From positions 186,001 through 250,000 of the forward strand of contig MHAZ01000012.1 in the NCBI GenBank assembly GCA_001803165.1: a stretch of DNA of 64,000 bases, read 5' to 3'. Under the pieces are notes generated by a model. That model was not told the DNA's origin, did not search any database, and saw only the letters and a program-made list of their open reading frames with translations. This DNA is from Stygiobacter sp. RIFOXYC2_FULL_38_25. Lineage in GTDB: Bacteria > Bacteroidota > Ignavibacteria > Ignavibacteriales > Melioribacteraceae. Below are positions 1 to 64,000 of the stretch, piece by piece. The position numbers were made by a program, and so were the translations under genes. Position 1 is the stretch's first letter. Each line of letters starts with the position of its first letter.

Positions 1-162
1 AACCTTTGTAGCTTCTTTCAAAACTGCTGCTGCTTCAACTTTGTCTTCTAGTGAAAAAACTTTCTTAACAAGTGTTTTTACTTTTGAAAGTGCAGCTTTG
101 TTACGAACTCTTTTTTTCTCGCTGGTTTTAATTCTTTTCTTTGCTGATTTGTGATGAGCCAT
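1..162 (-). CDS. rpsT: 30S ribosomal protein S20, N-terminal part
   Basis: The window cuts this gene: 54 N-terminal codons are present and the C-terminus lies outside. The protein starts MAHHKSAKKRIKTSEKKR, the hallmark basic beginning of S20, and continues with the Lys/Arg/Ala-rich helix (RNKAALSKVKTLVKKVF) that binds 16S rRNA in the small subunit. The ATG is preceded by an AT-rich leader with only a weak AGG as ribosome binding site. It is transcribed away from queE, so the roughly 160 bases between them must hold both promoters. Nothing odd is seen in the visible part. Confidence 0.93.
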   Translation of the reverse strand, partial: MAHHKSAKKRIKTSEKKRVRNKAALSKVKTLVKKVFSLEDKVEAAAVLKEATKV

Positions 163-319
163 TAAATAAACCTAAATTTGTTAAAAATCGTGCGTAAATA
201 TAGAAGAATTGACTATTCGAAACAAACAAACCGGCATTTTGCACTAAATCTTCTTGCGCTATTTTTTTAGGCGCTCTGCTATTAGTATTTTTGCTCTACT
301 TTCTGGAAACATTGGAAAA

Positions 320-958
320 ATGCTTAAAATCAACGAAATATATAAGTCCATACAAGGTGAAAGTTCTAAAGCCGGACTGCCTTGTACTTTTGTGAGATTG
401 ACTTACTGCAATCTTCGCTGTACGTATTGCGATTCCGAGTACGCTTTTTATGATGGGAAGGATATGGAAATTGATGAGATTCTTTCTGAAATAAAAAAAC
501 TTGGATGTAATCTGGTGGAGGTTACCGGCGGCGAACCGCTGTTTCAGAAGGAATCGCTTGATTTAATGAAGCGGCTCTGCGATGAAGGATACGAAGTGAT
601 GCTCGAAACCGGTGGAAGTTTGCCCATAGAGGAAATTGATAAACGTGTTATGATAATTCTCGATTTGAAATGTCCTTCAAGCGGTATGTTGAAAAAGAAT
701 CTATACAAGAATCTCGAGCATCTAAAGATCATAGATGAAGTCAAATTTGTAATTGGCACCCGCGAAGATTACGAGTGGGCAAAAGAAAAAATTTTTGAGC
801 ATAATATTTCGGAAAAGTGTTCGGTTCTGCTTTCAACAGTGTTTGGTGCATTAAATCCGCAGACTTTGGTTGATTGGATTTTGGAAGATAACTTAAATGT
901 TAGATTCCAATTACAAATGCATAAGTATATTTGGGACCCCAAAACAAAAGGTGTTTGA
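320..958 (+). CDS. queE: 7-carboxy-7-deazaguanine synthase QueE
   Basis: This is a radical SAM enzyme that contracts 6-carboxytetrahydropterin to 7-carboxy-7-deazaguanine, on the route to preQ0, queuosine and 7-deazaguanine DNA modifications. The N-terminus (MLKINEIYKSIQGESS) is the family signature, and the cluster-binding cysteines are in CNLRCTYC, a CX3CX2C arrangement. The glycine-rich TGGEPLFQ follows near residue 70. An in-frame ATG 66 bases upstream exists, but homologues start at MLKINEIY, which gives 212 residues, normal for the family. Its stop overlaps the queD start by one base, so the pair is translationally coupled. queC and queF are not in the window. Confidence 0.93.
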   Translation: MLKINEIYKSIQGESSKAGLPCTFVRLTYCNLRCTYCDSEYAFYDGKDMEIDEILSEIKKLGCNLVEVTGGEPLFQKESLDLMKRLCDEGYEVMLETGGSLPIEEIDKRVMIILDLKCPSSGMLKKNLYKNLEHLKIIDEVKFVIGTREDYEWAKEKIFEHNISEKCSVLLSTVFGALNPQTLVDWILEDNLNVRFQLQMHKYIWDPKTKGV

Positions 959-1371
959 TGAAAATTGCTAAAGAATATAATTGGGAAATGGGGCACAGGC
1001 TTCCGTTTCATCAAGGAAAGTGTAAGAACTTACACGGACATTCATATAAATGCATGGTTGAAATAAGCGGCGAGCCGGATGCGAACGGAATGATTTTAGA
1101 TTATTATGATATGAAGACAATTATCCAACCGGTTATAGATGAACTTGATCATGCTTTTATGGTTTATCAAGATGATAAAGAAGTTTTGGAGTTTTTAGAT
1201 AAAATTAACTCGCGCAAAGTTGTTGTGGATTTTCAATCCACAGCCGAAAATATTTGTCTGTATCTGCTGAAGAAAATAAAAGAAACTGACTTGCCGGAGA
1301 ATATTAAATCGGTAAAAGTAAAAGTACTCGAAACAGAAAATACATACGCAGAGGAAGAAATTAGTTTCTAA
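958..1371 (+). CDS. queD: 6-carboxy-5,6,7,8-tetrahydropterin synthase QueD
   Basis: QueD converts dihydroneopterin triphosphate to 6-carboxytetrahydropterin, the substrate of the enzyme encoded just upstream. Zinc ligands are visible as the His in MGHRLPFH and the pair in NLHGHSY, and the catalytic Cys lies just before them in GKCKNLHGH. Later motifs LDHAF and TAENI also fit the PTPS/QueD family. The start is set by the TGATG junction with queE, giving 137 residues, a usual length. Together the two genes make the CDG branch point. Whether it feeds tRNA queuosine or DNA modification cannot be told here. Confidence 0.93.
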   Translation: MKIAKEYNWEMGHRLPFHQGKCKNLHGHSYKCMVEISGEPDANGMILDYYDMKTIIQPVIDELDHAFMVYQDDKEVLEFLDKINSRKVVVDFQSTAENICLYLLKKIKETDLPENIKSVKVKVLETENTYAEEEISF

Positions 1372-3639
<2,268 letters not shown>

Positions 3640-3663
3640 ACACCAATAGAAACTATATATGAA

Positions 3664-3690
3664 TAGGGCGCATTTATTGCGCCTTATTTT
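3664..3690 (+). terminator. Rho-independent terminator after icd
   Basis: A GC-rich stem (TAGGGCGC with GCGCCTTA, one G-T pair) closes a 7-base loop and is followed by TTTTTT, about 25 bases after the icd stop. The right arm and T tract run into the last codons of the convergent sirtuin gene. Read from the other strand the hairpin lacks a T tract, so it probably serves icd only. Confidence 0.75.
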
Positions 3691-4418
3691 TTGTCTTCAA
3701 CAAACTTTAAAATCTCCGGCAAAACATCTCCAGCCTTTCCAAAGATTGAATAATTTACAAAACGGCCAAGCTCTGTTGGCTCAATGTTTATTTCAACAAG
3801 ATAAGAGCCGGCACGTTTAGCACTTTGCGGAATGTACGCCGCGGGATAAACTACCGCGCTTGTTCCAACCACAAAACAGATGTCGCTCCATTCTGCTGCA
3901 ATTTCGCCAGCACTAAATTGATCTTGCGGAAGATTCTCGCCAAACCAAACTACATCCGGACGGATTAGCCCGCCGCACTTTTCGCATTTAGGAACTTCAT
4001 CTCCGGTAAACTGTTGCTCATTAACAAACGTATGACAATCAACGCAGAAATTTCGTTCGATGTTTCCGTGCAGTTCATAAATTAACGAAGAACCGGCACG
4101 CTTGTGAAGATTATCCACATTTTGTGTTACAACAGTTACTTCATAGTATTGTTCTAATTCGGCTATAGTTAAGTGCGCGGCGTTTGGTTCAACTTTATGA
4201 ATGATTTCTCTTCTGTGCTGATACCATTCCCAAACCAAATCCGGGTTCTTCATAAATGCATTAAAGCTTGCAAGTTCTTCCGGTTTCATCTTGTTCCAGA
4301 TTCCATCTGCACCACGAAATGTAGCTATTCCGCTCTCTGCAGATATGCCGGCGCCGGTAAAGAAAACGAGTTTTTTTGCGGAAGAAAGTTTCTTGAGGAA
4401 TTGTTCTTTGAATTGCAT
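3684..4418 (-). CDS. cobB: Sir2-family NAD-dependent protein deacylase
   Basis: This protein removes acyl groups from lysines using NAD. The Rossmann motif GAGISAESGIATFRG is near residue 21, and TQNVDNLHKRAGS and the catalytic His in ELHGNI follow. Four zinc cysteines are present (CVDC and CEKC). WEWYQHRR supplies the Tyr-x-x-Arg pair that marks class III sirtuins, which accept succinyl/malonyl as well as acetyl groups. Length 244 is typical. The gene converges on icd with about 40 bases between the stops. Sirtuins do act on central-metabolism enzymes, but adjacency alone does not show that this one acts on isocitrate dehydrogenase. Confidence 0.93.
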   Translation of the reverse strand: MQFKEQFLKKLSSAKKLVFFTGAGISAESGIATFRGADGIWNKMKPEELASFNAFMKNPDLVWEWYQHRREIIHKVEPNAAHLTIAELEQYYEVTVVTQNVDNLHKRAGSSLIYELHGNIERNFCVDCHTFVNEQQFTGDEVPKCEKCGGLIRPDVVWFGENLPQDQFSAGEIAAEWSDICFVVGTSAVVYPAAYIPQSAKRAGSYLVEINIEPTELGRFVNYSIFGKAGDVLPEILKFVEDKK

Positions 4419-4456
4419 AATTAGATTGCTTTGAAAGTTAATCTGAGATTCTTCGC

Positions 4457-4475
4457 CCTCCGCATTACGCGGAGG
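4457..4475. other. Short intergenic hairpin
   Basis: CCTCCGC and GCGGAGG form a perfect 7-bp stem with a 5-base loop between the TPR gene and the sirtuin gene. No T tract follows on either strand, so it is not a clear terminator. It may be an mRNA-processing or attenuation structure between the two minus-strand genes. Confidence 0.4.
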
Positions 4476-4491
4476 ACTCAGAATTTAAAAA

Positions 4492-5277
4492 TTATTCGTC
4501 TTTAATATCGTTCAAAGTTTTCTTTGCTTCAGCTAAACGCTTCTCATCATCTTGATGAGCAATAGGTGTTTTGAGAGCTTTGTTTAACATTTCTCTTGCA
4601 GTCTTGTAATCATCTTCTCTAATCAACGAGTTAGCATAATCAACATAAAACATAACATAGTTCGGATAGAGTTGAATCGCTTTTTTATACTCGGTAATTG
4701 CGATTTCATTATCAGCCCAGCCTAAACCAAGAACAGCGCGGGCTGGTTTCCACTTGTCGCTTGTTTTAGCATGTGTGCGGGCTAAAACATAGTGAGCAAC
4801 TCCTTGAATAAAATTGCCACCTGTGTTTAAGGCGATAGCCTTTTCAACATCTGCTCTTACACTATTAACAACTCCGGCAACGGAGAAAACTCCTTTGAAG
4901 AGTGCAATTTTTCCGTTTGCAATTGCACGGCGAAGAAAACCAAGTGAACTGCTGGAATTTGTTTTTACAGCTTTATCAGCATACTCTAATGCTTTTTGAT
5001 AAGTTGCGATTTGAGCGTCTTCCTGCTGACTTGTACTGGTTGGCATTTTTTCCGCAATATCAACTAATGTTCTTGACATACGCCAGATAACTTCAAAATT
5101 ATTTGGTTCGGCTTTTTCTGCTTTCTTAAGAACATCCAAAGCTTTTTCATTATTAAATTGTTTATAATATTCATCAACCTCATCAATCATTTGATCAACT
5201 GATTGAGAAAACATCTTGGGTGAAGTAAGTATTAACACGAGGAAAATTGCTAACAGTGATTTAGAGATTTGTTTCAT
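4492..5277 (-). CDS. Exported tetratricopeptide-repeat protein
   Basis: The first 24 residues (MKQISKSLLAIFLVLILTSP, then KMFSQS) form a signal peptide ending in the FSQS cleavage context common in Bacteroidota. The rest is helical TPR-like repeat: EVDEYYKQFNNEKALDVLKK near residue 32, a central stretch, and the C-terminal pair ITEYKKAIQLYPNYVMFYVD and DDYKTAREMLNKALK. No catalytic residues are seen, so a periplasmic protein-protein scaffold is the most that can be inferred. It resembles PTPDL-type or regulator-of-microtubule-dynamics-like TPR proteins. AGAGGA lies about 8 bases ahead of the ATG and supports the start. The specific partner is unknown. Confidence 0.75.
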   Translation of the reverse strand: MKQISKSLLAIFLVLILTSPKMFSQSVDQMIDEVDEYYKQFNNEKALDVLKKAEKAEPNNFEVIWRMSRTLVDIAEKMPTSTSQQEDAQIATYQKALEYADKAVKTNSSSSLGFLRRAIANGKIALFKGVFSVAGVVNSVRADVEKAIALNTGGNFIQGVAHYVLARTHAKTSDKWKPARAVLGLGWADNEIAITEYKKAIQLYPNYVMFYVDYANSLIREDDYKTAREMLNKALKTPIAHQDDEKRLAEAKKTLNDIKDE

Positions 5278-5311
5278 GCTGCGGTTCCTCTTTTTAATTG
5301 AGAGTTTAGTT

Positions 5312-6277
5312 TTATTCTTTTGTGAATTCTTCCGTTATCATCAGCGATGTATTGGCAAGCGGTAAAAATCTTGTCCACTTGCTGTTTTTGTTTTTCTCTG
5401 CTTCAATTGCGGATTTGTAAGCGTTCGTCTTCGCGCTCAATTCATCTGCTTGATAAAGAACAATCGCTTCCAGAGTTTTTGGCTCTACCGGAGATGCGTA
5501 TTCCAATTTTCCTTGATGGCTTAACACAAGATGAATTAGCCGCTCTTTTAATTCACCAGGAAAGTTTTCGATAGCCGAAGCTGTCTTTTCGACAGCCAGA
5601 GCGCCAATCATTATGTGACCAAGAAGTTTTCCTTTGTCGGAATAATCAAAAGCGGTTTCGTAGGTGAGTTCTTCAATCTTTCCAAAATCGTGCAGCAAAG
5701 CACCGCTAACTAACAAATCTCTATTAATTTCAGAATGAATCGAACACATCAAATCACAGATGCGCACAATTTCTAAAGTATGCTCTAACAATCCGTGAAT
5801 GTAAGCATGATGCCAGCCTTTTCCAGCCGGAGTTCTTGTGTACTTTCTGAGATTGTCTTCTGTAAAAATATTTTGCAGCAAGCGGCGCAGAAAATGATTG
5901 CTGACGGAATTGATTACTGTTTCAAATTCTTCAATCATTACCGGAAGTGGGCGGCGTGATTTTGGAAGAAAATCTTCCGGCGAAACATCATCTTCGCTTG
6001 TAGCAACGCGCCATTTCTCAATTTTAATTTGAGGAGCGCCGTTAAACTCTTCAATGATTCCGGCAACTTTGGTAATAGCACCTTCTCTAAGTTTTAGAAA
6101 AGAAGATTCAACATTATCCCAAACTTTTGCCGGAAGGGTTAGTGTGCGGTCTCTAAGTTCTAAGTTTAAAAATGATTTTCCATTCTTAGAAGTTTTGATT
6201 TCACTCTTGTTCACAATTAAGAAAAGAGTAAAATCATCTCCAATTGTAAACTCATTTAAATCTTTTTGATCAAGCAT
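5312..6277 (-). CDS. OB-fold/HD-domain 3'-5' exoribonuclease, YhaM-like
   Basis: An N-terminal OB-fold-like nucleic-acid-binding domain (about residues 10-95, with FLNLELRDRTLTLPAKVWDN) is followed by a metal-dependent HD domain at about 140-290. In the latter, HHAYIHGLLEHTLEIVRICD and SGALLHDFGKIEEL supply the histidines and the HD pair. This domain order and the 321-residue length match YhaM/CBF1-type 3'-5' exoribonucleases that trim RNA (and single-stranded DNA) in Firmicutes and relatives. It is cytoplasmic. It sits downstream of the UpxY-like gene, about 60 bases apart, so the two may share a transcript. The activity is inferred from architecture. Confidence 0.82.
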   Translation of the reverse strand: MLDQKDLNEFTIGDDFTLFLIVNKSEIKTSKNGKSFLNLELRDRTLTLPAKVWDNVESSFLKLREGAITKVAGIIEEFNGAPQIKIEKWRVATSEDDVSPEDFLPKSRRPLPVMIEEFETVINSVSNHFLRRLLQNIFTEDNLRKYTRTPAGKGWHHAYIHGLLEHTLEIVRICDLMCSIHSEINRDLLVSGALLHDFGKIEELTYETAFDYSDKGKLLGHIMIGALAVEKTASAIENFPGELKERLIHLVLSHQGKLEYASPVEPKTLEAIVLYQADELSAKTNAYKSAIEAEKNKNSKWTRFLPLANTSLMITEEFTKE

Positions 6278-6334
6278 AATTGCGCTGGTCTTTATTCTAT
6301 TTCAATTTATCAAAAATAATTAGAAGGGGAAAGG

Positions 6335-6853
6335 TTAGTTTTCAACAAATTTTATTACGCTTTCAAGGGGCAGCTTAACAGAAACTGTTCTATTTAGTAA
6401 TTCTACGGAAACGGAAAGCCATTTTTCCTTATTGACTTCTTTAACAGTACCAATAACACCTCCAAAAGGTCCTTCTGTAATTTTAACTTGCTGTCCGGTC
6501 TGAAGTCCGTGAGTAACAAATACATCCGGAGTATCCAAAAGCATTTTTTTCAAGCTTTCAATTTGCCATTCCGGTACGATAGATGGTTTGCCTGAGAAAC
6601 TAACGACTTTAACTACAGATTCTTGTTGAACTGCATACAGTCTTTCTTTTTCATCAACTCTGGCAAAAACATAGCCGTTAAAGAGCGGGACACGGACTTT
6701 CTTTTTCCTATCGCTCCATTGGCGCAAAGTAATGATTGTCGGCAGATAATATTCTATGGATAAATTTCCAAAGAGTTCGGCAGTTTTAAATTCTTGACGG
6801 GGTTTTGTGTAAAATGCCAGCCAGTTTTTTTCGTTAGTAGCTTGTAAAGTCAT
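6335..6853 (-). CDS. NusG paralogue, UpxY-type transcription antiterminator
   Basis: The NGN domain starts at WLAFYTKPRQEFKTAE and runs to about residue 105. A C-terminal KOW domain follows (GQQVKITEGPFGGVIGTVKE). The length (172 residues) and sequence style match UpxY/RfaH-like specialised NusG paralogues rather than housekeeping NusG, which lies with secE and rplK. In Bacteroidota these proteins bind elongating polymerase and allow read-through of long surface-polysaccharide operons. I chose ATG over an in-frame TTG six bases upstream because TTTAGGA is better spaced from it. Its neighbours are not polysaccharide genes, so the target operon is not evident. Confidence 0.85.
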   Translation of the reverse strand: MTLQATNEKNWLAFYTKPRQEFKTAELFGNLSIEYYLPTIITLRQWSDRKKKVRVPLFNGYVFARVDEKERLYAVQQESVVKVVSFSGKPSIVPEWQIESLKKMLLDTPDVFVTHGLQTGQQVKITEGPFGGVIGTVKEVNKEKWLSVSVELLNRTVSVKLPLESVIKFVEN

Positions 6854-6894
6854 AATCAATCCTAAACTGTAATAAGTATATTAATCCAATTGAT

Positions 6895-8379
6895 TTAGTA
6901 CAAGCATTCCTTTATAGAATCAACTAATTGCTGTTGATCAACCGGCTTAGAAAGTAGTTTCTCAACACCAAGTTTCATATATTTTTTCGAAATTTCTTCG
7001 GTAAGCTTTGCAGAAATAACAATGATAGGAAATGCTTTATTATTTTCTTTTTTCTGAATTGCTTCGACGAGCTGAATTCCGTTCATCAAAGGCATATCGT
7101 GATCAGTAATTACAACGGTGGGCAGCAGATCGCGGTATGTATTAATTGCTTCATAACCGTTAGAAGCAAAACAAACTTCAAAGTTGTTCATCGAATGTTC
7201 GATCATTCTCTTGTAAAGATTTCGTGTAGCTAAATCATCTTCAACCAATAGAATTATATTCTTTGCTTCCGGTATAGTTAAGTGGAATTCGCTCCCTTCC
7301 CCAACTTGCGAGTAAAACCAAACCTGCCCGTTGTGCTTATCAATGATTTCTTTAACCAATGTTAAACCCAAACCGCTTCCTTTTTCTCCGCCGGTTCCCT
7401 GTAAAGAAAATTTCTGGTCAATACGAAAAAGTTTTGATTGATTTTCTTCAGAGATTCCCAAACCTTCATCGCGGACAACAATTTCAACAAAACCTTCTTT
7501 GAAACGGCTCGCGCTGATATGAATATCTTTACCTTCGGGAGTATATTTAATGGCGTTGCTTGCTAAATGAACAATAGCCTGACCGATCAATCTTTCGTCG
7601 GCATTTATAGAAAGGTCGGCGGCAATATCAACTTTTACATCAATATTTTTTCTGATTGCATCGCCGGTTAGTGGAGTTATAGCTGTTGTAATAACATGTT
7701 TTACATTCAGCCGCACCGGCTCAACTTTAATTCTGCCGGTCTGCAAACGGCTCCAATCAAGTAAACAATTGATAAGATTTAGCTGTGTCTTCGATGCGTC
7801 ATAAATATAGCGTAAGTATTCATTACGCTCATCTTCGGAAATATCCGATTCGTTAAGTAATATTTCCGAAAAACCAAGCAGTGTAGTAAACGGCGCTCGC
7901 AAGTCATGAGAAATGATTGAGATGAATTTGTCTTTCTGTACGTTCAAATCTTTTAGAGAATCGTTTTGAGCTTGCAGCACAGCCTCATTTTTTTTGATAT
8001 CGGAAATATTTATTAGAGTACTTTTTCGGCAAGCAATTTTCCCGTTATCCCGCTCAAGCAGAATCTGGTCGTTTACCCATACGGGCTCGCCATCTTTGGA
8101 AATAATGCGGTAAGTTAACTCTAAATAATTCTTCTGCGGATTACTTTCAAACTCAATAAGTGCACGTCTCACCTCTGAGGAATCTTCATCATGAATGAGT
8201 GAGTAATGATTTTCAGGCAGCTGCTTAATTTCGTCACTGCTATAGCCGGTGATATTAAAGATAGATTCAGAGACAAATGTATCTAATGAAACATCGCCCC
8301 GTTTAGCTATAAACGCAATGTTTTTTGAGCCGTTGCTAAACTGGCTTAAAAGTAAATAATCATTTTGGGTATTGTTCAT
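6895..8379 (-). CDS. PAS hybrid sensor histidine kinase with C-terminal receiver
   Basis: Domains in order: a PAS fold at about residues 15-135 (SIFNITGYSSDEIKQLPENH with a PAC tail), a short coiled coil, and the HisKA helix with the phosphorylatable His in ISIISHDLRAPFTTLLGFSE. Then come HATPase_c with the N box (LASNAIKYTPEG), G1 (VRDEGLGI) and G2 (GEKGSGLGLTLV), and a receiver from about residue 375 (ILLVEDDLATRNLY, phospho-acceptor Asp in VVITDHDMPLMNG, Lys in LLSKPVD). No membrane segment is present, so it is a soluble hybrid kinase. It lies about 100 bases downstream of the sigma-54 activator on the same strand, so it may belong to that circuit. Confidence 0.93.
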   Translation of the reverse strand: MNNTQNDYLLLSQFSNGSKNIAFIAKRGDVSLDTFVSESIFNITGYSSDEIKQLPENHYSLIHDEDSSEVRRALIEFESNPQKNYLELTYRIISKDGEPVWVNDQILLERDNGKIACRKSTLINISDIKKNEAVLQAQNDSLKDLNVQKDKFISIISHDLRAPFTTLLGFSEILLNESDISEDERNEYLRYIYDASKTQLNLINCLLDWSRLQTGRIKVEPVRLNVKHVITTAITPLTGDAIRKNIDVKVDIAADLSINADERLIGQAIVHLASNAIKYTPEGKDIHISASRFKEGFVEIVVRDEGLGISEENQSKLFRIDQKFSLQGTGGEKGSGLGLTLVKEIIDKHNGQVWFYSQVGEGSEFHLTIPEAKNIILLVEDDLATRNLYKRMIEHSMNNFEVCFASNGYEAINTYRDLLPTVVITDHDMPLMNGIQLVEAIQKKENNKAFPIIVISAKLTEEISKKYMKLGVEKLLSKPVDQQQLVDSIKECLY

Positions 8380-8475
8380 TAAAAATTTCTCATGGCACTA
8401 AAACTAATATAATAAAATCAATTCTATCTTTCTTATGTTTTATGGCATGGGTAAAAAATGTTCAACAACTGAAAA

Positions 8476-9849
8476 CTAGTTCGTTTCCTCACCGGAAGTT
8501 TTAGTTGGTATTCCAAGCTCATCCATTTTTCTGTATAGAGAAGAGAGTCCAATATCCAAAGCCTTTGCGGCTTCCTCTTTATTGAATTCATATTTCTTTA
8601 TCGTCTTGGTGATGTGATCTTTTTCGAAAATTCGTAATGCTTCTTTTAATGAATCAATATCTCCGGTTTGCGCGGCATTAGTTTTCAGATAATCGGCAAG
8701 GCTTGAAGGTGTAATCATTTCCTTGCTGGCGAAAATAACCGCCCGTTCAATAACGTTTTCCAATTCCCGCACCCCGCCGCGCCACTCGTGAGAAAGAAGA
8801 ATTTTCATCGTATCGTTATCAACACCAAGAATTTTCTTTCCCATTTCTTTGCAGAATTTTTCTATGAAATGATTAACGAGCAGCGGAATATCATCTCTGC
8901 GTTCGTTTAATGTCGGCAGTTTTATCTCAACAACATTTAGTCGGTAATAAAGATCTTCGCGGAATTCTCCTAATTTTGTTTTCTCAAATAAGTCCTGATT
9001 TGTTGCAGCGATTAGCCGAACATCCGTGCTGACCGGCTTTGTTCCGCCAACCGGAAAGAATGCGCGGTCTTCCAAAGCACGTAAGAGTTTTACTTGTAGA
9101 TTAAGGGGCAGTTCAGCAATCTCATCAAGGAAAAGTGTTCCGCCATCGGCAACTTTAAACAAACCAAGTTTATCTTCGCTGGCGCCGGTAAATGAGCCTT
9201 TCTTATGCCCGAACAATTCGCTCTCGATAAGGTTTTCCGAAATAGCACCGCAATTGATTGGAAGAAAAATTTTGTCTTTTCTCTTGCTGTTTTGATGAAT
9301 AGCCTTAGCAACCATTTCCTTCCCGGTTCCGCTTTTACCCATAATCAAAATGTTGCTGTTTGTAGGTGCCACTTGACTAATTACATCAAAAACTTTTTTC
9401 ATTGGTTCGCTGTTGCCGATGATGTTTACAAAACCGGTTTCGTAAGAAAGCCTTTGGCGTAGTGCGCGGTTTTCGGCAGAAAGATTTTTAAACTCTATAA
9501 GCTTTTTTAGACGGAGAATTACGTCGTCAAATTCTACCGGCTTAATGAGATAATCATAAGCTCCGTTGCGTAAAGCATCTATTGCTGTCTTAACGGAAGC
9601 ATAAGCGGTCATGATGATGAAAAAAGTATCGGGAGAAACTTTTGCCGCAGCCTCAAGGAGTTGAATGCCGTCGAGCTTAGGCATTTTAATATCCGAGATT
9701 ACGACATCAAAATTTTCTGCTTGTAATTTCAGCAAAGCATCTTCGCCATCGCTTGCAACAGAAGTAGTAAATCCTTCATCATCTAAAACCATCTTTAATG
9801 AATCGCGAATTGGTTTTTCGTCATCTACTATTAGAATTTTAGAAAACAT
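8476..9849 (-). CDS. Sigma-54-dependent response regulator, NtrC family
   Basis: The N-terminal receiver (KILIVDDEKPIRDSL, Asp in VVISDIKMPKLDG, Lys in YLIKPVEF) is followed by an AAA+ ATPase. Walker A is GKSGTGKEMVAKAIH, the sigma-54-contacting loop is GSFTGAS, Walker B is GGTLFLDEIAEL and the arginine-finger region is FREDLYYRLNVV. A C-terminal Fis-type helix-turn-helix ends in ALDIGLSSLYRKMDELGI. The GAFTGA motif appears as GSFTGA, a variant also seen in active members. The upstream kinase ends nine bases ahead and AAGGAG precedes the ATG, so the pair forms an operon. Phosphorylation should switch on sigma-54 promoters; none was confidently located here. Confidence 0.94.
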   Translation of the reverse strand: MFSKILIVDDEKPIRDSLKMVLDDEGFTTSVASDGEDALLKLQAENFDVVISDIKMPKLDGIQLLEAAAKVSPDTFFIIMTAYASVKTAIDALRNGAYDYLIKPVEFDDVILRLKKLIEFKNLSAENRALRQRLSYETGFVNIIGNSEPMKKVFDVISQVAPTNSNILIMGKSGTGKEMVAKAIHQNSKRKDKIFLPINCGAISENLIESELFGHKKGSFTGASEDKLGLFKVADGGTLFLDEIAELPLNLQVKLLRALEDRAFFPVGGTKPVSTDVRLIAATNQDLFEKTKLGEFREDLYYRLNVVEIKLPTLNERRDDIPLLVNHFIEKFCKEMGKKILGVDNDTMKILLSHEWRGGVRELENVIERAVIFASKEMITPSSLADYLKTNAAQTGDIDSLKEALRIFEKDHITKTIKKYEFNKEEAAKALDIGLSSLYRKMDELGIPTKTSGEETN

Positions 9850-9858
9850 CTTTTCTCC

Positions 9859-11358
9859 TTAAGTTTCTGCGATTGGAAGAGAAATAGTAAAAACACTTCC
9901 TTCATTTAATGTGCTGCTAACTTTAATCTCACCGTTAAAGCGTTTGATAATGCCGTAGCTAACTGAAAGACCAAGTCCGGTACCTTTTCCAACTTCTTTG
10001 GTTGTGAAAAACGGATCGAATATTTTTTCCAATGTAAGATTATCCATTCCGCAGCCGTTGTCTGTAATCTCAACGTAAATATTTTCATGATCATAGCGGG
10101 ATTTAACAATTATGGTTCCGTTACCCGCAATTGCATCCAGTGCGTTGATTAATATGTTCACAAGCACTTGAAGAATTTGATCTGCTGCAATAGTGACACC
10201 CGGAAGAAAATCTTTGAGGTCGGTTTCAAACTTTACTTTTCGAACGCGTTTATCGTACTTCACAATTCCAATCGCGGTTTTAACAATATCGGTTATGTCT
10301 TGAATATTTGTTTCGTAACTCGGCGGACGGCTAAAATCAACCAACTCGCGCACAATGCGTGTGATGCGGTCAATGTTTTCCTTTATGTTAACTAGCTGCT
10401 CGCTCATAAATTGATCTTGACTTCTTCTCTGCAAAATCTGAACGAGTGCGGAAATTGATGTAAGCGGGTTTCCAATTTCGTGAGCAACACCGGCTGCAAG
10501 CTGACCAATAACTGCAAGTTTTTCAGATTGATCTATTTGAGCTTGTAAACGTTTGTATTCCGTGTGATCTTTAATAATAATAGAGCGCCCCACATATTCA
10601 CCGGTTGTGCTTGGCAAGCGGGAAACACTAAGTCGCACAGTTATAAATTCGCCATTCTTTTTTACACGTTCGGTTTCTACAATGCTTGTGTATCCAATCT
10701 TGCGCGCATCTTCAATAATCCGGTCCCGTTCCTTTACATATTTTTCTCCAGCCGGAAAAAGAACCTTTGACGGTTTGCCGATTATTTCGTCTTCTTTGTA
10801 GCCAAATATTTTTTCCGCGCCTTTGTTCCATGCAATAAATTTTTCATTCTCATCAACAACCATTATCGCTTGATCCGACGAAACAAGAATGCTTTTTAGA
10901 TACTGCTGGTCAAATTCTAACTTGGAAGCGAGACGGTCTCTATCTAATACAATCTCCTTCATCTTCGTTTCTTGATGAAGCATTCCGTAGCGGGCGTATA
11001 TTTGCTCAATCAGATCATCAAGAAAGCCGAGGAGTATTACCGGATCGGTTTCTGCAGAAGCTTCCAATTCGATTGAATTCAAAACGGCAAATCTACCTTG
11101 GCTGAAAATCTGGCTAATCTCAAGTAGGTTAAGATTTGTAGCTGAGAACAAATTGTAGCTTGAAATTAAAAACTGATCAGCTTCCTTATAGTCGGTTTTG
11201 CGGATTACATCAATAAATGTATTCAAGCTGCTGTAAACAAATGCTTGAATTTGTGTTTCGGTAAGTTTGTCCTTGTAAAGCGGAAGCAGAATATCAATCC
11301 ACTTTTCGCTAATCTGGGCATAATACTTTTTAAGCAGTTCTATTAATAGTTTTTTCAT
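9859..11358 (-). CDS. PAS sensor histidine kinase, NtrB-like, cognate to the sigma-54 activator
   Basis: The first 150 residues are an all-helical domain ([20 protein letters not shown]...) that resembles the globin-like RsbR/RsbRD N-terminal sensor; this assignment is tentative. A coiled linker and a PAS domain (about 180-290, [30 protein letters not shown]) follow. Then come HisKA with the active His in [20 protein letters not shown], and HATPase ([28 protein letters not shown]). The HEIGNPL form of the H box is typical of NtrB/AtoS-type kinases that pair with sigma-54 activators. No membrane segment is present, so a cytoplasmic cue is sensed. It is first in the operon. Confidence 0.92.
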
Positions 11359-11436
11359 TCAGCCGTTTTCTTAAGATTTTGTGAAAGGGAAGCGTCCTTC
11401 CAAACTTGTTCGAAAAATAAAGAAAGGGTGGTAGTT

Positions 11437-11472
11437 ATGAAAGGAAAGTCCGCGCTATTCTTTTTGATTTAA
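11437..11472 (+). other. Possible 11-codon leader ORF upstream of the DUF4139 gene
   Basis: ATG-AAA-GGA-AAG and seven more codons encode MKGKSALFFLI and end in TAA, preceded by AAGGGTGG at good distance. It sits about 85 bases ahead of the next gene in a 200-base gap between divergent genes. The strong ribosome-binding-like sequence is the only support, and no attenuator hairpin was recognised around it. It may be a chance ORF. Confidence 0.2.
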
Positions 11473-11557
11473 GACACGCAATTTAGCGGAACTGAAGAAA
11501 GCAGCGCTCTGTATAAGAAACAGTTTGATTAAATTAGAACATCAGATGGAGAGAGTT

Positions 11558-13153
11558 ATGAAGAGAATATTGCTGGCTGTAATTGTATTTGCAATTGTTT
11601 CGCAAACCATTTTTGCTTCCGGCGAAGTAATAGTGAAGCCAAATTTATCCGGCGTAAAAGTTTTTCTGCGCGGATCCGAGCTCAAGCAAAACGCTAAGGT
11701 GAAATTAGAAAAGGGAATTAACGAAGTTGTTCTGACCGGAATTGCCCAAAACATTGACCGGAACAGTATAAACGTTTCCGGGAAAGGGGACGGCGTTATT
11801 ATTTCGGTAGTGCAGCGTTTTGATTATATGCGCTCGCCGGATAAACATCCCGATGTTAAAACGCTCGAAGACTCGCTTGAATTACTTAACAAGCTATTTG
11901 CAATGAAACAAAACGACAGCGATGTTCTCAAATATGAATTGGATTTAATCCTTGCTAACAAAAGCATTGGTAACGAAAAAATAGGAGTGTCAGTTGCGGA
12001 ACTTCAGAAGATGTCGGAATTCTATAGAAAGAAAATTTCTGAAATTAAATCCCAACTTTTGCAAGCTTCATTAGATTCAAAAAAGATTCAGAAGAATATT
12101 GAAAGAGTTAACAAGCAGCTAAGTGAGCTGAATAGCCAATTGAACAAACCATCTAACGAAGTAGCAGTTTCAATTTCCGCAAAAGTTTCCGGCTCGTTCG
12201 ATTTGGAATTATCCTACATTGTTTATGATGCCGGTTGGGTTCCAAACTATAACATTCGCGTTGAAAAAATTAATTCTCCGGCACAGCTAAACTATATTGC
12301 CAATGTTTATCAGAACAGCGGATTTGATTGGGACGATGTTGATGTAGTTCTTTCAACACGAAACCCAAACCGCAACAACACCAAGCCGGAATTGTATCCT
12401 TGGTATTTAGATTTCTTTAAACCGATTAGTTTTCAGAGAGAAAAAGGCGGTATGTTGAAAGCTGTTTCGATGGATAACATGGTTCAAGCTGCGGCACCAT
12501 TAGCAACAGAATCAATGGCGGATTATTATGAAGCTGTTGAAACCCAATTAGCTGTTGAGTTTACGCCTTCGCTTAAGTATTCAATTCCGTCTGATAACAA
12601 GCAGCACTCCGTTGCCATAAAGGATTACAGCATTAAAGCTGATTACGAATACTATGCAATACCTAAACTTGATAACAATGCTTTCTTGGTAGCGCTTCTA
12701 ACTGATTGGAGTGAATTTAACTTATTACCGGGCGAAGCGAACATCTATTTCGAAAATTCTTATGTGGGTAAAACGAACATAAATCCGGAAACTACGAAAG
12801 ACACTTTAGTTGTTTCTCTCGGCAGAGATGAAAACGTTAGCGTTAGCCGTGAGCAGTTAAAAGACTTTACAGAAGACAAATTCCTAAGCAGCGATATTGA
12901 AAGAACGTTTGCATACGAAATTAAAATAAAGAATAATAAGAAAGGTGCGGTTAAACTTACCGTTGAAGAACAGATTCCAATTTCCCAGCACGAAGATATT
13001 GTTGTTCAAATGATTGACTTATCCGGCGGGAAGTATAACAAAGAAAACGGCGAGTTAAAGTGGACTGTAAATGTTGATGCGGGCAAATCCGTTGCGAAGA
13101 AACTTGTGTTCAGCGTGCGTCATCCAAAAGATAAACAGATTCAAGGATTGTAA
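11558..13153 (+). CDS. Exported DUF4139/DUF4140 protein (MuiA-like)
   Basis: A signal peptide (MKRILLAVIVFAIVSQTIFA) precedes a DUF4140-like N-terminal region (VKVFLRGSELKQNAKVKLEKG). A coiled-coil stretch follows at about residues 110-200, rich in Lys/Gln/Leu. Then comes the DUF4139 beta-rich domain (about 210-531) with the characteristic ELSYIVYDAGWVPNYNIRV and NVYQNSGFDWDDV. The family's only named member is mucoidy inhibitor A, and the molecular role is unknown. I start at the ATG preceded by GGAGAG; two earlier in-frame ATG/ATT choices would spoil the signal peptide. It is a single-gene unit ending at a strong hairpin. Confidence 0.82.
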   Translation: MKRILLAVIVFAIVSQTIFASGEVIVKPNLSGVKVFLRGSELKQNAKVKLEKGINEVVLTGIAQNIDRNSINVSGKGDGVIISVVQRFDYMRSPDKHPDVKTLEDSLELLNKLFAMKQNDSDVLKYELDLILANKSIGNEKIGVSVAELQKMSEFYRKKISEIKSQLLQASLDSKKIQKNIERVNKQLSELNSQLNKPSNEVAVSISAKVSGSFDLELSYIVYDAGWVPNYNIRVEKINSPAQLNYIANVYQNSGFDWDDVDVVLSTRNPNRNNTKPELYPWYLDFFKPISFQREKGGMLKAVSMDNMVQAAAPLATESMADYYEAVETQLAVEFTPSLKYSIPSDNKQHSVAIKDYSIKADYEYYAIPKLDNNAFLVALLTDWSEFNLLPGEANIYFENSYVGKTNINPETTKDTLVVSLGRDENVSVSREQLKDFTEDKFLSSDIERTFAYEIKIKNNKKGAVKLTVEEQIPISQHEDIVVQMIDLSGGKYNKENGELKWTVNVDAGKSVAKKLVFSVRHPKDKQIQGL

Positions 13154-13183
13154 AACTAAGGCGCTTAGCAGAGCGCCTTAGTT
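13154..13183 (+). terminator. Hairpin directly after the DUF4139 gene
   Basis: AACTAAGGCGCT and AGCGCCTTAGTT make a perfect 12-bp stem with a 6-base loop, starting one base after the stop codon. Only a short AT-rich tail without a T run follows. It could be a weak intrinsic terminator or a 3'-end-stabilising structure. Confidence 0.55.
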
Positions 13184-13300
13184 ATATAAAATGGAGTTAA
13201 ATGAAGATACAATTGCCAACTTAGGGAATTCAAACCTACTTTCTTGTATACATAGAAAAGTCTATATTGTATTCACTCTCATTCAAAACACAAAATCATT

Positions 13301-13777
13301 ATGAAATTTTTTAATAACAATTTATCTATAAAAATAATTTTTCTAATTGGTGCTCTAACTGTTCTTTTTCTTAATCATGCGCTGAATATCTATCCGTTCA
13401 GAGAATTGTTTCGGTATCTGGTTGATACAGAATACTACTGGTTGGTTCCAACATTCACAATTATTTTTATTGGATTCTTGTTGTTTTATATAAGTATGAG
13501 AAAGAAGGTTGTTAATGGTAAGATTGAGATGTTTAACGCTACAATTAGAACAGTTCAAGATGTATTACAAAATTCTTATTCGTCTTTGCAATTGTTAATT
13601 CTAGATATGAAAGATGAAAATGTTGATCCTGTTATAGTTCATAAGACCGAGAAGAATTTGGAAGAAATGCATAAAGCAATAAAAACACTTGCCGGGATTG
13701 ACCCTGAGAATATTAAACTGGAAGAATTAAACAAAAAGCTGTCAATAATAAGAATGCGCGATACTGTAACAAAGTAA
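13301..13777 (+). CDS. Small two-helix membrane protein with histidine-kinase-DHp-like helices
   Basis: This 158-residue protein has two transmembrane segments, at about 10-30 (IIFLIGALTVLFLNHALNIY) and 45-65 (WLVPTFTIIFIGFLLFYISM). A helical cytoplasmic part from about residue 78 (FNATIRTVQDVLQNSYSSLQ) follows. The latter resembles the dimerisation helices of histidine kinases but has no His at the phosphorylation place and no ATPase domain. Similar small proteins are widespread and uncharacterised. It stands alone between a DUF4139 gene and a convergent desaturase gene. The function is unknown; a dimerising membrane adaptor is a guess. Confidence 0.65.
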   Translation: MKFFNNNLSIKIIFLIGALTVLFLNHALNIYPFRELFRYLVDTEYYWLVPTFTIIFIGFLLFYISMRKKVVNGKIEMFNATIRTVQDVLQNSYSSLQLLILDMKDENVDPVIVHKTEKNLEEMHKAIKTLAGIDPENIKLEELNKKLSIIRMRDTVTK

Positions 13778-13806
13778 ATATATCTTGAAATAAGCAGCGT
13801 GTATGT

Positions 13807-14601
13807 TTAGGATGTCTTTTTGTAACTCCTAAATGCAAAAGTAAACTGCTTGAAAAAGTTTGCTGGAAAAAATGTTTTCAAACCATACTCGGCAGCTCGT
13901 TCTTCCGGCAAGTAAGCTGTTCCAAATATCCAATCCCAAAAAGCAAACTTGGTTGCAAAATTTTTGTTTCTTCCTTTACCAGTGGTGTGGTGAATCCGGT
14001 GCATTTCCGGTCCGTTAATTATCTTTTGCATCCAACCGGTATTAATGCCGAGATTCGCGTGAATATACATTCCCCAAACTCCGCTTATTACACCTTTGTA
14101 TGCAGCAACTTCCGGCGGTGCGCCGAGAAGAACAATCGGTAAAAACTCCACAGTTTGATTGATGAGAATTTCGAAAGCGTGAGAGCGTGAACCGGAAAGC
14201 CAATCAACAGTTTTGGGCGAGTGATGAGCTTCGTGCAAACGCCAAAGATATTTATTGCTGTGCATGAAGCGGTGCATCAAGTAAATGTATAAATCATGAG
14301 TGAGAGTAAAGAAAACGAGCTGAAGCCAAATTGGAACGTTTGCAAAGAGTTGAAGCCGCGATACACCGTAGCTTTCATCAATCCATTTAATGATGAAAGT
14401 GAATATGATTATTCCCAGAATATAGCTTTGTGCAATTGTATAGAGCGCGAAGTCGTTAAAAAATCCTTCGCGTAAAACTCTTTGTCCTTTGTTGTAGGGA
14501 AATATTCTTTCGAGGATGATGAACAATAGCGCTGAAAGAATGATTATAGAGTAAGAAATGATCTCGTATGAATGTAAACCTAAGATTAAATTCTGTTTCA
14601 T
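13807..14601 (-). CDS. Sterol desaturase/fatty acid hydroxylase family membrane enzyme
   Basis: This is an integral-membrane di-iron hydroxylase. Its three histidine boxes are visible: HDLYIYLMHRFMH, HEAHHSP and MHRIHH, with an extra HAN after a hydrophobic stretch. Four or so membrane segments (residues about 12-32, 52-72, 90-110, 145-165) fit the family, and 264 residues is normal. Substrates in the family range from sterols to fatty acids, carotenoids and alkylglycerols, and nothing here decides between them. It starts 48 bases downstream of the NeuB-like gene on the same strand, so it may be the last gene of the glycan operon, which would favour a lipid-modifying role in the envelope. Confidence 0.88.
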   Translation of the reverse strand: MKQNLILGLHSYEIISYSIIILSALLFIILERIFPYNKGQRVLREGFFNDFALYTIAQSYILGIIIFTFIIKWIDESYGVSRLQLFANVPIWLQLVFFTLTHDLYIYLMHRFMHSNKYLWRLHEAHHSPKTVDWLSGSRSHAFEILINQTVEFLPIVLLGAPPEVAAYKGVISGVWGMYIHANLGINTGWMQKIINGPEMHRIHHTTGKGRNKNFATKFAFWDWIFGTAYLPEERAAEYGLKTFFPANFFKQFTFAFRSYKKTS

Positions 14602-14648
14602 TGATTCACTTTGTACATCGCCTGTGTCTAAAAAGAAAACCGCAGAGA

Positions 14649-15572
14649 TTATTTTGTTTCCGTTCTCGATTTAACCCGTCTAAGTTTCTGAAGATTACCG
14701 GATTCACTCTCGTAAACTTTTTTAATTCCGTCACCCAAAGCTTTTTCAATATCGCGAATATCCTTTACCAATCGCTGAAGACCAACAATTTCAACTGATG
14801 CGGCTTGGTCGGTTCCCCACATAGCGCGGTCAATAGTTATATGTCTTTCAATAAATGAAGCGCCGAGAGCAACAGCAGCCAGTGTTGGCGCAAGTCCGGT
14901 TTCGTGTCCGCTATACCCAATCGGAATATTTGGAAACAACTCCTGGTAAGTCTGAATAACTCTCAAGTTCAATTCTTCGACCGCACAAGGATAAGTAGAA
15001 GTTGACTGAGCAATTAAAATATTTTCGCTTCCAAGAAATGAAACTGCAGCTTGCACTTCTTCAATGGTTGACATACCGGTTGAAAGCATTATTGGTCTGC
15101 CGGTATCTTTAACACGCTTGAGTAAGTTTCCATCAGTCAGTGAAGCTGAAGAAAGTTTGTACATAGGCCGCTTAAACTTTTCTAAGAAAGCGACTGCTTC
15201 TTCATCCCATGGAGACGCAAACCAATCAATTCCTTTTTCTTTACAGTAACCATCTATTTCAAGAAATTCTTCAAATCCAAATTCAACTTTGCGGCGGTAT
15301 TCTATGTAAGAAATTCTTCCCCATGGAGTTTCGCGTTCAATATTCCATTGATCTTTCGGTACGCAAAGTTCCGGTGTTCGCTTCTGAAATTTAACAGCAT
15401 TGCAACCGGATTTAACAGCGCCTTCAATCAGCTTTTTTGCAATCTCAATAGAACCATTGTGGTTTATTCCAATCTCTGCAATAATATAAACCGGTTCGCC
15501 CGCTCCAATAAATTTATTCCCAACTTTCACTTTCCCCAATTTACTTTCCTTTCTGCTTTTTGATTTTCGCAT
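14649..15572 (-). CDS. NeuB-like sialic/nonulosonic acid synthase lacking the SAF domain
   Basis: NeuB-family enzymes condense phosphoenolpyruvate with an aldose to a 2-keto-3-deoxy sugar acid. Visible motifs are YIIAEIGINHNGSIEIAKKL, AVKFQKRTPELC, FASPWDEEAV, MYKLSSASLTD, MLSTGMSTIEEV, IGYSGHETG, and ERHITIDRAMWGTDQAAS near the C-terminus. These cover the whole TIM barrel. The protein ends soon after EKALGDGIKKVYESE, so the C-terminal antifreeze-like SAF domain of about 60 residues, which in NeuB dimers reaches into the neighbouring active site, is absent. The ATG used here overlaps the phosphatase gene by 32 bases. A TTG at 15539, right after that gene's stop and behind AAAGGA, is an equally good start. 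Confidence 0.87.
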   Translation of the reverse strand: MRKSKSRKESKLGKVKVGNKFIGAGEPVYIIAEIGINHNGSIEIAKKLIEGAVKSGCNAVKFQKRTPELCVPKDQWNIERETPWGRISYIEYRRKVEFGFEEFLEIDGYCKEKGIDWFASPWDEEAVAFLEKFKRPMYKLSSASLTDGNLLKRVKDTGRPIMLSTGMSTIEEVQAAVSFLGSENILIAQSTSTYPCAVEELNLRVIQTYQELFPNIPIGYSGHETGLAPTLAAVALGASFIERHITIDRAMWGTDQAASVEIVGLQRLVKDIRDIEKALGDGIKKVYESESGNLQKLRRVKSRTETK

Positions 15573-16071
15573 CAATAATAATTTCCGCCAAATCACGGAA
15601 AGCACCGTTGCCCCCTTTGTTTTCAACAATTATATCGGCTGCGTCTTTTGCAAACTTAGTTGCATCGTTTGGGCAAGCACTTAAGCCAACACGCTTCATT
15701 ATTGCAACGTCAATTGTATCATCGCCCATGTAAGCAATTTCTTCTTCTTTCAAATTTTTTCTTACAAGGATTTCATCAAGCGCCTTTTCTTTTTCTGTTA
15801 CACCAAGATGAAGTTCTGTGATTTTAAGCTTCTCAGCTCTTCTTCTAACAATATCGGTATTTTCGCGGGTCATAATTCCGGTTTCAACATCAACAAGAGT
15901 ACGCAATCTTTCAACACCCATTCCATCACGAATCGAAAACCGTTTTAGCTCTTCACCTTTTGTTGAATAATAAACTCCGGTATCGGTTAGAACGCCGTCA
16001 ACATCGGCAATTACAAGTTTTATCTTTGCCGCTTTTTTGTAAATCTGTTTTTTGTCTAATTTCTTTTTCAT
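15541..16071 (-). CDS. KdsC-like HAD-superfamily sugar-acid phosphatase
   Basis: A C0-type HAD phosphatase with the nucleophile motif IADVDGVLTDTGVYYS near residue 20, the Thr of motif II in GIMTREN, and motif IV in YMGDDTIDVAIM. The closest characterised roles are KDO-8-phosphate and Neu5Ac-9-phosphate phosphatases, which remove phosphate after the NeuB/KdsA-type condensation; this one sits directly before a NeuB-like gene. The 176-residue length is standard. I start at the ATG preceded by AAGG and not at the upstream in-frame codon, because that would overlap the SDR gene. The order SDR-phosphatase-synthase with tiny gaps indicates one operon. Confidence 0.88.
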   Translation of the reverse strand: MKKKLDKKQIYKKAAKIKLVIADVDGVLTDTGVYYSTKGEELKRFSIRDGMGVERLRTLVDVETGIMTRENTDIVRRRAEKLKITELHLGVTEKEKALDEILVRKNLKEEEIAYMGDDTIDVAIMKRVGLSACPNDATKFAKDAADIIVENKGGNGAFRDLAEIIIDAKIKKQKGK

Positions 16072-16087
16072 GAATGCCTTATAAATT

Positions 16088-16903
16088 TTACCATGCTGTC
16101 CAGCCGCCGTCAACAACCAAGTTGGCGCCCGTCATATAACTTGATGCATCGCTGGCGAGAAAAATTAATGCGCCTTTGTAATCCGTTGGCTTTGCCATTC
16201 TTCCTAATGGAGTTTTAGTGGAATACTTCTCAACAAAAAATTCGTCTTGAGAGTTCTCTACTCCGCCGGGGGAAAGAGTATTTACGCGCACACCTACTTT
16301 TCCCCAATATGAGGCAAGATATTTAGTGAACATTATTACCGCGCCTTTTGTAGCTGAATAAGCAGGCGGTTTGTAAAATGCTTGAGTTCCATCTTCCTTA
16401 ATGTAAAGCGATTGGTCCGGCGCTGTAATTCCGTAAGTGGAAGCTATGTTAATTATGCTTCCCGAGTTTTGCTTTGCCATTTCGGATCCCAAAATTTGAG
16501 AGCAGAGAAAAACCCCAGTTAGATTCACATCAATAGATTTTTGCCAAAGCTCCAGAGGATAATTTTCAAACTTAGATTGCTCTGTAGCGGCTTTCGGATT
16601 TTCAAACATATCATTTATGGCTGCGTTGTTAACCAGCACATCAATATGTCCAAACTTAGCTAAAACTTTATCGCGAAGATTTTTAATAGTTTCCGGGTTA
16701 GTTACATCGAGAGTAATTCCCAAAGACTCGGTTTGTAATTCCTTGGCAAATCTTTGGCACTTCTCTTCATTGGTATCTGCAACAACTACATTGGCACCGG
16801 CTTCGCTTAATGCTTTGCAATGTTCCTTGCCGATCAAGCCCAGCGCGCCTGTTACAATTGCCGTTTTATTTTTAAGAGAGAATAATTCCATTTGGCATTT
16901 CAC
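16088..16903 (-). CDS. Short-chain dehydrogenase/reductase of the glycan cluster
   Basis: A classical SDR with the NAD(P) motif TGALGLIGKE near residue 18. VVADTNEEK shows an acidic residue after strand 2, favouring NAD. NNAAINDM, the catalytic YSATKGAV, and a closing MTGANLVVDGGWTAW are also present. An inserted segment around residues 165-180 (QSLYIKEDGTQAFYKPP) is longer than in standard SDRs and precedes the catalytic Tyr. PtmA of Campylobacter legionaminate loci is a comparable SDR. Here it leads the SDR-phosphatase-NeuB operon, so an oxidation or reduction of the sugar precursor is inferred. A second ATG twelve bases in is an alternative start. Confidence 0.85.
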   Translation of the reverse strand: MKCQMELFSLKNKTAIVTGALGLIGKEHCKALSEAGANVVVADTNEEKCQRFAKELQTESLGITLDVTNPETIKNLRDKVLAKFGHIDVLVNNAAINDMFENPKAATEQSKFENYPLELWQKSIDVNLTGVFLCSQILGSEMAKQNSGSIINIASTYGITAPDQSLYIKEDGTQAFYKPPAYSATKGAVIMFTKYLASYWGKVGVRVNTLSPGGVENSQDEFFVEKYSTKTPLGRMAKPTDYKGALIFLASDASSYMTGANLVVDGGWTAW

Positions 16904-16963
16904 TTGTAATTACAAACCAACTATTTGTTTGAACTATAAATACACATTAAAGATAAACAAAAA

Positions 16964-17035
16964 TGGAACGCAGATTTAACAGATCAAACTGATTTTCACT
17001 GATACAGATTAACAGACTGATTAAGAAATCTTCGT
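16964..17035. repeat. Intergenic repeat of the 'GGAACGCAGATTTAAC' type
   Basis: The gap between the aminotransferase and the SDR genes holds a run of GATT/GATC/GATA words at near-10-base spacing, opening GGAACGCAGATTTAACAGAT. From memory, similar GGAACGCAGATT...GGATT runs are a common dispersed intergenic repeat in Bacteroidota and other phyla. Only this one copy was seen here. It has partial self-complementarity and no coding capacity. Confidence 0.6.
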
Positions 17036-17071
17036 TCGGAATTTATCCGCCGATTTTTGGCGGACTCTTCA

Positions 17072-18406
17072 CTATCTTTTCACCGGTTTCATGTTAAAAT
17101 TATCAACCTTGCGGAAGACCGGCTGAACAGGCTCACCTTTTAGCATTTCTTTTAGTTTGCCTTCTGCAACTGCTTGCTTCAAAACTGATAACGATTCTTC
17201 AAGTGCTTTCAATGTATAATCAACATCTACATTTGAGTGAGAGTAAGACATGTTAAAAAATCCTTGCCAAAGAACTCCGCGCTTAATCATTTCTTGCTGC
17301 ATTAAAGATTTCTGCAATAACGGATCGCCGGCTTTCTCATCAAACGTTGCCATTGAACGCCAGTTGTAGCCTATTGCCTTTGTGAAATCAATTCCGAGTT
17401 TTTGCGCGATTGAGTTATAGCCGTTTTTCAATTTAGCGCCTTGTTCATCTAAAAACTTTGGAACGTTTTTCTCACGAAGTTCTTCAATTGTAGCTTTTGT
17501 TGCGGCAAGTGAAAGTGCTTCGCCGCCGAAAGTTGTGTAGAAAAAAATATCTTCGTCAGCGAGCTGCATAATTTCTTTCTTACCGGCTAAAATTGAAATC
17601 GGCATTCCGTTAGCAACAGCTTTAGAGTAAGTAGCGAGATCAGCTTTGATTCCGAAATACTCTTGAGCGCCGCCAAGAGCCATTCTAAACCCGGTCCACA
17701 TTTCATCAAATATGAGTACGATTCCCTTTTCTTTACAAAGCTCAGCAACCTTGTGAAGGAAATTATCTTTTGGTTCGTTAAACACAACAGGTTCCAAAAT
17801 TACAGCAGCCGTATCTTCATCAATAGAATTTTTTAATGAATCAATATCGTTATAGTTAAACGTGAATGAGTTTGCCTGCACAGCTTCCGGAATACCATGG
17901 TTTCGGGCTGTAACAGCAATGTACCAATCGTGCCAGCCGTGATAGCCGCAGCAGAGAATTTTATTTTTGCCTGTGTAAGCGCGCGCAAGACGAACTGCTG
18001 CACTTGTAGCATCAGCGCCGGTTTTACTGTAGCGCACTGCTTCCGCATTAGGAATGATTTCTCTAATAAGCTCTGCAACTTCAACTTCGAGAGGATGCAT
18101 CATAGAAAAAGTTATTCCATCTTCTAATTGTTTCTTAATTGCATCATCCACTTTTGGATAAGCATAACCAAGCGAAAGGGGACCTACGCCCATCATGTAA
18201 TCAATGTATTCATTTCCATCTGCATCCCAAACGTGCGAACCTTTTCCTTTTACTAAATATTTGGGAGCTACACCGTTTATCCATTGTGTTGGACCTTTAG
18301 CAAGAGTTTGAGTTACTGATGGAATCAATCCAACTGCGCGGTTATAAAGTTCGTTCGATTTTTGAATCGTAGGGAAATCGTTTGTTAATGAAATTTTATT
18401 TGGCAT
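17072..18406 (-). CDS. Class III aminotransferase, glutamate-1-semialdehyde-aminomutase-like
   Basis: A PLP enzyme of the GSA aminomutase branch: HVWDADGNEYIDYMMGVG near residue 55, KTGADATSAAVRLARAYTG near 125, HGWHDWY, the pyridine-binding Asp in IFDEMWTGFR, and the Schiff-base Lys in TYSKAVANGMPISILAG. The GGEALSLAATKAT segment and overall 444 residues fit. True HemL enzymes sit with tetrapyrrole genes. This one lies between transketolase subunits and sugar-acid genes, so it more likely aminates or mutates a sugar-like carbonyl compound. GGAG precedes the ATG. It is flanked on both sides by non-coding repeats, which makes it look like a cassette of its own. Confidence 0.85.
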   Translation of the reverse strand: MPNKISLTNDFPTIQKSNELYNRAVGLIPSVTQTLAKGPTQWINGVAPKYLVKGKGSHVWDADGNEYIDYMMGVGPLSLGYAYPKVDDAIKKQLEDGITFSMMHPLEVEVAELIREIIPNAEAVRYSKTGADATSAAVRLARAYTGKNKILCCGYHGWHDWYIAVTARNHGIPEAVQANSFTFNYNDIDSLKNSIDEDTAAVILEPVVFNEPKDNFLHKVAELCKEKGIVLIFDEMWTGFRMALGGAQEYFGIKADLATYSKAVANGMPISILAGKKEIMQLADEDIFFYTTFGGEALSLAATKATIEELREKNVPKFLDEQGAKLKNGYNSIAQKLGIDFTKAIGYNWRSMATFDEKAGDPLLQKSLMQQEMIKRGVLWQGFFNMSYSHSNVDVDYTLKALEESLSVLKQAVAEGKLKEMLKGEPVQPVFRKVDNFNMKPVKR

Positions 18407-18421
18407 TCTAACTCCACTTTT

Positions 18422-18508
18422 CTCTTTGTTCTCTGCGAATACTTTGCGTTCTCTGCGTTAAATCTTTAACCGCAAAGGACACAAAGAATGCGCAAAGTAC
18501 GCAAAGAG
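18422..18508. repeat. Inverted repeat built from CGCAAAG/CTTTGCG words
   Basis: Two roughly 40-base arms meet around GCGTTAAA-TC-TTTAACCGC. The left arm carries CTTTG/CTCTGCG words and the right arm CGCAAAG words, so the whole can fold into one long imperfect hairpin. It fills the 106-base gap between the transketolase C subunit and aminotransferase genes. The word set matches a dispersed intergenic repeat I recall from many phyla, and a related fragment (GCCGCAAAGGCGCAAA) lies near 54612. Confidence 0.65.
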
Positions 18509-18509
18509 G

Positions 18510-19403
18510 TTATTGAAAATTATTCAAGATTGTCTGAGAGATTTTCTCCGCTGTAAACCCCTCATACTCAAGTACATCGTTGAGCAATGCTGGTTTGAAC
18601 CAAGTTTTTAATGCAATTGGTAAAACGTCAGCAGCGATTTTGTTTTTAAGCAAAAGTTCACCGACAATGCTGTAAAGTCCGCCTGTAATCAAGTGATCTT
18701 CGATAGTAACAATCTGTTTGCATTCACGAACTGCTTTCATCACGGCATCTTCATCAATAGGTTTTGGTGTGCGGATGTTTATTAATCTAACTGACTTTCC
18801 TTGTTCTTCAAGAATTTTTTTTGCTTTGAACGCTTCACCAAATAAAAATCCATAGACAAGAATAGCAATATCGGTTCCATCACCAAATGTTTCAGCTTTA
18901 CCAATTTCCAGCGGAGAGTGTTCTACCAAAGCTTGTGTTGGATTGTAGCGCATGTAAAATGGGGATGGGTATTGAATCGTAGTTTTCAAACCTTTCAGCA
19001 TATCATCTTCATCAGCGGGGCAAAAAACATTCATATTCGGAATGCCGCGCATGATTGAAACATCCTCAATCGCTTGATGTGTTGGACCGTTTCCATCAGA
19101 AAGAAAGCCGGGCACTGCGCCAACAATTTTAACCGGAAGATTCCCGATTCCAACATCAGTGCGGATGAATTCGAAAGCGCGCATTGTTAAAAATGTTGCA
19201 AGCGCGTGTACAACCGGAACTCTTCCGCGCAACGCGAGCCCGGCAGCCATGCCAATCATAGTTTGTTCGGTTATTCCGGTATCAATAAAATTTTTAGGAA
19301 TAAGCGGAGGCAATGCTCTAAATGCCGCTCTATTTTCAGATGTCATAATTATATAGCGATCATCTTCATTAATTAGTTTGAGTACAATATCTGCGTATGT
19401 CAT
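18510..19403 (-). CDS. Transketolase C-terminal subunit (split transketolase)
   Basis: This carries the pyrimidine-binding and C-terminal domains of a transketolase: NFIDTGITEQTMIGMAAGLA holds the catalytic Glu that activates thiamine diphosphate. HALATFLTMRAFEFIRTDV and NGPTHQAIEDVSIMRGIPN are typical, and the C-terminal Rossmann-like domain begins near residue 180. With 297 residues it is half of a full-length enzyme. The partner half ends one base ahead, so the two are made as a heteromer. The start is the ATG right after the partner's TAA. Split transketolases occur in archaea and in secondary-metabolite or sugar loci, and this one lies in a glycan cluster. Confidence 0.9.
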   Translation of the reverse strand: MTYADIVLKLINEDDRYIIMTSENRAAFRALPPLIPKNFIDTGITEQTMIGMAAGLALRGRVPVVHALATFLTMRAFEFIRTDVGIGNLPVKIVGAVPGFLSDGNGPTHQAIEDVSIMRGIPNMNVFCPADEDDMLKGLKTTIQYPSPFYMRYNPTQALVEHSPLEIGKAETFGDGTDIAILVYGFLFGEAFKAKKILEEQGKSVRLINIRTPKPIDEDAVMKAVRECKQIVTIEDHLITGGLYSIVGELLLKNKIAADVLPIALKTWFKPALLNDVLEYEGFTAEKISQTILNNFQ

Positions 19404-19404
19404 A

Positions 19405-20262
19405 TTATCTTGCCACAATAGTTTCAGAAGTTAATTTTGTTTTTTTCTTGCTGTGCAGTTCGCTTAACAAACCTTCAACTTCTTCCGGTTTGAAATTTAC
19501 GAACCATCTATCAGCGCGTTTTTCTATGCTTGGCAAACCTTTGCCGCGTACGGTTTCCGCAATCACAACAGAAACTTTTCCTTTTTGGAAAGGAAACTCT
19601 TTAAATGTTTGATCCATCTTTTCAAAGTTATGTCCGTTCACCTTCTTTACTTCACAGCCGAACGCTTCAAATTTTTTCTTTAGCGGATTTAGCGGAATCA
19701 ACTCTTCAGTAGGCATGTTTGCCTGAAACTGATTGCGGTCAACTACAATCAGTAGATTATCAAGTTTGTATGCGGATGCAACAAGTAAACCTTCCCACAT
19801 CGAACCTTCGTTTAGTTCGCCATCGCCCACAACTACAACAACTTTGTTTTTTTGTTTGCGGAGTTTACAATCCATTGCAACGCCCATAGCTACGGAAAGA
19901 TTATGTCCTAATGAACCGGAATGAAATTCAACACCGGGAATATTTCTGTTTGGGTGCCAGTAAATGGTATCGTTGGTTTTTAAATGATTGCTTAACCGAG
20001 ATTCTTCCAGCCAGCCAAGCTCAACATAAGTTCCGTAAAGCGCCGGAACATCGTGTCCTTTCGACAAGAAAAAATAATCTCGTTTGGGATCTGAAAGATT
20101 TTCGGGAGAAACATTTAAGAATTCTTTGTACAGATATAAAATTATGTCCGCGCATGATAAAGATGCGCCGATGAAGCAGCCGCCGTTTCCGCTCATTCTA
20201 ATAATGTGCTCGCGAACCTTTAGCGCTTGGTTTTGCAGCTTAGTCAGTTTTTTGTTTGTCAT
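19405..20262 (-). CDS. Transketolase N-terminal, thiamine-diphosphate-binding subunit
   Basis: This is the diphosphate-binding half of transketolase. The TPP/Mg motif is GDGELNEGSMWEGL through VVDRNQFQ. The substrate-side histidines are in LSKGHDVPALYG and FHSGSLGHNLSVAMG, and the C-terminal part reads VIAETVRGKGLP. It would move two-carbon ketol units between sugar phosphates together with the adjacent C subunit. The start overlaps the cytidylyltransferase stop by 23 bases, so translation is coupled. A housekeeping transketolase is normally one polypeptide of about 650 residues, so a split pair in a sugar-nucleotide operon suggests a dedicated precursor-making role. Confidence 0.9.
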   Translation of the reverse strand: MTNKKLTKLQNQALKVREHIIRMSGNGGCFIGASLSCADIILYLYKEFLNVSPENLSDPKRDYFFLSKGHDVPALYGTYVELGWLEESRLSNHLKTNDTIYWHPNRNIPGVEFHSGSLGHNLSVAMGVAMDCKLRKQKNKVVVVVGDGELNEGSMWEGLLVASAYKLDNLLIVVDRNQFQANMPTEELIPLNPLKKKFEAFGCEVKKVNGHNFEKMDQTFKEFPFQKGKVSVVIAETVRGKGLPSIEKRADRWFVNFKPEEVEGLLSELHSKKKTKLTSETIVAR

Positions 20263-21055
20263 TGTTTAGTTTGCTTTTGTATTCGTCAATGTGAGTTAAT
20301 TCGTCGAGATGATTTTCATACCAATATCTACCCAAATACTGAGAATTGATTTCGGCGATTTCCGGTTTTCTATTCAGTAGCGAAAGTATATCGTTGATGG
20401 AAAATTTCTTATTGGTAGGATAAAGTTCTTCATAAATCTTGCGAATGAATTCGTAATCTTCGGGATAATCAATTGTCCAGCGGTGAGTAGATGAATAATC
20501 TAATCCGGTTTCCCACGCAACGTTACCAATCTTAAATGCGTCATCATGTTCCCAAATGAATGGAGTTGTATGCTCACGTTCATATTCTTTGGTAGCATCT
20601 TTCCACGCGCATTCCAAAGAAGCAAAAGACATTATCTCAACATCGTTACCATCAGGATAAGTTGCCGGATGTAAATTGCTCACAAAGTCCAAATCATCAT
20701 TTTTGATGTAGTGTTCAATCACTTTATCAATCACATAGGGATCAATGAGTGGGCAATCGGAAGGAATTTTCACAACAGCATCAGCAGAAAATTTCTTACC
20801 GGTTTGATAATGCCTATCAAGCAAGTCGGTTAAGTTTCCCCGAAAACATGCGAGATTATTTTCTGCGCATAACTTTTCAATTTCATCATCATCACTATTG
20901 TAAGAAGTAGCTACAACTAACTTTCCAATAAACTGAGCTTTCTGAACTCGCTCTATCATTCTAAGTAAAAGCGGTTTGCCGAGAATTGGAAGCATAATCT
21001 TTCCCGGCAATCTGGTTGATGACATTCTCGCTTGTATGATAGTTACGACTTTCAT
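20240..21055 (-). CDS. SpsF-type cytidylyltransferase
   Basis: A nucleotidyltransferase with the family opening VVTIIQARMSSTRLPGKIM and ILGKPLLLRMIERV. AVVKIPSDCPLIDP, which places the Asp used for Mg/CTP, appears near residue 95, and HRWTIDYPEDYEFI near 190. The group is related to CMP-KDO and CMP-NeuAc synthetases and includes SpsF of spore-coat polysaccharide. It is the likely activating enzyme (CMP-sugar acid or CDP-sugar) of this cluster. It overlaps the upstream transferase gene by ATGA and the transketolase gene by 23 bases, so all four genes form one tightly packed operon. Acceptor and nucleotide are inferred from the family. Confidence 0.85.
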   Translation of the reverse strand: MKVVTIIQARMSSTRLPGKIMLPILGKPLLLRMIERVQKAQFIGKLVVATSYNSDDDEIEKLCAENNLACFRGNLTDLLDRHYQTGKKFSADAVVKIPSDCPLIDPYVIDKVIEHYIKNDDLDFVSNLHPATYPDGNDVEIMSFASLECAWKDATKEYEREHTTPFIWEHDDAFKIGNVAWETGLDYSSTHRWTIDYPEDYEFIRKIYEELYPTNKKFSINDILSLLNRKPEIAEINSQYLGRYWYENHLDELTHIDEYKSKLNNDKQKTD

Positions 21056-22089
21056 GCTGTTGTCAAATCAAGTTTACTATTAATTTCTTCTTGAGCAACA
21101 TTCGCTGCCTCGAGAAGTTTCATCCCAACTCCGGCTATTCTCTCAGCAGATGTTCCATCGTTTTGCCAGGGTAATAATCTTTTTAGCTCTTCAATATCAA
21201 AATAGGAATGAACTTCTTTGCCAAGTACTAAACCAACAAATGAAACAGATGAATACTTTGTAATCAAGACATCGCAGTTAGCAATCATGTGGTTTGTGTT
21301 TCCGCTTGTGAAAACTATTGCGCCCGGTGCATACATATTAACTTCTTTTGTAGCGCGTTCAAAATTTTCATTCGGGTGCAGCTTGAAAATCATTGGTCGT
21401 CCGTTGGCAATTTTCACGCAATCCTTGATAAACTGAATTCTGTTTTCAAGTTTGTATGTTTCGCGTGCATCGGAAGTGCAGACTAATACATAATTTTTAT
21501 GAGGGAAATCATTTTCTAAAGCTTGTTTTACATTATCAAAATTTGGAATCCCGGTTACAATAAGTTTGTCAGGTTGTACTCCTTTGCGATTGATAAAAAA
21601 CTCTTTGTATCCTTCTGAAGCTACACAGAAGGAATTATATCTGTATGACATTCCCATGGTTGAGGTACTGGCAAGCCAGCGCGGTATTCTGAAATACTTA
21701 ACCAAATAGAACATCAAGTTTTCCGGGTCGGTCATTCCTTCTTGAACAAGAATAACTTTGGTATTGCGGATGTTTTTGGGATAAATCAAATCGGCGCATG
21801 TGAAAACCAAATCGTAATTGCGACTGATGCCGCGGTAATCCATTTTAAGATTATTATCGCGCAAATATTTTTCTGTGTTTCTTCTGAAAGGGCCGTTAAG
21901 AATGGAAAATTTTAAGTAGCCGAGGCTGACAACAAAGTTTATAAATCCATCGGCGTAGTATGGTGTAAAGTAACATTCTTGCTCTCCAAAATAGCGGGAA
22001 ATCTGATGCATCATAGATGTTTGATTGAGCGAGCCGCAAATGAAAAGTATTTTCTTCGGAGTCATATAAAGCATTTTTGTTCGACTCAA
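21052..22089 (-). CDS. GT-B-like / CDP-glycerol glycerophosphotransferase-like transferase
   Basis: No certain family match. The 345-residue protein looks like a GT-B fold: an N-terminal half opening KKILFICGSLNQTSMMHQIS, a middle KLIVTGIPNFDNVKQALE, and a C-terminal half with IFKLHPNENFERATKE followed by NCDVLITKYSSVSFVGLVLG. The LHPNE plus YSSVSFVG pairing is seen in CDP-glycerol glycerophosphotransferases and in related capsule transferases. There is no signal peptide. It is the first gene of the packed minus-strand operon, so it probably uses the activated sugar made by the following genes. Starts at 22089 or 22065 are both possible. Confidence 0.6.
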   Translation of the reverse strand: MSRTKMLYMTPKKILFICGSLNQTSMMHQISRYFGEQECYFTPYYADGFINFVVSLGYLKFSILNGPFRRNTEKYLRDNNLKMDYRGISRNYDLVFTCADLIYPKNIRNTKVILVQEGMTDPENLMFYLVKYFRIPRWLASTSTMGMSYRYNSFCVASEGYKEFFINRKGVQPDKLIVTGIPNFDNVKQALENDFPHKNYVLVCTSDARETYKLENRIQFIKDCVKIANGRPMIFKLHPNENFERATKEVNMYAPGAIVFTSGNTNHMIANCDVLITKYSSVSFVGLVLGKEVHSYFDIEELKRLLPWQNDGTSAERIAGVGMKLLEAANVAQEEINSKLDLTTA

Positions 22090-22173
22090 ATTTAGTTTTT
22101 TGAATCGGTAAAGTGAAATTTGAGTTGTTAAGTTATCGTTAAAATTAAGTTGTTTGAGGAAAGAAGAAGGTGT

Positions 22174-23463
22174 TTATTTCCCGGAGGTGGATTTAACTAA
22201 TTCGCCATCGGCATATTCAGCTTGTTTTGTTACTTTGCCCGCTTCATCGTAGGAAAAACATTTGCCGTTAAGCAGATTATCTCTAAAGATCATGAATTCG
22301 GATATTTGTCCGTTTTCGTGATATGATTTGGCTATCCCGTTGCGCAATCCGCCCGAATAGTCTTCTTCAGCAGTCAGTTTACCGTTTTTCGAAAACCATT
22401 TAACGGTTCCGTTCAGCTTATCATTTCTGAAGTTTCTTGTTGATTCAATTTTGCCGGAGGGGAAAAAAGTTTTCGCTTCTCCTTCACGGATATTGTCGGC
22501 ATAATTTTCTTCCGAAATCTTTGTTCCTTCTGAGTCAAACTTTTTTGATAAGCCGGTTCTAACACCTTTTATAAAAGTAGCAATTTCCGCCAGCGCGCCA
22601 CCATCATGGTAAAATGTAGATTCTCCTTCAAGCTTATCAGCTTTGTAGTTTAGTACTGCTTTCAAAAAACCGCTTGGATAGTATTCCTTAATAGTTCCTT
22701 CAAGTTTTCCTTCGCGGAAGTGAAGTTCTTTGCTGAAAGTTCCTTCGTCGTGAAATTCTTCGAAGCTCTCTTCAACCTTATCAAACTTGCCTTGAATTCC
22801 ATAGCGGGTTCGCTTTACAATTTGCCCGGCTTTGTAAACATCAATTACTTTGATTGAGCCGTCCGGATAGTACAGATAGGATTCACCTTCAAGCTTATCG
22901 TTAATATATTTTGCCTCGAGCGCGAGCACACCGTAATCATAATAAACTTTGTTGATGCCTTCAAGTTTATCGTTCACGTAATTGCGTTCAACTTCTACTT
23001 TGCCGTTTTCAAAAAATATTTTAGAAAGTCCGTTTAGTTTTCCCCCGTTGTAATTCCAAATCGCTTGCAGCTTGCCGCTCTTGTAATATGTTTTGCTAAA
23101 TCCTTCTTGAACATTGTTAACATAATTTGGCTCAGACCAAAGTTCGCCCGATTCATAGTACCACTTGGAAGTTCCCTCGAGTTTCCCATTTCGGTAATTC
23201 CATTCCATGCTTTTAGTACCATCTTCAAAATACCAAGTCGAGATTCCTTCCTCTTTGCCGTTAACATAATTCCACTCTTTCCAGAGCTTCCCAGACTCGT
23301 AAAATTCCTTGTAAGTCCCGTTGCGAACGCTGCCGTAATAAACGCCTTCGGATTTTACTTTATCGTTCTTGTAAAATTCCCGTTTGATTTCTTGCGCGGA
23401 AACAACAGAATGAGCCGCAAACAACAGAATAACAAGCAATATTTGTGTGGATTTCTTTTTCAT
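22174..23463 (-). CDS. Exported MORN-variant (YwqK-like) repeat protein
   Basis: After a signal peptide (MKKKSTQILLVILLFAAHSV, cleaved near VSAQ) the whole protein is about fifteen copies of a 20-24-residue beta-hairpin repeat of the form 'YY.SGKL..E.NY.NGK.EG'. Examples are WYFEDGTKSMEWNYRNGKLEG and FFENGKVEVERNYVNDKLEG. Annotation pipelines often call these 'YwqK family antitoxin', but no toxin gene is adjacent and this protein is exported, so that name should not be taken literally. I start at the MKKK codon because an upstream in-frame codon would bury the signal peptide. The function is unknown; a rod-like periplasmic or surface scaffold is plausible. Confidence 0.78.
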   Translation of the reverse strand: MKKKSTQILLVILLFAAHSVVSAQEIKREFYKNDKVKSEGVYYGSVRNGTYKEFYESGKLWKEWNYVNGKEEGISTWYFEDGTKSMEWNYRNGKLEGTSKWYYESGELWSEPNYVNNVQEGFSKTYYKSGKLQAIWNYNGGKLNGLSKIFFENGKVEVERNYVNDKLEGINKVYYDYGVLALEAKYINDKLEGESYLYYPDGSIKVIDVYKAGQIVKRTRYGIQGKFDKVEESFEEFHDEGTFSKELHFREGKLEGTIKEYYPSGFLKAVLNYKADKLEGESTFYHDGGALAEIATFIKGVRTGLSKKFDSEGTKISEENYADNIREGEAKTFFPSGKIESTRNFRNDKLNGTVKWFSKNGKLTAEEDYSGGLRNGIAKSYHENGQISEFMIFRDNLLNGKCFSYDEAGKVTKQAEYADGELVKSTSGK

Positions 23464-23555
23464 AACGAAAATTTGTGTGGCGAAGTTAACCACAAAATAG
23501 ATAATGTGAAATGGAGAAGAGTTGATTAAATTTGTTCTAAGAATCAGAGGGTTTA

Positions 23556-23954
23556 ATGTTTTCAACAAATGTTAAGGTTTATTTCTACGATGCCGATCCG
23601 GCTGGAATTATTTTTTACGCCAGCGTTTTTAAGTATGTTCACGCAGCTTACGAAGATTTTTTAAGAAGCCTTTCCCCGCAACGGAATTTCTTTTTCGACC
23701 GGGAATATATTTTGCCAATAATGCATGCCGAAGCCGATTACGTTCGCCCAATTCTTGTTGGCGATGAGTTGAAGGTCGAAGTTTCGGTTAGTTTGCTAAA
23801 AAGTTCGTCATTCGAGTTAACTTACCGTTTTTACCGAGCCGACCAATTTACCGCAATGGCTAAGACTGTTCACGTTTGTGTACTTAAAGAAAAGTTTGAA
23901 AAGATAGAAATGCCGAAGGATTTTTATGACCAGCTTAAGCTTCATCTAAGTTAA
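23556..23954 (+). CDS. Hot-dog acyl-CoA thioesterase, probable DHNA-CoA hydrolase
   Basis: A 4HBT-family hot-dog protein of 132 residues with the catalytic-Asp motif VYFYDADPAGIIFYASVFKY (first Asp about residue 11) and the YVRPILVGDELKVEVSVS strand. Menaquinone synthesis needs a thioesterase to free 1,4-dihydroxy-2-naphthoate from its CoA ester after MenB. In several bacteria and plants a 4HBT protein does this (MenI). This gene faces the end of a complete men operon and overlaps menE tail-to-tail by 20 bases, which supports that role without proving it. GAGGG precedes the ATG. Confidence 0.8.
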   Translation: MFSTNVKVYFYDADPAGIIFYASVFKYVHAAYEDFLRSLSPQRNFFFDREYILPIMHAEADYVRPILVGDELKVEVSVSLLKSSSFELTYRFYRADQFTAMAKTVHVCVLKEKFEKIEMPKDFYDQLKLHLS

Positions 23955-25434
23955 GCCGCCGCAAAAGTTCTGCGCGTTTTATTTTTCCCATTTCATTGCG
24001 GGGAATTTCTTCTACAAAGAAAAACTTTTTTGGGATTTTGAATCCGGCGAGTTTTTCTTTTAGCTGAGATTTTATTTCACTTTCGGATAGATTTTCACAA
24101 ACGATTGCCGCGCAAACAATTTGTCCCCACTTTTCATCTTCCATACCGAACACAAAATTTTCTTGTATTCCAGGGAATGATAGAAGTGCTTCCTCAACTT
24201 CTTTTGCGCTTACATTTTCGCCGCCGGTAATTATAATATCCTCCCGGCGCGACTCAATGTATAAATATCCTTCATCATCCAGACAACCATAATCTCCAGT
24301 ATGATAGAAGCCGTCAACAATTTTCGTTTGAGTTGATTGTTGGTCGTTATAATATTCCTTGAACAATGTAGGCGAAGAAATCAGAACCTCGCCAATAGTG
24401 CTGTCATTAGTATCTTCCGCATTTTCATCATCATCTTTGATGTTAATCTTTATTTCATTTGTTAAAGCAAATCCTACTGACTCGGATCGAATATATAAAT
24501 CAGAAGAATTAAGAGCGGCGACCATAGAACAAGTTTCTGTTGAACCGTAAACTTTTACAATTGGGTAGCCGGCATCTATAGCTTTGCTGCAAATTTCGGG
24601 CGAAAGTGGTCCACCACCCAGAAATACATATTTCAGATTAGTGTTTGGTTCAGTGTCTTCGTCAATAATCCGCTTTACAGTTGGTGAAACCATAGAAACA
24701 TGAGTTGGATTGAATTCAGCCATTGCATCTATTACCGCTTCATGTTTTAAATGATTTGGGAAAATTACTCCGCAGCCGGAAAGTAAACTGCGAACTAGAA
24801 TCATAAACCCGCCAATATGATAAAGCGGCAGAGAAGATAGCCAAAGATCGTTTGGGCTAAGTGAAAAGAAGGAATCCATAGCTTTAACACTTTCGTACAA
24901 GCTTTTGAATGTATGAACAACTGCTTTTGGCTTGCCGGTTGAACCGGAAGTAAACATGATGAGTGACGAGTGTAGAGTCCGCCTTACAGGCGGATAAACT
25001 CCGAACGTAGAGTGACCAATACTGTTTGGTTTAAAATTGTTTTCTAGAAAATTAAAATCATCCAAAGAAATGTTTTGAACAGATTCGTATTTCCATGTTT
25101 CTTTATTCATAGTAATGAGAAATTCCGCATCAACTTTTTTAAGCTGCCACGAGATTTCTTCTATAGTATTTCGAGTATTTAACGGTACAGGAACAGCGCC
25201 CAAGAGCCAAAGTGCGTTTACAATAATCCAAAATTTATAATTGTGATCGGAAAGTATGCCGACGTTATCGCCATCCTTTATTCCGAGCGAAGATAAATAT
25301 TCTGCAGTAGCTAATGACTGCTCAAGTAATTTATCATAATTAATTCTTTGTTCGCTCGTATAAATAGCAATTTGATTGGGAGACAGCCGGGCTTGTTCAA
25401 TTAACCAATGTTCCATGTTAGTTAGTTTAATCAT
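23935..25434 (-). CDS. menE: o-Succinylbenzoate-CoA ligase
   Basis: An acyl-adenylate-forming ligase that activates o-succinylbenzoate with ATP and CoA. The P-loop-like motif LIMFTSGSTGKPKAVVHTF, the A5-type motif VKVYGSTETCSMVAAL, the A7/A8 motifs YHTGDYGCLDDEGYLYIESR and REDIIITGGENVSAKEVEE, and the catalytic Lys of A10 (IPRNEMGKIKRAEL) are all present. The length (499) is normal. The start shares one base with the menC stop, and it is the last gene of the seven-gene operon. Being next to menC and menB, it is more safely called MenE than a generic ligase. Confidence 0.92.
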   Translation of the reverse strand: MIKLTNMEHWLIEQARLSPNQIAIYTSEQRINYDKLLEQSLATAEYLSSLGIKDGDNVGILSDHNYKFWIIVNALWLLGAVPVPLNTRNTIEEISWQLKKVDAEFLITMNKETWKYESVQNISLDDFNFLENNFKPNSIGHSTFGVYPPVRRTLHSSLIMFTSGSTGKPKAVVHTFKSLYESVKAMDSFFSLSPNDLWLSSLPLYHIGGFMILVRSLLSGCGVIFPNHLKHEAVIDAMAEFNPTHVSMVSPTVKRIIDEDTEPNTNLKYVFLGGGPLSPEICSKAIDAGYPIVKVYGSTETCSMVAALNSSDLYIRSESVGFALTNEIKINIKDDDENAEDTNDSTIGEVLISSPTLFKEYYNDQQSTQTKIVDGFYHTGDYGCLDDEGYLYIESRREDIIITGGENVSAKEVEEALLSFPGIQENFVFGMEDEKWGQIVCAAIVCENLSESEIKSQLKEKLAGFKIPKKFFFVEEIPRNEMGKIKRAELLRRLNLDEA

Positions 25435-26477
25435 CAGAAAGGCAAATTAAATTTTGGCGGATAGTTAGATGGATTAAAAGAAAATTTTGCTTGATTAATA
25501 CCGTAGGTATCAACACACAAATCGCCTTCAAAAAAAGCGGGTGTATCGAGTCCGTGAGCAAAATTGTGATTTGTTAATGAAGCTAACATTACGAGTACAC
25601 TCTTGCCAACTACGCTTTCAAACGCAGAAGAAATGATTATTTTTTTATTAAGACGTTGAGCAGCTTCAATAATTTTGAGCGAAGAAAAAATGCCGCCGGC
25701 TATCATTGGTTTGATAACTAAAAATTCGGCTTTACATTCCTTTATGTATAATTCAGCAGTCTGCTGAGATTTGATGGATTCATCAAGTGCAATTGGTATG
25801 TGAGATTCTTCAACAGTTCTAAAAGTGCTGCAAGTGAACTCGCACGGTTCTTCAACAAATTCTATTATGTAATCTTTGAAGCGTTCAAGGTATTCAATCG
25901 CTTCATCGGAGCTCCATTTTTGATTAGCGTCGAGCCGTAATTTTATATCGTATCCAAAAGTATTTCGTATTGCTTCCAACAATTCAAAATCATCGTACGG
26001 ATCTTCTCTGCCAACCTTAATCTTGAAAGTGTCAAAGCCTAACTCAATCTTCTCTTGAATCTTGGAAAGTATATTTTCCAAACTATCAAAACCTAAAACT
26101 GCGTTTACTGGAATTGTTCTGTTGACTAAACCTAATTTTCTAATCCAATACATTGTATCTCGCTGAAAAGCCAAACTCAGCATCGCCTGTTCAACTGCAA
26201 ACTTTACGGAAGATAATTTGCTTGGAATGCTAAAGTCGTTTTCAAATTCAGTTTGTTTTAGAAATTCTAAAGTGCCTTTTAAGGACGTTTCCGCTTCTTC
26301 CAAGTTTTCTTCACTAAATCCCGGCAGAGGCGAACACTCTCCGTAACCAACATTACCAAGCTCATTGGTAAGTTTTAGTATCAATCCTTTTCTTTCTGTA
26401 AAAGTGGTTAATGAATTTTGGAATGGAGTTTTTAGCTTTAGAGCAAATGGAAAGTATTTTGCTTCTTCAATAATCAT
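25434..26477 (-). CDS. menC: o-Succinylbenzoate synthase
   Basis: An enolase-superfamily dehydratase that converts SHCHC to o-succinylbenzoate. The catalytic Lys in TFKIKVGRED, the metal-binding Asp in LRLDANQKWS, Glu in EFVEEPCE and Asp in ALDESIKS, and the second Lys in FLVIKPMIAGG appear in order at their usual spacing. The N-terminal capping domain (KTPFQNSLTTFTERKGLILK) is intact. 347 residues. It overlaps menA by four bases and menE by one. Members of this family may also racemise N-acylamino acids, but the operon leaves little doubt here. Confidence 0.92.
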   Translation of the reverse strand: MIIEEAKYFPFALKLKTPFQNSLTTFTERKGLILKLTNELGNVGYGECSPLPGFSEENLEEAETSLKGTLEFLKQTEFENDFSIPSKLSSVKFAVEQAMLSLAFQRDTMYWIRKLGLVNRTIPVNAVLGFDSLENILSKIQEKIELGFDTFKIKVGREDPYDDFELLEAIRNTFGYDIKLRLDANQKWSSDEAIEYLERFKDYIIEFVEEPCEFTCSTFRTVEESHIPIALDESIKSQQTAELYIKECKAEFLVIKPMIAGGIFSSLKIIEAAQRLNKKIIISSAFESVVGKSVLVMLASLTNHNFAHGLDTPAFFEGDLCVDTYGINQAKFSFNPSNYPPKFNLPF

Positions 26478-27373
26478 ATAAGAATTCCGGCAGCAAAGAG
26501 AAGACCATAAAGCGCGGAAAGTTTTGCCGTTAGCTCGAGAGTTTTATTTAACTCACGCCCGCGCAAAGTAAAAATCATTTTTATCAATTTAACTGAAAGA
26601 GGAAGCGAGATAAGAGGTAGAAAAACCCAAGCGCTGTTTTTGTAAGTGAAATAAACTACGAACAAGATTGCGTAAGAGACTATCATAAAGAAAACATATT
26701 GAAGCCGGGCAAATTTTTCTCCAAGCAAAACAGCAAGCGTGTTTTTGCCATTAGATTGGTCTTCTTCGCGGTCACGGTAATTATTTACTACAAGTATGTT
26801 TGTAATAAGTGCGCCAACCGGAATTGATGACCAAAAGGCAAACGGTGAGATTTCGTTTGCTTGCACATAATATGTTCCAACAGTTCCAATCAAACCAAAA
26901 AATAAAAAGGAAGCGATATCGCCGAGACCATTGTAAGCAAGTGGAAATGGACCGGCTGTGTATGCAATTCCAGCAAGGATTGAAATAACTCCGAGCAGTA
27001 AAATTTCCCAACCGGCTAAATGAACTAAATACATTCCAAGAACAAAACTCAATCCGAAAACAAAAATTATTCCCAATTTCATTTCGGGAATTGAAATTAA
27101 GCCGGAAGTAACGACGCGCTTTGGACCAATGCGGTCTTTTTTATCTGTTCCATGAAGAAAATCGTAAAGATCATTTACAAAGTTTGTTCCAATCTGAATT
27201 AGTATTGCACAAACGAGAGCCACAATTGCGGCAAGCGGTTTAAACATTCCATCATTGATTGCAATGGAGCTGCCAACCAAAACCGGAACAAGTGCTGCGG
27301 GTAAAGTTCTTGGACGGGTTGCTAAAACCCACGCATCAAATTTTGTGATTGTATTTGCTTGCTGCTGAATCAT
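26474..27373 (-). CDS. menA: 1,4-Dihydroxy-2-naphthoate polyprenyltransferase
   Basis: An integral-membrane UbiA-superfamily enzyme that attaches the polyprenyl tail to DHNA to give demethylmenaquinone. The opening FDAWVLATRPRTLPAALVPV and the first Asp-rich motif NFVNDLYDFLHGTDKKDRIG near residue 65 are typical, and VVNNYRDREEDQSNGKNTLA forms the second motif. About eight hydrophobic helices are visible. Its ATG follows the menB stop with no gap, and its end overlaps menC by ATGA. The methyltransferase MenG/UbiE that would finish the quinone is not in the window. Confidence 0.93.
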   Translation of the reverse strand: MIQQQANTITKFDAWVLATRPRTLPAALVPVLVGSSIAINDGMFKPLAAIVALVCAILIQIGTNFVNDLYDFLHGTDKKDRIGPKRVVTSGLISIPEMKLGIIFVFGLSFVLGMYLVHLAGWEILLLGVISILAGIAYTAGPFPLAYNGLGDIASFLFFGLIGTVGTYYVQANEISPFAFWSSIPVGALITNILVVNNYRDREEDQSNGKNTLAVLLGEKFARLQYVFFMIVSYAILFVVYFTYKNSAWVFLPLISLPLSVKLIKMIFTLRGRELNKTLELTAKLSALYGLLFAAGILI

Positions 27374-28207
27374 CTACGGCACTCTAGGAAATTTTTTGAA
27401 ATCCGGTTTTCGTTTTTCGTTGTAAGCGTTTTTACCTTCTTGAGCTTCATCGCTCATGTAGTAAAGCAAAGTTGCGTTGCCGGCAAGTTCTTGTATTCCG
27501 GCTTGTCCATCAAGTTCTGCATTGAAAGCAGATTTAAGTAAACGTAAAGCAAGCGGGCTCATTTCCAAAATTTCTTTTGCCCACTGAACTCCTTCGGCCT
27601 CAAGCTGTTCTACCGGAACAACTTTATTTACAAGTCCCATTTGCATTGCTTCTTGTGCGTTGTATTGGCGGCACAAAAACCAAATTTCGCGTGCTTTCTT
27701 TTGTCCAACAACTCTTGCAAGATAACTTGCGCCAAAGCCTCCGTCAAAACTTCCAACTTTTGGTCCGGTCTGTCCAAAGATTGCATTATCTGCAGCGATT
27801 GATAAATCGCAAACAACATGAAGTACATGTCCGCCGCCGATTGCGTATCCGGCAACTAATGCTATAACCGGTTTAGGAATGCTGCGGATTTGTTTTTGCA
27901 CATCAAGAATATTTAAGCGGGGAACGCCATCTTTGCCAACGTAGCCTTTGTTGCCGCGGATTGACTGATCACCACCTGAGCAGAAAGCATATTTGCCATC
28001 TTTAGCCGGACCAGCGCCGGTGAGAAGAATTACGCCTACATCAGAATCTTCGCGCGCGTCGGAGAAAGCATCGAATAATTCTTTTGTTGTTTCGGGACGG
28101 AAAGCATTTCGTTTTTCGGGACGATTGATGGTAATCTTTGCAATTCCATCCATCTTCTCAAAAACTATATCTTGATACTCTTTGGCTTTAATCCATCTGA
28201 AGCTCAT
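27374..28207 (-). CDS. menB: 1,4-Dihydroxy-2-naphthoyl-CoA synthase
   Basis: A crotonase-fold enzyme that closes the second ring of the naphthoquinone from o-succinylbenzoyl-CoA. Family marks are [73 protein letters not shown] and the C-terminal [20 protein letters not shown]. MenB typically carries a long insertion before the GGGH motif, and it is seen here. I use the ATG behind GAAGGTAGTA and not the TTG four codons upstream, giving 277 residues. It overlaps the menH end by 20 bases and abuts menA. Confidence 0.95.
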
Positions 28208-29033
28208 TACTACCTTCAATCTTGTTCAAAAATTCCAAGACTAAATTAGTAAAAAGCTCCGGCTTTTCTAAGTGTGTGTTGTGCCCAGATTGAGGAATGA
28301 TTTTGTGCTTGGCAAGCTTAAGTTTTTGAACCATTCTTTTATTTATTGAGGTAAACTTCTCATCGTTTTCTCCGGTAATAAGCAAAACCGGAAATTCTAA
28401 TTTGTAGAGGTCGTTCCAGTAACTATTCATTAAGCCGGTTGAAAAGGAAGAAAGCGAATTTGCTAAACCTGTAACGCTATTTTTATTACGCATGTTTTTT
28501 AGGTCATCAAAGTTTTGGAGACTTTGAAGTTTACCGAACATTGGCGAGCTAAGCCAGAATTCCATAAACGATTCGATGCCTTCCGTTTTAATCTTATCTG
28601 CCAAAAGAAAATCGTGCTCAACTCTTTCTTTTTTTGCGGTAACATCTTCAATGCCGGCGGTTGCGCTCTCGAAAATTCCGGCAATAATTTTTTGAGGATT
28701 CTTTAGTGAAAAAGAAAGTGCCGCCCTTCCGCCCATCGAATAACCGGCAATAATTATTTTCTCGAATCCGAAATGATTAAGTATAGAATTGATATGCCGT
28801 ACAATTGCGCTGCAAGTGTACTGGTCTTCATCTTCCGGAGAATCAGTCTCTCCGTGACCAATTAAATCAATTGCAAAAGGGAAGTAGTTTGAGGGTAGCC
28901 GGTCAAAAATGAAATTCCAATCATGAGCGCAACCTGTAAAGCCATGTAAAAACAAAACGGGAATTTTAGAGGAATGATGAGCTGATTCATCAAAGAGGAT
29001 ATTAAACTGAATTCCGTCGAGTTTTAATTTCAT
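28188..29033 (-). CDS. menH: SHCHC synthase, alpha/beta hydrolase fold
   Basis: Eliminates pyruvate from the MenD product SEPHCHC to give SHCHC. The oxyanion motif [14 protein letters not shown], the nucleophile elbow [13 protein letters not shown], the Asp in [11 protein letters not shown] and the His in [13 protein letters not shown] form the expected triad. The length of 281 residues is slightly above E. coli MenH. It sits between menD (32-base overlap) and menB (20-base overlap), the order seen in other men operons. On sequence alone it could be any alpha/beta hydrolase; the context makes MenH the best call. Confidence 0.87.
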
Positions 29034-30780
29034 TTATATATTGACTTATTTGTTTCGCAACTGCGCTCCAATACTTCTGGCGTTGGAGTTTTGATTTAAT
29101 CGCGTCGGTTTTAACTTCGAGAACGGTAAGGCTTCTACTTGCCGGAGATAATTTAAGTTCCTTTCTCAAATGATTCCAGCTTTTAATTTTTACATATCTG
29201 CCTTCGTAGGCTTCAACAAATTTCCTAAAGTTGATTGAAAGAGGAGTTAAAAAATTTTCCTTCATTACTTCACGGTATTCGGAAATGGGCAGAGATTCAA
29301 AAATTCCGCCGCCGCTATTGTTAATTAGAATTACCGTTAGAGGAATTTTATACTTCACAGCGTTATGCAAGCCATTCATGTCGTGAAAGAAAGCCAGATC
29401 GCCAACGATTAGAAATGTTGGCGCCTTGGATACTTTTGCAATTCCAAGTGCGGTAGAGTTAATACCGTCTATTCCGCTTGCACCCCGGTTTGTAAATACG
29501 TTTAAGCGCTTATTCAAAACGGAAGCAAAGAAATCCATATCGCGGATTGGCAGCGAGTTAGAAACAAACAAGTTGGATTTTTCCGGCAAAGCTGTAATTA
29601 CTTCTTTTGTTATTCTTCCTTCAAACGGGAATGAAACTTCTTCAACCATTTCTGATTTTAGAACCTCCGCAATCATATTCATTGCGCGCCAATCATCAAG
29701 CCATTCTGTGGATGTTTCCTTTTGAGCCGGAGACGCGTTTATAATTGCTTCGCAAAAATTTTCCGGATTCATTCTAATTATTGTTTTTGCCGTCAGCGAT
29801 GGGTCGTTCAAATCACCATATTCATTGCAAAGGATTTTTTCAGCTTTAGAATTTTTGAAAAATTCTAATAACACATTTGCAGTTGGTGCGCTTCCAAACT
29901 GAATAATTACTTCTGGGTCATACTTGCTTTGAAAGTCGGTTGTTCTCACAAGCGCTGTAAAATTTTCAATTATGTTTTCTTTTTTATGATTTCCAAAACG
30001 GATTGAAGAAGAGCCATCGGCATAAACCGGAAATCCAAACTTTTCTGAGAAGCGGATTACTTGTTTGCCAAAATCATCGCCGTAATTGTTAAAACCAATT
30101 AAAATCAATCCGCGCTTGCCGTGGAATTTATTAGCGAGATTAGCAAAGTTAATTTTTCTCGTGTAGGTTTCTCTCAATTCAAAAGCTGAGTGAGCGTAAA
30201 TTTTCTCAAGCATGCTGTTTTCAATGCTATCGGTATAAGAATTTGGTTCGAATGGTTTTTCAAATTGAAAGTTGAGATGAACCGGACCCTTATTTTCGAA
30301 GAAAGAAATTCGCACAGCTTCTTCGGCTAAATTACGTATATGAGTAAGGTTTTTAACATCAGGCAAACCCACATCATTAAATAAGCGAATGTGATTCTTA
30401 TAAATGTTATGCTGATTAATAGTTTGGTTTGCGCCGCTACCACGAAGCTTGCGCGGTCTATCTGCAGTACAAACAATTAACGGAACTCTCTGATAGAAAG
30501 CTTCAATTATTGCCGGGTACAGTTCAGCAACAGCAGTACCTGAAGTAGTAACAATTGCGACGGGAGATTTAGTTTTCTTTGCCAGACCTAATGCAAAGAA
30601 AGCAGAGCTTCGTTCATCTACAATTGAATAAGTTGTAAAAGCTTTATTTGAAGTAAAAGACAAAGTAAGCGCAGTGCTGCGGGAACCGGGAGAAATGCAA
30701 ACATGCTTAACGCCAAGTTCAGCCAAACGATTCGTAAAAACATCGCACCAGACAATATTACGGTTGATTGATAATTTCAT
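29002..30780 (-). CDS. menD: SEPHCHC synthase (MenD)
   Basis: A thiamine-diphosphate enzyme that adds succinic semialdehyde (from 2-oxoglutarate) to isochorismate, the first committed menaquinone step. The N-terminal PYR domain has HVCISPGSRSTALTLSFT and IVTTSGTAVAELYPAIIEAF. The PP domain has FTNRGASGIDGINSTALGIA and FLIVGDLAFFHDMNGL with the NNSGGGIFESLP loop. The full length of 592 residues is close to the family norm. It overlaps menF by 23 bases and menH by 32, so the genes are coupled. Confidence 0.95.
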   Translation of the reverse strand: MKLSINRNIVWCDVFTNRLAELGVKHVCISPGSRSTALTLSFTSNKAFTTYSIVDERSSAFFALGLAKKTKSPVAIVTTSGTAVAELYPAIIEAFYQRVPLIVCTADRPRKLRGSGANQTINQHNIYKNHIRLFNDVGLPDVKNLTHIRNLAEEAVRISFFENKGPVHLNFQFEKPFEPNSYTDSIENSMLEKIYAHSAFELRETYTRKINFANLANKFHGKRGLILIGFNNYGDDFGKQVIRFSEKFGFPVYADGSSSIRFGNHKKENIIENFTALVRTTDFQSKYDPEVIIQFGSAPTANVLLEFFKNSKAEKILCNEYGDLNDPSLTAKTIIRMNPENFCEAIINASPAQKETSTEWLDDWRAMNMIAEVLKSEMVEEVSFPFEGRITKEVITALPEKSNLFVSNSLPIRDMDFFASVLNKRLNVFTNRGASGIDGINSTALGIAKVSKAPTFLIVGDLAFFHDMNGLHNAVKYKIPLTVILINNSGGGIFESLPISEYREVMKENFLTPLSINFRKFVEAYEGRYVKIKSWNHLRKELKLSPASRSLTVLEVKTDAIKSKLQRQKYWSAVAKQISQYINEIKTRRNSV

Positions 30781-32125
30781 TTTCCAGCAAAGACAAGATT
30801 GGTTTGAATTTTAGTTCTGTTTCGTGATACTCTGAAATCGGGTCGGAACCTTCAACTATTCCGCAGCCGGCATAAGCAGTAAGCATGTTATTTTTTAAGA
30901 TTGCACTTCTGATTCCAACTGAAAATTCACACTTACGCTTTTCGTTAAACCAGCCAACCACACCCGCGTACAATCCTCTATCAAAATATTCTAAATCTTC
31001 AATCAATTCCCAAGCTTTTTTCTGTGGCAAACCGCAAACCGCCGGTGTTGGGTGCAGCTTTCTTAGTAGCTCTAAAATATCAACTCCTTCTTTAAGCATA
31101 GCTTTTATTGGAGTTTGAAGGTGTTGAATATTTTGAAGTTTTTTTATCTGTGGTTTTGGGTTATAGGAAATTTTTTCGGAAAAGTCTTCCAAATTGCTTA
31201 GTAAGAAGCTTAATACATTATTATGCTCGTTTATGTCTTTTTGATTATTAAGCAGGTTACTTTCCAAAACTAAATCTTCATTTAAATTAGCCCCGCGCGC
31301 AATTGAGCCGGCAAGTGCCTCGGTTTCAATCTTATTTCCATCAAGAGTAAATAATTTTTCCGGCGTTGAACCAAAGAAGATTGAGTCGTTTTCTTTATAA
31401 GCAAAAGTAATACATTCGGGATATTTGGTTTGAAGCTTTGATAGAAAACTGGAAATACTGAAATTGCTTTTTAGTACAAGTTGCATCCTTCTTGCGAGAA
31501 CAATTTTTTCTATGTTGTGCTTGGTTATTTCATCAAGTCCGGCATTGATTATTCTTGACCACTCCTCAAGTTCGGTAGCTGATAAAATTTCGTAATCAGT
31601 AGCCGATTCTGTTTTAACTAAAGTATCAAGAGGAAGTAAGTCTAAAATCTTTTCAAAAATTTTAAGGTTCGGATTATTCCCAACGAACTGAAAAATAATA
31701 AGTGTGTTTTCAATACCACTCGCTATTAACACTTGTGGAATAAACCAACTTTGGTTCGGGTAATCTGACCAGAGATTTTCTTTCTTATCCGGCAGAAATT
31801 TCTCACCACCAAATACTAAAGGTATTTTACTCATTAAGCTGGAATCATAATTCGCTGATATAATTAACTCGTTGGGTTCCAGATTTCCCTTAGAAATCGT
31901 TTCAATAAGTTTTTCGGTGAATGGGCTTTCAATCTTTCCAACGCCGAGATTAGCTCTATTTCCGGATGGTTTTGAGAAAAAGAATAAGGTCTCTTCGTTC
32001 GAAAGAAGTTCGAATAAGCGCTCAATTTCAACTTTTTCGAGTTTAAACGTAAATCTTATGAGACTTTCATCCCTGATTGGTGTCTGACCTATAAACGCGA
32101 GGATTTCTTGAATGAATTTATGCAA
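30758..32125 (-). CDS. menF: Isochorismate synthase
   Basis: Converts chorismate to isochorismate, opening the menaquinone operon. The chorismate-binding motifs sit in the C-terminal half: IEKIVLARRMQLVL with the general base region, the FFGSTPEKLFTLDGNKIETEALAGSIARG stretch, LHPTPAVCGLPQKKAW, and the ending SDPISEYHETELKFKPI. Length 455. The first codon is TTG with no clear ribosome binding site, and no later in-frame ATG occurs before about residue 110, so either TTG is used or a nearby weak start is. An upstream TATTATATTTAC element may be its promoter. Confidence 0.9.
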   Translation of the reverse strand: MHKFIQEILAFIGQTPIRDESLIRFTFKLEKVEIERLFELLSNEETLFFFSKPSGNRANLGVGKIESPFTEKLIETISKGNLEPNELIISANYDSSLMSKIPLVFGGEKFLPDKKENLWSDYPNQSWFIPQVLIASGIENTLIIFQFVGNNPNLKIFEKILDLLPLDTLVKTESATDYEILSATELEEWSRIINAGLDEITKHNIEKIVLARRMQLVLKSNFSISSFLSKLQTKYPECITFAYKENDSIFFGSTPEKLFTLDGNKIETEALAGSIARGANLNEDLVLESNLLNNQKDINEHNNVLSFLLSNLEDFSEKISYNPKPQIKKLQNIQHLQTPIKAMLKEGVDILELLRKLHPTPAVCGLPQKKAWELIEDLEYFDRGLYAGVVGWFNEKRKCEFSVGIRSAILKNNMLTAYAGCGIVEGSDPISEYHETELKFKPILSLLENEIINQP

Positions 32126-32338
32126 GCTTTTATTTGTTTTTATTGTAAATATAATACGAATTCAGGAAGAAAAGTTTCAAATCAATCTGTCACTACGGAA
32201 ATATAAAGCGCTTCGATAATTTATATGTAAAGATTATTAACTTTCTTTTTAAGACCGAATGCTCTATTTTTTACTTAGAGGTTCATTAGTAAAATGTTAC
32301 GGTTAGGAGTAACAACAAACTAAAGAAAGGGTACATCA

Positions 32339-32761
32339 ATGGCAGATAAGAAACAATCGGCCTTGGACTTATGGGAGAGGCTTTCCAAAGCTTACGACAA
32401 AGTCCGCAAAGTACAATCCAAACAAATGTTTGAGCAGAAGTTAACAACACCTCAATTTGGCGTGTTGGAAATTTTGCACAAGATGGGTCCGGTTCCGCTG
32501 AAAAGAATCAGCGAAGAAATGATGGTTACCGGAGCCAACATTACATGCGTTGTGGATAATCTGGAGAAGGAAGGATTTGTAAAAAGAATTCCTTCAAAAG
32601 AAGATAGACGGGTTATACATGCTGATTTAACCGCTCAGGGGAGAGTTAAAATTGAGTCAATTTTACCGGCATACGCAGACAGCATGGCAGCAGTAATTGG
32701 TTCTTTGAGCGACCACGAACAAAAGGAACTAACCCGTTTGTTGAACAAGCTTCAACAATAA
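32339..32761 (+). CDS. MarR-family transcription regulator
   Basis: A 140-residue winged-helix regulator. TTPQFGVLEILHKMGPVPLKR leads into the recognition region ISEEMMVTGANITCVVDNLE, and the wing reads GFVKRIPSKEDRRVIHADLT. AAAGGG precedes the ATG. It is divergent from menF across a 213-base gap, so it may control the menaquinone operon or itself. In that gap an AT-rich region with possible promoters for both directions is seen, but no clear palindromic operator. Its stop directly abuts the convergent prmA stop. The ligand is unknown. Confidence 0.87.
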   Translation: MADKKQSALDLWERLSKAYDKVRKVQSKQMFEQKLTTPQFGVLEILHKMGPVPLKRISEEMMVTGANITCVVDNLEKEGFVKRIPSKEDRRVIHADLTAQGRVKIESILPAYADSMAAVIGSLSDHEQKELTRLLNKLQQ

Positions 32762-33610
32762 TCATTTGGATTTGAACACGAGAGCAATCCACTCATCCAA
32801 AGCGGATTTCTTAACAAGTTTAAATCCTTTTGAAGCGTATAAGCCGACAATATCAGTTTCATCTATGTCCAAAAGACCGGAAAGTATTAACCTTCCGGTC
32901 TTTTTTATTTTATCGCGAATCAAATCAACAATATCAATCAAGATATGTTTGTTGATATTGGCTACAACAAGATCAAACTCAGTTTCGCTTGCATCTTTTA
33001 GCTCGCATTGACGAACTTCAATTTTACTTTCCAAGGCATTTGCTTTAACGTTTTCAACACCGTTTAACAAACACCATTCGTCATTATCAATGCAAAGAGC
33101 TTTTGCGGCGCCAAGCATTACAGATGCAATTCCTAAAACTCCGGTGCCGGAGCCAATATCTAAAACCGATTCTCCGCCGACAACATATTTCTCAAGATGT
33201 TGAAGAACAAGTTTTGTTGTTGCGTGTTCTCCTGTTCCAAAAGACATTTTGGGATCAATCTTAATAATAAGCTGATTTGGTTTGGGCGTGTATTCTTTAA
33301 ATGATGGTTTGATTACAATCCTATCAGTTACCTCAACCACACGAACATTTTTCTCGTACTCTTCATTCCAATTCCTTTCTTCAAGGGTTTGTTCTTCCGT
33401 CTGAAATGATTCAATGAAGTTTTCATTTACAAGCTGCTGCAAAATTCCTTCAACATCTTCGCGGCTGGTATTTTTAGATTCACTGATAAAAACTGTGATG
33501 TAATCATCGAACTCGTTTATGCCGTCTATATCAAGCTGCCATAGCATTCCGGTTACCGTTTCTACATCAAACGGAACTGTTGTGATTTTAATTTCTTTGT
33601 AAGTTTTCAT
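32762..33610 (-). CDS. prmA: Ribosomal protein L11 methyltransferase
   Basis: A SAM-dependent enzyme that methylates L11. The C-terminal Rossmann domain has MSFGTGEHATTKLVLQ and VLDIGSGTGVLGIASVMLGA (motif I), CIDNDEWCLLN (motif II) and DLVVANINKHILIDI (the NxxAN-type catalytic stretch). The N-terminal roughly 100-residue domain recognises L11. Length 282 is normal. The start overlaps the dacB-like stop by ATGA. The acidic substrate loop is intact, so it should be active. Confidence 0.93.
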   Translation of the reverse strand: MKTYKEIKITTVPFDVETVTGMLWQLDIDGINEFDDYITVFISESKNTSREDVEGILQQLVNENFIESFQTEEQTLEERNWNEEYEKNVRVVEVTDRIVIKPSFKEYTPKPNQLIIKIDPKMSFGTGEHATTKLVLQHLEKYVVGGESVLDIGSGTGVLGIASVMLGAAKALCIDNDEWCLLNGVENVKANALESKIEVRQCELKDASETEFDLVVANINKHILIDIVDLIRDKIKKTGRLILSGLLDIDETDIVGLYASKGFKLVKKSALDEWIALVFKSK

Positions 33611-35043
33611 AGATCTTCAAATAATATTTCGCAAAGTTTATCTTGAATTTTTCTTGCTTCGGAAGCGCTGCCAACGTAATTCTGTATGAGAATGGAAAAA
33701 GCCAGCCAGTTTTCTTTTTTTGTTTTGATGTAACCGGACAAAGATGCAACGCCGCTTATAGTTCCGGTCTTTGCAAACACATTTCCTTTTGCCGGAGAAT
33801 TTTTATAGCGATTAGACAATGTTCCATCAACTCCGCCAATTGGTAGCGATGCGAGAAAAGCATCAAAAGTAGTTTTGTCTTGGCTATACATAAAAACAAG
33901 AACTTTAGAAAGCAGTTCTGCCGTTGTTAGGTTATAGTATGATAAGCCGGAGCCATCGGTTACTCTATAAATTTTTGGATTTGCACCGCTGAGAGTCATT
34001 AAGCTGTCTATCAATATCTTGCCGTTTCGCGAAGATGCTTTACTTGAAGAAGCTTTCTTCGAAAGAACTCTTAAAAATAATTCCGCATTTAAGTTATCGC
34101 TCACTTTGTTTGTGTAGGTAACAACAGGCTTAATATCTCGTTCGAAAGAGAAAATTTTTGTAGTATTCTGGGGAAGAGTCAAAGTATCAATTTTGCCGAG
34201 AAGAGAAATTCCATTTCTTTCCAAACTTTCTTTTGCGAGAGTTACAAAGTAAAACGCCGGATCAAATACGTTAAACTCCGCAGAGTCTTTCTTGGCTGAT
34301 TGCAAGATATTCCCGCCTACAAAAATTGTATTTCTTCTTCTTAGCCAATCACGGTCAATAACAAAATTCGATTTTCCAGTATCGACAGTAACTGAATGAT
34401 TTTCGATGTTGAAAAAGCTTGTCTGCGGAAAGAGTTTTAATTGAGCAGGCTTGCCAACTTCTCCCGGTTCAAAAAGTACTTTTAGTGTATTCTTATTTAT
34501 AGTTAACGGAGATAAATAGGGAATGTAAGTGGCTGGGTCATCATTCCACATCCAGCCCTCACCCCAAAAGAGTGAATCCATTGAAGAAACATCTCCGTAG
34601 AGATTTCCACTGATCTGTTTGATTCCAAACTTTTTCAATTCGCGAGAGAGAGAATCCAAGTTGGAAGAGGAAAACTCGGGATCAAATCCGCCAACGATAA
34701 AAACATCGCCATTGCAAATTGAATCCTTAATTTCGCCGGTGTGATAGAGTGAAGTTGAAAATTTGTAATCAGTTCCAAGAAAAACCAAAGCTGAAGAAGT
34801 TGTTAGCAGTTTTTGATTTGATGCCGGACGGAAAAGCTTTTTCTCGTTCTGCTGGAAAATGGGTTGCTTGCTTTTCAAATCAATAACTGAAATACCAGCT
34901 TGAGCTGTAGTGAAAAGAGGCGAGACTAGAACGCTGTCAATCCTTTGCTCCACCAATGATTTATTTTGATTGAATGTAGCGCAGCCTTGAAGAGAGATTA
35001 AGACCAAGAATAAGATCATGATCAAGAAGATTTTATTTCTCAT
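33607..35043 (-). CDS. dacB: PBP4-type D-alanyl-D-alanine carboxypeptidase/endopeptidase, lipoprotein
   Basis: A class C penicillin-binding protein that trims or cleaves peptidoglycan peptides. The N-terminus MRNKIFLIMILFLVLISLQG followed by Cys is a lipoprotein signal with lipobox LQGC, so it is anchored to a membrane. The active-site triad motifs are SxxK in RPASNQKLLT, SxN in KVSDNLNAEL and KTG in VFAKTGTISG. A large insert between the first two fits PBP4 (478 residues). I start at the ATG behind GAGGTAATA and not at the TTG five codons upstream. It lies between the TatD-radical SAM fusion and prmA, with coupled ends. Confidence 0.92.
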   Translation of the reverse strand: MRNKIFLIMILFLVLISLQGCATFNQNKSLVEQRIDSVLVSPLFTTAQAGISVIDLKSKQPIFQQNEKKLFRPASNQKLLTTSSALVFLGTDYKFSTSLYHTGEIKDSICNGDVFIVGGFDPEFSSSNLDSLSRELKKFGIKQISGNLYGDVSSMDSLFWGEGWMWNDDPATYIPYLSPLTINKNTLKVLFEPGEVGKPAQLKLFPQTSFFNIENHSVTVDTGKSNFVIDRDWLRRRNTIFVGGNILQSAKKDSAEFNVFDPAFYFVTLAKESLERNGISLLGKIDTLTLPQNTTKIFSFERDIKPVVTYTNKVSDNLNAELFLRVLSKKASSSKASSRNGKILIDSLMTLSGANPKIYRVTDGSGLSYYNLTTAELLSKVLVFMYSQDKTTFDAFLASLPIGGVDGTLSNRYKNSPAKGNVFAKTGTISGVASLSGYIKTKKENWLAFSILIQNYVGSASEARKIQDKLCEILFEDL

Positions 35044-35054
35044 TATTACCTCTA

Positions 35055-36413
35055 TCAAAAGTATTCACGTTCCCTAAAATCCACACCAACTTCTTCTACA
35101 ACAAATTTCTTTGCAGCCTCTTTATCAACTTCGCTTAATCCAACAACCGATAAAACAACGTGAGTAAAGTTTTTTGCTTTCTTGGCAAAGTCCAGCATCT
35201 CACCATGTAAAGATGCATCAACGCGCATTAGCTTAGCGTATTGTCCCGGATCTGTAGAGTTTAAGCTGATGGAAACTGTGTCAATCGTATCTTTTAATTC
35301 CGGAGTGATATCGCGCTTATTAATAAAATTTCCATGACCGTCTGTGTTCATTCTGGTTTTGCCGCCGTTATCTTTAACATACTTTGCAATTTGCTTAACA
35401 ACATCCCAGCGGATTGTTGGCTCGCCATATCCGCAAAAGACAATTTCCTTGAAGCGGGTTGGGTCACCAATTTCTTTATTGTAAACTTCAGCATCAGGCT
35501 CTTGAGATTTTGTCATTTTCAAACTATAACCGTTAATAATTGCTTCACCTTTGCGGTCGCAGAAAATACAATCGGCGTTACAACGATTTGTTACGTTAAT
35601 GTAAAGCGATTGACCAATTTGATAAGTAAAATGTAATTTCGGTTTCATACCAATGCCAAATAGTTTGTGAACATTTGCCGAAGTTGTTCTGCCTACATCT
35701 TCAATAGTTAAGTGATGAACTTCTGCGAATTTTTCCGCAATAAATTTAATTAACGCCGGCTCGTTTCTTTCTCCTCTGTGTGGGACTGGAGTCATAAAAG
35801 GTGAATCGGTTTCGAGCAGTAAATTTTCTATTGCAACACGACTCAAAACTTGCCGTATGCTATCCATCTTCTTAAACGTAACATTGCCGGGAAAAGAAAT
35901 GTAATGATGCATTTCAACAAGCTCGCGCGCGTCTTCAACCGAACCGGCAAAACAGTGAAACTGCGCACGCAGTCCGGAATTTTTGTAAGAACAAATTATG
36001 TTCATCACATCTTCATTTGCGTCGCGGTTGTGAACAATGATCGGAAGTTTGAGTTTAAGGGCAAGATCAATCTGATCTTTGAAAGCGGCAATCTGTTTTT
36101 CTTTGGGGGAGAAATCGTAGAAGTAATCCAAGCCAATTTCGCCAATTGCTACCACTTTGTTTTTCTTAGCAAGTTCTTCGAGTTTTGGAATAGATGAATC
36201 ATTCCAATCCTTTGAATCGTGAGGATGAACTCCAACAGCAGCGTAAATGCAATCATACTTTTCTGCCAGCTCAACCGCTTTAATTGATGTAGCAATATCG
36301 GTTCCGGGAACAATCATGTAATCAACACCGGAATTTTTTGCGCGCTCAATTACCTGATCGAGATCATTTTCAAAATTTGGATAAAACAAATGTGCGTGCG
36401 TATCTATAAACAT
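35055..36413 (-). CDS. TatD-family metallohydrolase fused to a radical SAM domain
   Basis: One reading frame of 452 residues holds two enzymes. Residues about 1-255 are TatD: metal ligands in MFIDTHAHL, Glu in AIGEIGLDYFYDFSPKEKQ, His in LPIIVHNRDA and FHCFAGSVED, Asp in LLETDSPF. From about 268 a radical SAM domain follows: YINVTNRCNADCIFC has the CX3CX2C cluster cysteines, then IVFCGYGEPTIRWD, the MNTDGHGN strand and TVSISLNSTDP. The second half matches what is known as the TatD-associated radical SAM family, usually a separate gene. The linker is short (GIGMKPKLHFTYQIGQ). TatD proteins are 3'-5' nucleases/deacylases; the radical SAM substrate is unknown. Confidence 0.9.
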   Translation of the reverse strand: MFIDTHAHLFYPNFENDLDQVIERAKNSGVDYMIVPGTDIATSIKAVELAEKYDCIYAAVGVHPHDSKDWNDSSIPKLEELAKKNKVVAIGEIGLDYFYDFSPKEKQIAAFKDQIDLALKLKLPIIVHNRDANEDVMNIICSYKNSGLRAQFHCFAGSVEDARELVEMHHYISFPGNVTFKKMDSIRQVLSRVAIENLLLETDSPFMTPVPHRGERNEPALIKFIAEKFAEVHHLTIEDVGRTTSANVHKLFGIGMKPKLHFTYQIGQSLYINVTNRCNADCIFCDRKGEAIINGYSLKMTKSQEPDAEVYNKEIGDPTRFKEIVFCGYGEPTIRWDVVKQIAKYVKDNGGKTRMNTDGHGNFINKRDITPELKDTIDTVSISLNSTDPGQYAKLMRVDASLHGEMLDFAKKAKNFTHVVLSVVGLSEVDKEAAKKFVVEEVGVDFREREYF

Positions 36414-36443
36414 ATCTTAATCACGACCTTTCTGTATAAAGAA

Positions 36444-36509
36444 AAGATTATGATTACGAGCATGAGAAAGAACATTAATTAAATTTTTCTTGCCCGTGCT
36501 CATAATCTT
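36444..36509. repeat. Intergenic inverted repeat of the GATTATGAGCACGAGC type
   Basis: AAGATTATGATTACGAGCAT and, on the other side of an AT-rich loop, GCCCGTGCTCATAATCTT pair imperfectly; the left arm carries an extra GATTAC unit. It occupies most of the gap between purM and the TatD fusion, and read on the minus strand it ends in a T-rich stretch, so it might also terminate the purM transcript. The word pattern resembles a dispersed intergenic repeat known from several phyla. Confidence 0.5.
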
Positions 36510-36518
36510 GCTCTGTTT

Positions 36519-37514
36519 TTAAACTATCTCTCCGATAACAATTCCTTTTTCGCCAACAGCAGAAGCCGTTTCCAAAACTTTAGTCACGTCGTTAGCATTA
36601 ACGATAGCTATCAATCCGATTCCAAGATTAAATACGTGGCGCATTTCTTCATCGGCAATCTTACCTGCCTCTTGAATCAGTTTGAAGATTGGCAGAGCAT
36701 CCCACGATTTCCAATCCATTTTGATTTGCAAATCTTTAGGAACGACACGCTTCGTATTGCCGATAATTCCGCCGCCGGTTATATGAGAAAATGCATTTAT
36801 TGTAACTTTCTCTTTTAACTCGGTAATCAATTTCAAATAGGATTTATGAACATTGAGCAATTCTTCACCAAGAGATTGATTGAGCAAATCCGGTTTGTCG
36901 TTCACAGAAAATTTCTCTAACAAAACTTTTCTTGCCAGCGAATAGCCGTTTGTATGGAGTCCGGTGGAGCCAAAACCAATCAGCACATTTCCTTTAGCAA
37001 CATTTTTTCCATCAATAACTTGGTCGCGCTCTACCAGTCCAACTATTGTTCCGGAAATATCATATTCCTCTTCAGAGTAAAGCCCAGGCATTTCAGCAGT
37101 CTCCCCGCCGATTAACGCAACACCGTTTTCTTTGCAAGCGATTGAGAAACCTTTTATAATCTGCTCGGCTTTATCGGGATTTAACTTCCCGAAAGCCATA
37201 TAATCCATAAAGTATTGAGGCACCGCGCCGCAAACTGCAATATCATCAACGCAATGATTTACTAAGTCTTGTCCAATCGTATCATGCTTTTCCATTGCAA
37301 AAGCAATTTTAAGTTTTGTGCCGACACCATCTACGCTTGAAACAAGTACGGGATTTTTCCAAGCGGCTAAATCAACTTGGTAGAATGCACCGAAATGCCC
37401 AATGCCGGAAAGAACATTTTTATTGAAAGTAGATTTAGCGAGCGATTTAATTCTTTCAACGGTTTCTTCACCGGCTTCAATATTTACACCGGCATTTTTA
37501 TAGGAGTTCTCCAC
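36519..37514 (-). CDS. purM: Phosphoribosylformylglycinamidine cyclo-ligase (AIR synthase)
   Basis: Forms the imidazole ring of purines from FGAM with ATP. The sequence has SSVDGVGTKLKIAFAM, NHCVDDIAVCGAVPQYFMDY, GGETAEMPGLYSEEEYDISG, GFGSTGLHTNGYSLARKV and ITGGGIIGN, all PurM signatures, in order. 331 residues is standard. It starts with GTG behind ATGAGG, a case where the start codon is decided by the ribosome binding site and by the family N-terminus. It forms a single-gene unit, separated from its neighbours by repeats and a toxin-antitoxin cassette. Confidence 0.95.
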   Translation of the reverse strand: MENSYKNAGVNIEAGEETVERIKSLAKSTFNKNVLSGIGHFGAFYQVDLAAWKNPVLVSSVDGVGTKLKIAFAMEKHDTIGQDLVNHCVDDIAVCGAVPQYFMDYMAFGKLNPDKAEQIIKGFSIACKENGVALIGGETAEMPGLYSEEEYDISGTIVGLVERDQVIDGKNVAKGNVLIGFGSTGLHTNGYSLARKVLLEKFSVNDKPDLLNQSLGEELLNVHKSYLKLITELKEKVTINAFSHITGGGIIGNTKRVVPKDLQIKMDWKSWDALPIFKLIQEAGKIADEEMRHVFNLGIGLIAIVNANDVTKVLETASAVGEKGIVIGEIV

Positions 37515-37632
37515 AATAACCTCATAATTTCAAGGCAAATATAAGACAAACCGGAAAGAATTTGCGACTTGGCTTTTAGCATTGAAAGAATTAGTTTAAA
37601 TGCGAAAATAGAACAAATAAAAGAAGGCGAAT

Positions 37633-37854
37633 ATGGAAACTACATATAGATTGAATGCTGACGAACTTGATAATAAGTTTGTTGACAGCCTGAAATCAAT
37701 ATTTAAAAATAAAGAAATTGAAATTGTGGTCTCTGAAATTGATGAAACGGAGTACCTCCTTCGCTCTACTGCAAATAAAGAGCATTTGCTAGATGCCGTT
37801 AATGATGTTGAAAACAATAAAAAAATTATTGTCCCGGAACAAAAACAATTTTAA
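37633..37854 (+). CDS. Probable antitoxin of a YoeB-type pair
   Basis: A 73-residue acidic protein (METTYRLNADELDNKFVDSL, then FKNKEIEIVVSEIDETEYLL) directly upstream of a YoeB-like toxin and overlapping it by one base. It does not look like the usual Phd/YefM antitoxin (no YSEAR-type start). It resembles a small group of Bacteroidota proteins found before RelE/YoeB toxins, in which the C-terminal ANKEHLLDAVNDVENN probably wraps the toxin. GAAGG precedes the ATG. The assignment rests mainly on gene order and size; DNA binding by the N-terminal half is inferred. Confidence 0.7.
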   Translation: METTYRLNADELDNKFVDSLKSIFKNKEIEIVVSEIDETEYLLRSTANKEHLLDAVNDVENNKKIIVPEQKQF

Positions 37855-38111
37855 TGAGGAATGTTGCATTTCACGAACGAGCATTTGAAAATTTTACAAA
37901 TTGGGCAAGTGTAAATAAAAATATCTTCGAGCGATTAGTATATCTAATTAAGGAAACACGAAAAGATCCCTTTACAGGAGTTGGTAAACCGGAATTATTA
38001 AAGCATGAGCTAAAAGGATTCTGGTCAAGAAGAATAAACAGCGAGCATCGCTTAGTTTATAAAGTTACGGAGGAATCAATAATTATTATATCTTGTAAGT
38101 ACCATTATTGA
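37854..38111 (+). CDS. YoeB/RelE-family mRNA interferase toxin
   Basis: An 85-residue RelE-superfamily endoribonuclease that cleaves mRNA in the ribosome. It shows all YoeB landmarks: VAFHERAFENFTNWAS at the start, LIKETRKDPFTGVGKPELLK in the middle, and GFWSRRINSEHRLVYKV holding the catalytic Arg/His-rich strand. The C-terminal CKYHY ends with the family's His-Tyr pair. All catalytic residues appear intact, so it should be active when free of its antitoxin. The pair lies between purM and hrcA, on the opposite strand to purM, as an island in housekeeping genes. Confidence 0.9.
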   Translation: MRNVAFHERAFENFTNWASVNKNIFERLVYLIKETRKDPFTGVGKPELLKHELKGFWSRRINSEHRLVYKVTEESIIIISCKYHY

Positions 38112-38122
38112 TTAAGCTAAAT

Positions 38123-38452
38123 ATGGATAAAAAGTACAATCGCGAATACGCAATAGAAAAAGTAAAAGAGTTTGCCGCTCTATTGAAATTTAATAACATC
38201 AAGGTAGATGCGGTTTATTTGTTCGGTTCATTTACTTCGGATAAAGAAGATTTACAATGGTCAGACATTGATGTTGCCGTCGTATCGGATGATTTTTCGG
38301 AATTTCGTTTTGAAGATAACAAGCGTTTGATACCGCTGGCAATTAAAGTGGAGCGAAGAATTGAAACGCACCCATATACGATTAAAGATTTTGAAAACTC
38401 TCCTTTTGTTCATGATGAAATAAAGAGCAAGGGATTGAGAATGAATATTTAA
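38123..38452 (+). CDS. MNT-type nucleotidyltransferase (MntA-like, without HEPN partner)
   Basis: A minimal nucleotidyltransferase of 109 residues: VDAVYLFGSFTSDKEDLQWS contains the GS motif and SDIDVAVVSDDF the paired Asp residues that bind Mg-NTP. Proteins of this size usually pair with a HEPN toxin (HepT) and silence it by AMPylation. No HEPN-like gene is next to it; it follows the YoeB-type toxin by 11 bases and may be co-transcribed with it. I start at the ATG; an in-frame TTG upstream would overlap the toxin. It could be an orphan antitoxin or may act on the neighbouring pair. Confidence 0.78.
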   Translation: MDKKYNREYAIEKVKEFAALLKFNNIKVDAVYLFGSFTSDKEDLQWSDIDVAVVSDDFSEFRFEDNKRLIPLAIKVERRIETHPYTIKDFENSPFVHDEIKSKGLRMNI

Positions 38453-38610
38453 AAATTTTTTGAAAGGAGCTTTTTAGTAAACTAAAATAATATAACGCGC
38501 TATTGCGCTGTTCTTCATAACAATGATTTCAATATACTTTCGTGCTTTAATTTCCTTCAATGACTTTTTTAATGCTTGACTCTTCACCAGCAACTTTTCC
38601 CGCTTTTTAA

Positions 38611-38618
38611 TAACTTTG
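38611..38618 (+). promoter_or_regulatory. Possible Bacteroidota-type -7 element before hrcA
   Basis: TAACTTTG fits the TAnnTTTG consensus of the Bacteroidota primary sigma factor, 22 bases before the hrcA ATG. No clear TTTG-like -33 element at the usual distance was found, and no CIRCE inverted repeat (TTAGCACTC/GAGTGCTAA) is present nearby, so support is limited to this one box. Confidence 0.25.
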
Positions 38619-38639
38619 CGCCGTCGCAATAAAGGGTTT

Positions 38640-39686
38640 ATGCCAGATTATCAATTAAAAGACAGAGAAAAGGCGATTCTGCGGTTTGTGATTCATCAAT
38701 TTATACTTACCGCAAATCCGGTTGGCTCGCGCAATGTTTCCAAAAAATTTGATTTGGGACTTTCGCCGGCCTCCATCCGTAATGTAATGGCGGATTTGGA
38801 AGAGATGGGTCTGCTCGGTCATCCGCATACTTCCGCCGGAAGAACTCCAACCGATAAAGGCTACCGTGTTTATGTTGATTCACTGATGGACCCGCCCTTT
38901 ATTGATGCTAAAGCAAAACAAATTGTTGATTTGAATTTAGTTTCTGCACAGACGGAAACAGAAAATTTGCTTCAGGTTACTTCTGCAATTTTAAGCGATC
39001 TTACAAACCAGCTTGCAATGGTTACTTATCCAAAGTTTGAACAAGCGGTTCTGGAAAAAATTCAGATTGTACAGCTTTCTTCAACAAGAATTTTAGTTGT
39101 AGTTAGCGTTCAATCCGGAATGATTAGAACGATTACATTGGAAATTGATGCTGAAGTAAGTGAGTCTCAGATTGTTTCCATACAGCAATTATTGAATGAA
39201 AGACTTTGCGGATTGCGCTTTTCAGAAATTCGCAACTCGCTTGAAGACAGAATTAAAGACGTTTCTACTGAAGCTTACAGACCGATCATTCGTGTCTTTC
39301 TGGATAGTGTTGATAAAATTTTTACTGATGCCAGTACTGAAAAAACAATTATTGCCGGAACCAAGAATATGCTCAATCAACCGGAGTTTGTAGATCATGA
39401 AAAATTCCAGAGCGTGATTGAGCTGGTTGAGAATAAAGATATTATCATTCATGTTCTTGATAGCAATAAGAACTCGCAAGAAAACGATCTTGCGATTCGA
39501 ATCGGGCAAGAAAATATTGATGAAAAACTTACCGAGTACAGTATGATCACCAAAGAGTATCAAGTTGGCGGACTGACCGGAACGCTTGGAATAATGGGAC
39601 CAAAGCGAATGGACTATTCCAAAATAATTGCTGCTGTTGTTTATGTTGCAGAGCAGCTTGGACAAGAACTTACGAAACAAAGGTAA
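38640..39686 (+). CDS. hrcA: Heat-inducible transcription repressor HrcA
   Basis: HrcA represses chaperone operons by binding CIRCE. The N-terminal winged helix is plain: LKDREKAILRFVIHQFILTA, GSRNVSKKFDLGLSPASIRN, VMADLEEMGLLGHPHTSAGR and TPTDKGYRVYVDSL. The GAF-like middle and the closing YSKIIAAVVYVAEQLGQEL also fit. I use the ATG at MPDYQLK; a TTG 24 bases upstream would add MRRRNKGF. It begins an hrcA-grpE-dnaJ operon. dnaK, often between grpE and dnaJ, is not here. A promoter-like TAACTTTG lies just ahead; a CIRCE palindrome was not found. Confidence 0.93.
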   Translation: MPDYQLKDREKAILRFVIHQFILTANPVGSRNVSKKFDLGLSPASIRNVMADLEEMGLLGHPHTSAGRTPTDKGYRVYVDSLMDPPFIDAKAKQIVDLNLVSAQTETENLLQVTSAILSDLTNQLAMVTYPKFEQAVLEKIQIVQLSSTRILVVVSVQSGMIRTITLEIDAEVSESQIVSIQQLLNERLCGLRFSEIRNSLEDRIKDVSTEAYRPIIRVFLDSVDKIFTDASTEKTIIAGTKNMLNQPEFVDHEKFQSVIELVENKDIIIHVLDSNKNSQENDLAIRIGQENIDEKLTEYSMITKEYQVGGLTGTLGIMGPKRMDYSKIIAAVVYVAEQLGQELTKQR

Positions 39687-39713
39687 ATTTTATTTACGGA
39701 GATTTAACAAACA

Positions 39714-40343
39714 ATGGAAGAAATGAAAGACCAAAACGATATAACTAACCAAGAAGATAATTCAATACCAATAGAACGTGTTGAAAAGAAAGAAGATCAA
39801 GTTCAAGAACAAGAGCCTGATCAAGAAAAAATAAATAATGAGGAAATATTGCAAGGAAAAATTGTTGAGCTTGAAAAGCAAACAGCCGAATTAAAAGACT
39901 CGCTGCTTAGAAAAGTTGCCGAATTTGAAAATTACAAACGCAGAAATGAAAATGAACAAATGAATCTTTTGAAATATGCGGCAGAGCCTTTTATCAAAAG
40001 TGTGCTTTCTGTTTATGATGATTTGGAACGCTCGCTTTCTCACATTGATGATGAGAATAGTTTTGAATCAACAAAAAAAGGTTTGCAGCTTGTGTTTGAT
40101 AAGTTTAACAAAACTCTCGATGCACAAGGTGTAAAAAAGATTGAAGCAAAAGGTCAGCCGTTTGATGTTCATTTTCATGAAGCATTAATGCAGCAGCCTG
40201 TAGAAGGCGTTGCGCCCCATACAGTTCTTGATGTAATTGAGCCTGGTTATCTTTATAAAGATAAAGTAATTCGTCACGCAAAAGTGATTGTTAGTGCGGA
40301 GCTGGCTTCGCCGGAAACTGATAACACAAATCAAGAAGGATAA
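39714..40343 (+). CDS. grpE: Nucleotide exchange factor GrpE
   Basis: GrpE releases ADP from DnaK. The first 60 residues are charged and disordered, then a long coiled-coil helix (about 58-110) contains LLRKVAEFENYKRRNENEQM. The beta domain ends with ALMQQPVEGVAPHTVLDVIE and GYLYKDKVIRHAKVIVS, the latter being the PROSITE-like signature region. At 209 residues it is normal, with an unusually long acidic head (MEEMKDQNDITNQEDNSIPI). It lies 27 bases after hrcA and 6 bases before dnaJ, so one heat-shock transcript is likely. Confidence 0.94.
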   Translation: MEEMKDQNDITNQEDNSIPIERVEKKEDQVQEQEPDQEKINNEEILQGKIVELEKQTAELKDSLLRKVAEFENYKRRNENEQMNLLKYAAEPFIKSVLSVYDDLERSLSHIDDENSFESTKKGLQLVFDKFNKTLDAQGVKKIEAKGQPFDVHFHEALMQQPVEGVAPHTVLDVIEPGYLYKDKVIRHAKVIVSAELASPETDNTNQEG

Positions 40344-40349
40344 TGATTG

Positions 40350-41468
40350 ATGGCTAAACGCGATTATTACGAAATTTTAGGCGTTGGAAAAAATGCTACG
40401 GCTGATGAATTAAAAAAATCTTATAGAAAGCTTGCAATGCAATATCACCCGGACCGCAATCAAGGTGATAAAGAAGCTGAAGAGAAATTTAAGGAAGCGG
40501 CTGAAGCTTACGAAGTTTTAAGCAATCCGGAAAAGAAAGCAAAGTACGACCGTTACGGACACAGCGGTTTACGCGGCGGCGAAGATTTCCACAGTTATCA
40601 AAACGTAAATGATATTTTCAGCAACTTCTCTGATATTTTCGGCAGTGCATTCGGCGGCTCATCTATTTTTGATGATTTCTTTGGCGGCGGTGGTTCCGGA
40701 AGGTCACGCCAGCGCAGTCAAGGGCAGCCCGGCACAGATTTGAAAATCACTCTAAAACTTTCGCTCGAAGAAATAGCTGCCGGAACAACTAAAAAAGTTA
40801 AAATCAAAAAACAGAATAAGTGTACAACTTGCAGCGGTACCGGCGCAAAAAGTTCTTCTTCATTTAAGACTTGCTCAGTTTGTAACGGAACCGGTGAAGT
40901 CAGACAAGTTTCCCGTTCGATTTTTGGTCAGTTTGTAAATATAGCTCCATGTAATAATTGCAACGGGACCGGAAAAATTATTGGCGAACCATGCACAACT
41001 TGCCGTGGTGATGGAAGAATACAGGATGAATCCACAATTAAGATTAGCGTTCCGGCAGGTGTAATGGATGGAAATTACATGACATTGCGCGGAGAAGGCA
41101 ATGCCGGCAAGCAAGGCGGACCAGCCGGAGATATAATTGTAATCTTCGAAGAGATTCCGCATATCTACTTTACTCGCGATGGCGATAATGTTATTTATGA
41201 TCTTTACATTAGCTATACAGAAGCTGTTCTTGGAACTGAGGTTGAAGTACCGACACTGAACGGAAAAGCTAAATTGAAAATTGAATCCGGAACACCAGCC
41301 GGAAAATATTTAAAGATGCGCGAGAAAGGAATTCAGCATCTTAACAGTCACGGAGCCGGAGATCAACTTGTTAGAATTAACATTCACGTTCCCAAGAATG
41401 TATCGGCTAAAGAAAAAGAGCTGCTTAAAGAATTAGAGAAACAACCTAACATGCAGCCTGGCAAGTAG
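40350..41468 (+). CDS. dnaJ: Chaperone DnaJ
   Basis: The J domain has the HPD motif in [18 protein letters not shown] near residue 32. A Gly/Phe-rich linker with [17 protein letters not shown] follows, then four zinc-binding CxxCxGxG repeats: [24 protein letters not shown] and CTTCRGDG. The last repeat has D in place of the usual small residue (CRGDG), which keeps both cysteines. C-terminal substrate domains follow (373 residues in the annotated reading, 372 from this ATG). AAGGA before the ATG chooses this start over a TTG one codon ahead. It closes the hrcA-grpE-dnaJ operon, followed by a hairpin. Confidence 0.95.
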
Positions 41469-41479
41469 TTTTACCGTAG

Positions 41480-41509
41480 TTCCCGGGTTTGGCTTGCCGA
41501 ACCCGGGAA
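41480..41509 (+). terminator. Strong hairpin after dnaJ
   Basis: TTCCCGGGTT and AACCCGGGAA form a perfect 10-bp stem, extended by three inner pairs around CTTG. It lies 11 bases after the dnaJ stop. No immediate T run follows (GTATAATTG then a CTTTTT a little later), so termination efficiency is uncertain. Confidence 0.6.
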
Positions 41510-41632
41510 GTATAATTGAAAGTTCTTTTTATTATGCACAATACTACCGTTTGAGCAAAACAACAATTGCTAAAGCGGCAATTAGTTTATTCATTTCAAA
41601 AATATCCCAAATAGAAATCTCGGGGGGAAATA

Positions 41633-42148
41633 ATGCGAAATTGGATTGAAGTAATTTCTCGTAAAGTTGGATTCACAAAAACAGAAACACAGATAGTTCT
41701 TTTTATACTTGCAGCGTTCGCAGTTGGTTTGCTAATCAACTATTTCAAAAGCCGTGCAAACGAAGCCGACTATCTTGAATTTGATTACTCTGCTGAAGAC
41801 AGTTTATTCAATGCCGCGCTTGGCAATGTTGAGATTGATGATATTGCAGTTAAAGACAGTGTAGAAAAAAGAGTTGCTTCTATAAACGAACTTTTAGATT
41901 TTGGAAGCGGCAAAAAGAAAGTTGCTGAAATACCGGTACCAAAATCCCTTTCGGCGGTTGTAAATATTAACACAGCAAGCGTACCACAACTAACGTCTCT
42001 ACCGGGAATTGGCTTGAAAACGGCAGAAAATATTTTAGCTTACAGAAAGAAGAATGGTAAATTTTCCAGAGCCGATCAGCTTCTTAACATAAAAGGAGTT
42101 GGTAAAGCAAAGCTTGCAAAATTACGCGAGCATATTAAATTTGAGTAA
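41633..42148 (+). CDS. Membrane-anchored helix-hairpin-helix protein, ComEA-like
   Basis: A transmembrane segment at about residues 21-37 (TQIVLFILAAFAVGLLINYF) anchors a linker and a C-terminal double helix-hairpin-helix DNA-binding domain (VNINTASVPQLTSLPGIG and FSRADQLLNIKGVGKAKLAK). This is the ComEA arrangement, in which the protein binds incoming DNA on the periplasmic side during competence. CGGGGGGAAATA is a very strong ribosome binding site. The gene overlaps the following PilM-like gene, and type IV pilus parts are linked to DNA uptake, so the pairing is suggestive. No ComEC gene is in view. Confidence 0.85.
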   Translation: MRNWIEVISRKVGFTKTETQIVLFILAAFAVGLLINYFKSRANEADYLEFDYSAEDSLFNAALGNVEIDDIAVKDSVEKRVASINELLDFGSGKKKVAEIPVPKSLSAVVNINTASVPQLTSLPGIGLKTAENILAYRKKNGKFSRADQLLNIKGVGKAKLAKLREHIKFE

Positions 42149-43076
42149 GCAAAGAGGGAATGTGTTCAATAATCACGCGGGAATAAACTTAACAGATACC
42201 AAACTGCAAGTTGTGGAAATCAACTACCGCGATGATTCTTTCTATCTCGAGACCGTTGACCAGATTTTTCATGTTGAGCATTTTTCACCCGAACTCCCGG
42301 AAGAAGCTATTATTGATTTGCTTCAGAACTCAATGGAAAAACTGAACAAGCGAAAACCAATTCTGGCAAAAAATGTTTCTTTTTCACTCCCCAATAATTT
42401 CTTTAGAATTTTCGAAATTCCTTTTGATGATTCTCTAGTTAAGAAAGATTTGATTGAACATTTCCGCTGGGAGCTTTCTGTGTTGTATCCCGATTGCAAC
42501 AGCGAAGATTTCTTGCTTCAGCACATTGAGATAAACAAGAGTCCTTTAATCAAAGAGAAGAGAGCTATTGTAATTGCGATTGACCGCCGCCATGTTTTTG
42601 CTCTCAACAAATTTTGTGATAAAAACGGCTTGCAGCTAAAGTTTATTGATAATGTTCATTTGGCTTCCAACGCATTTTTGTATTTGGAAAAACCTTTAAT
42701 AGATAATGAAATTTCTCTGAGCATCTATATTGATCAAAAATTTTCTTCTGTCTCAGCGATGGATGGCGTACACCCGTTCTATTTTAAAGTATTGAATCCG
42801 GATTCAAACAACATTTTTGTTGAACTCACGGAAACAATTAAAGAAATGGAAGAATTCAATCTTTCGATTACCGACTTCAAACGTGTTTTACTTTACGGAC
42901 AAGACATAGCGGAAGATTTTGAACAGAGACTTAAAAACTTTTTTGGGTTGCCGCTCAAGAAAGTAAATCCGTTTGAGAGATTCAAAGTTGAAGAATCAAT
43001 TCAAAAAAACCCTTTCTTTAAAATGAAGTACAATTCCTTTACCGCAGCAGCCGGTATTGCAATCCGAATAATCTAA
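42141..43076 (+). CDS. PilM-like actin-fold protein, orphan
   Basis: A divergent member of the PilM/FtsA-like actin superfamily. AGINLTDTKLQVVEINYRDD replaces the usual GIDIGSSxIK phosphate motif. VSFSLPNNFFRIFEIPFDDS and KRAIVIAIDRRHVFALNKFC match PilM, and the C-terminus (FTAAAGIAIRII) resembles the closing PilM 'AVGLALR'. The phosphate-1 motif is degenerate, so ATP binding is doubtful. No ATG fits: a TTG at 42141 overlapping the ComEA-like stop, or a GTG at 42162, are the likely starts. PilN, PilO, PilP and PilQ are not adjacent. Confidence 0.62.
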   Translation: MSKQRGNVFNNHAGINLTDTKLQVVEINYRDDSFYLETVDQIFHVEHFSPELPEEAIIDLLQNSMEKLNKRKPILAKNVSFSLPNNFFRIFEIPFDDSLVKKDLIEHFRWELSVLYPDCNSEDFLLQHIEINKSPLIKEKRAIVIAIDRRHVFALNKFCDKNGLQLKFIDNVHLASNAFLYLEKPLIDNEISLSIYIDQKFSSVSAMDGVHPFYFKVLNPDSNNIFVELTETIKEMEEFNLSITDFKRVLLYGQDIAEDFEQRLKNFFGLPLKKVNPFERFKVEESIQKNPFFKMKYNSFTAAAGIAIRII

Positions 43077-43636
43077 TGAGAATTATTGCCGGAAAATTTA
43101 AGGGGAGAACAGTAAAGTTTCCAAAGTCAAATCTTGTCCGCCCAACAACCGATAAAACCAAAGAGTCGCTATTTAATTATTTAGTTCATTCGATGGACTT
43201 TGATGGCATAAAAGTCTGCGATATTTACGCCGGTTCCGGCTCACTTGGCTTAGAAGCACTTAGCCGCGGCGCCGGTGAAGTTCATTTTGTAGAGAAAGAT
43301 TTCCACGTTTCAAAAATGTTGGAAGAAAATATCAATTCACTTAACGCAAAAGATGATTGTAAAATATTTAGAATGGAAGCGGTGAAGTTTTCCAAGATTA
43401 GCGAGCATGATTCTTATGACTTAATCCTCGCTGATCCGCCGTTTTTCAAATTTGATATCCATGACGCAGTAAAAAATCTTCTTGAAAGAAATTATCTCAA
43501 CGAAGATGGAATACTTATCATTGAACGCTCAATTCAAACTAAGAAAGAAGATGAAGCCGCGTTTGGAATTGAGGCATTCAAGAAAATCGGCGATAGTCTT
43601 ATTTATCAATTCGAAAAAAGTCCGCGAGAAAATTAA
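43076..43636 (+). CDS. rsmD: 16S rRNA (guanine(966)-N2)-methyltransferase
   Basis: SAM-dependent modification of G966 in 16S rRNA. Typical marks are the start MRIIAGKFKGRTVKFPK, the RPTTDKTKESLFNYL box, motif I in VCDIYAGSGSLGLEALSRGA, and the catalytic LILADPPFFKFD (DPPF). 186 residues. Its ATG shares a base with the stop of the PilM-like gene, and coaD follows 67 bases later; the rsmD-coaD pairing is common across bacteria. Confidence 0.94.
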   Translation: MRIIAGKFKGRTVKFPKSNLVRPTTDKTKESLFNYLVHSMDFDGIKVCDIYAGSGSLGLEALSRGAGEVHFVEKDFHVSKMLEENINSLNAKDDCKIFRMEAVKFSKISEHDSYDLILADPPFFKFDIHDAVKNLLERNYLNEDGILIIERSIQTKKEDEAAFGIEAFKKIGDSLIYQFEKSPREN

Positions 43637-43703
43637 TTTTTACCGGACATGATTTTTTTTAGCAAAGTATTATATTTCAGCGAACACAAAAATCGGAATT
43701 GGC

Positions 43704-44189
43704 ATGAAAAGGGTAATTTATCCCGGTACTTTTGATCCAGTTACAAACGGACACATAGACATTGTTAAGCGGGCTGTTGCGCTATTCGATGAAATTATTG
43801 TTACCGTTGCTAAGAACCCAACCAAGACGGAAGTTTTTTCTGTAGAGGAAAGAGTTGAAATGCTTACCGAAGTGATGAAAGAATTTCCAACGGTAAGAGT
43901 AGATTCATTTAACGGATTGGTTGTTGACCATGCGCGTGCTCTTGGCGCTATTGGTATTATCCGCGGATTGCGTGCTGTGAGCGATTTTGAATATGAATTC
44001 CAAATGGCGTTAATGAATAGAAAACTTGCCGAAGATATATCAACAATTCTGCTTATGCCTCACGCAAGATATACCTACTTGAACTCAACCATCGTTAGAA
44101 ATTTAGCAGCGTTTCATGGTGATGTTTCGGGATTCGTTCCAGAGATTGTTGAAGCTAAGTTGAAGGAGAAATTTCCTAAGAACGATTAA
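43704..44189 (+). CDS. coaD: Pantetheine-phosphate adenylyltransferase
   Basis: Penultimate step of CoA synthesis: 4'-phosphopantetheine plus ATP to dephospho-CoA. The nucleotidyl-transfer motif VIYPGTFDPVTNGHIDIVKR contains the TxGH equivalent (TNGH), and IIRGLRAVSDFEYEFQMALM and the ISSTFV equivalent (YTYLNSTIVRNLAAF) follow. 161 residues is exact for the family. A TATATTTCAG about 25 bases upstream may be a promoter element. No defect is visible. Confidence 0.95.
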   Translation: MKRVIYPGTFDPVTNGHIDIVKRAVALFDEIIVTVAKNPTKTEVFSVEERVEMLTEVMKEFPTVRVDSFNGLVVDHARALGAIGIIRGLRAVSDFEYEFQMALMNRKLAEDISTILLMPHARYTYLNSTIVRNLAAFHGDVSGFVPEIVEAKLKEKFPKND

Positions 44190-44488
44190 AGAATAGTTTT
44201 TGTTATTCATTCTAGCTGTGGGATAGGGAATTGAGTGATTCAATCGAAAATATCTGGCAGAATGTAAAAACGAAACTCACCGTGTTAGTTTAAATAAGAG
44301 TGTTTTGAAAACGCGCCTTAAAGCAGAAGGCAGCCAGTTGGCTACAAATTGTAGTCAACTGACGGAAAAAAAGTTGTTGCTTCGTTAAATGCAAAATCCG
44401 CTATGCAAATAGTGGGAAGTAAATAACGAAAGAAGTAGTGAAAAAAGCGAGTGAGGAAATAGAACAGATATTTTAGAGAGACTAAGAG
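44190..44488. other. Non-coding gap with a palindrome and decayed-looking sequence
   Basis: About 300 bases between coaD and the tonB-like gene hold no credible gene. CAGTTGGCTACAA and TTGTAGTCAACTG (44335-44361) form a 13-bp arm palindrome with one mismatch around a single A. Just after the coaD end, a short stretch (44233-44282) reads without stops but leads nowhere. The region may be a gene remnant or a repeat fragment. Confidence 0.45.
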
Positions 44489-45241
44489 CTATTCCAATCT
44501 GAACGGGAAAGTAATTACCACGGTTTGAGAAATTTTTGATTGCGTACCGCTGAGAGGTTCAAAACGCCAAAGTTTAAGTGCTTCAATCGAAACTTGTTCC
44601 AGCCGGCTGTCGGCTTTTTTCATCACAGTAATATTGCCAACGCTTCCATCCGGTAAAATTGCAAAACGAAGTTTTACATCAATCTCTTTGTAAACGCCTT
44701 CCGGATATTTTGGAATGATGTAGTTGTAAATTTTTCTAATTCGTCCGCCCCAATCAATTCCAAATCCGTCACCGAGTCCATCGCCAAAACCGCTTCCGTT
44801 GCCATTACCAATTCCGCTTCCGGTACCTCGTCCATTTCCAATTCCTTTGCCATCGGGATTATTACCAGCGGTTGGACGAACAACATCAGAAACTTTTCCC
44901 GGCTTAATCTTTTCCGGTTTCTCTGTTGATGAAGAAACTTTGTCCTCATCTTTCTCGGTAGCCTTTGTTGTTACTTCCGGTACTTCAACCGCTTGTTTGT
45001 CTTTTTCCTCTTCAGCAACTACCGGTTGATTAACAGTGCTGCCAACATCCATCATTGAAAACTCTTTATCCATTGGACCGAATCCACCGGAACCACCGCC
45101 CGGTTCTCCAAAACGAATTTCCACTAAATCATCTTGAGAACTCATTGCGCTAAGTAATAGGAACACAACAATTGCAAGAGCGTGAAAGCCAATTGAAATC
45201 AGCGTGGAAGTTTTTTCAATATTTAGTTTCTTCGAAATCAA
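44489..45241 (-). CDS. TonB-family energy transducer
   Basis: A single N-terminal membrane anchor (residues about 12-32, TLISIGFHALAIVVFLLLSA) is followed by a Gly/Pro/Lys/Glu-rich periplasmic spacer, including a run of GNGRGTGSGIGNGNGSGFG-like glycine repeats. A C-terminal TonB domain follows (KYPEGVYKEIDVKLRFAILP, SVGNITVMKKADSRLEQVSI, ALKLWRFEPL). It carries proton-motive energy to outer-membrane receptors. It lies three bases after exbD in an exbB-exbD-tonB operon. The spacer glycine repeats are unusual in being largely Gly/Asn where proline-lysine is more common. Confidence 0.9.
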   Translation of the reverse strand: MISKKLNIEKTSTLISIGFHALAIVVFLLLSAMSSQDDLVEIRFGEPGGGSGGFGPMDKEFSMMDVGSTVNQPVVAEEEKDKQAVEVPEVTTKATEKDEDKVSSSTEKPEKIKPGKVSDVVRPTAGNNPDGKGIGNGRGTGSGIGNGNGSGFGDGLGDGFGIDWGGRIRKIYNYIIPKYPEGVYKEIDVKLRFAILPDGSVGNITVMKKADSRLEQVSIEALKLWRFEPLSGTQSKISQTVVITFPFRLE

Positions 45242-45243
45242 TT

Positions 45244-45651
45244 TTAGTCGTTCTTCTTTGTCGCGCCAATTAAAAACTTAGTAACGCCGACTTTTTTAAG
45301 TTCATCCAACAGCTTAATAAAATTGCCGTGGAAAACTTCCTTGTCAGCTTTGATAACAACACCTTGCGTTGGGTTGCTTTGCAGTTTCATCTGAATCTGA
45401 ATAATGAGTTCTTGCATTGTTAGATATTTGCCATTCATATAGAGTTTGTTAGCCGAGTCCAAAAACAATTCAACATTCTTATCGTTTACAGATTCTGCAG
45501 TTGATGCTTCCGGCAATTTTACTTTTAACGCACCCACCACAAGAAACGGGCTCGCAATCATAAAAATGAGAAGCAGAACAAGAACCACGTCTGTAAAGGG
45601 AGTTATGTTTATTTCTGAAAATTCTTTCTCATCAATTTTATAACGGCGCAT
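45244..45651 (-). CDS. ExbD/TolR-family biopolymer transport protein
   Basis: A 135-residue protein with one transmembrane helix near residues 16-38. INITPFTDVVLVLLLIFMIA places the essential Asp (here in PFTDVVLVLLLIF) at the usual spot. The periplasmic part has VVIKADKEVFHGNFIKLLDE, the conserved 'I.AD......V..' stretch. It pairs with the ExbB/TolQ protein to form the proton channel that powers TonB. Its start overlaps the exbB stop by one base and tonB follows directly. ExbD and TolR cannot be told apart from sequence; the downstream TonB points to the ExbBD role. Confidence 0.92.
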   Translation of the reverse strand: MRRYKIDEKEFSEINITPFTDVVLVLLLIFMIASPFLVVGALKVKLPEASTAESVNDKNVELFLDSANKLYMNGKYLTMQELIIQIQMKLQSNPTQGVVIKADKEVFHGNFIKLLDELKKVGVTKFLIGATKKND

Positions 45652-46304
45652 TATGCGGCTCCATTCTTAAGTAAATAGAATACTTCCTTAATTTCTGTTT
45701 CCATTGCCGGAATACTTTGCTTAACGCGCTTCATAAAATAGTTGTAGAAAATAACCGAGGGTACCGCAACTAAAATACCGGCTGCAGTGGAAACCAAAGC
45801 TTCGGCAATTCCACTCATAACTGTTAAATAGCTTGATGCTTCGTTTACCGAAAGCCCTTCGAATGAACGAATGATTCCGAGTACCGTACCGAATAACCCG
45901 ATAAACGGAGAAATGTTTCCTAACGTTCCAAGAATGCCAATTCCTTTTTCAATCTTAACTAGCTCTTGGTCCATTTTTGAAAAGGAGAGATCCATAAGTT
46001 CGTCTTTCTTGTAACTAAGGTTGTTCATCATATATAGAAAAACGTTTGCAAGCGGCGTGGGAACTGTAAATCCCATTCGTTTAATATTGCCGATTTTGCA
46101 AACATGATGAGCCATTTTAAAATTTTTCTCGCCGATTGCTTCTTTGACCTTTAGAGAAAGTTCCTCAAGGTTTTTTGAATCAAGGGCTTTGAGTGTAACC
46201 CATTTTTCGATTATTATTTTTAACGAAAGAATAGAGCAAATAATGAGAATGATTAATGTAAATCCGCCGTGGGTAAGCAAATCCAATAAACCAGAGTTGA
46301 ACAT
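45651..46304 (-). CDS. MotA/TolQ/ExbB-family proton channel protein
   Basis: Three membrane helices: about 12-32 (FTLIILIICSILSLKIIIEK), about 115-140 and 155-180. The conserved MotA/TolQ/ExbB box spans LGTLGNISPFIGLFGTVLGI to ALVSTAAGILVAVPSVIFYN, including the Thr/Pro residues that line the channel. 217 residues. AAAGG precedes the ATG. It is the first gene of exbB-exbD-tonB. In Ignavibacteria similar modules energise TonB-dependent receptors, and none is encoded nearby. An alternative is a Tol-Pal role, but no tolB/pal is seen. Confidence 0.92.
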   Translation of the reverse strand: MFNSGLLDLLTHGGFTLIILIICSILSLKIIIEKWVTLKALDSKNLEELSLKVKEAIGEKNFKMAHHVCKIGNIKRMGFTVPTPLANVFLYMMNNLSYKKDELMDLSFSKMDQELVKIEKGIGILGTLGNISPFIGLFGTVLGIIRSFEGLSVNEASSYLTVMSGIAEALVSTAAGILVAVPSVIFYNYFMKRVKQSIPAMETEIKEVFYLLKNGAA

Positions 46305-46722
46305 TTTATTAACCTTTTCAAGTGAATTGACAAATTGTTTTACTAAAGAAACTCAAGTTTGTTTCTTCAGGAATCTTGTGCGTAAAATTATGATTTTTTA
46401 TGGAATGATGATGGTGCAATAAAAAACTCATTTTTTAGCGAATGATATAGTGCTTATGCATAGCATTTAGAAAACGTACTATATTAAATATTTTTTACAG
46501 CTTGAGAATTATTCCGAATTGTTTTACTTTAGTTTCAGAGTGAGGGAAATATTGCGTTACTTATAAACATTTCACCATCTACCCCCATCAAAAATATAAT
46601 TTGTTTTTAAGAAGGTCTTAGCTTTAAAAAATAAATTCCTTTTTTCAGTTCCCTATACAACAAGCGCCTAAAAATATTTTAGAAAAAAATAATAGACTCG
46701 ATTAATTAAGAGGAGCTTTGTT
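46305..46722. other. Long AT-rich divergent intergenic region
   Basis: This 418-base gap separates the exbB start from the large secreted protein. It holds no credible ORF. AAGAAAC/GTTTCTT (46346-46367) make a small palindrome near the exbB side. An AGGAG ribosome binding site sits just ahead of the plus-strand start, and several AT-rich -10-like boxes are present. Base composition is lower in G+C than the surrounding housekeeping genes, judged by eye. Confidence 0.4.
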
Positions 46723-49700
46723 ATGAGAATAATCAACAATTCGTTGTGCGTAAAGGTTATTATGTTTGTAATAATTATTATTAATTCTGCTTTTAATTAT
46801 TCCCAGAGTAAGTTCGCATTTCACAGAAATAATAGCCTATACATTTCCACTACTGATGGGGCGATATCTAAAGTGGGGACGGATCTTAAAATTAAAGAGA
46901 GTAAAAAGTTTATTACTTCAAATTGTCTTACTTATCATACCATGCCAAATGATATATTGACTAAAATTAATATTTCAGATGGTATGGTGTTTTATTCTGC
47001 ACTTCAACCACTGCTTGGTAATCAATGGGTATTTGTGGAAAGGAGCTTAGAGAATTCTTCTTACAATTTATGTCTATTTGACGCGGGGAAAAAAACTAAG
47101 GAAATCATTTTTTCACAGAACAACAGCCCTGATCATAATTATGCGTTTAGACCAATAGCTTGGAGTAAATTTGAAGGTATAGTTTATCTTGAAGCACTAG
47201 TATTTGGTAGTGCAACTGAGAATGAAGGAATATGGGCTTACAACCTATTAACTAAACAATTTTCGAAATTAGCTATAAACCCCTCCTATTTGACAACTCC
47301 GATCTTGTCTCCAAGTGGTGAATATTTTATTTATGGTGGGACAACGGATTCTTATAAAGAATTACACTCTTTAATGAATATCGTTTTCATATACGATATA
47401 AAAAATAACAAGGAAACGATAATAGAAAAAGATATTAGTTCTTGGTTTTCTATTTCGGGATGGATTTCAAACGACATAGAAAAAAAAGACATTATCAATA
47501 TTAACGAAGAAGAATTTACCATTTTAAAAAAAAATAACAGCGCAAATCAACTTTTGCAACAATCGTTTGAACTGCCTTGGAATAATGGAGTTGCCTATTA
47601 TGTTTCTAGAACAGGTACACCAGCCCCAACTGGTTCTATTGGCTCAAACTGCTATAGGAGCTCACCAGTATATAGTCCCCACACAGATGTTTCAATTGAT
47701 TTTGATTCTCCGAATGGGGTATATGATCCTGTTCGAGCCGTCGCCGCAGGAACAGTAACTTATGCCCAATTTAATACGGGTGGTTATGGCAATCTTGTTA
47801 AAATAAAACATAGTGATAATACTTTCACATATTATGCTCATCTAAATACCATTTCAGTAAGCGTTAATGATGTTGCACAGCAAGGTTGTGAAATTGGAGA
47901 TGGTGGCACAACAGGTAATTCAACAGGGGATCATATTCATTTCGAATGGCGGGGCGTTGGGGAAGCGAAGTTAAATATCTACCCAACATTTAGCGATTGT
48001 AATTGCCAACCTCATTCTAACTATTGTTATACTTCGAATAATATTACTGGTTCGTGCGGTGGCTGCACACTGACTTCATTAACCCCTACACTTATATCAC
48101 CAGGCAGCAATACTGCCCCAGGGTCAACAATATCAAATACAACGCCAACACTTACATGGAATCCTCTGACAGGCGCAACAAATTATGATGTATATATTAG
48201 TATTTATCCTTACGGGTCATCTAATATCGTATACGAAAAAACTTGCGTATCAGGAACTTCTCTTGCAGTACCGTCTGGGTCTTTAACAAATGGAAACAAA
48301 TATAGATGGAATATACAAGCAAACGTTAGTTGCGGGAGTTGTGTAAGCCTTTATTCTTCTCAACTTTATTTTCAAATTAATAGTACTACATTGGCGGCAG
48401 CACCGACTAATCTAGTAAGTCTTTCTAACGGAACAATTGTAAACTTAACGTTTACAGATAATTCTAATAACGAGGATGGTTTTCGGATTGAAAGAAAAAC
48501 TGGGATTGGTGGTACTTATACAGAAATAGCTACAATTGGAGCAAACATAACAAGTTTTTCTAATTCTGGCTTAACAACGAACCAAGTTTATTACTATCGA
48601 GTAAGAGCTTATAATAGTGCTGGAAATTCAAGTTACTCAAATGAGTATTACGCAACCACAATGACTGCACCGAGTGGATTAAGTTCGTCTTCGGTTTCCA
48701 GCACTCAGATTAATCTTTCTTGGACGGACAACGCTCTTGGGGAAACCGGTTTCAAGATTGAACGAAAAACAGGAGTTAGTGGTGGTTGGTCTACTATCGC
48801 TGATCTTGCAGCAAACAGTTCCACTTATTCGAACACAGGTTTGACTTCCAATACGACTTACTATTATCGTGTGAGATCATACGCAAGTAGTACTACTCTT
48901 ACGCCGCATTATTCAAATTATTCAAACGAATCTAATACGACTACTTCTGGATCAGTTTTTCAAATTACACTTTCTTCAAGTCCCATCAGTGGCGGATCAA
49001 CAAGCGGAGGGGGTACGTATAACTCCGGACAAAGTGTAACAGTAACTGCATCACCTTATAGCGGGTATTCTTTTACAAATTGGAAAGAGGGAAGTAATGT
49101 AGTCTCTACAAATGCGAGTTATACGTTTACGATAAGTGGAAATCGAACACTTGTAGCAAACTTTTCGGTAATTCCAATTGACCAATACACATTGAATATT
49201 TCTGCGACGAATGGAACAGTTACAAAAAGTCCGAATCAGTCAAGCTATATTAGCGGAACTGCAATACAGTTAACCGCCACGCCCAATAGTGGTTATACAT
49301 TTTCCGGTTGGAGTGTTTCAAGCGGCGGATCATTTTCAAGTACATCTTCCTCAACGACTACTTTTACGATAACCGGCAACGCAACTATTACTGCATCGTT
49401 CGTAGCAAATCCCAATCCTACAAGTGCAAGTATCAAGCCTGTTCCTCCAGCCGAAGTTAGTCCTGGAACTGAATTTTGGATAGAAATAAAAGTAGGAGAT
49501 CCAAACGCGGTAACAAATCTTTTTGGTGCAGGCTTTGTGTTAAATTATAATACAACATACCTTGATTATGTTTCTTCAGAAAGTATGAGCTGGTTTGGTA
49601 CCGACTTGGTTTTTCTTCCGAATAATGACGAGATTGCTGGAAAAACAAGTATTGGCATTTCACGTAAAAATCCTGCAAGTGGAATAAGTGGAAGTGGAGT

Positions 49701-50826
49701 AATAGCGAGGATTAAATACTTACTAAACGCTTCGGTGCCAAATAATATGGTACTTAATTTTACATTAACGGACATAACAGCAACAGATCATAATAATGCA
49801 ACTATTATATTGAATCCAATAGCGGCATCTAGTAATGTAATCTCGGGAATTAGTGTATGGTCTGGTGATACAAATAATGACGGTAAAGTAGATCAAGCGG
49901 ATGTGCTGCCATTAGGAATCCACTGGAATAAAACCGGAGCTGCAAGACAGAATGCCACCACTCAGTGGGCATCTCAATCTTGCTCACCTTGGAGCCCACT
50001 TACCGCTACATATGCAGATGCAAATGGAAGCGGAAAAGTAGATCAGGGTGATGTATTACCGATAGGACAGAATTGGGGAAAGACACACACGGTTAATAAA
50101 ATATCACTACCTCTGAGCGAGGAAATAAATCAAGGCTATATAGTTTGGTTAGAGAAAGAAAGTGAGGAAGCAGAAAAGAACGAATGTGTAGTAAATATAA
50201 GATACGAACAGACAGACAGATTGTTACCTGAATTAAGAGGTTTGTCATTTGTAGTTAAATATGACGCTTCTATAGAAAAGATAGATAACGAGCGTGGAGA
50301 ATATTTTGGTAAAGAAGTAATAGACTTTGAGAACACTGATGAAAGTAGAAGAGAAATGGGATATGGAATAGCGAGAGTAGAAACAAATAGTCAAATAAAT
50401 AATCAAGGAATTATCTTAAGGCTAAGAATAAAATCCAAAGAAAGTGATGGCGAGATAAAGATAGAGAATATAGAAGGGATAGATGTTCTTGGCAATAAGG
50501 TGGTGATAGAGTCTTCAAATTTGAAAGTCAATATAGTGGAGTTAAAGGCTGAAGAAATAGCAAGTGATTATAGATTAGAGCAGAACTATCCTAATCCATT
50601 TAATCCAAGCACAATACTTGAGTATTCACTAGAAAAAGATAGTTATATAAAATTAAGTGTATACAATGCATTGGGACAAGAAATTTTGGTTTTACGAGAA
50701 GGCTATATAAGTGCGGGGAGATACAAGGCTATATTTGATGGAAAAGATCTTCCGAGCGGGAATTATTTTTATAAACTAAAAACAAGTGAAGATCTAATAA
50801 CACGTAAAATGACGTTAATAAAGTAA
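46723..50826 (+). CDS. T9SS-exported multidomain M23 peptidase with cohesin- and dockerin-like modules
   Basis: A 1367-residue secreted protein. Signal peptide at about 1-26, then a beta-propeller-like stretch to about 290. An M23 LytM-type metallopeptidase follows at about 300-420: Zn ligands HTDVSID, the middle YYAHLN and DHIHFEW. After an Ig-like segment there are two FN3 domains (about 558-745), two InlB-B-like repeats (about 746-897) and a cohesin-like domain (about 900-1040). A dockerin-like pair (GDTNNDGKVDQADVLPLG and ADANGSGKVDQGDVLPIG) comes next, then a second cohesin-like domain (about 1127-1275). The C-terminal sorting domain has LEQNYPNPFNPST. It likely cleaves peptidoglycan or peptides outside the cell; AGGAG precedes the start. 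Confidence 0.85.
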   Translation: MRIINNSLCVKVIMFVIIIINSAFNYSQSKFAFHRNNSLYISTTDGAISKVGTDLKIKESKKFITSNCLTYHTMPNDILTKINISDGMVFYSALQPLLGNQWVFVERSLENSSYNLCLFDAGKKTKEIIFSQNNSPDHNYAFRPIAWSKFEGIVYLEALVFGSATENEGIWAYNLLTKQFSKLAINPSYLTTPILSPSGEYFIYGGTTDSYKELHSLMNIVFIYDIKNNKETIIEKDISSWFSISGWISNDIEKKDIININEEEFTILKKNNSANQLLQQSFELPWNNGVAYYVSRTGTPAPTGSIGSNCYRSSPVYSPHTDVSIDFDSPNGVYDPVRAVAAGTVTYAQFNTGGYGNLVKIKHSDNTFTYYAHLNTISVSVNDVAQQGCEIGDGGTTGNSTGDHIHFEWRGVGEAKLNIYPTFSDCNCQPHSNYCYTSNNITGSCGGCTLTSLTPTLISPGSNTAPGSTISNTTPTLTWNPLTGATNYDVYISIYPYGSSNIVYEKTCVSGTSLAVPSGSLTNGNKYRWNIQANVSCGSCVSLYSSQLYFQINSTTLAAAPTNLVSLSNGTIVNLTFTDNSNNEDGFRIERKTGIGGTYTEIATIGANITSFSNSGLTTNQVYYYRVRAYNSAGNSSYSNEYYATTMTAPSGLSSSSVSSTQINLSWTDNALGETGFKIERKTGVSGGWSTIADLAANSSTYSNTGLTSNTTYYYRVRSYASSTTLTPHYSNYSNESNTTTSGSVFQITLSSSPISGGSTSGGGTYNSGQSVTVTASPYSGYSFTNWKEGSNVVSTNASYTFTISGNRTLVANFSVIPIDQYTLNISATNGTVTKSPNQSSYISGTAIQLTATPNSGYTFSGWSVSSGGSFSSTSSSTTTFTITGNATITASFVANPNPTSASIKPVPPAEVSPGTEFWIEIKVGDPNAVTNLFGAGFVLNYNTTYLDYVSSESMSWFGTDLVFLPNNDEIAGKTSIGISRKNPASGISGSGVIARIKYLLNASVPNNMVLNFTLTDITATDHNNATIILNPIAASSNVISGISVWSGDTNNDGKVDQADVLPLGIHWNKTGAARQNATTQWASQSCSPWSPLTATYADANGSGKVDQGDVLPIGQNWGKTHTVNKISLPLSEEINQGYIVWLEKESEEAEKNECVVNIRYEQTDRLLPELRGLSFVVKYDASIEKIDNERGEYFGKEVIDFENTDESRREMGYGIARVETNSQINNQGIILRLRIKSKESDGEIKIENIEGIDVLGNKVVIESSNLKVNIVELKAEEIASDYRLEQNYPNPFNPSTILEYSLEKDSYIKLSVYNALGQEILVLREGYISAGRYKAIFDGKDLPSGNYFYKLKTSEDLITRKMTLIK

Positions 50827-50867
50827 TCATCTAAATAATTGGTGAATTCTTAAAAAAAGGTTCTCGT

Positions 50868-53054
50868 ATGAAAAGAATTCTTAAGAAAGTTTTACTCATA
50901 CTACTATTATTGGGAGAGTTTTCTTACTCACAAAGTGGCGCCAGCATGCAAGTAAAATGTGATGGAAGCATTGATGGAACAATTGGGAGTGAGTTTACCA
51001 TATCCATTGATGTGAATAATGTGACAAATTTCTTAGGTGCCTCATTTAATCTTACTTACAATTCTACGTATTTGGATTATGTTACCGCTACAGCCGGTAG
51101 TTGGATTGGGAATTCTTCAGATTTAATATTTTTTCCTGCTGCGGATGAAGTTACTGGTATTGTGAGTGTCGGAATAACAAGGAAAGGGACAATAGGCGCT
51201 ATAAATGGTACAGGCAATATTGTATCGATCAAATTTCGTGTGACAAGTTTACCTGGCCAAACTACAACACTGCCTTTTACCCTTAGTGCTGTAAACGCCA
51301 TTGATCCCAACGGCGGTTCTATACCGTTGGCTCAAATAAACGATTCCACCCAATTGATAATTCAAGGGGATTATATTCTTACGATTACATCTGCAAATGG
51401 TACTGTAACAAAAAATCCCGATCAAGTTAGTTACACTAGCGGATCAGCAGTAATATTAACAGCGACACCAAATCAAGGATATATGTTTTCTGGCTGGGGT
51501 GGTGATGCCAACGGTACTATTAATCCACTCACAGTAACAATGGATGGAAATAAAAATATTATAGCAAACTTTACAATAATTCCTATACTACCTACAATAA
51601 ATGTTAGTAACGCACTGATAAATTTTGGAGAAGTATCTATCAACACAATCTCTGCGGAAAAAAGTTATAATGTCACCGGCATTAATTTAGCGGCGACTGT
51701 CGTTATTTCAGCTCCAAATGGATTTCAGATATCACGATCGAGTAACCAAGGCTTTACAACTTCGCTTATACTTGCACCAAATGCCGGTGTTGTTAATGAA
51801 ACAATATTTGTAAGATTTTTACCAAATGAAACAAAAAACTACAATGCAAGTATTGAAAATATATCAACAGGCGCAACTGCGCAGAATGTTGAAGTAAGAG
51901 GAACGGGAATATTACCACCACGACCAACAGTGAATGTGAATAATACTTCCTTGATTTTTGGAGACGTGCTAGTTAATACTAACTCTTCACCAAAGTCTTA
52001 TATTTTATCGGGCAGCAACCTTTCATCAAACATTACAATTGAAGCGCCGAGCAGTTTTCAGATATCAAATAATGAAACATTTGGATTTGGAAGCAGTATT
52101 ACATTAAACCCAACAAATGGAACAGTGAGTAATACATTGATATGGGTGAGATTCAGCCCGGCGGCGGCACAAAGTTATAGTGGAAATGTAATTAATACTT
52201 CTTCTGGCGCAATAACCAAAAACGTTTCGGTTAGCGGTACAGGGGGTAATAAGGTAACAACGAGCAGCAATCCAGATAATGGTGGTACAACGAGCGGAGG
52301 CGGAATTTATAACACCGGCAAAAATATAGCTGTAAAAGCGACATCAAATAAGGGATTTAAATTCATTAATTGGACAGAAAATGCATTTCCCGTTTCTACA
52401 GATTCAAGTTATCAATTTACAATGCCCAATAATAGTAGAGCATTAGTTGCAAATTTTAGCGATGGGAAAGGGAACAGATCTCCAATTTTTTTAAAGTCAA
52501 TGCCTGATACAACCATCTATGTTCATAATGTACAAGTGTTGTTTAAGTATGAATATAAAGCAGTAGACCCTGATGGTGATGTAGTTAACTTTAAATTAGA
52601 TTCGGGACCCGATGGAGCAACTCTAAGTAATATTGGTTTATTTACCTGGATACCGAAAACCACACAGGCCGGAATGCAATATTTATTGAAGATTTCAATA
52701 TCTGATGGCACTTTAACACAAACAATCATTACTACCATCAAAACTTTTAGTACAATTGTTGGAATCGAGGAGTATGGTTTTATATTCCCGTCCAAATTTG
52801 ATTTAAAGCAAAATTATCCTAATCCATTTAACCCAATGACTAAAATAAATTATCAACTTGCGCGAGATGGCTTGGTAACGTTGATAATTTATGATCTATT
52901 AGGTCGGGAAGTGGTGGAATTAATTAATGAGTTTAAAACTGCTGGATATTACAAAGTAGATTTTGATGCAAGTATACTATCAAGTGGAGTTTATATTTGC
53001 TCAATAAAAGCGAATGATTTTTCGAAATCTATTAAGCTCATTTTAACAAAGTAA
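50868..53054 (+). CDS. T9SS-exported protein with cohesin-like and Ig-like repeats
   Basis: A 728-residue secreted protein 41 bases after the previous gene, no doubt co-transcribed. Signal peptide (MKRILKKVLLILLLLGEFSY), then a cohesin-like domain (about 27-165) with FLGASFNLTYNSTYLDYVTA, close to the one in the upstream protein. An InlB-B-like repeat follows (about 167-240), then two tandem beta-sandwich repeats (about 243-460, both with NFGEV/IFGDV and QIS motifs). A second B-like repeat (about 460-535), a cadherin/He_PIG-like Ig domain (about 536-630) and the sorting signal LKQNYPNPFNPMT come last. No catalytic residues are visible; a surface adhesin or scaffold is likely. Confidence 0.83.
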   Translation: MKRILKKVLLILLLLGEFSYSQSGASMQVKCDGSIDGTIGSEFTISIDVNNVTNFLGASFNLTYNSTYLDYVTATAGSWIGNSSDLIFFPAADEVTGIVSVGITRKGTIGAINGTGNIVSIKFRVTSLPGQTTTLPFTLSAVNAIDPNGGSIPLAQINDSTQLIIQGDYILTITSANGTVTKNPDQVSYTSGSAVILTATPNQGYMFSGWGGDANGTINPLTVTMDGNKNIIANFTIIPILPTINVSNALINFGEVSINTISAEKSYNVTGINLAATVVISAPNGFQISRSSNQGFTTSLILAPNAGVVNETIFVRFLPNETKNYNASIENISTGATAQNVEVRGTGILPPRPTVNVNNTSLIFGDVLVNTNSSPKSYILSGSNLSSNITIEAPSSFQISNNETFGFGSSITLNPTNGTVSNTLIWVRFSPAAAQSYSGNVINTSSGAITKNVSVSGTGGNKVTTSSNPDNGGTTSGGGIYNTGKNIAVKATSNKGFKFINWTENAFPVSTDSSYQFTMPNNSRALVANFSDGKGNRSPIFLKSMPDTTIYVHNVQVLFKYEYKAVDPDGDVVNFKLDSGPDGATLSNIGLFTWIPKTTQAGMQYLLKISISDGTLTQTIITTIKTFSTIVGIEEYGFIFPSKFDLKQNYPNPFNPMTKINYQLARDGLVTLIIYDLLGREVVELINEFKTAGYYKVDFDASILSSGVYICSIKANDFSKSIKLILTK

Positions 53055-53112
53055 TAACTGTAATTTTTTCGATTTTCTCTCGTTGTTAGAAATTATTAAT
53101 CTATTCGATGTG

Positions 53113-53142
53113 AAAAGCAAAACCCCAGCATTCACTGGGGTT
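53113..53142 (-). terminator. Terminator after the amino-acid permease gene
   Basis: AACCCCAG and CTGGGGTT form a perfect 8-bp stem with a 6-base loop. On the minus strand it is followed by TTGCTTTT, fitting a rho-independent terminator about 20 bases past the permease stop. The plus strand has a weaker pyrimidine-rich tail, so it may also help end the secreted-protein transcript. Confidence 0.75.
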
Positions 53143-53160
53143 CTCTTTCGAAAAGATAAA

Positions 53161-54495
53161 TCATTTCTTAATCTTTGAATTCCAATAATAGAATGCCGGC
53201 AATCCGAGCAAAACTAAACCAAGCCCAATAAATGAATCACGCGGGTTTTCTATCAGAGTATTAATTACTAAATAAGTTGAGAAGATGATAAAGATAATTG
53301 GGGTGTAAGGATATCCCCAAGTTTTATAAGGACGATCTAATTCCGGTTTATTTTTCCTTAGGATTATTACTGCCGCTGCTGCCATTGCATAGAAAATCCA
53401 TGATGCGAAAACAACATAAGTGATAAGCTGCTCAAACGTTCCCGTTAGAACAAGCAAGCAAGCCCAAATTCCTTGCAGAATTAAGGACTGAATAGGCGTT
53501 CCAAATTTTGAATGAACTAAAGCCAACCGTTTGAAAAATAAATTTTCTTTCGACATAGCGTAGTAAATTCTTGCCGGCGCCAATACCAAACCGTTGTTGC
53601 ATCCGAGTGTTGAGATTATTACCGCGATTGCGGCAAGAGCGGCACCGGTTGTTCCAACTACTACAGTAACGGCATCAGATAACACCAATGTTGATTGAGC
53701 AATTCTATCAATAGATAAAATTGCCATGTAAGAAAGATTAACCGTTACGTAAACAAAAATTACGAGCAAAGTAGAAATGATTAAAGCGCGGGGAATATTT
53801 TTTTGTGGTTCTTTCACTTCGCCAGCAACAAATGTAGTTTGAATCCAGCCATCGTAAGCCCAGAGAACTGCAACTAATGCTAAACCAAAAGGTCCAGCCA
53901 TATTTGCTAACGGCATTTCAATTCCGGTTGTTGATGAAAAATTAGCTGACGATCCGAAAAAAACGCCGAGCAAAGCTATAACTGCAAGGGTTCCAATTTT
54001 GATAATGGTGAGCACATTTTGAACAATCGCGCCGGACTTAACGCCGAGACTGTTTATCAATGTTAATAGGATGATTGAAATTATAGCGACGCTGCTAATT
54101 CCCATTGGAGAAAGTGGAATGAAGTAACCTAAGTATGTTGCAAATCCAACAGCAACAGCAGAAATAGATGCTGTGCGGATTACAGCAAATGCCGACCAGC
54201 CGTAAAGAAATCCCCACAACGAACCGTAAGCTTCTTTTAGGTAAACATACAAGCCTCCGGCATTAGGGTACATTGTACCAAGTTCAGCAATTGAAAGTGC
54301 ACCGAACAAACTTACTATTCCGCCGATAACCCATGCTGCAATTGACCATGAAGGAGAGTGCACGAACAAAGCAATACTTGCGGGAACTAGAAAGATTCCG
54401 GAGCCGATCATACTGCCCACACTAATCATTGTGGTATCAAGAAGATTGAACTCCCGCTTTAGTTCAGTGGTTTGTGCTTTAACAGAATCAGCCAT
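53161..54495 (-). CDS. APC-family amino acid permease
   Basis: A 12-helix transporter of 444 residues. The first helix carries the substrate motif MISVGSMIGSGIFLVPASIA, near-identical in form to LAT/SteT-type exchangers, and the helix 6 region has VLWAYDGWIQTTFVAGEVKE. The C-terminal helices and PELDRPYKTWGYPY are also of the LAT group. It imports or exchanges amino acids at the inner membrane; the substrate cannot be named. No neighbour hints at one. It ends at a clear terminator. Confidence 0.9.
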   Translation of the reverse strand: MADSVKAQTTELKREFNLLDTTMISVGSMIGSGIFLVPASIALFVHSPSWSIAAWVIGGIVSLFGALSIAELGTMYPNAGGLYVYLKEAYGSLWGFLYGWSAFAVIRTASISAVAVGFATYLGYFIPLSPMGISSVAIISIILLTLINSLGVKSGAIVQNVLTIIKIGTLAVIALLGVFFGSSANFSSTTGIEMPLANMAGPFGLALVAVLWAYDGWIQTTFVAGEVKEPQKNIPRALIISTLLVIFVYVTVNLSYMAILSIDRIAQSTLVLSDAVTVVVGTTGAALAAIAVIISTLGCNNGLVLAPARIYYAMSKENLFFKRLALVHSKFGTPIQSLILQGIWACLLVLTGTFEQLITYVVFASWIFYAMAAAAVIILRKNKPELDRPYKTWGYPYTPIIFIIFSTYLVINTLIENPRDSFIGLGLVLLGLPAFYYWNSKIKK

Positions 54496-54623
54496 GCTAT
54501 TTCCTTATCTGATGGTGAGATGGGTTACAACATAATAAATAATGAACAAAAAATTCAGTTGAAGTTCTTGGCAACTTAGCGTGTTTGCGAGAGAATATTC
54601 TTTTCTCGCGGAGCCGCAAAGGC

Positions 54624-54661
54624 GCAAAAAAAAGCGAGAAGTAAATTTTCACTTCCCGCTT
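54624..54661 (-). terminator. Rho-independent terminator after the symporter gene
   Basis: Read on the minus strand, AAGCGGGAAGT and ACTTCTCGCTT form an 11-bp stem with one mismatch and an 8-base loop, followed directly by TTTTTTTT. It is about 50 bases after the symporter stop. Next to it is GCCGCAAAGGCGCAAA, a fragment of the CGCAAAG repeat family, and a second small palindrome GCGAGA/TTCTCGC. Confidence 0.8.
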
Positions 54662-54710
54662 CTGTCTCAATTACTTATTTCTGTTTTCTGATTTCTTAGT
54701 TCTGTTTAAC

Positions 54711-56807
54711 CTACATTTCTTTTTCAACAGTAACTAATTTGCTCTCTTGGAATTGCGCGCTTAAACGGTGTTCTTCACCGATATAAACAACACCATTTTC
54801 TTCGTGTGGCTCGCCATATTTAGAATGAAAAGATTTAAGACCGCCTAAATATTTTCTTTTATCACATACGTAAACAAGATCGCCAACTTCGGCTTCCATC
54901 TTTTTCATATCAGCTTTTGAAACGCTTATGTAATCTTCGTTGTCTTTTCTAACGCGCCAATGAGCTGTAATAACTTCGCCTTCACGCTCATTTACTTTGC
55001 CACCCTTAAAAATCTCTTTGGCTCTGTGAATTGACCACGCGGTTAAACCATCTAAGTGAACATTAGGATCGAAGTGGATATAATATTGCGCAGTTAGAGA
55101 AACAAGTACTGTCATTACTAAAACTATTATCATTGATATAGCAAGCGGCAAAACATTTATCCAAATAATTATCAAGCTGGCAACTATAATCCCAATAAAC
55201 ACACGCATAAGTTTTTCATGCGAAGCAGATTTTCTAATTTTATTTACAATTCCTTTTTGCCAGCTTAATGTAAGAGTGATTAGAACTCCTACAGCAACAC
55301 AAACAATAGTATTGTACAATGCACTTATGTAAGAATATGGATGTACAGGATCGAAAGGAGTGCCGTGGGCAATTGGGGCGATTAAAATATCCGGATAAGT
55401 AGCGCCAAGTATCATCAGAGATGATCCGCCAAGAAATGTTGCAAGTACACCGGCAGGAGTAAATTTCTTCCAGAATACGCCTAAGAAAATTGCGGTAACT
55501 AATGGCGGTGTTAATGTTGAATGAAAATATCCGTGCGCCTGGTACACCGTTGGGTATTTACTAAACGGAATCGTCGCAAGTATTCCTACTGCGGTAATTA
55601 CTATTGATGAAATTCTTGCTACAAAAAGTTCTTCTTTACTGGTTTGTTCTTGCGTTGTAACTCTCTTAGCATAAAGCTTTCGCACGTGCGGATGTACATC
55701 ATTCATATAAACTGCCGCTATTGCGTTGATAAGAGAATCTACCGTAGAAAGTAAAGTTGCCGTTAAAGCCGCAATCACAAATCCAAAAACACCTTTGCTG
55801 GCAATAATATGTGTTACGGCAATAAATACTTCATCCGGATTTACATCGGCGTTCAAAGCTGGTTTTGCCATTCCTAATATTGCCTTTGCAATCCAGCCGG
55901 CATTACCTACTACTATTGCGGAAAGGGGAAGCATAAATAACACATTAAACACAGCGGCTTTTCTTCCTTCATCAACACTTTTGGCAGACATAAATCTCAT
56001 CAAGAGACCCATGTTCATAAAGAGAAAGCCTACAGAACCGGCAACCCCATCTTGCCAAAATATTCCTACAAAATTAAAATCCGCCGGAGAGTTGAAATCT
56101 GCCAAAGGCAGCCTCCAATCTGGCGGAAGCAAATGCCAAAATGCTTCAAGTCCGCCAACGTAATTGATACCCATAAGAAAGATTAAAAAACCGGCGAAGA
56201 GAAGAATAACGCCTTGAATCAAATCTGTGAAAATAACCGCGGTTTGACCACCAAATGTAGTGTACACTCCGGTTATGGCCGCAATTGTTATTATTACTCC
56301 CATTAGGTTTACCGGGATGAAGAGACCGAATATATCGAAAGAAGCCGGGAGTAGCGGAGTGAAAACTTTTCCTAATGTAAGTAAGCCGATTCCCAGATAG
56401 CCAATCATGTACAACAATTGGAAAACCGTGGCTATTAGCCTAACTGTTGGACTAAAGCGCTTTTCGAAATACTCCGGGATGGATTTTATTTTTGTATAAA
56501 CAACAATTGGCAGCCATCCAAAAAGGAAAAAAGGCATAAAGAACCAATCATTCATATAGGTCATAGTTGAGGAAACGCCGTGCTCTAAACCTTTTGCCGC
56601 ATATTTAACAAAGCTATGGCTACCAACTCCCGTTGCAACAATAGAAACAGTAATTAGCCACCAGGCAAATCTTCTTCCACCAAAGAAAAAGTCGTTTGTG
56701 TTACGGTTGTATTTTGCGAAGTAGCTTCCAAACAACATAATGCCTATGAAATAAACAAACATCACTACCCAATCGGTAGCGGTACCTAATCCGTGTAATG
56801 ATTCCAT
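54711..56807 (-). CDS. Sodium:solute symporter family transporter with a C-terminal extension
   Basis: An SSS/SLC5 transporter of 698 residues. The sequence has 13-15 hydrophobic helices; NDFFFGGRRFAWWLITVSIV and ATGVGSHSFVKYAAKG match helix 1-2 motifs. TTFGGQTAVIFTDLIQGVIL near residue 187 is the SSS core signature, and ATLLSTVDSLINAIAAVYMN near 350 carries the Na-binding Ser/Thr. After the last helix (about 590) comes a roughly 110-residue soluble tail with WRVRKDNEDYISVSKADMKK and GDLVYVCDKRKYLGGLKSFH. The substrate is unknown; sugars or inositol are common in this branch. The tail is longer than in plain SGLTs. Confidence 0.88.
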   Translation of the reverse strand: MESLHGLGTATDWVVMFVYFIGIMLFGSYFAKYNRNTNDFFFGGRRFAWWLITVSIVATGVGSHSFVKYAAKGLEHGVSSTMTYMNDWFFMPFFLFGWLPIVVYTKIKSIPEYFEKRFSPTVRLIATVFQLLYMIGYLGIGLLTLGKVFTPLLPASFDIFGLFIPVNLMGVIITIAAITGVYTTFGGQTAVIFTDLIQGVILLFAGFLIFLMGINYVGGLEAFWHLLPPDWRLPLADFNSPADFNFVGIFWQDGVAGSVGFLFMNMGLLMRFMSAKSVDEGRKAAVFNVLFMLPLSAIVVGNAGWIAKAILGMAKPALNADVNPDEVFIAVTHIIASKGVFGFVIAALTATLLSTVDSLINAIAAVYMNDVHPHVRKLYAKRVTTQEQTSKEELFVARISSIVITAVGILATIPFSKYPTVYQAHGYFHSTLTPPLVTAIFLGVFWKKFTPAGVLATFLGGSSLMILGATYPDILIAPIAHGTPFDPVHPYSYISALYNTIVCVAVGVLITLTLSWQKGIVNKIRKSASHEKLMRVFIGIIVASLIIIWINVLPLAISMIIVLVMTVLVSLTAQYYIHFDPNVHLDGLTAWSIHRAKEIFKGGKVNEREGEVITAHWRVRKDNEDYISVSKADMKKMEAEVGDLVYVCDKRKYLGGLKSFHSKYGEPHEENGVVYIGEEHRLSAQFQESKLVTVEKEM

Positions 56808-56815
56808 ATTCTATC

Positions 56816-57028
56816 TTACCAGTAAAGAGCTGCTATTATTAAAATCGCGTGAATTATTAAGAAGTAGAAATAACCAAAATAAAGTACTTTGCGCCACCAT
56901 TTATTCCTTTTTAAGCGCAAGTCGAGACCTTTTGTTTTATGAATGATATACATCCCGAAAAAAAAGAAAAGTCCTCCAAATCCATATAAATAAATAAACG
57001 GTAGCCATGAGTGTGAAAAGCTCGGCAT
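56816..57028 (-). CDS. Small two-helix membrane protein before the symporter
   Basis: A 70-residue protein with helices at about 8-28 (LPFIYLYGFGGLFFFFGMYI) and 48-68 (VLYFGYFYFLIIHAILIIAA), joined by a basic loop (KGLDLRLKRNKWWRK) that should face the cytoplasm. It ends 8 bases before the symporter start, so it is co-transcribed. Small hydrophobic partners occur with SSS transporters in several phyla, for example YhdT with PanF or the small subunits of acetate/solute systems. This one may be such a partner, but no family was recognised. Its role is unknown. Confidence 0.65.
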   Translation of the reverse strand: MPSFSHSWLPFIYLYGFGGLFFFFGMYIIHKTKGLDLRLKRNKWWRKVLYFGYFYFLIIHAILIIAALYW

Positions 57029-57233
57029 AGCTAAGCTCCTAAAAAGTTCGCGCCAAAGTTAGGTTAGAGACCAAAGCCAAGCAAATGAAATTTTGCTAAT
57101 TATGAGCCTGAAAATGCTTAAAAGCCATTCAGAAATAATAATTTATGGAGTATGATAAAATTGCATTTAAGATGGTGTTAGTCTAAATTTAGCGCCTAAA
57201 ATTTTAGATATTTCAAAGCGGAGGTTGTTTTAT

Positions 57234-59321
57234 ATGGGTATGATGCTCAAAATGAGGAGTATGGCTCCATGGTTTATGCTCACAGTTGGCGGTTTGTTTG
57301 TTCTTTTCATGGTTCTTTCGGATTCCAGAGTTTTAGATTTTGCTAGAACGCAATCTCAGAATGTTGGATCGGTTGACGGAGAAGACGTTACCTACCAAGA
57401 TTATTCTACAATGGTTGAACAAGCTAGAAAAAATCAAGAGCAGGCAACCGGTCAGCAAATAAGTGAAGAGCAGATGGATTACTTCAGAGACCAAATATGG
57501 AACCAGTTGGTAACCCTAAAGTTGATAGATAAGAAGATTAAAGAATTCGGTATTGTTATCTCTGATGATGAAGTAAGAGACGCAATTATGGGACCTAATC
57601 CACCTGCAGAAATAACAAGGCAGTTTACTGATTCTACAGGAGTATTTAAACGTCAGGATTACGAAACCGCTATGCGCGATCCACGTAACAAACAAATTGT
57701 AATTGGTTTGGAACAGCAAATTAAACAACAGTTAACACAGCAGAAACTTCAGAATTATTTGTTCGCTTCAATCGGTGCAACAGAATCCGAAGCTTACGAT
57801 ACTTATGTTAAGCAGAATATCAAAATGAAAGCTAACTACATTAAGATAGATGCTAATACAGTTCCTGATGCTGATGTTAAAGTTGCCGACGCCGATATGA
57901 AAAAATATTACGATGAACACGCAGAAGATTTCAAAATAGAAAACCAGAGAAAAATTAAATATGTAATGTTCCGCCGCCAGGCTTCTCAAGGCGATTCTGT
58001 AATGATTAAGAATGGACTTGATGATATTGTAAAGAAACTTAAAAGTGATACAGCTTCATTTAAAAGCTATGTGCAAAGCTATTCCGAGCAGCCATATAGA
58101 AGAGATACGGTTGGGTTAGCTTCTTTACCAACAGAAGCCCGCGATCTTTTAGTTAGAGGTAATGCCGGAGATATTATTGGTCCGGTTGCTACTTTTGAAG
58201 GCTATGTAGTTTATAAACTTGTTAACAAAACAAACGCTAAGAATGAACAAGTACGCGCTTCGCACATTTTAATTCGTCTTACCGGAAACGATGCTGAAGA
58301 CAAGAAAAAGATTGATGCTATTTACAATGAAGTTTCAAAAGGTGCCGATTTTGCTACAGTTGCAAAAGCTAAATCTCAAGACGGCAGCGCACCGCAAGGC
58401 GGCGATCTTGGATGGTTTGGTAAAGGTCAGATGGTTAAAGAATTTGAAAATGCTTGCTTCGGCGGAAAAGTTGGTGTAGTTCAGAAGCCTATTAAAACTC
58501 AGTTCGGTTATCACATTGTTAAAGTAACCGGAAGATCAAATCAAGATTTTGTAGTTGAAAAAATTGTTAACAAAATTCAAACTTCAGCTACAACAACGGA
58601 AAAAGTTTATCAAGACGCTGCTGATTTTGGATACATAGCAAAAGAGAACGGATTTGAATCTGAAGCAAAAGTAATGAAGTATGAAGTTATTGAAACTCCT
58701 CCTTTTAACGAAGAAGCAACAGCTATACCTGGACTTGGAATGAACCGCGCGCTTGTTAAGTGGTCGTTCGAAAACAGCACTGGTGAAGTAAGTGATGTCT
58801 TCAGATTGCCTGCCGGTTATGTTGTAGCTATGGTTTCGGAAGAAATTAAACCTGGAATGAAACCTTTTGATGAAGTAAAGGAAACTGTTAAAGGTGCTGT
58901 TACTTCACTAAAGAAGCTAGAAAAAGCAATGGCAATAGCTAAACAGATTAGAAATCAAATTGGTGATAACGGTGATGGAAACGCGGCTAAAACAGTTTGG
59001 GCTTCTGCCGAAGTTGATACTACTGTAGAATTTACTACAGCCGGCACGGTTGGAACGCTCGGACGTGAATTTGGATTTACTGAAGCTGCTTACAAAGCTG
59101 AATTGAACAAGTGGACACAACCTGTAAAGGGAAGAACAAACGCCTACTTGATTAATGTAAAATCAAAAACACAATTTGATCAAAATGCTTTCAATGCCGC
59201 TAAAGAAGCAATTAAAAAAGATTTAATTGCCAACAAGAAAAATGTTTACCTCTCTCAATGGGTAGAGCAGCTAAAGAAAGAAGCGGATATTGTAGATAAC
59301 CGCTACATGTTCTTCAGATAA
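57234..59321 (+). CDS. Membrane-anchored PpiD/SurA-like peptidyl-prolyl isomerase
   Basis: A periplasmic folding factor of 695 residues: one N-terminal membrane helix (about 10-32, APWFMLTVGGLFVLFMVLSD), then a SurA-N-like chaperone region (residues 45-220). A parvulin PPIC domain follows at about 340-445, from EQVRASHILIRLTGNDAEDK to FGYHIVKVTGR, with AKSQDGSAPQGGDLGWFGKG in between. The rest is a second chaperone-like part. The active parvulin His and the QGGDLGWF loop are kept. GGAGG, nine bases upstream, sets the ATG; a TTG nearer would abut the ribosome binding site. It matches PpiD in layout. Confidence 0.9.
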   Translation: MGMMLKMRSMAPWFMLTVGGLFVLFMVLSDSRVLDFARTQSQNVGSVDGEDVTYQDYSTMVEQARKNQEQATGQQISEEQMDYFRDQIWNQLVTLKLIDKKIKEFGIVISDDEVRDAIMGPNPPAEITRQFTDSTGVFKRQDYETAMRDPRNKQIVIGLEQQIKQQLTQQKLQNYLFASIGATESEAYDTYVKQNIKMKANYIKIDANTVPDADVKVADADMKKYYDEHAEDFKIENQRKIKYVMFRRQASQGDSVMIKNGLDDIVKKLKSDTASFKSYVQSYSEQPYRRDTVGLASLPTEARDLLVRGNAGDIIGPVATFEGYVVYKLVNKTNAKNEQVRASHILIRLTGNDAEDKKKIDAIYNEVSKGADFATVAKAKSQDGSAPQGGDLGWFGKGQMVKEFENACFGGKVGVVQKPIKTQFGYHIVKVTGRSNQDFVVEKIVNKIQTSATTTEKVYQDAADFGYIAKENGFESEAKVMKYEVIETPPFNEEATAIPGLGMNRALVKWSFENSTGEVSDVFRLPAGYVVAMVSEEIKPGMKPFDEVKETVKGAVTSLKKLEKAMAIAKQIRNQIGDNGDGNAAKTVWASAEVDTTVEFTTAGTVGTLGREFGFTEAAYKAELNKWTQPVKGRTNAYLINVKSKTQFDQNAFNAAKEAIKKDLIANKKNVYLSQWVEQLKKEADIVDNRYMFFR

Positions 59322-59327
59322 AAAGTT

Positions 59328-59353
59328 AATCCCGCTTCGGCGGGATTTTTTTT
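59328..59353 (+). terminator. Rho-independent terminator after the PPIase gene
   Basis: AATCCCGC and GCGGGATT form an 8-bp perfect stem with the stable TTCG tetraloop, followed by TTTTTT. It starts seven bases after the stop. This is a textbook intrinsic terminator on the plus strand. Confidence 0.92.
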
Positions 59354-59446
59354 ATACGGCAATCTTCTTCACAATTTTTTTAACGCAACTCTTATTTTCT
59401 TTTCAGATTAAGTATATTTAGCCCGAAAACATAGCATTCCCGCAAA

Positions 59447-59989
59447 ATGAGAATTTATTTGACCGGATTTATGACAAGCGGCAAAAGTACAATTGGGCCG
59501 ATACTTGCCAATGTACTTGGGCTGGAATACTATGATCTTGATAGAGAAATTGAGTCTGAAGAACAATTAACAGTTGTGGATATTTTTGAAAAACATGGCG
59601 AACAATATTTCCGCGAGGCTGAATCTAAAATACTAAACAAGCTTGCGCAGAAAAATAAAATTTTGATTTCACTTGGCGGTGGAACCATTACTAATGATAA
59701 AAATTTTGAGATGATGAGGAGTACCGGGAAGATAATTTATTTGAAAGTTTCGCCGGCTACTTTATATAAAAGATTAAAACACAAAACCGACAGGCCAATA
59801 TTCCGCGATTTGGTTCTTGGCGATCACTCTGAAGAAGATTTCTTGAAGCGGATAAAAGAATTATTAGAAAAGCGGCGCGAAGTTTATGAACGCGCTGATA
59901 TAATAATAGATACGGAGGTTACTCCGTTAGGACAAACAGTTGACAGAATTGCAAAAAAAATTAAGTACATATTCCATGAAAAAAATTGA
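59447..59989 (+). CDS. aroK: Shikimate kinase
   Basis: Phosphorylates shikimate in aromatic amino acid synthesis. The Walker A motif is in IYLTGFMTSGKSTIGPILAN, the shikimate-binding Asp/Arg are in YYDLDREIE and EQYFREAESKIL, the Gly-rich strand ISLGGGTITNDKN holds the Walker B area, and the lid has HKTDRPIF. 180 residues. It overlaps aroB by 14 bases, a frequent pairing. TTAAGTATATTTAG, about 40 bases ahead, is a plausible promoter box. No oddities. Confidence 0.93.
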   Translation: MRIYLTGFMTSGKSTIGPILANVLGLEYYDLDREIESEEQLTVVDIFEKHGEQYFREAESKILNKLAQKNKILISLGGGTITNDKNFEMMRSTGKIIYLKVSPATLYKRLKHKTDRPIFRDLVLGDHSEEDFLKRIKELLEKRREVYERADIIIDTEVTPLGQTVDRIAKKIKYIFHEKN

Positions 59990-61067
59990 AGTAAAAGCCT
60001 CGTCCAAAAGTTACCCGGTTTACGTTGGTAACAATATCTTAGAACAATTGCCAAGCTTGATTGAAAAGCACGGTCTTCACAAAAATGTTTTTATTGTTGT
60101 TGATGAAAACGTTCTTGGTTACCATCTCAAGAAAATCAAAAATATCATTACTGAAAAGATGCGCAAGGTGGTTGTTGTAGAGTTTATCGCTAACGAAAAA
60201 AGCAAGAGCAATAAATCTGTAGAAGAACTTTACGACTGCTTAATCAAAAATAACTTTGGGCGCGATACATTAATTATTGCGATAGGTGGCGGAATTACTG
60301 GCGATATTGTTGGCTTTGTAGCTTCTACTTTTAGCCGAGGAGTTCAGTTTATACAAGTGCCAACAACATTATTAGCTGCTGTTGATAGCTCTGTTGGCGG
60401 TAAGACCGGAATTAATTATGGTAAGACGAAAAATCTGATAGGCTCGTTTTATCAGCCGGAATTTGTTTTGACCGATACATCATTTCTAAAAAGTTTGCGT
60501 GAAGAAGAAATTGTATGCGGCATTGGCGAAATAATGAAGTACGCGTTCTTATGCGATGAAAAATTTTACTCAACTATTAGCAAAGAGTTAAAGCAGATTC
60601 TGAAATTGAAACCGACGCAAACTACAAAGACAATTGAAGCATGCGTAAACATGAAAGCGTCGGTTGTTCAGGCTGATGAAATGGAAAGCGGGCTTCGCAA
60701 AATTCTAAATCTCGGGCACACATTTGCTCACGCTATCGAAGTTGAGCAAGAGCATAAAATTAAACATGGGCAAGCGGTAATAATCGGCTTGGTTTGCGCA
60801 CTGTATTTATCTCACTTCAAAGGAATACTTAGTGCTGAAAAGCTTGTAGAGTATCTCGCTCTGCCTCTGCTCTTGCAAGACAAAATCACAATAGACAAAT
60901 GCAACATAGAAACAATCTACAAGATTATGCTTCGCGATAAAAAGGGAAGAGAAGGAAAAATTAAATTTGTTCTCCTTTCAGCGCCAGGCGTTTTGTATTT
61001 AGATGTAGAAGCAGAAAAGGAATTAGTAATACAATCGCTTGAAGATGGCATTTGTCACTTTATCTAA
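59976..61067 (+). CDS. aroB: 3-Dehydroquinate synthase
   Basis: Closes the DAHP ring to 3-dehydroquinate with NAD and Zn. It has the NAD-binding IAIGGGITGDIVGFVASTFS, the motif VPTTLLAAVDSSVGGKTGIN, zinc ligands in CGIGEIMKYA, LNLGHTFAHAIE and KHGQAVIIGL, and KKGREGKIKFVLL near the end. From the ATG at 59976 it is 363 residues. An in-frame TTG 36 bases upstream lies inside aroK and is less likely. The overlap with aroK and the GHL10 gene four bases after it suggest a three-gene transcript. Confidence 0.94.
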   Translation: MKKIEVKASSKSYPVYVGNNILEQLPSLIEKHGLHKNVFIVVDENVLGYHLKKIKNIITEKMRKVVVVEFIANEKSKSNKSVEELYDCLIKNNFGRDTLIIAIGGGITGDIVGFVASTFSRGVQFIQVPTTLLAAVDSSVGGKTGINYGKTKNLIGSFYQPEFVLTDTSFLKSLREEEIVCGIGEIMKYAFLCDEKFYSTISKELKQILKLKPTQTTKTIEACVNMKASVVQADEMESGLRKILNLGHTFAHAIEVEQEHKIKHGQAVIIGLVCALYLSHFKGILSAEKLVEYLALPLLLQDKITIDKCNIETIYKIMLRDKKGREGKIKFVLLSAPGVLYLDVEAEKELVIQSLEDGICHFI

Positions 61068-61071
61068 TCGC

Positions 61072-62778
61072 ATGAAATCAAAAGCTCTATTTGCAATACT
61101 TTTATTATTCTCATCGCTGGTCTTCTCTCAAGTTGAAAGAGAAACCCGCGCTGTCTGGCTTACGACAAATCACCGTTTGGATTGGCCGCCGCCGAGCTAT
61201 AATGCTGAAAAGCAAAAGAAAGCTCTCGCAGATATTTTTGATGACCTCAAAACGAAAAACTTTAACACCGTTTACTTTCAAGTGAGAAGTAACGGAACTG
61301 TTATGTTTAATTCTTCATTTGAACCGCTTTCGCAATATATAACCGGCGAAGTTGATGGAAACGCAAGTTACGATCCGCTAAAGTACGCGGTTGAACAAGC
61401 TCATAAGCACGGATTGGAAATTCATGCGTGGGTAAATGCTTGTTTGGTTTATAACGGAACAGAACAAGCGGTTCTGAAAAGTAAAAATCATCTTTCTCAG
61501 AAAAAACCGGAGTGGATTGTTGAAGATGTGCGCGATGGGCAAAAGTCTCTCTGGCTCGATCCCGGTTTGCCCGAAGTAAAAAGTTATCTAACCGATTTGA
61601 TTTTGGAAATGGTTGAGAACTATGATATAGACGGCGTACATCTGGATTATATACGTTATCCCGGTAAGAATTTTGAAGATGATTTCTCTTACAACATTCA
61701 TGGGGGCGGACTTACGCGTGACGAATTCCGCAGAAAAAACATTACTGCAATTGTTGAAGAAATTTATAAGCAAGTAAAGTCTGTTAAGCCTTTTGTAAAA
61801 GTTGGCGCGGCGCCTATCGGTGTTTACAAAAAATTGCCCGGAATGACTGCGTGGGAAAGTTACTATGATATTTATCAAGACTCTTACGGCTGGATGAAAA
61901 AGGGAATTGTTGATTATTTAACTCCGCAGATTTATTGGAGTTTGGATGAAAATCCGAGATTCGATTTGTTAGCTAAAGATTGGAAAGCAAATTCAAACGG
62001 ACGCGGAGTTGTGCTGGGAATTGGCGCATACAAAGAAAATGTTAAGCCGGAACTTGAGGAAATGATTGGTCTCTCACGCAATTTGAAGGTGGATGGCGTT
62101 TCATTCTTCCGCTACCAGCACATTAAAGATGTAAACTTTCCCTCATACAGATACAAAACATTTCCGGCAGCAATGCCCTGGCTTCAAGTTATTTATCCTC
62201 CGGCGCCGGTTAGTTTGTCTTTGAATCGGCAAGAGGGGAAAAATCTCTTTACTCTGAATTGGGAAGTTGAAAAAAACAGTAACCCGAACGACAGCGTAAA
62301 TTATTTTGCAATTTATAATCTGCCGCGAAGCAATTCCGAAACGCTTACGGAGTATCTATTTGATGTTGTTCCGGCGCCTCGAACAAGTGTAACGCTCGCA
62401 ATAGATAAACCAAAAAAGGTTAACTATTTTTTCCGTGTTAAGTCTGTAAATAAATTGTGGAACGAGAGCATTGAATCATCGGAAGCGGTTAAGGTAGAAA
62501 TTCCATTGATGAAAGAGTTGGCTCAGCTTAATGAAACTTTACTCCAACCGTTACTTATCAAGGAATCGGATAAGAGTGCCGCAGTTGTGATTCAATGCGG
62601 CGAAAAACAATCGGTAGAGATTTTTGGCGGCAAAGGCAAGGTGTTCTCTCTATTGAAAAAGGAATCTGCTTCGATTGGCAAAAACATCTTCACAATTAAA
62701 AAAGAACTGAAGAACTACGATGTTCTTAAAATTGTTTTCGGTGCTTCAAAAAAGGAAGTAGAGTTAAAACTGCTTTAG
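61072..62778 (+). CDS. Exported glycoside-hydrolase-like GHL10 (DUF187) protein
   Basis: A signal peptide (MKSKALFAILLLFSSLVFSQ) is followed by a TIM-barrel GHL10 domain: TRAVWLTTNHRLDWPPPSYN, TVYFQVRSNGTVMFNSSFEP, HGLEIHAWVNACLV, the catalytic-region GVHLDYIRYPGKNFEDDFSY and VDYLTPQIYWSLDE. Then a FN3/Ig-like C-terminal part (about 380-568) follows. The Asp in LDYIRYPG is the usual catalytic candidate. YngK of Bacillus is the nearest well-known relative, and some family members act on peptidoglycan glycan strands. It lies after aroB on one transcript and overlaps the convergent hydrolase end-to-end by 15 bases. Confidence 0.85.
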   Translation: MKSKALFAILLLFSSLVFSQVERETRAVWLTTNHRLDWPPPSYNAEKQKKALADIFDDLKTKNFNTVYFQVRSNGTVMFNSSFEPLSQYITGEVDGNASYDPLKYAVEQAHKHGLEIHAWVNACLVYNGTEQAVLKSKNHLSQKKPEWIVEDVRDGQKSLWLDPGLPEVKSYLTDLILEMVENYDIDGVHLDYIRYPGKNFEDDFSYNIHGGGLTRDEFRRKNITAIVEEIYKQVKSVKPFVKVGAAPIGVYKKLPGMTAWESYYDIYQDSYGWMKKGIVDYLTPQIYWSLDENPRFDLLAKDWKANSNGRGVVLGIGAYKENVKPELEEMIGLSRNLKVDGVSFFRYQHIKDVNFPSYRYKTFPAAMPWLQVIYPPAPVSLSLNRQEGKNLFTLNWEVEKNSNPNDSVNYFAIYNLPRSNSETLTEYLFDVVPAPRTSVTLAIDKPKKVNYFFRVKSVNKLWNESIESSEAVKVEIPLMKELAQLNETLLQPLLIKESDKSAAVVIQCGEKQSVEIFGGKGKVFSLLKKESASIGKNIFTIKKELKNYDVLKIVFGASKKEVELKLL

Positions 62779-63621
62779 ATATTTTCCCAGCCATTCTTTT
62801 CTTAGTTCAGTTACTTCAGCACGGTGCTTCTTCAAAAAATGATCACCACCTTCAAACAAAACCAGTTTGTGCGGATGATTAATAGCTTTTAGTTTCTCCG
62901 ATAAATCAATAGGATCGTGTACGAGTACCCGGTCGTCAGATGTTCCGTGAAGAAGAAGCATCGGAGTTGTTCGGCAAAGCTTTTCCGGAAAGTTAATAAT
63001 CGAGCGAGATTCACATTTGTCTTTGAAATCTCCGAGCGAATCTTTTCCAATTGTGTGTTCATACAGATGCTTCATGAATTTGCTTTCATCTGCGTTGCAT
63101 TTAAGATTTGCAATTCCGCCAATAACAATAGCTGCTTTGAATATGTTTGTTTTAGTTAGAGCAAGATAAGTCATCATTCCGCCCCGGCTCCATCCTTCAA
63201 TTCCCCAAAGGCTTTTATCGGCGCAATCAATCTCATCTGCAAGAGAAATTAAATTTATTACATCGTTAACATCACCGCCGCCAAATTCATCTTTACCTTC
63301 GCTTCCGGCATTGCCGCGGTATTGCGAAGCCAAAACAACATAACCCCAGCTTGCAATCTGTCCGAAAATTCCGCGTGCGTTAAATTCATCTATTGCGCCG
63401 GCGTTTCCAATTCCGCCGCGGCACCAAATAACGCAAGGATACTTTTGGGATTGGTCTTTAGGGTAAGCGAGATAACCGTTCACTTTCAGTCCGTCGGAAA
63501 AGTATGTCATCTTCTCAACAACAGAGTTGGCTAGAGTCTCTTCACCCCAGCCGCTTACAATCATTTTTTCTTGTACGGAACTTAGTTTTATTTCCTTGCG
63601 TAAAATGATTTTCGTATTCAT
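62764..63621 (-). CDS. Alpha/beta hydrolase, prolyl-oligopeptidase/acyl-aminoacyl-peptidase type
   Basis: A cytoplasmic serine hydrolase of 285 residues with no signal peptide. The HGG-like oxyanion region is CVIWCRGGIGNAGAIDEFNA, the nucleophile is in WGIEGWSRGGMMTYLAL, the Asp in LLLHGTSDDRVLV, and the His in LFEGGDHFLKKHR, completing the S9 triad. RGG in place of HGG at the oxyanion place is unusual but seen. There is no N-terminal propeller, so it is like the free-standing S9 catalytic domain. Substrate could be short peptides or esters. It converges with the GHL10 gene. Confidence 0.82.
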   Translation of the reverse strand: MNTKIILRKEIKLSSVQEKMIVSGWGEETLANSVVEKMTYFSDGLKVNGYLAYPKDQSQKYPCVIWCRGGIGNAGAIDEFNARGIFGQIASWGYVVLASQYRGNAGSEGKDEFGGGDVNDVINLISLADEIDCADKSLWGIEGWSRGGMMTYLALTKTNIFKAAIVIGGIANLKCNADESKFMKHLYEHTIGKDSLGDFKDKCESRSIINFPEKLCRTTPMLLLHGTSDDRVLVHDPIDLSEKLKAINHPHKLVLFEGGDHFLKKHRAEVTELRKEWLGKYLKQF

Positions 63622-63726
63622 GAATTCCTTTTGAAAATCCTTAAATTAGTGTTGTTAGCTTTACAGAAAAGGCTTTGCTTGTACAAAGCGGCAACAATTT
63701 CATAACCAATTTACAGATTAACTATT

Positions 63727-64000
63727 ATGCCTAAAAACAAACAGATTTCAAAAAAGCAGATGAGCAAGAACAGATTTATGCAAATCACAGTTGTAATCGT
63801 TTTGGTTGCGTTCGTTGCATATTTTGTTTTATCTAATTTACTGTTAACTAAAACGCCGGTAAATCCGGAATTGGAAAATGCCGTGAACGGAAAAGCAGCT
63901 TACTCGTTTACCAAAGAAGGTGATCTTTCTTTCACAAATAAAAATGGCGATTCAATCGCGCAAATTGAAATTGAAATCGCGGATGACAATCAGCAGCGTT
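63727..64000 (+). CDS. Membrane-anchored DUF192-like protein, N-terminal part
   Basis: The window ends 91 codons in. The start MPKNKQISKKQMSKNRFMQI is basic and is followed by one transmembrane helix (TVVIVLVAFVAYFVLSNLLL). A Pro/Asn linker then leads into FTKEGDLSFTNKNGDSIAQI and EIEIADDNQQR. The last residues look like the beginning of a DUF192 domain ('IEIADD...R'), which continues beyond the window. DUF192 proteins are small, usually exported, and of unknown function. The assignment rests on about 20 residues. Confidence 0.55.
   Translation, partial: MPKNKQISKKQMSKNRFMQITVVIVLVAFVAYFVLSNLLLTKTPVNPELENAVNGKAAYSFTKEGDLSFTNKNGDSIAQIEIEIADDNQQR

Follow-up and report, generated by a model that had tools for sequence, protein, structure and literature searches.

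The locus and its genes

The window analysed is a stretch of 64,000 nucleotides of Stygiobacter sp. RIFOXYC2_FULL_38_25 (contig MHAZ01000012.1, positions 186,001 to 250,000 of the forward strand). It contains a fused TatD-radical SAM gene, a single ORF of 452 amino acids running from ATG to stop on the minus strand (36413-35055). Inspection of the ORF has revealed no stop or frameshift inside this frame. The original prediction placed the gene correctly at 35055-36413 but left the strand unstated. It also described one polypeptide with a TatD part and a CX3CX2C radical SAM part, a description borne out by the uninterrupted ORF and the family profiles. The features of the locus are as follows (window coordinates).

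35055..36413, minus strand: fused TatD-radical SAM gene, 452 amino acids, stop included at 35055-35057
35655..36410, minus strand: TatD domain, residues 2-253, with a class II HxH metal site, from profile matches, alignment and fold match (residue roles from PMC7201278, class from PMC10085689)
35631..35654, minus strand: short linker between the domains, residues ~254-261, where the split in one relative (L051) falls
35061..35630, minus strand: TIGR04038 radical SAM domain, residues 262-451, with CX3CX2C and C327-G-x-G-E331, from profile, alignments and model
36519..37514, minus strand: AIR synthase (PurM), upstream neighbour
33607..35058, minus strand: S13 D-Ala-D-Ala carboxypeptidase, downstream neighbour, overlapping the end of the fusion gene
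32762..33610, minus strand: PrmA ribosomal protein L11 methyltransferase, next gene downstream

The purM, D-Ala-D-Ala carboxypeptidase and prmA genes around the fusion gene are uninformative. A three-gene module is present on the plus strand at 37633-38452. It is composed of a 73-residue ORF (a possible antitoxin), an overlapping YoeB-like toxin (PF06769, 85 residues) and an MNT-type nucleotidyltransferase (PF01909, 114 residues), which overlaps too. A YoeB-type gene beside a nucleotidyltransferase seems an unusual pair of neighbours.

The TatD half

In profile searches, residues 2-253 match TIGR00010 with an E value of 1.9e-83 and 279.8 bits against a cut-off of 206, and the half matches PF01026 with an E value of 2.8e-84 and 282.9 bits against a cut-off of 27. 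The full-domain score thus lies above the curated cut-off for membership of the TatD family. The active-site residues His6, His8, His63, Glu92, His128, His153, Glu202, and Asp204 of S. aureus TatD have been tested by mutation (PMC7201278). Their equivalents in the fused protein are His6, His8, His63, Glu92, His128, His153, Glu201, and Asp203, all eight of which are invariant in an alignment of 54 fused proteins. The structure of S. aureus TatD (6l25) superposes on the TatD half with an rmsd of 1.1 Å over 254 residues, at 42% identity.

The HxH motif assigns the TatD half to class II, together with YcfH, YjjV, and TATDN3 (PMC10085689). AP endonuclease activity accompanies 3'-5' exonuclease activity in all three E. 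coli paralogues as well as in human TATDN1 and TATDN3 (PMC10085689). Judged by its residues and its family, the TatD half should be active as a nuclease. It shares all eight tested residues with class II nucleases such as S. aureus TatD and E. coli YcfH and, unlike them, bears a C-terminal radical SAM domain. A profile search of the genome to which the window belongs finds the fusion to be its sole TatD.

QatD (NF041926), the TatD nuclease from the anti-phage system Qat, also belongs to the TatD family and gives a weak profile match to the fusion. Membership of the Qat defence system has been rejected, as the score of 83.9 bits is far below the cut-off of 230. The fusion has housekeeping neighbours, and Qat partners were not found in the flanking genes examined at this locus.

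The radical SAM half

Residues 262-451 match TIGR04038 over positions 2-191 of its 192, with an E value of 3.8e-59 and 199.7 bits against a cut-off of 129.7, and the half matches PF04055 with an E value of 2.5e-16. The cluster cysteines C278-x3-C282-x2-C285 are invariant in the 54 fused proteins. A score above the cut-off, CX3CX2C, a partial TIM barrel with matches to the radical SAM fold, and fusion to TatD together identify this half as a TIGR04038 protein. TIGR04038 is the NCBIfam family tatD_link_rSAM ("TatD family nuclease-associated radical SAM protein"), which records the association with TatD in its very name. There is no material difference from this family, the association being covalent here as in many of the other members found. 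From what is known of the family, the radical SAM half is expected to cleave SAM.

A further cysteine, Cys327 (window 35433-35435, minus strand), is invariant in 73 of 73 members of a radical SAM alignment, in which it corresponds to residue 68 of the first sequence. It occurs in FCGYGEP, directly before the G-x-G-E SAM-binding motif, a position in which it is possibly catalytic.

Profile searches also show sequence similarity of the radical SAM half to MoaA, viperin, and peptide maturases, a likeness that does not separate nucleotide from peptide substrates. The resemblance to viperin and prokaryotic viperin (pVip) comprises a fold match with a Z score of about 15 and a weak profile match. 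Identity with viperin has been rejected, since the NF038283 score of 40.2 bits is far below the cut-off of 180; moreover, the domain of ~190 residues is without the C-terminal part of viperin.

Structure models and selection

The AlphaFold2 model of the whole chain, built from the 54-sequence alignment, has a pLDDT of 95.3 and a pTM of 0.87 and shows two domains with confidence. These values are consistent with a defined packing of the two domains. When the whole-chain model was used to search known folds, matches were to the TatD half only; the radical SAM half has therefore been modelled alone (pLDDT 96.2). Its nearest solved fold is that of the PFL-activating enzyme (PFL-AE, 3cb8), with a Z score of 16.5 and an rmsd of 2.6 over 178 residues, followed by NifB, viperin, BlsE, and RlmN; TYW1 is also among the matches. 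NifB and viperin are within about 1.5 Z of PFL-AE.

PFL-AE and the radical SAM half both have CX3CX2C and are 18% identical. The radical SAM half differs from PFL-AE in its shorter C-terminus, in CGYGEP in place of the usual GGEP-type motif, and in that a glycyl radical enzyme does not obligatorily accompany it in the genome. Because the domain ends after ~190 residues, the barrel is predicted to be open, a feature of other minimal radical SAM enzymes with large substrates.

For both halves, pairwise dN/dS does not exceed ~0.1 in any comparison that allowed an estimate of dS. Both are under purifying selection. Once the two closest relatives are set aside, the radical SAM half is more conserved than the TatD half.

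Distribution of the fused form

Nearly all complete relatives have a full-length co-linear homologue, at 55–90% identity, and therefore the fusion is neither an assembly artefact nor a chance event. A pseudo-fusion created by a frameshift or assembly error has been rejected on the strength of the intact ORF, the co-linear homologues, and the purifying selection. Sampled near-complete relatives in the order keep the fused full-length form, except for interrupted copies in three genomes. In one of these (G210) the copy is broken by a stretch of N in the contig, in another (G220) it is split in two, apparently by contig ends, and the third (G209) is described below.

In a sample of 198 genomes from across the phylum, 42 have a TIGR04038 member above the cut-off. 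Frames of at least 453 amino acids, which were counted as fused, are found in 31 of these carriers, and those with loci have been confirmed to hold a TatD match; the other 11 have short standalone genes and belong to one family. When 84,980 species genomes were scanned, the best 80 loci included ones with both domains in a single frame under 12 NCBI phylum labels: Ignavibacteriota, Bacteroidota, Chlorobiota, Nitrospirota, Nitrospinota, Acidobacteriota, Planctomycetota, Calditrichota, Zixibacteriota, Thermodesulfobacteriota, "Deltaproteobacteria" labelled Myxococcota, and Firestonebacteria, a list skewed towards the relatives of the query because it is drawn from the best 80 loci. In Clostridia, the gene is present in 31 of 118 sampled genomes, none of them fused by frame length.

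The fusion in related genomes, which the original prediction proposed to confirm, is thus found in the family of the window, in its order, and in many phyla. It is common and not peculiar to this genome, and the gene in the window adds a further example to a curated family whose fused form is widespread. That the two protein families are associated is likewise upheld, by the name of TIGR04038 and by 22 loci with adjacent genes. The fusion had been taken as strong evidence for a joint function; a functional link is supported, but the special status given to this case is not, as the fusion is common and the curated name already records the association. TIGR04038 was not found by name in the literature searched, and the titles and abstract openings of papers mentioning both TatD and radical SAM contain no description of the fusion.

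Linkage of the two halves

In 52 of the 54 fused proteins, from many phyla, the anchors Phe252 and Tyr264 are separated by 11 or 12 residues. This spacing suggests either that the fusion is old and arose once or that the geometry is tightly constrained. In the 129 loci that have been classified, the halves are fused in 83, adjacent in 22, and unlinked in 24. Without exception, the adjacent loci (two of them from one genome) have tatD upstream on the same strand, so that gene order equals domain order. The halves are separate genes in Clostridia, often in tandem with tatD first, while radical SAM genes without a neighbouring tatD are found in gut Bacteroidota, Acetobacterium, Peptococcaceae, and some Clostridia. 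On the radical SAM tree, the fused or separate label changes 4 times, compared with ~38 times when labels are shuffled.

The unlinked copies of gut Bacteroidota form a supported clade with fused Geobacter proteins (in a quick tree with SH-aLRT support only); the culturable G. argillaceus (L113) is among the Geobacter species that have the fusion. They therefore probably descend from the fused form or its radical SAM part. Eleven such genes in one family (L003-L013, family f20), grouped with fused Geobacter-type sequences, have shifting neighbourhoods, and their lateral transfer without TatD is likely. A comparison of neighbours found no common partner gene beside the unlinked copies, which hence offer no clue to the substrate. 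In two Acetobacterium species (L091 and L106), a standalone TIGR04038 gene is directly followed by a gene for a UPF0489-domain protein, possibly a different partner.

One natural split has been observed in the family of the window. The copy in genome G209 (L051) has one clean TAA at codon 257, in the linker, and both halves are otherwise intact. An ATG is located two codons past the TAA and is preceded by a GGGGA stretch that could serve as a ribosome-binding site. As the genus of the window and the rest of its family are fused, the split is best read as a secondary fission, although the TAA may be a sequencing error in one MAG. According to the original prediction, relatives with an intervening stop or frameshift would refute the fusion by showing the halves to be separate genes; L051 is one such relative, whereas the gene in the window and its genus stay fused. 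The separate genes of Clostridia, the unlinked copies of gut Bacteroidota, and the stop in L051 show that the covalent link is dispensable.

Possible roles of the fused protein

The best explanation, and one that we favour tentatively, is that the two halves have a joint role, working as a bifunctional enzyme on a single substrate of nucleic-acid origin. The protein would be a bifunctional housekeeping enzyme whose N-terminal TatD domain hydrolyses phosphodiesters using two metals, trimming 3'-5' and/or cleaving abasic sites in the manner demonstrated for the TatDs of E. coli and humans. At the C-terminus, the minimal radical SAM domain would cleave SAM at its [4Fe-4S] cluster, and the resulting 5'-deoxyadenosyl radical would then be used on a substrate linked to what TatD does, most likely a nucleic-acid end that is damaged or modified, or the nucleotide released by TatD. 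We infer the nucleic-acid origin of the radical substrate indirectly. The curated family matches of both halves, the spacing of the junction, the gene order, the purifying selection with its stronger conservation of the radical half, the status of the fusion as sole TatD, the invariant residues, the two-domain model, and the frequency of metG as upstream neighbour all count in favour of a joint role, as does the open barrel predicted by the model, similar to that of PFL-AE, which acts on a macromolecule, and of viperin, which acts on a nucleotide. The unlinked copies count against it, as they show that the radical half manages without the link, and so do the profile similarities, which fit peptide as well as nucleotide substrates. 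A TIGR00010 TatD is present in 23 of 23 genomes checked that have the radical SAM gene but, as tatD is near universal, this co-occurrence is weak evidence.

It is also quite possible, if somewhat doubtful, that the substrate of the radical SAM half is an unrelated peptide or small molecule, with fusion and operon serving shared expression or stability only. The unlinked genes without a common partner would fit such an arrangement, as would the natural fission at the linker and the descent of gut Bacteroidota copies, with no TatD attached, from within the fused clade. The maintenance of the junction spacing over many phyla and the agreement of domain order with gene order in the adjacent loci argue against it.

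The original prediction had guessed at nucleic-acid or D-aminoacyl repair. Some TatD homologues deacylate D-aminoacyl-tRNA, and a joint aminoacyl-tRNA quality control, in which a deacylase-like TatD works with a radical enzyme on the amino acid or tRNA, would agree with two observations: of the 37 fused or adjacent loci that were scanned, 16 have metG as the gene immediately upstream (larger ORFs were preferred in choosing neighbours), and the RNA-acting enzymes RlmN and TYW1 are among the fold matches. However, metG-tatD is the ordinary tatD context in bacteria, also without the radical SAM gene, and thus says little about the radical half. The gene in the window is not beside metG, and there is no residue-level support. 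Beyond the metG neighbourhood, nothing in these results favours D-aminoacyl over nucleic-acid chemistry, and this role is improbable.

An activase of a glycyl radical enzyme, for which PFL-AE as top structural match and the minimal domain size speak, is very unlikely: NifB and viperin match almost as closely, PF01228 is absent in 9 and NRDD in 19 of 20 genomes searched (the genome of the window has one PF01228 protein), and six fusion carriers that are at least 98% complete (G201, G043, G207, G128, G136, and G148) are without both families and hence without a cognate enzyme from either.

Implications

The fused architecture is spread over many phyla with both halves conserved, and the fused, split, and solo proteins provide a ready set for asking if both activities have one substrate in common. 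In that case, a radical SAM step would be added to the processing of DNA or RNA ends. The stronger proposal, that this is a widespread single-chain enzyme in which radical SAM chemistry and nucleolytic processing are coupled and directed at one and the same lesion or end of a nucleic acid, is unlikely on present evidence; if true, it would represent a not-yet-described radical-based end-cleaning or repair activity.
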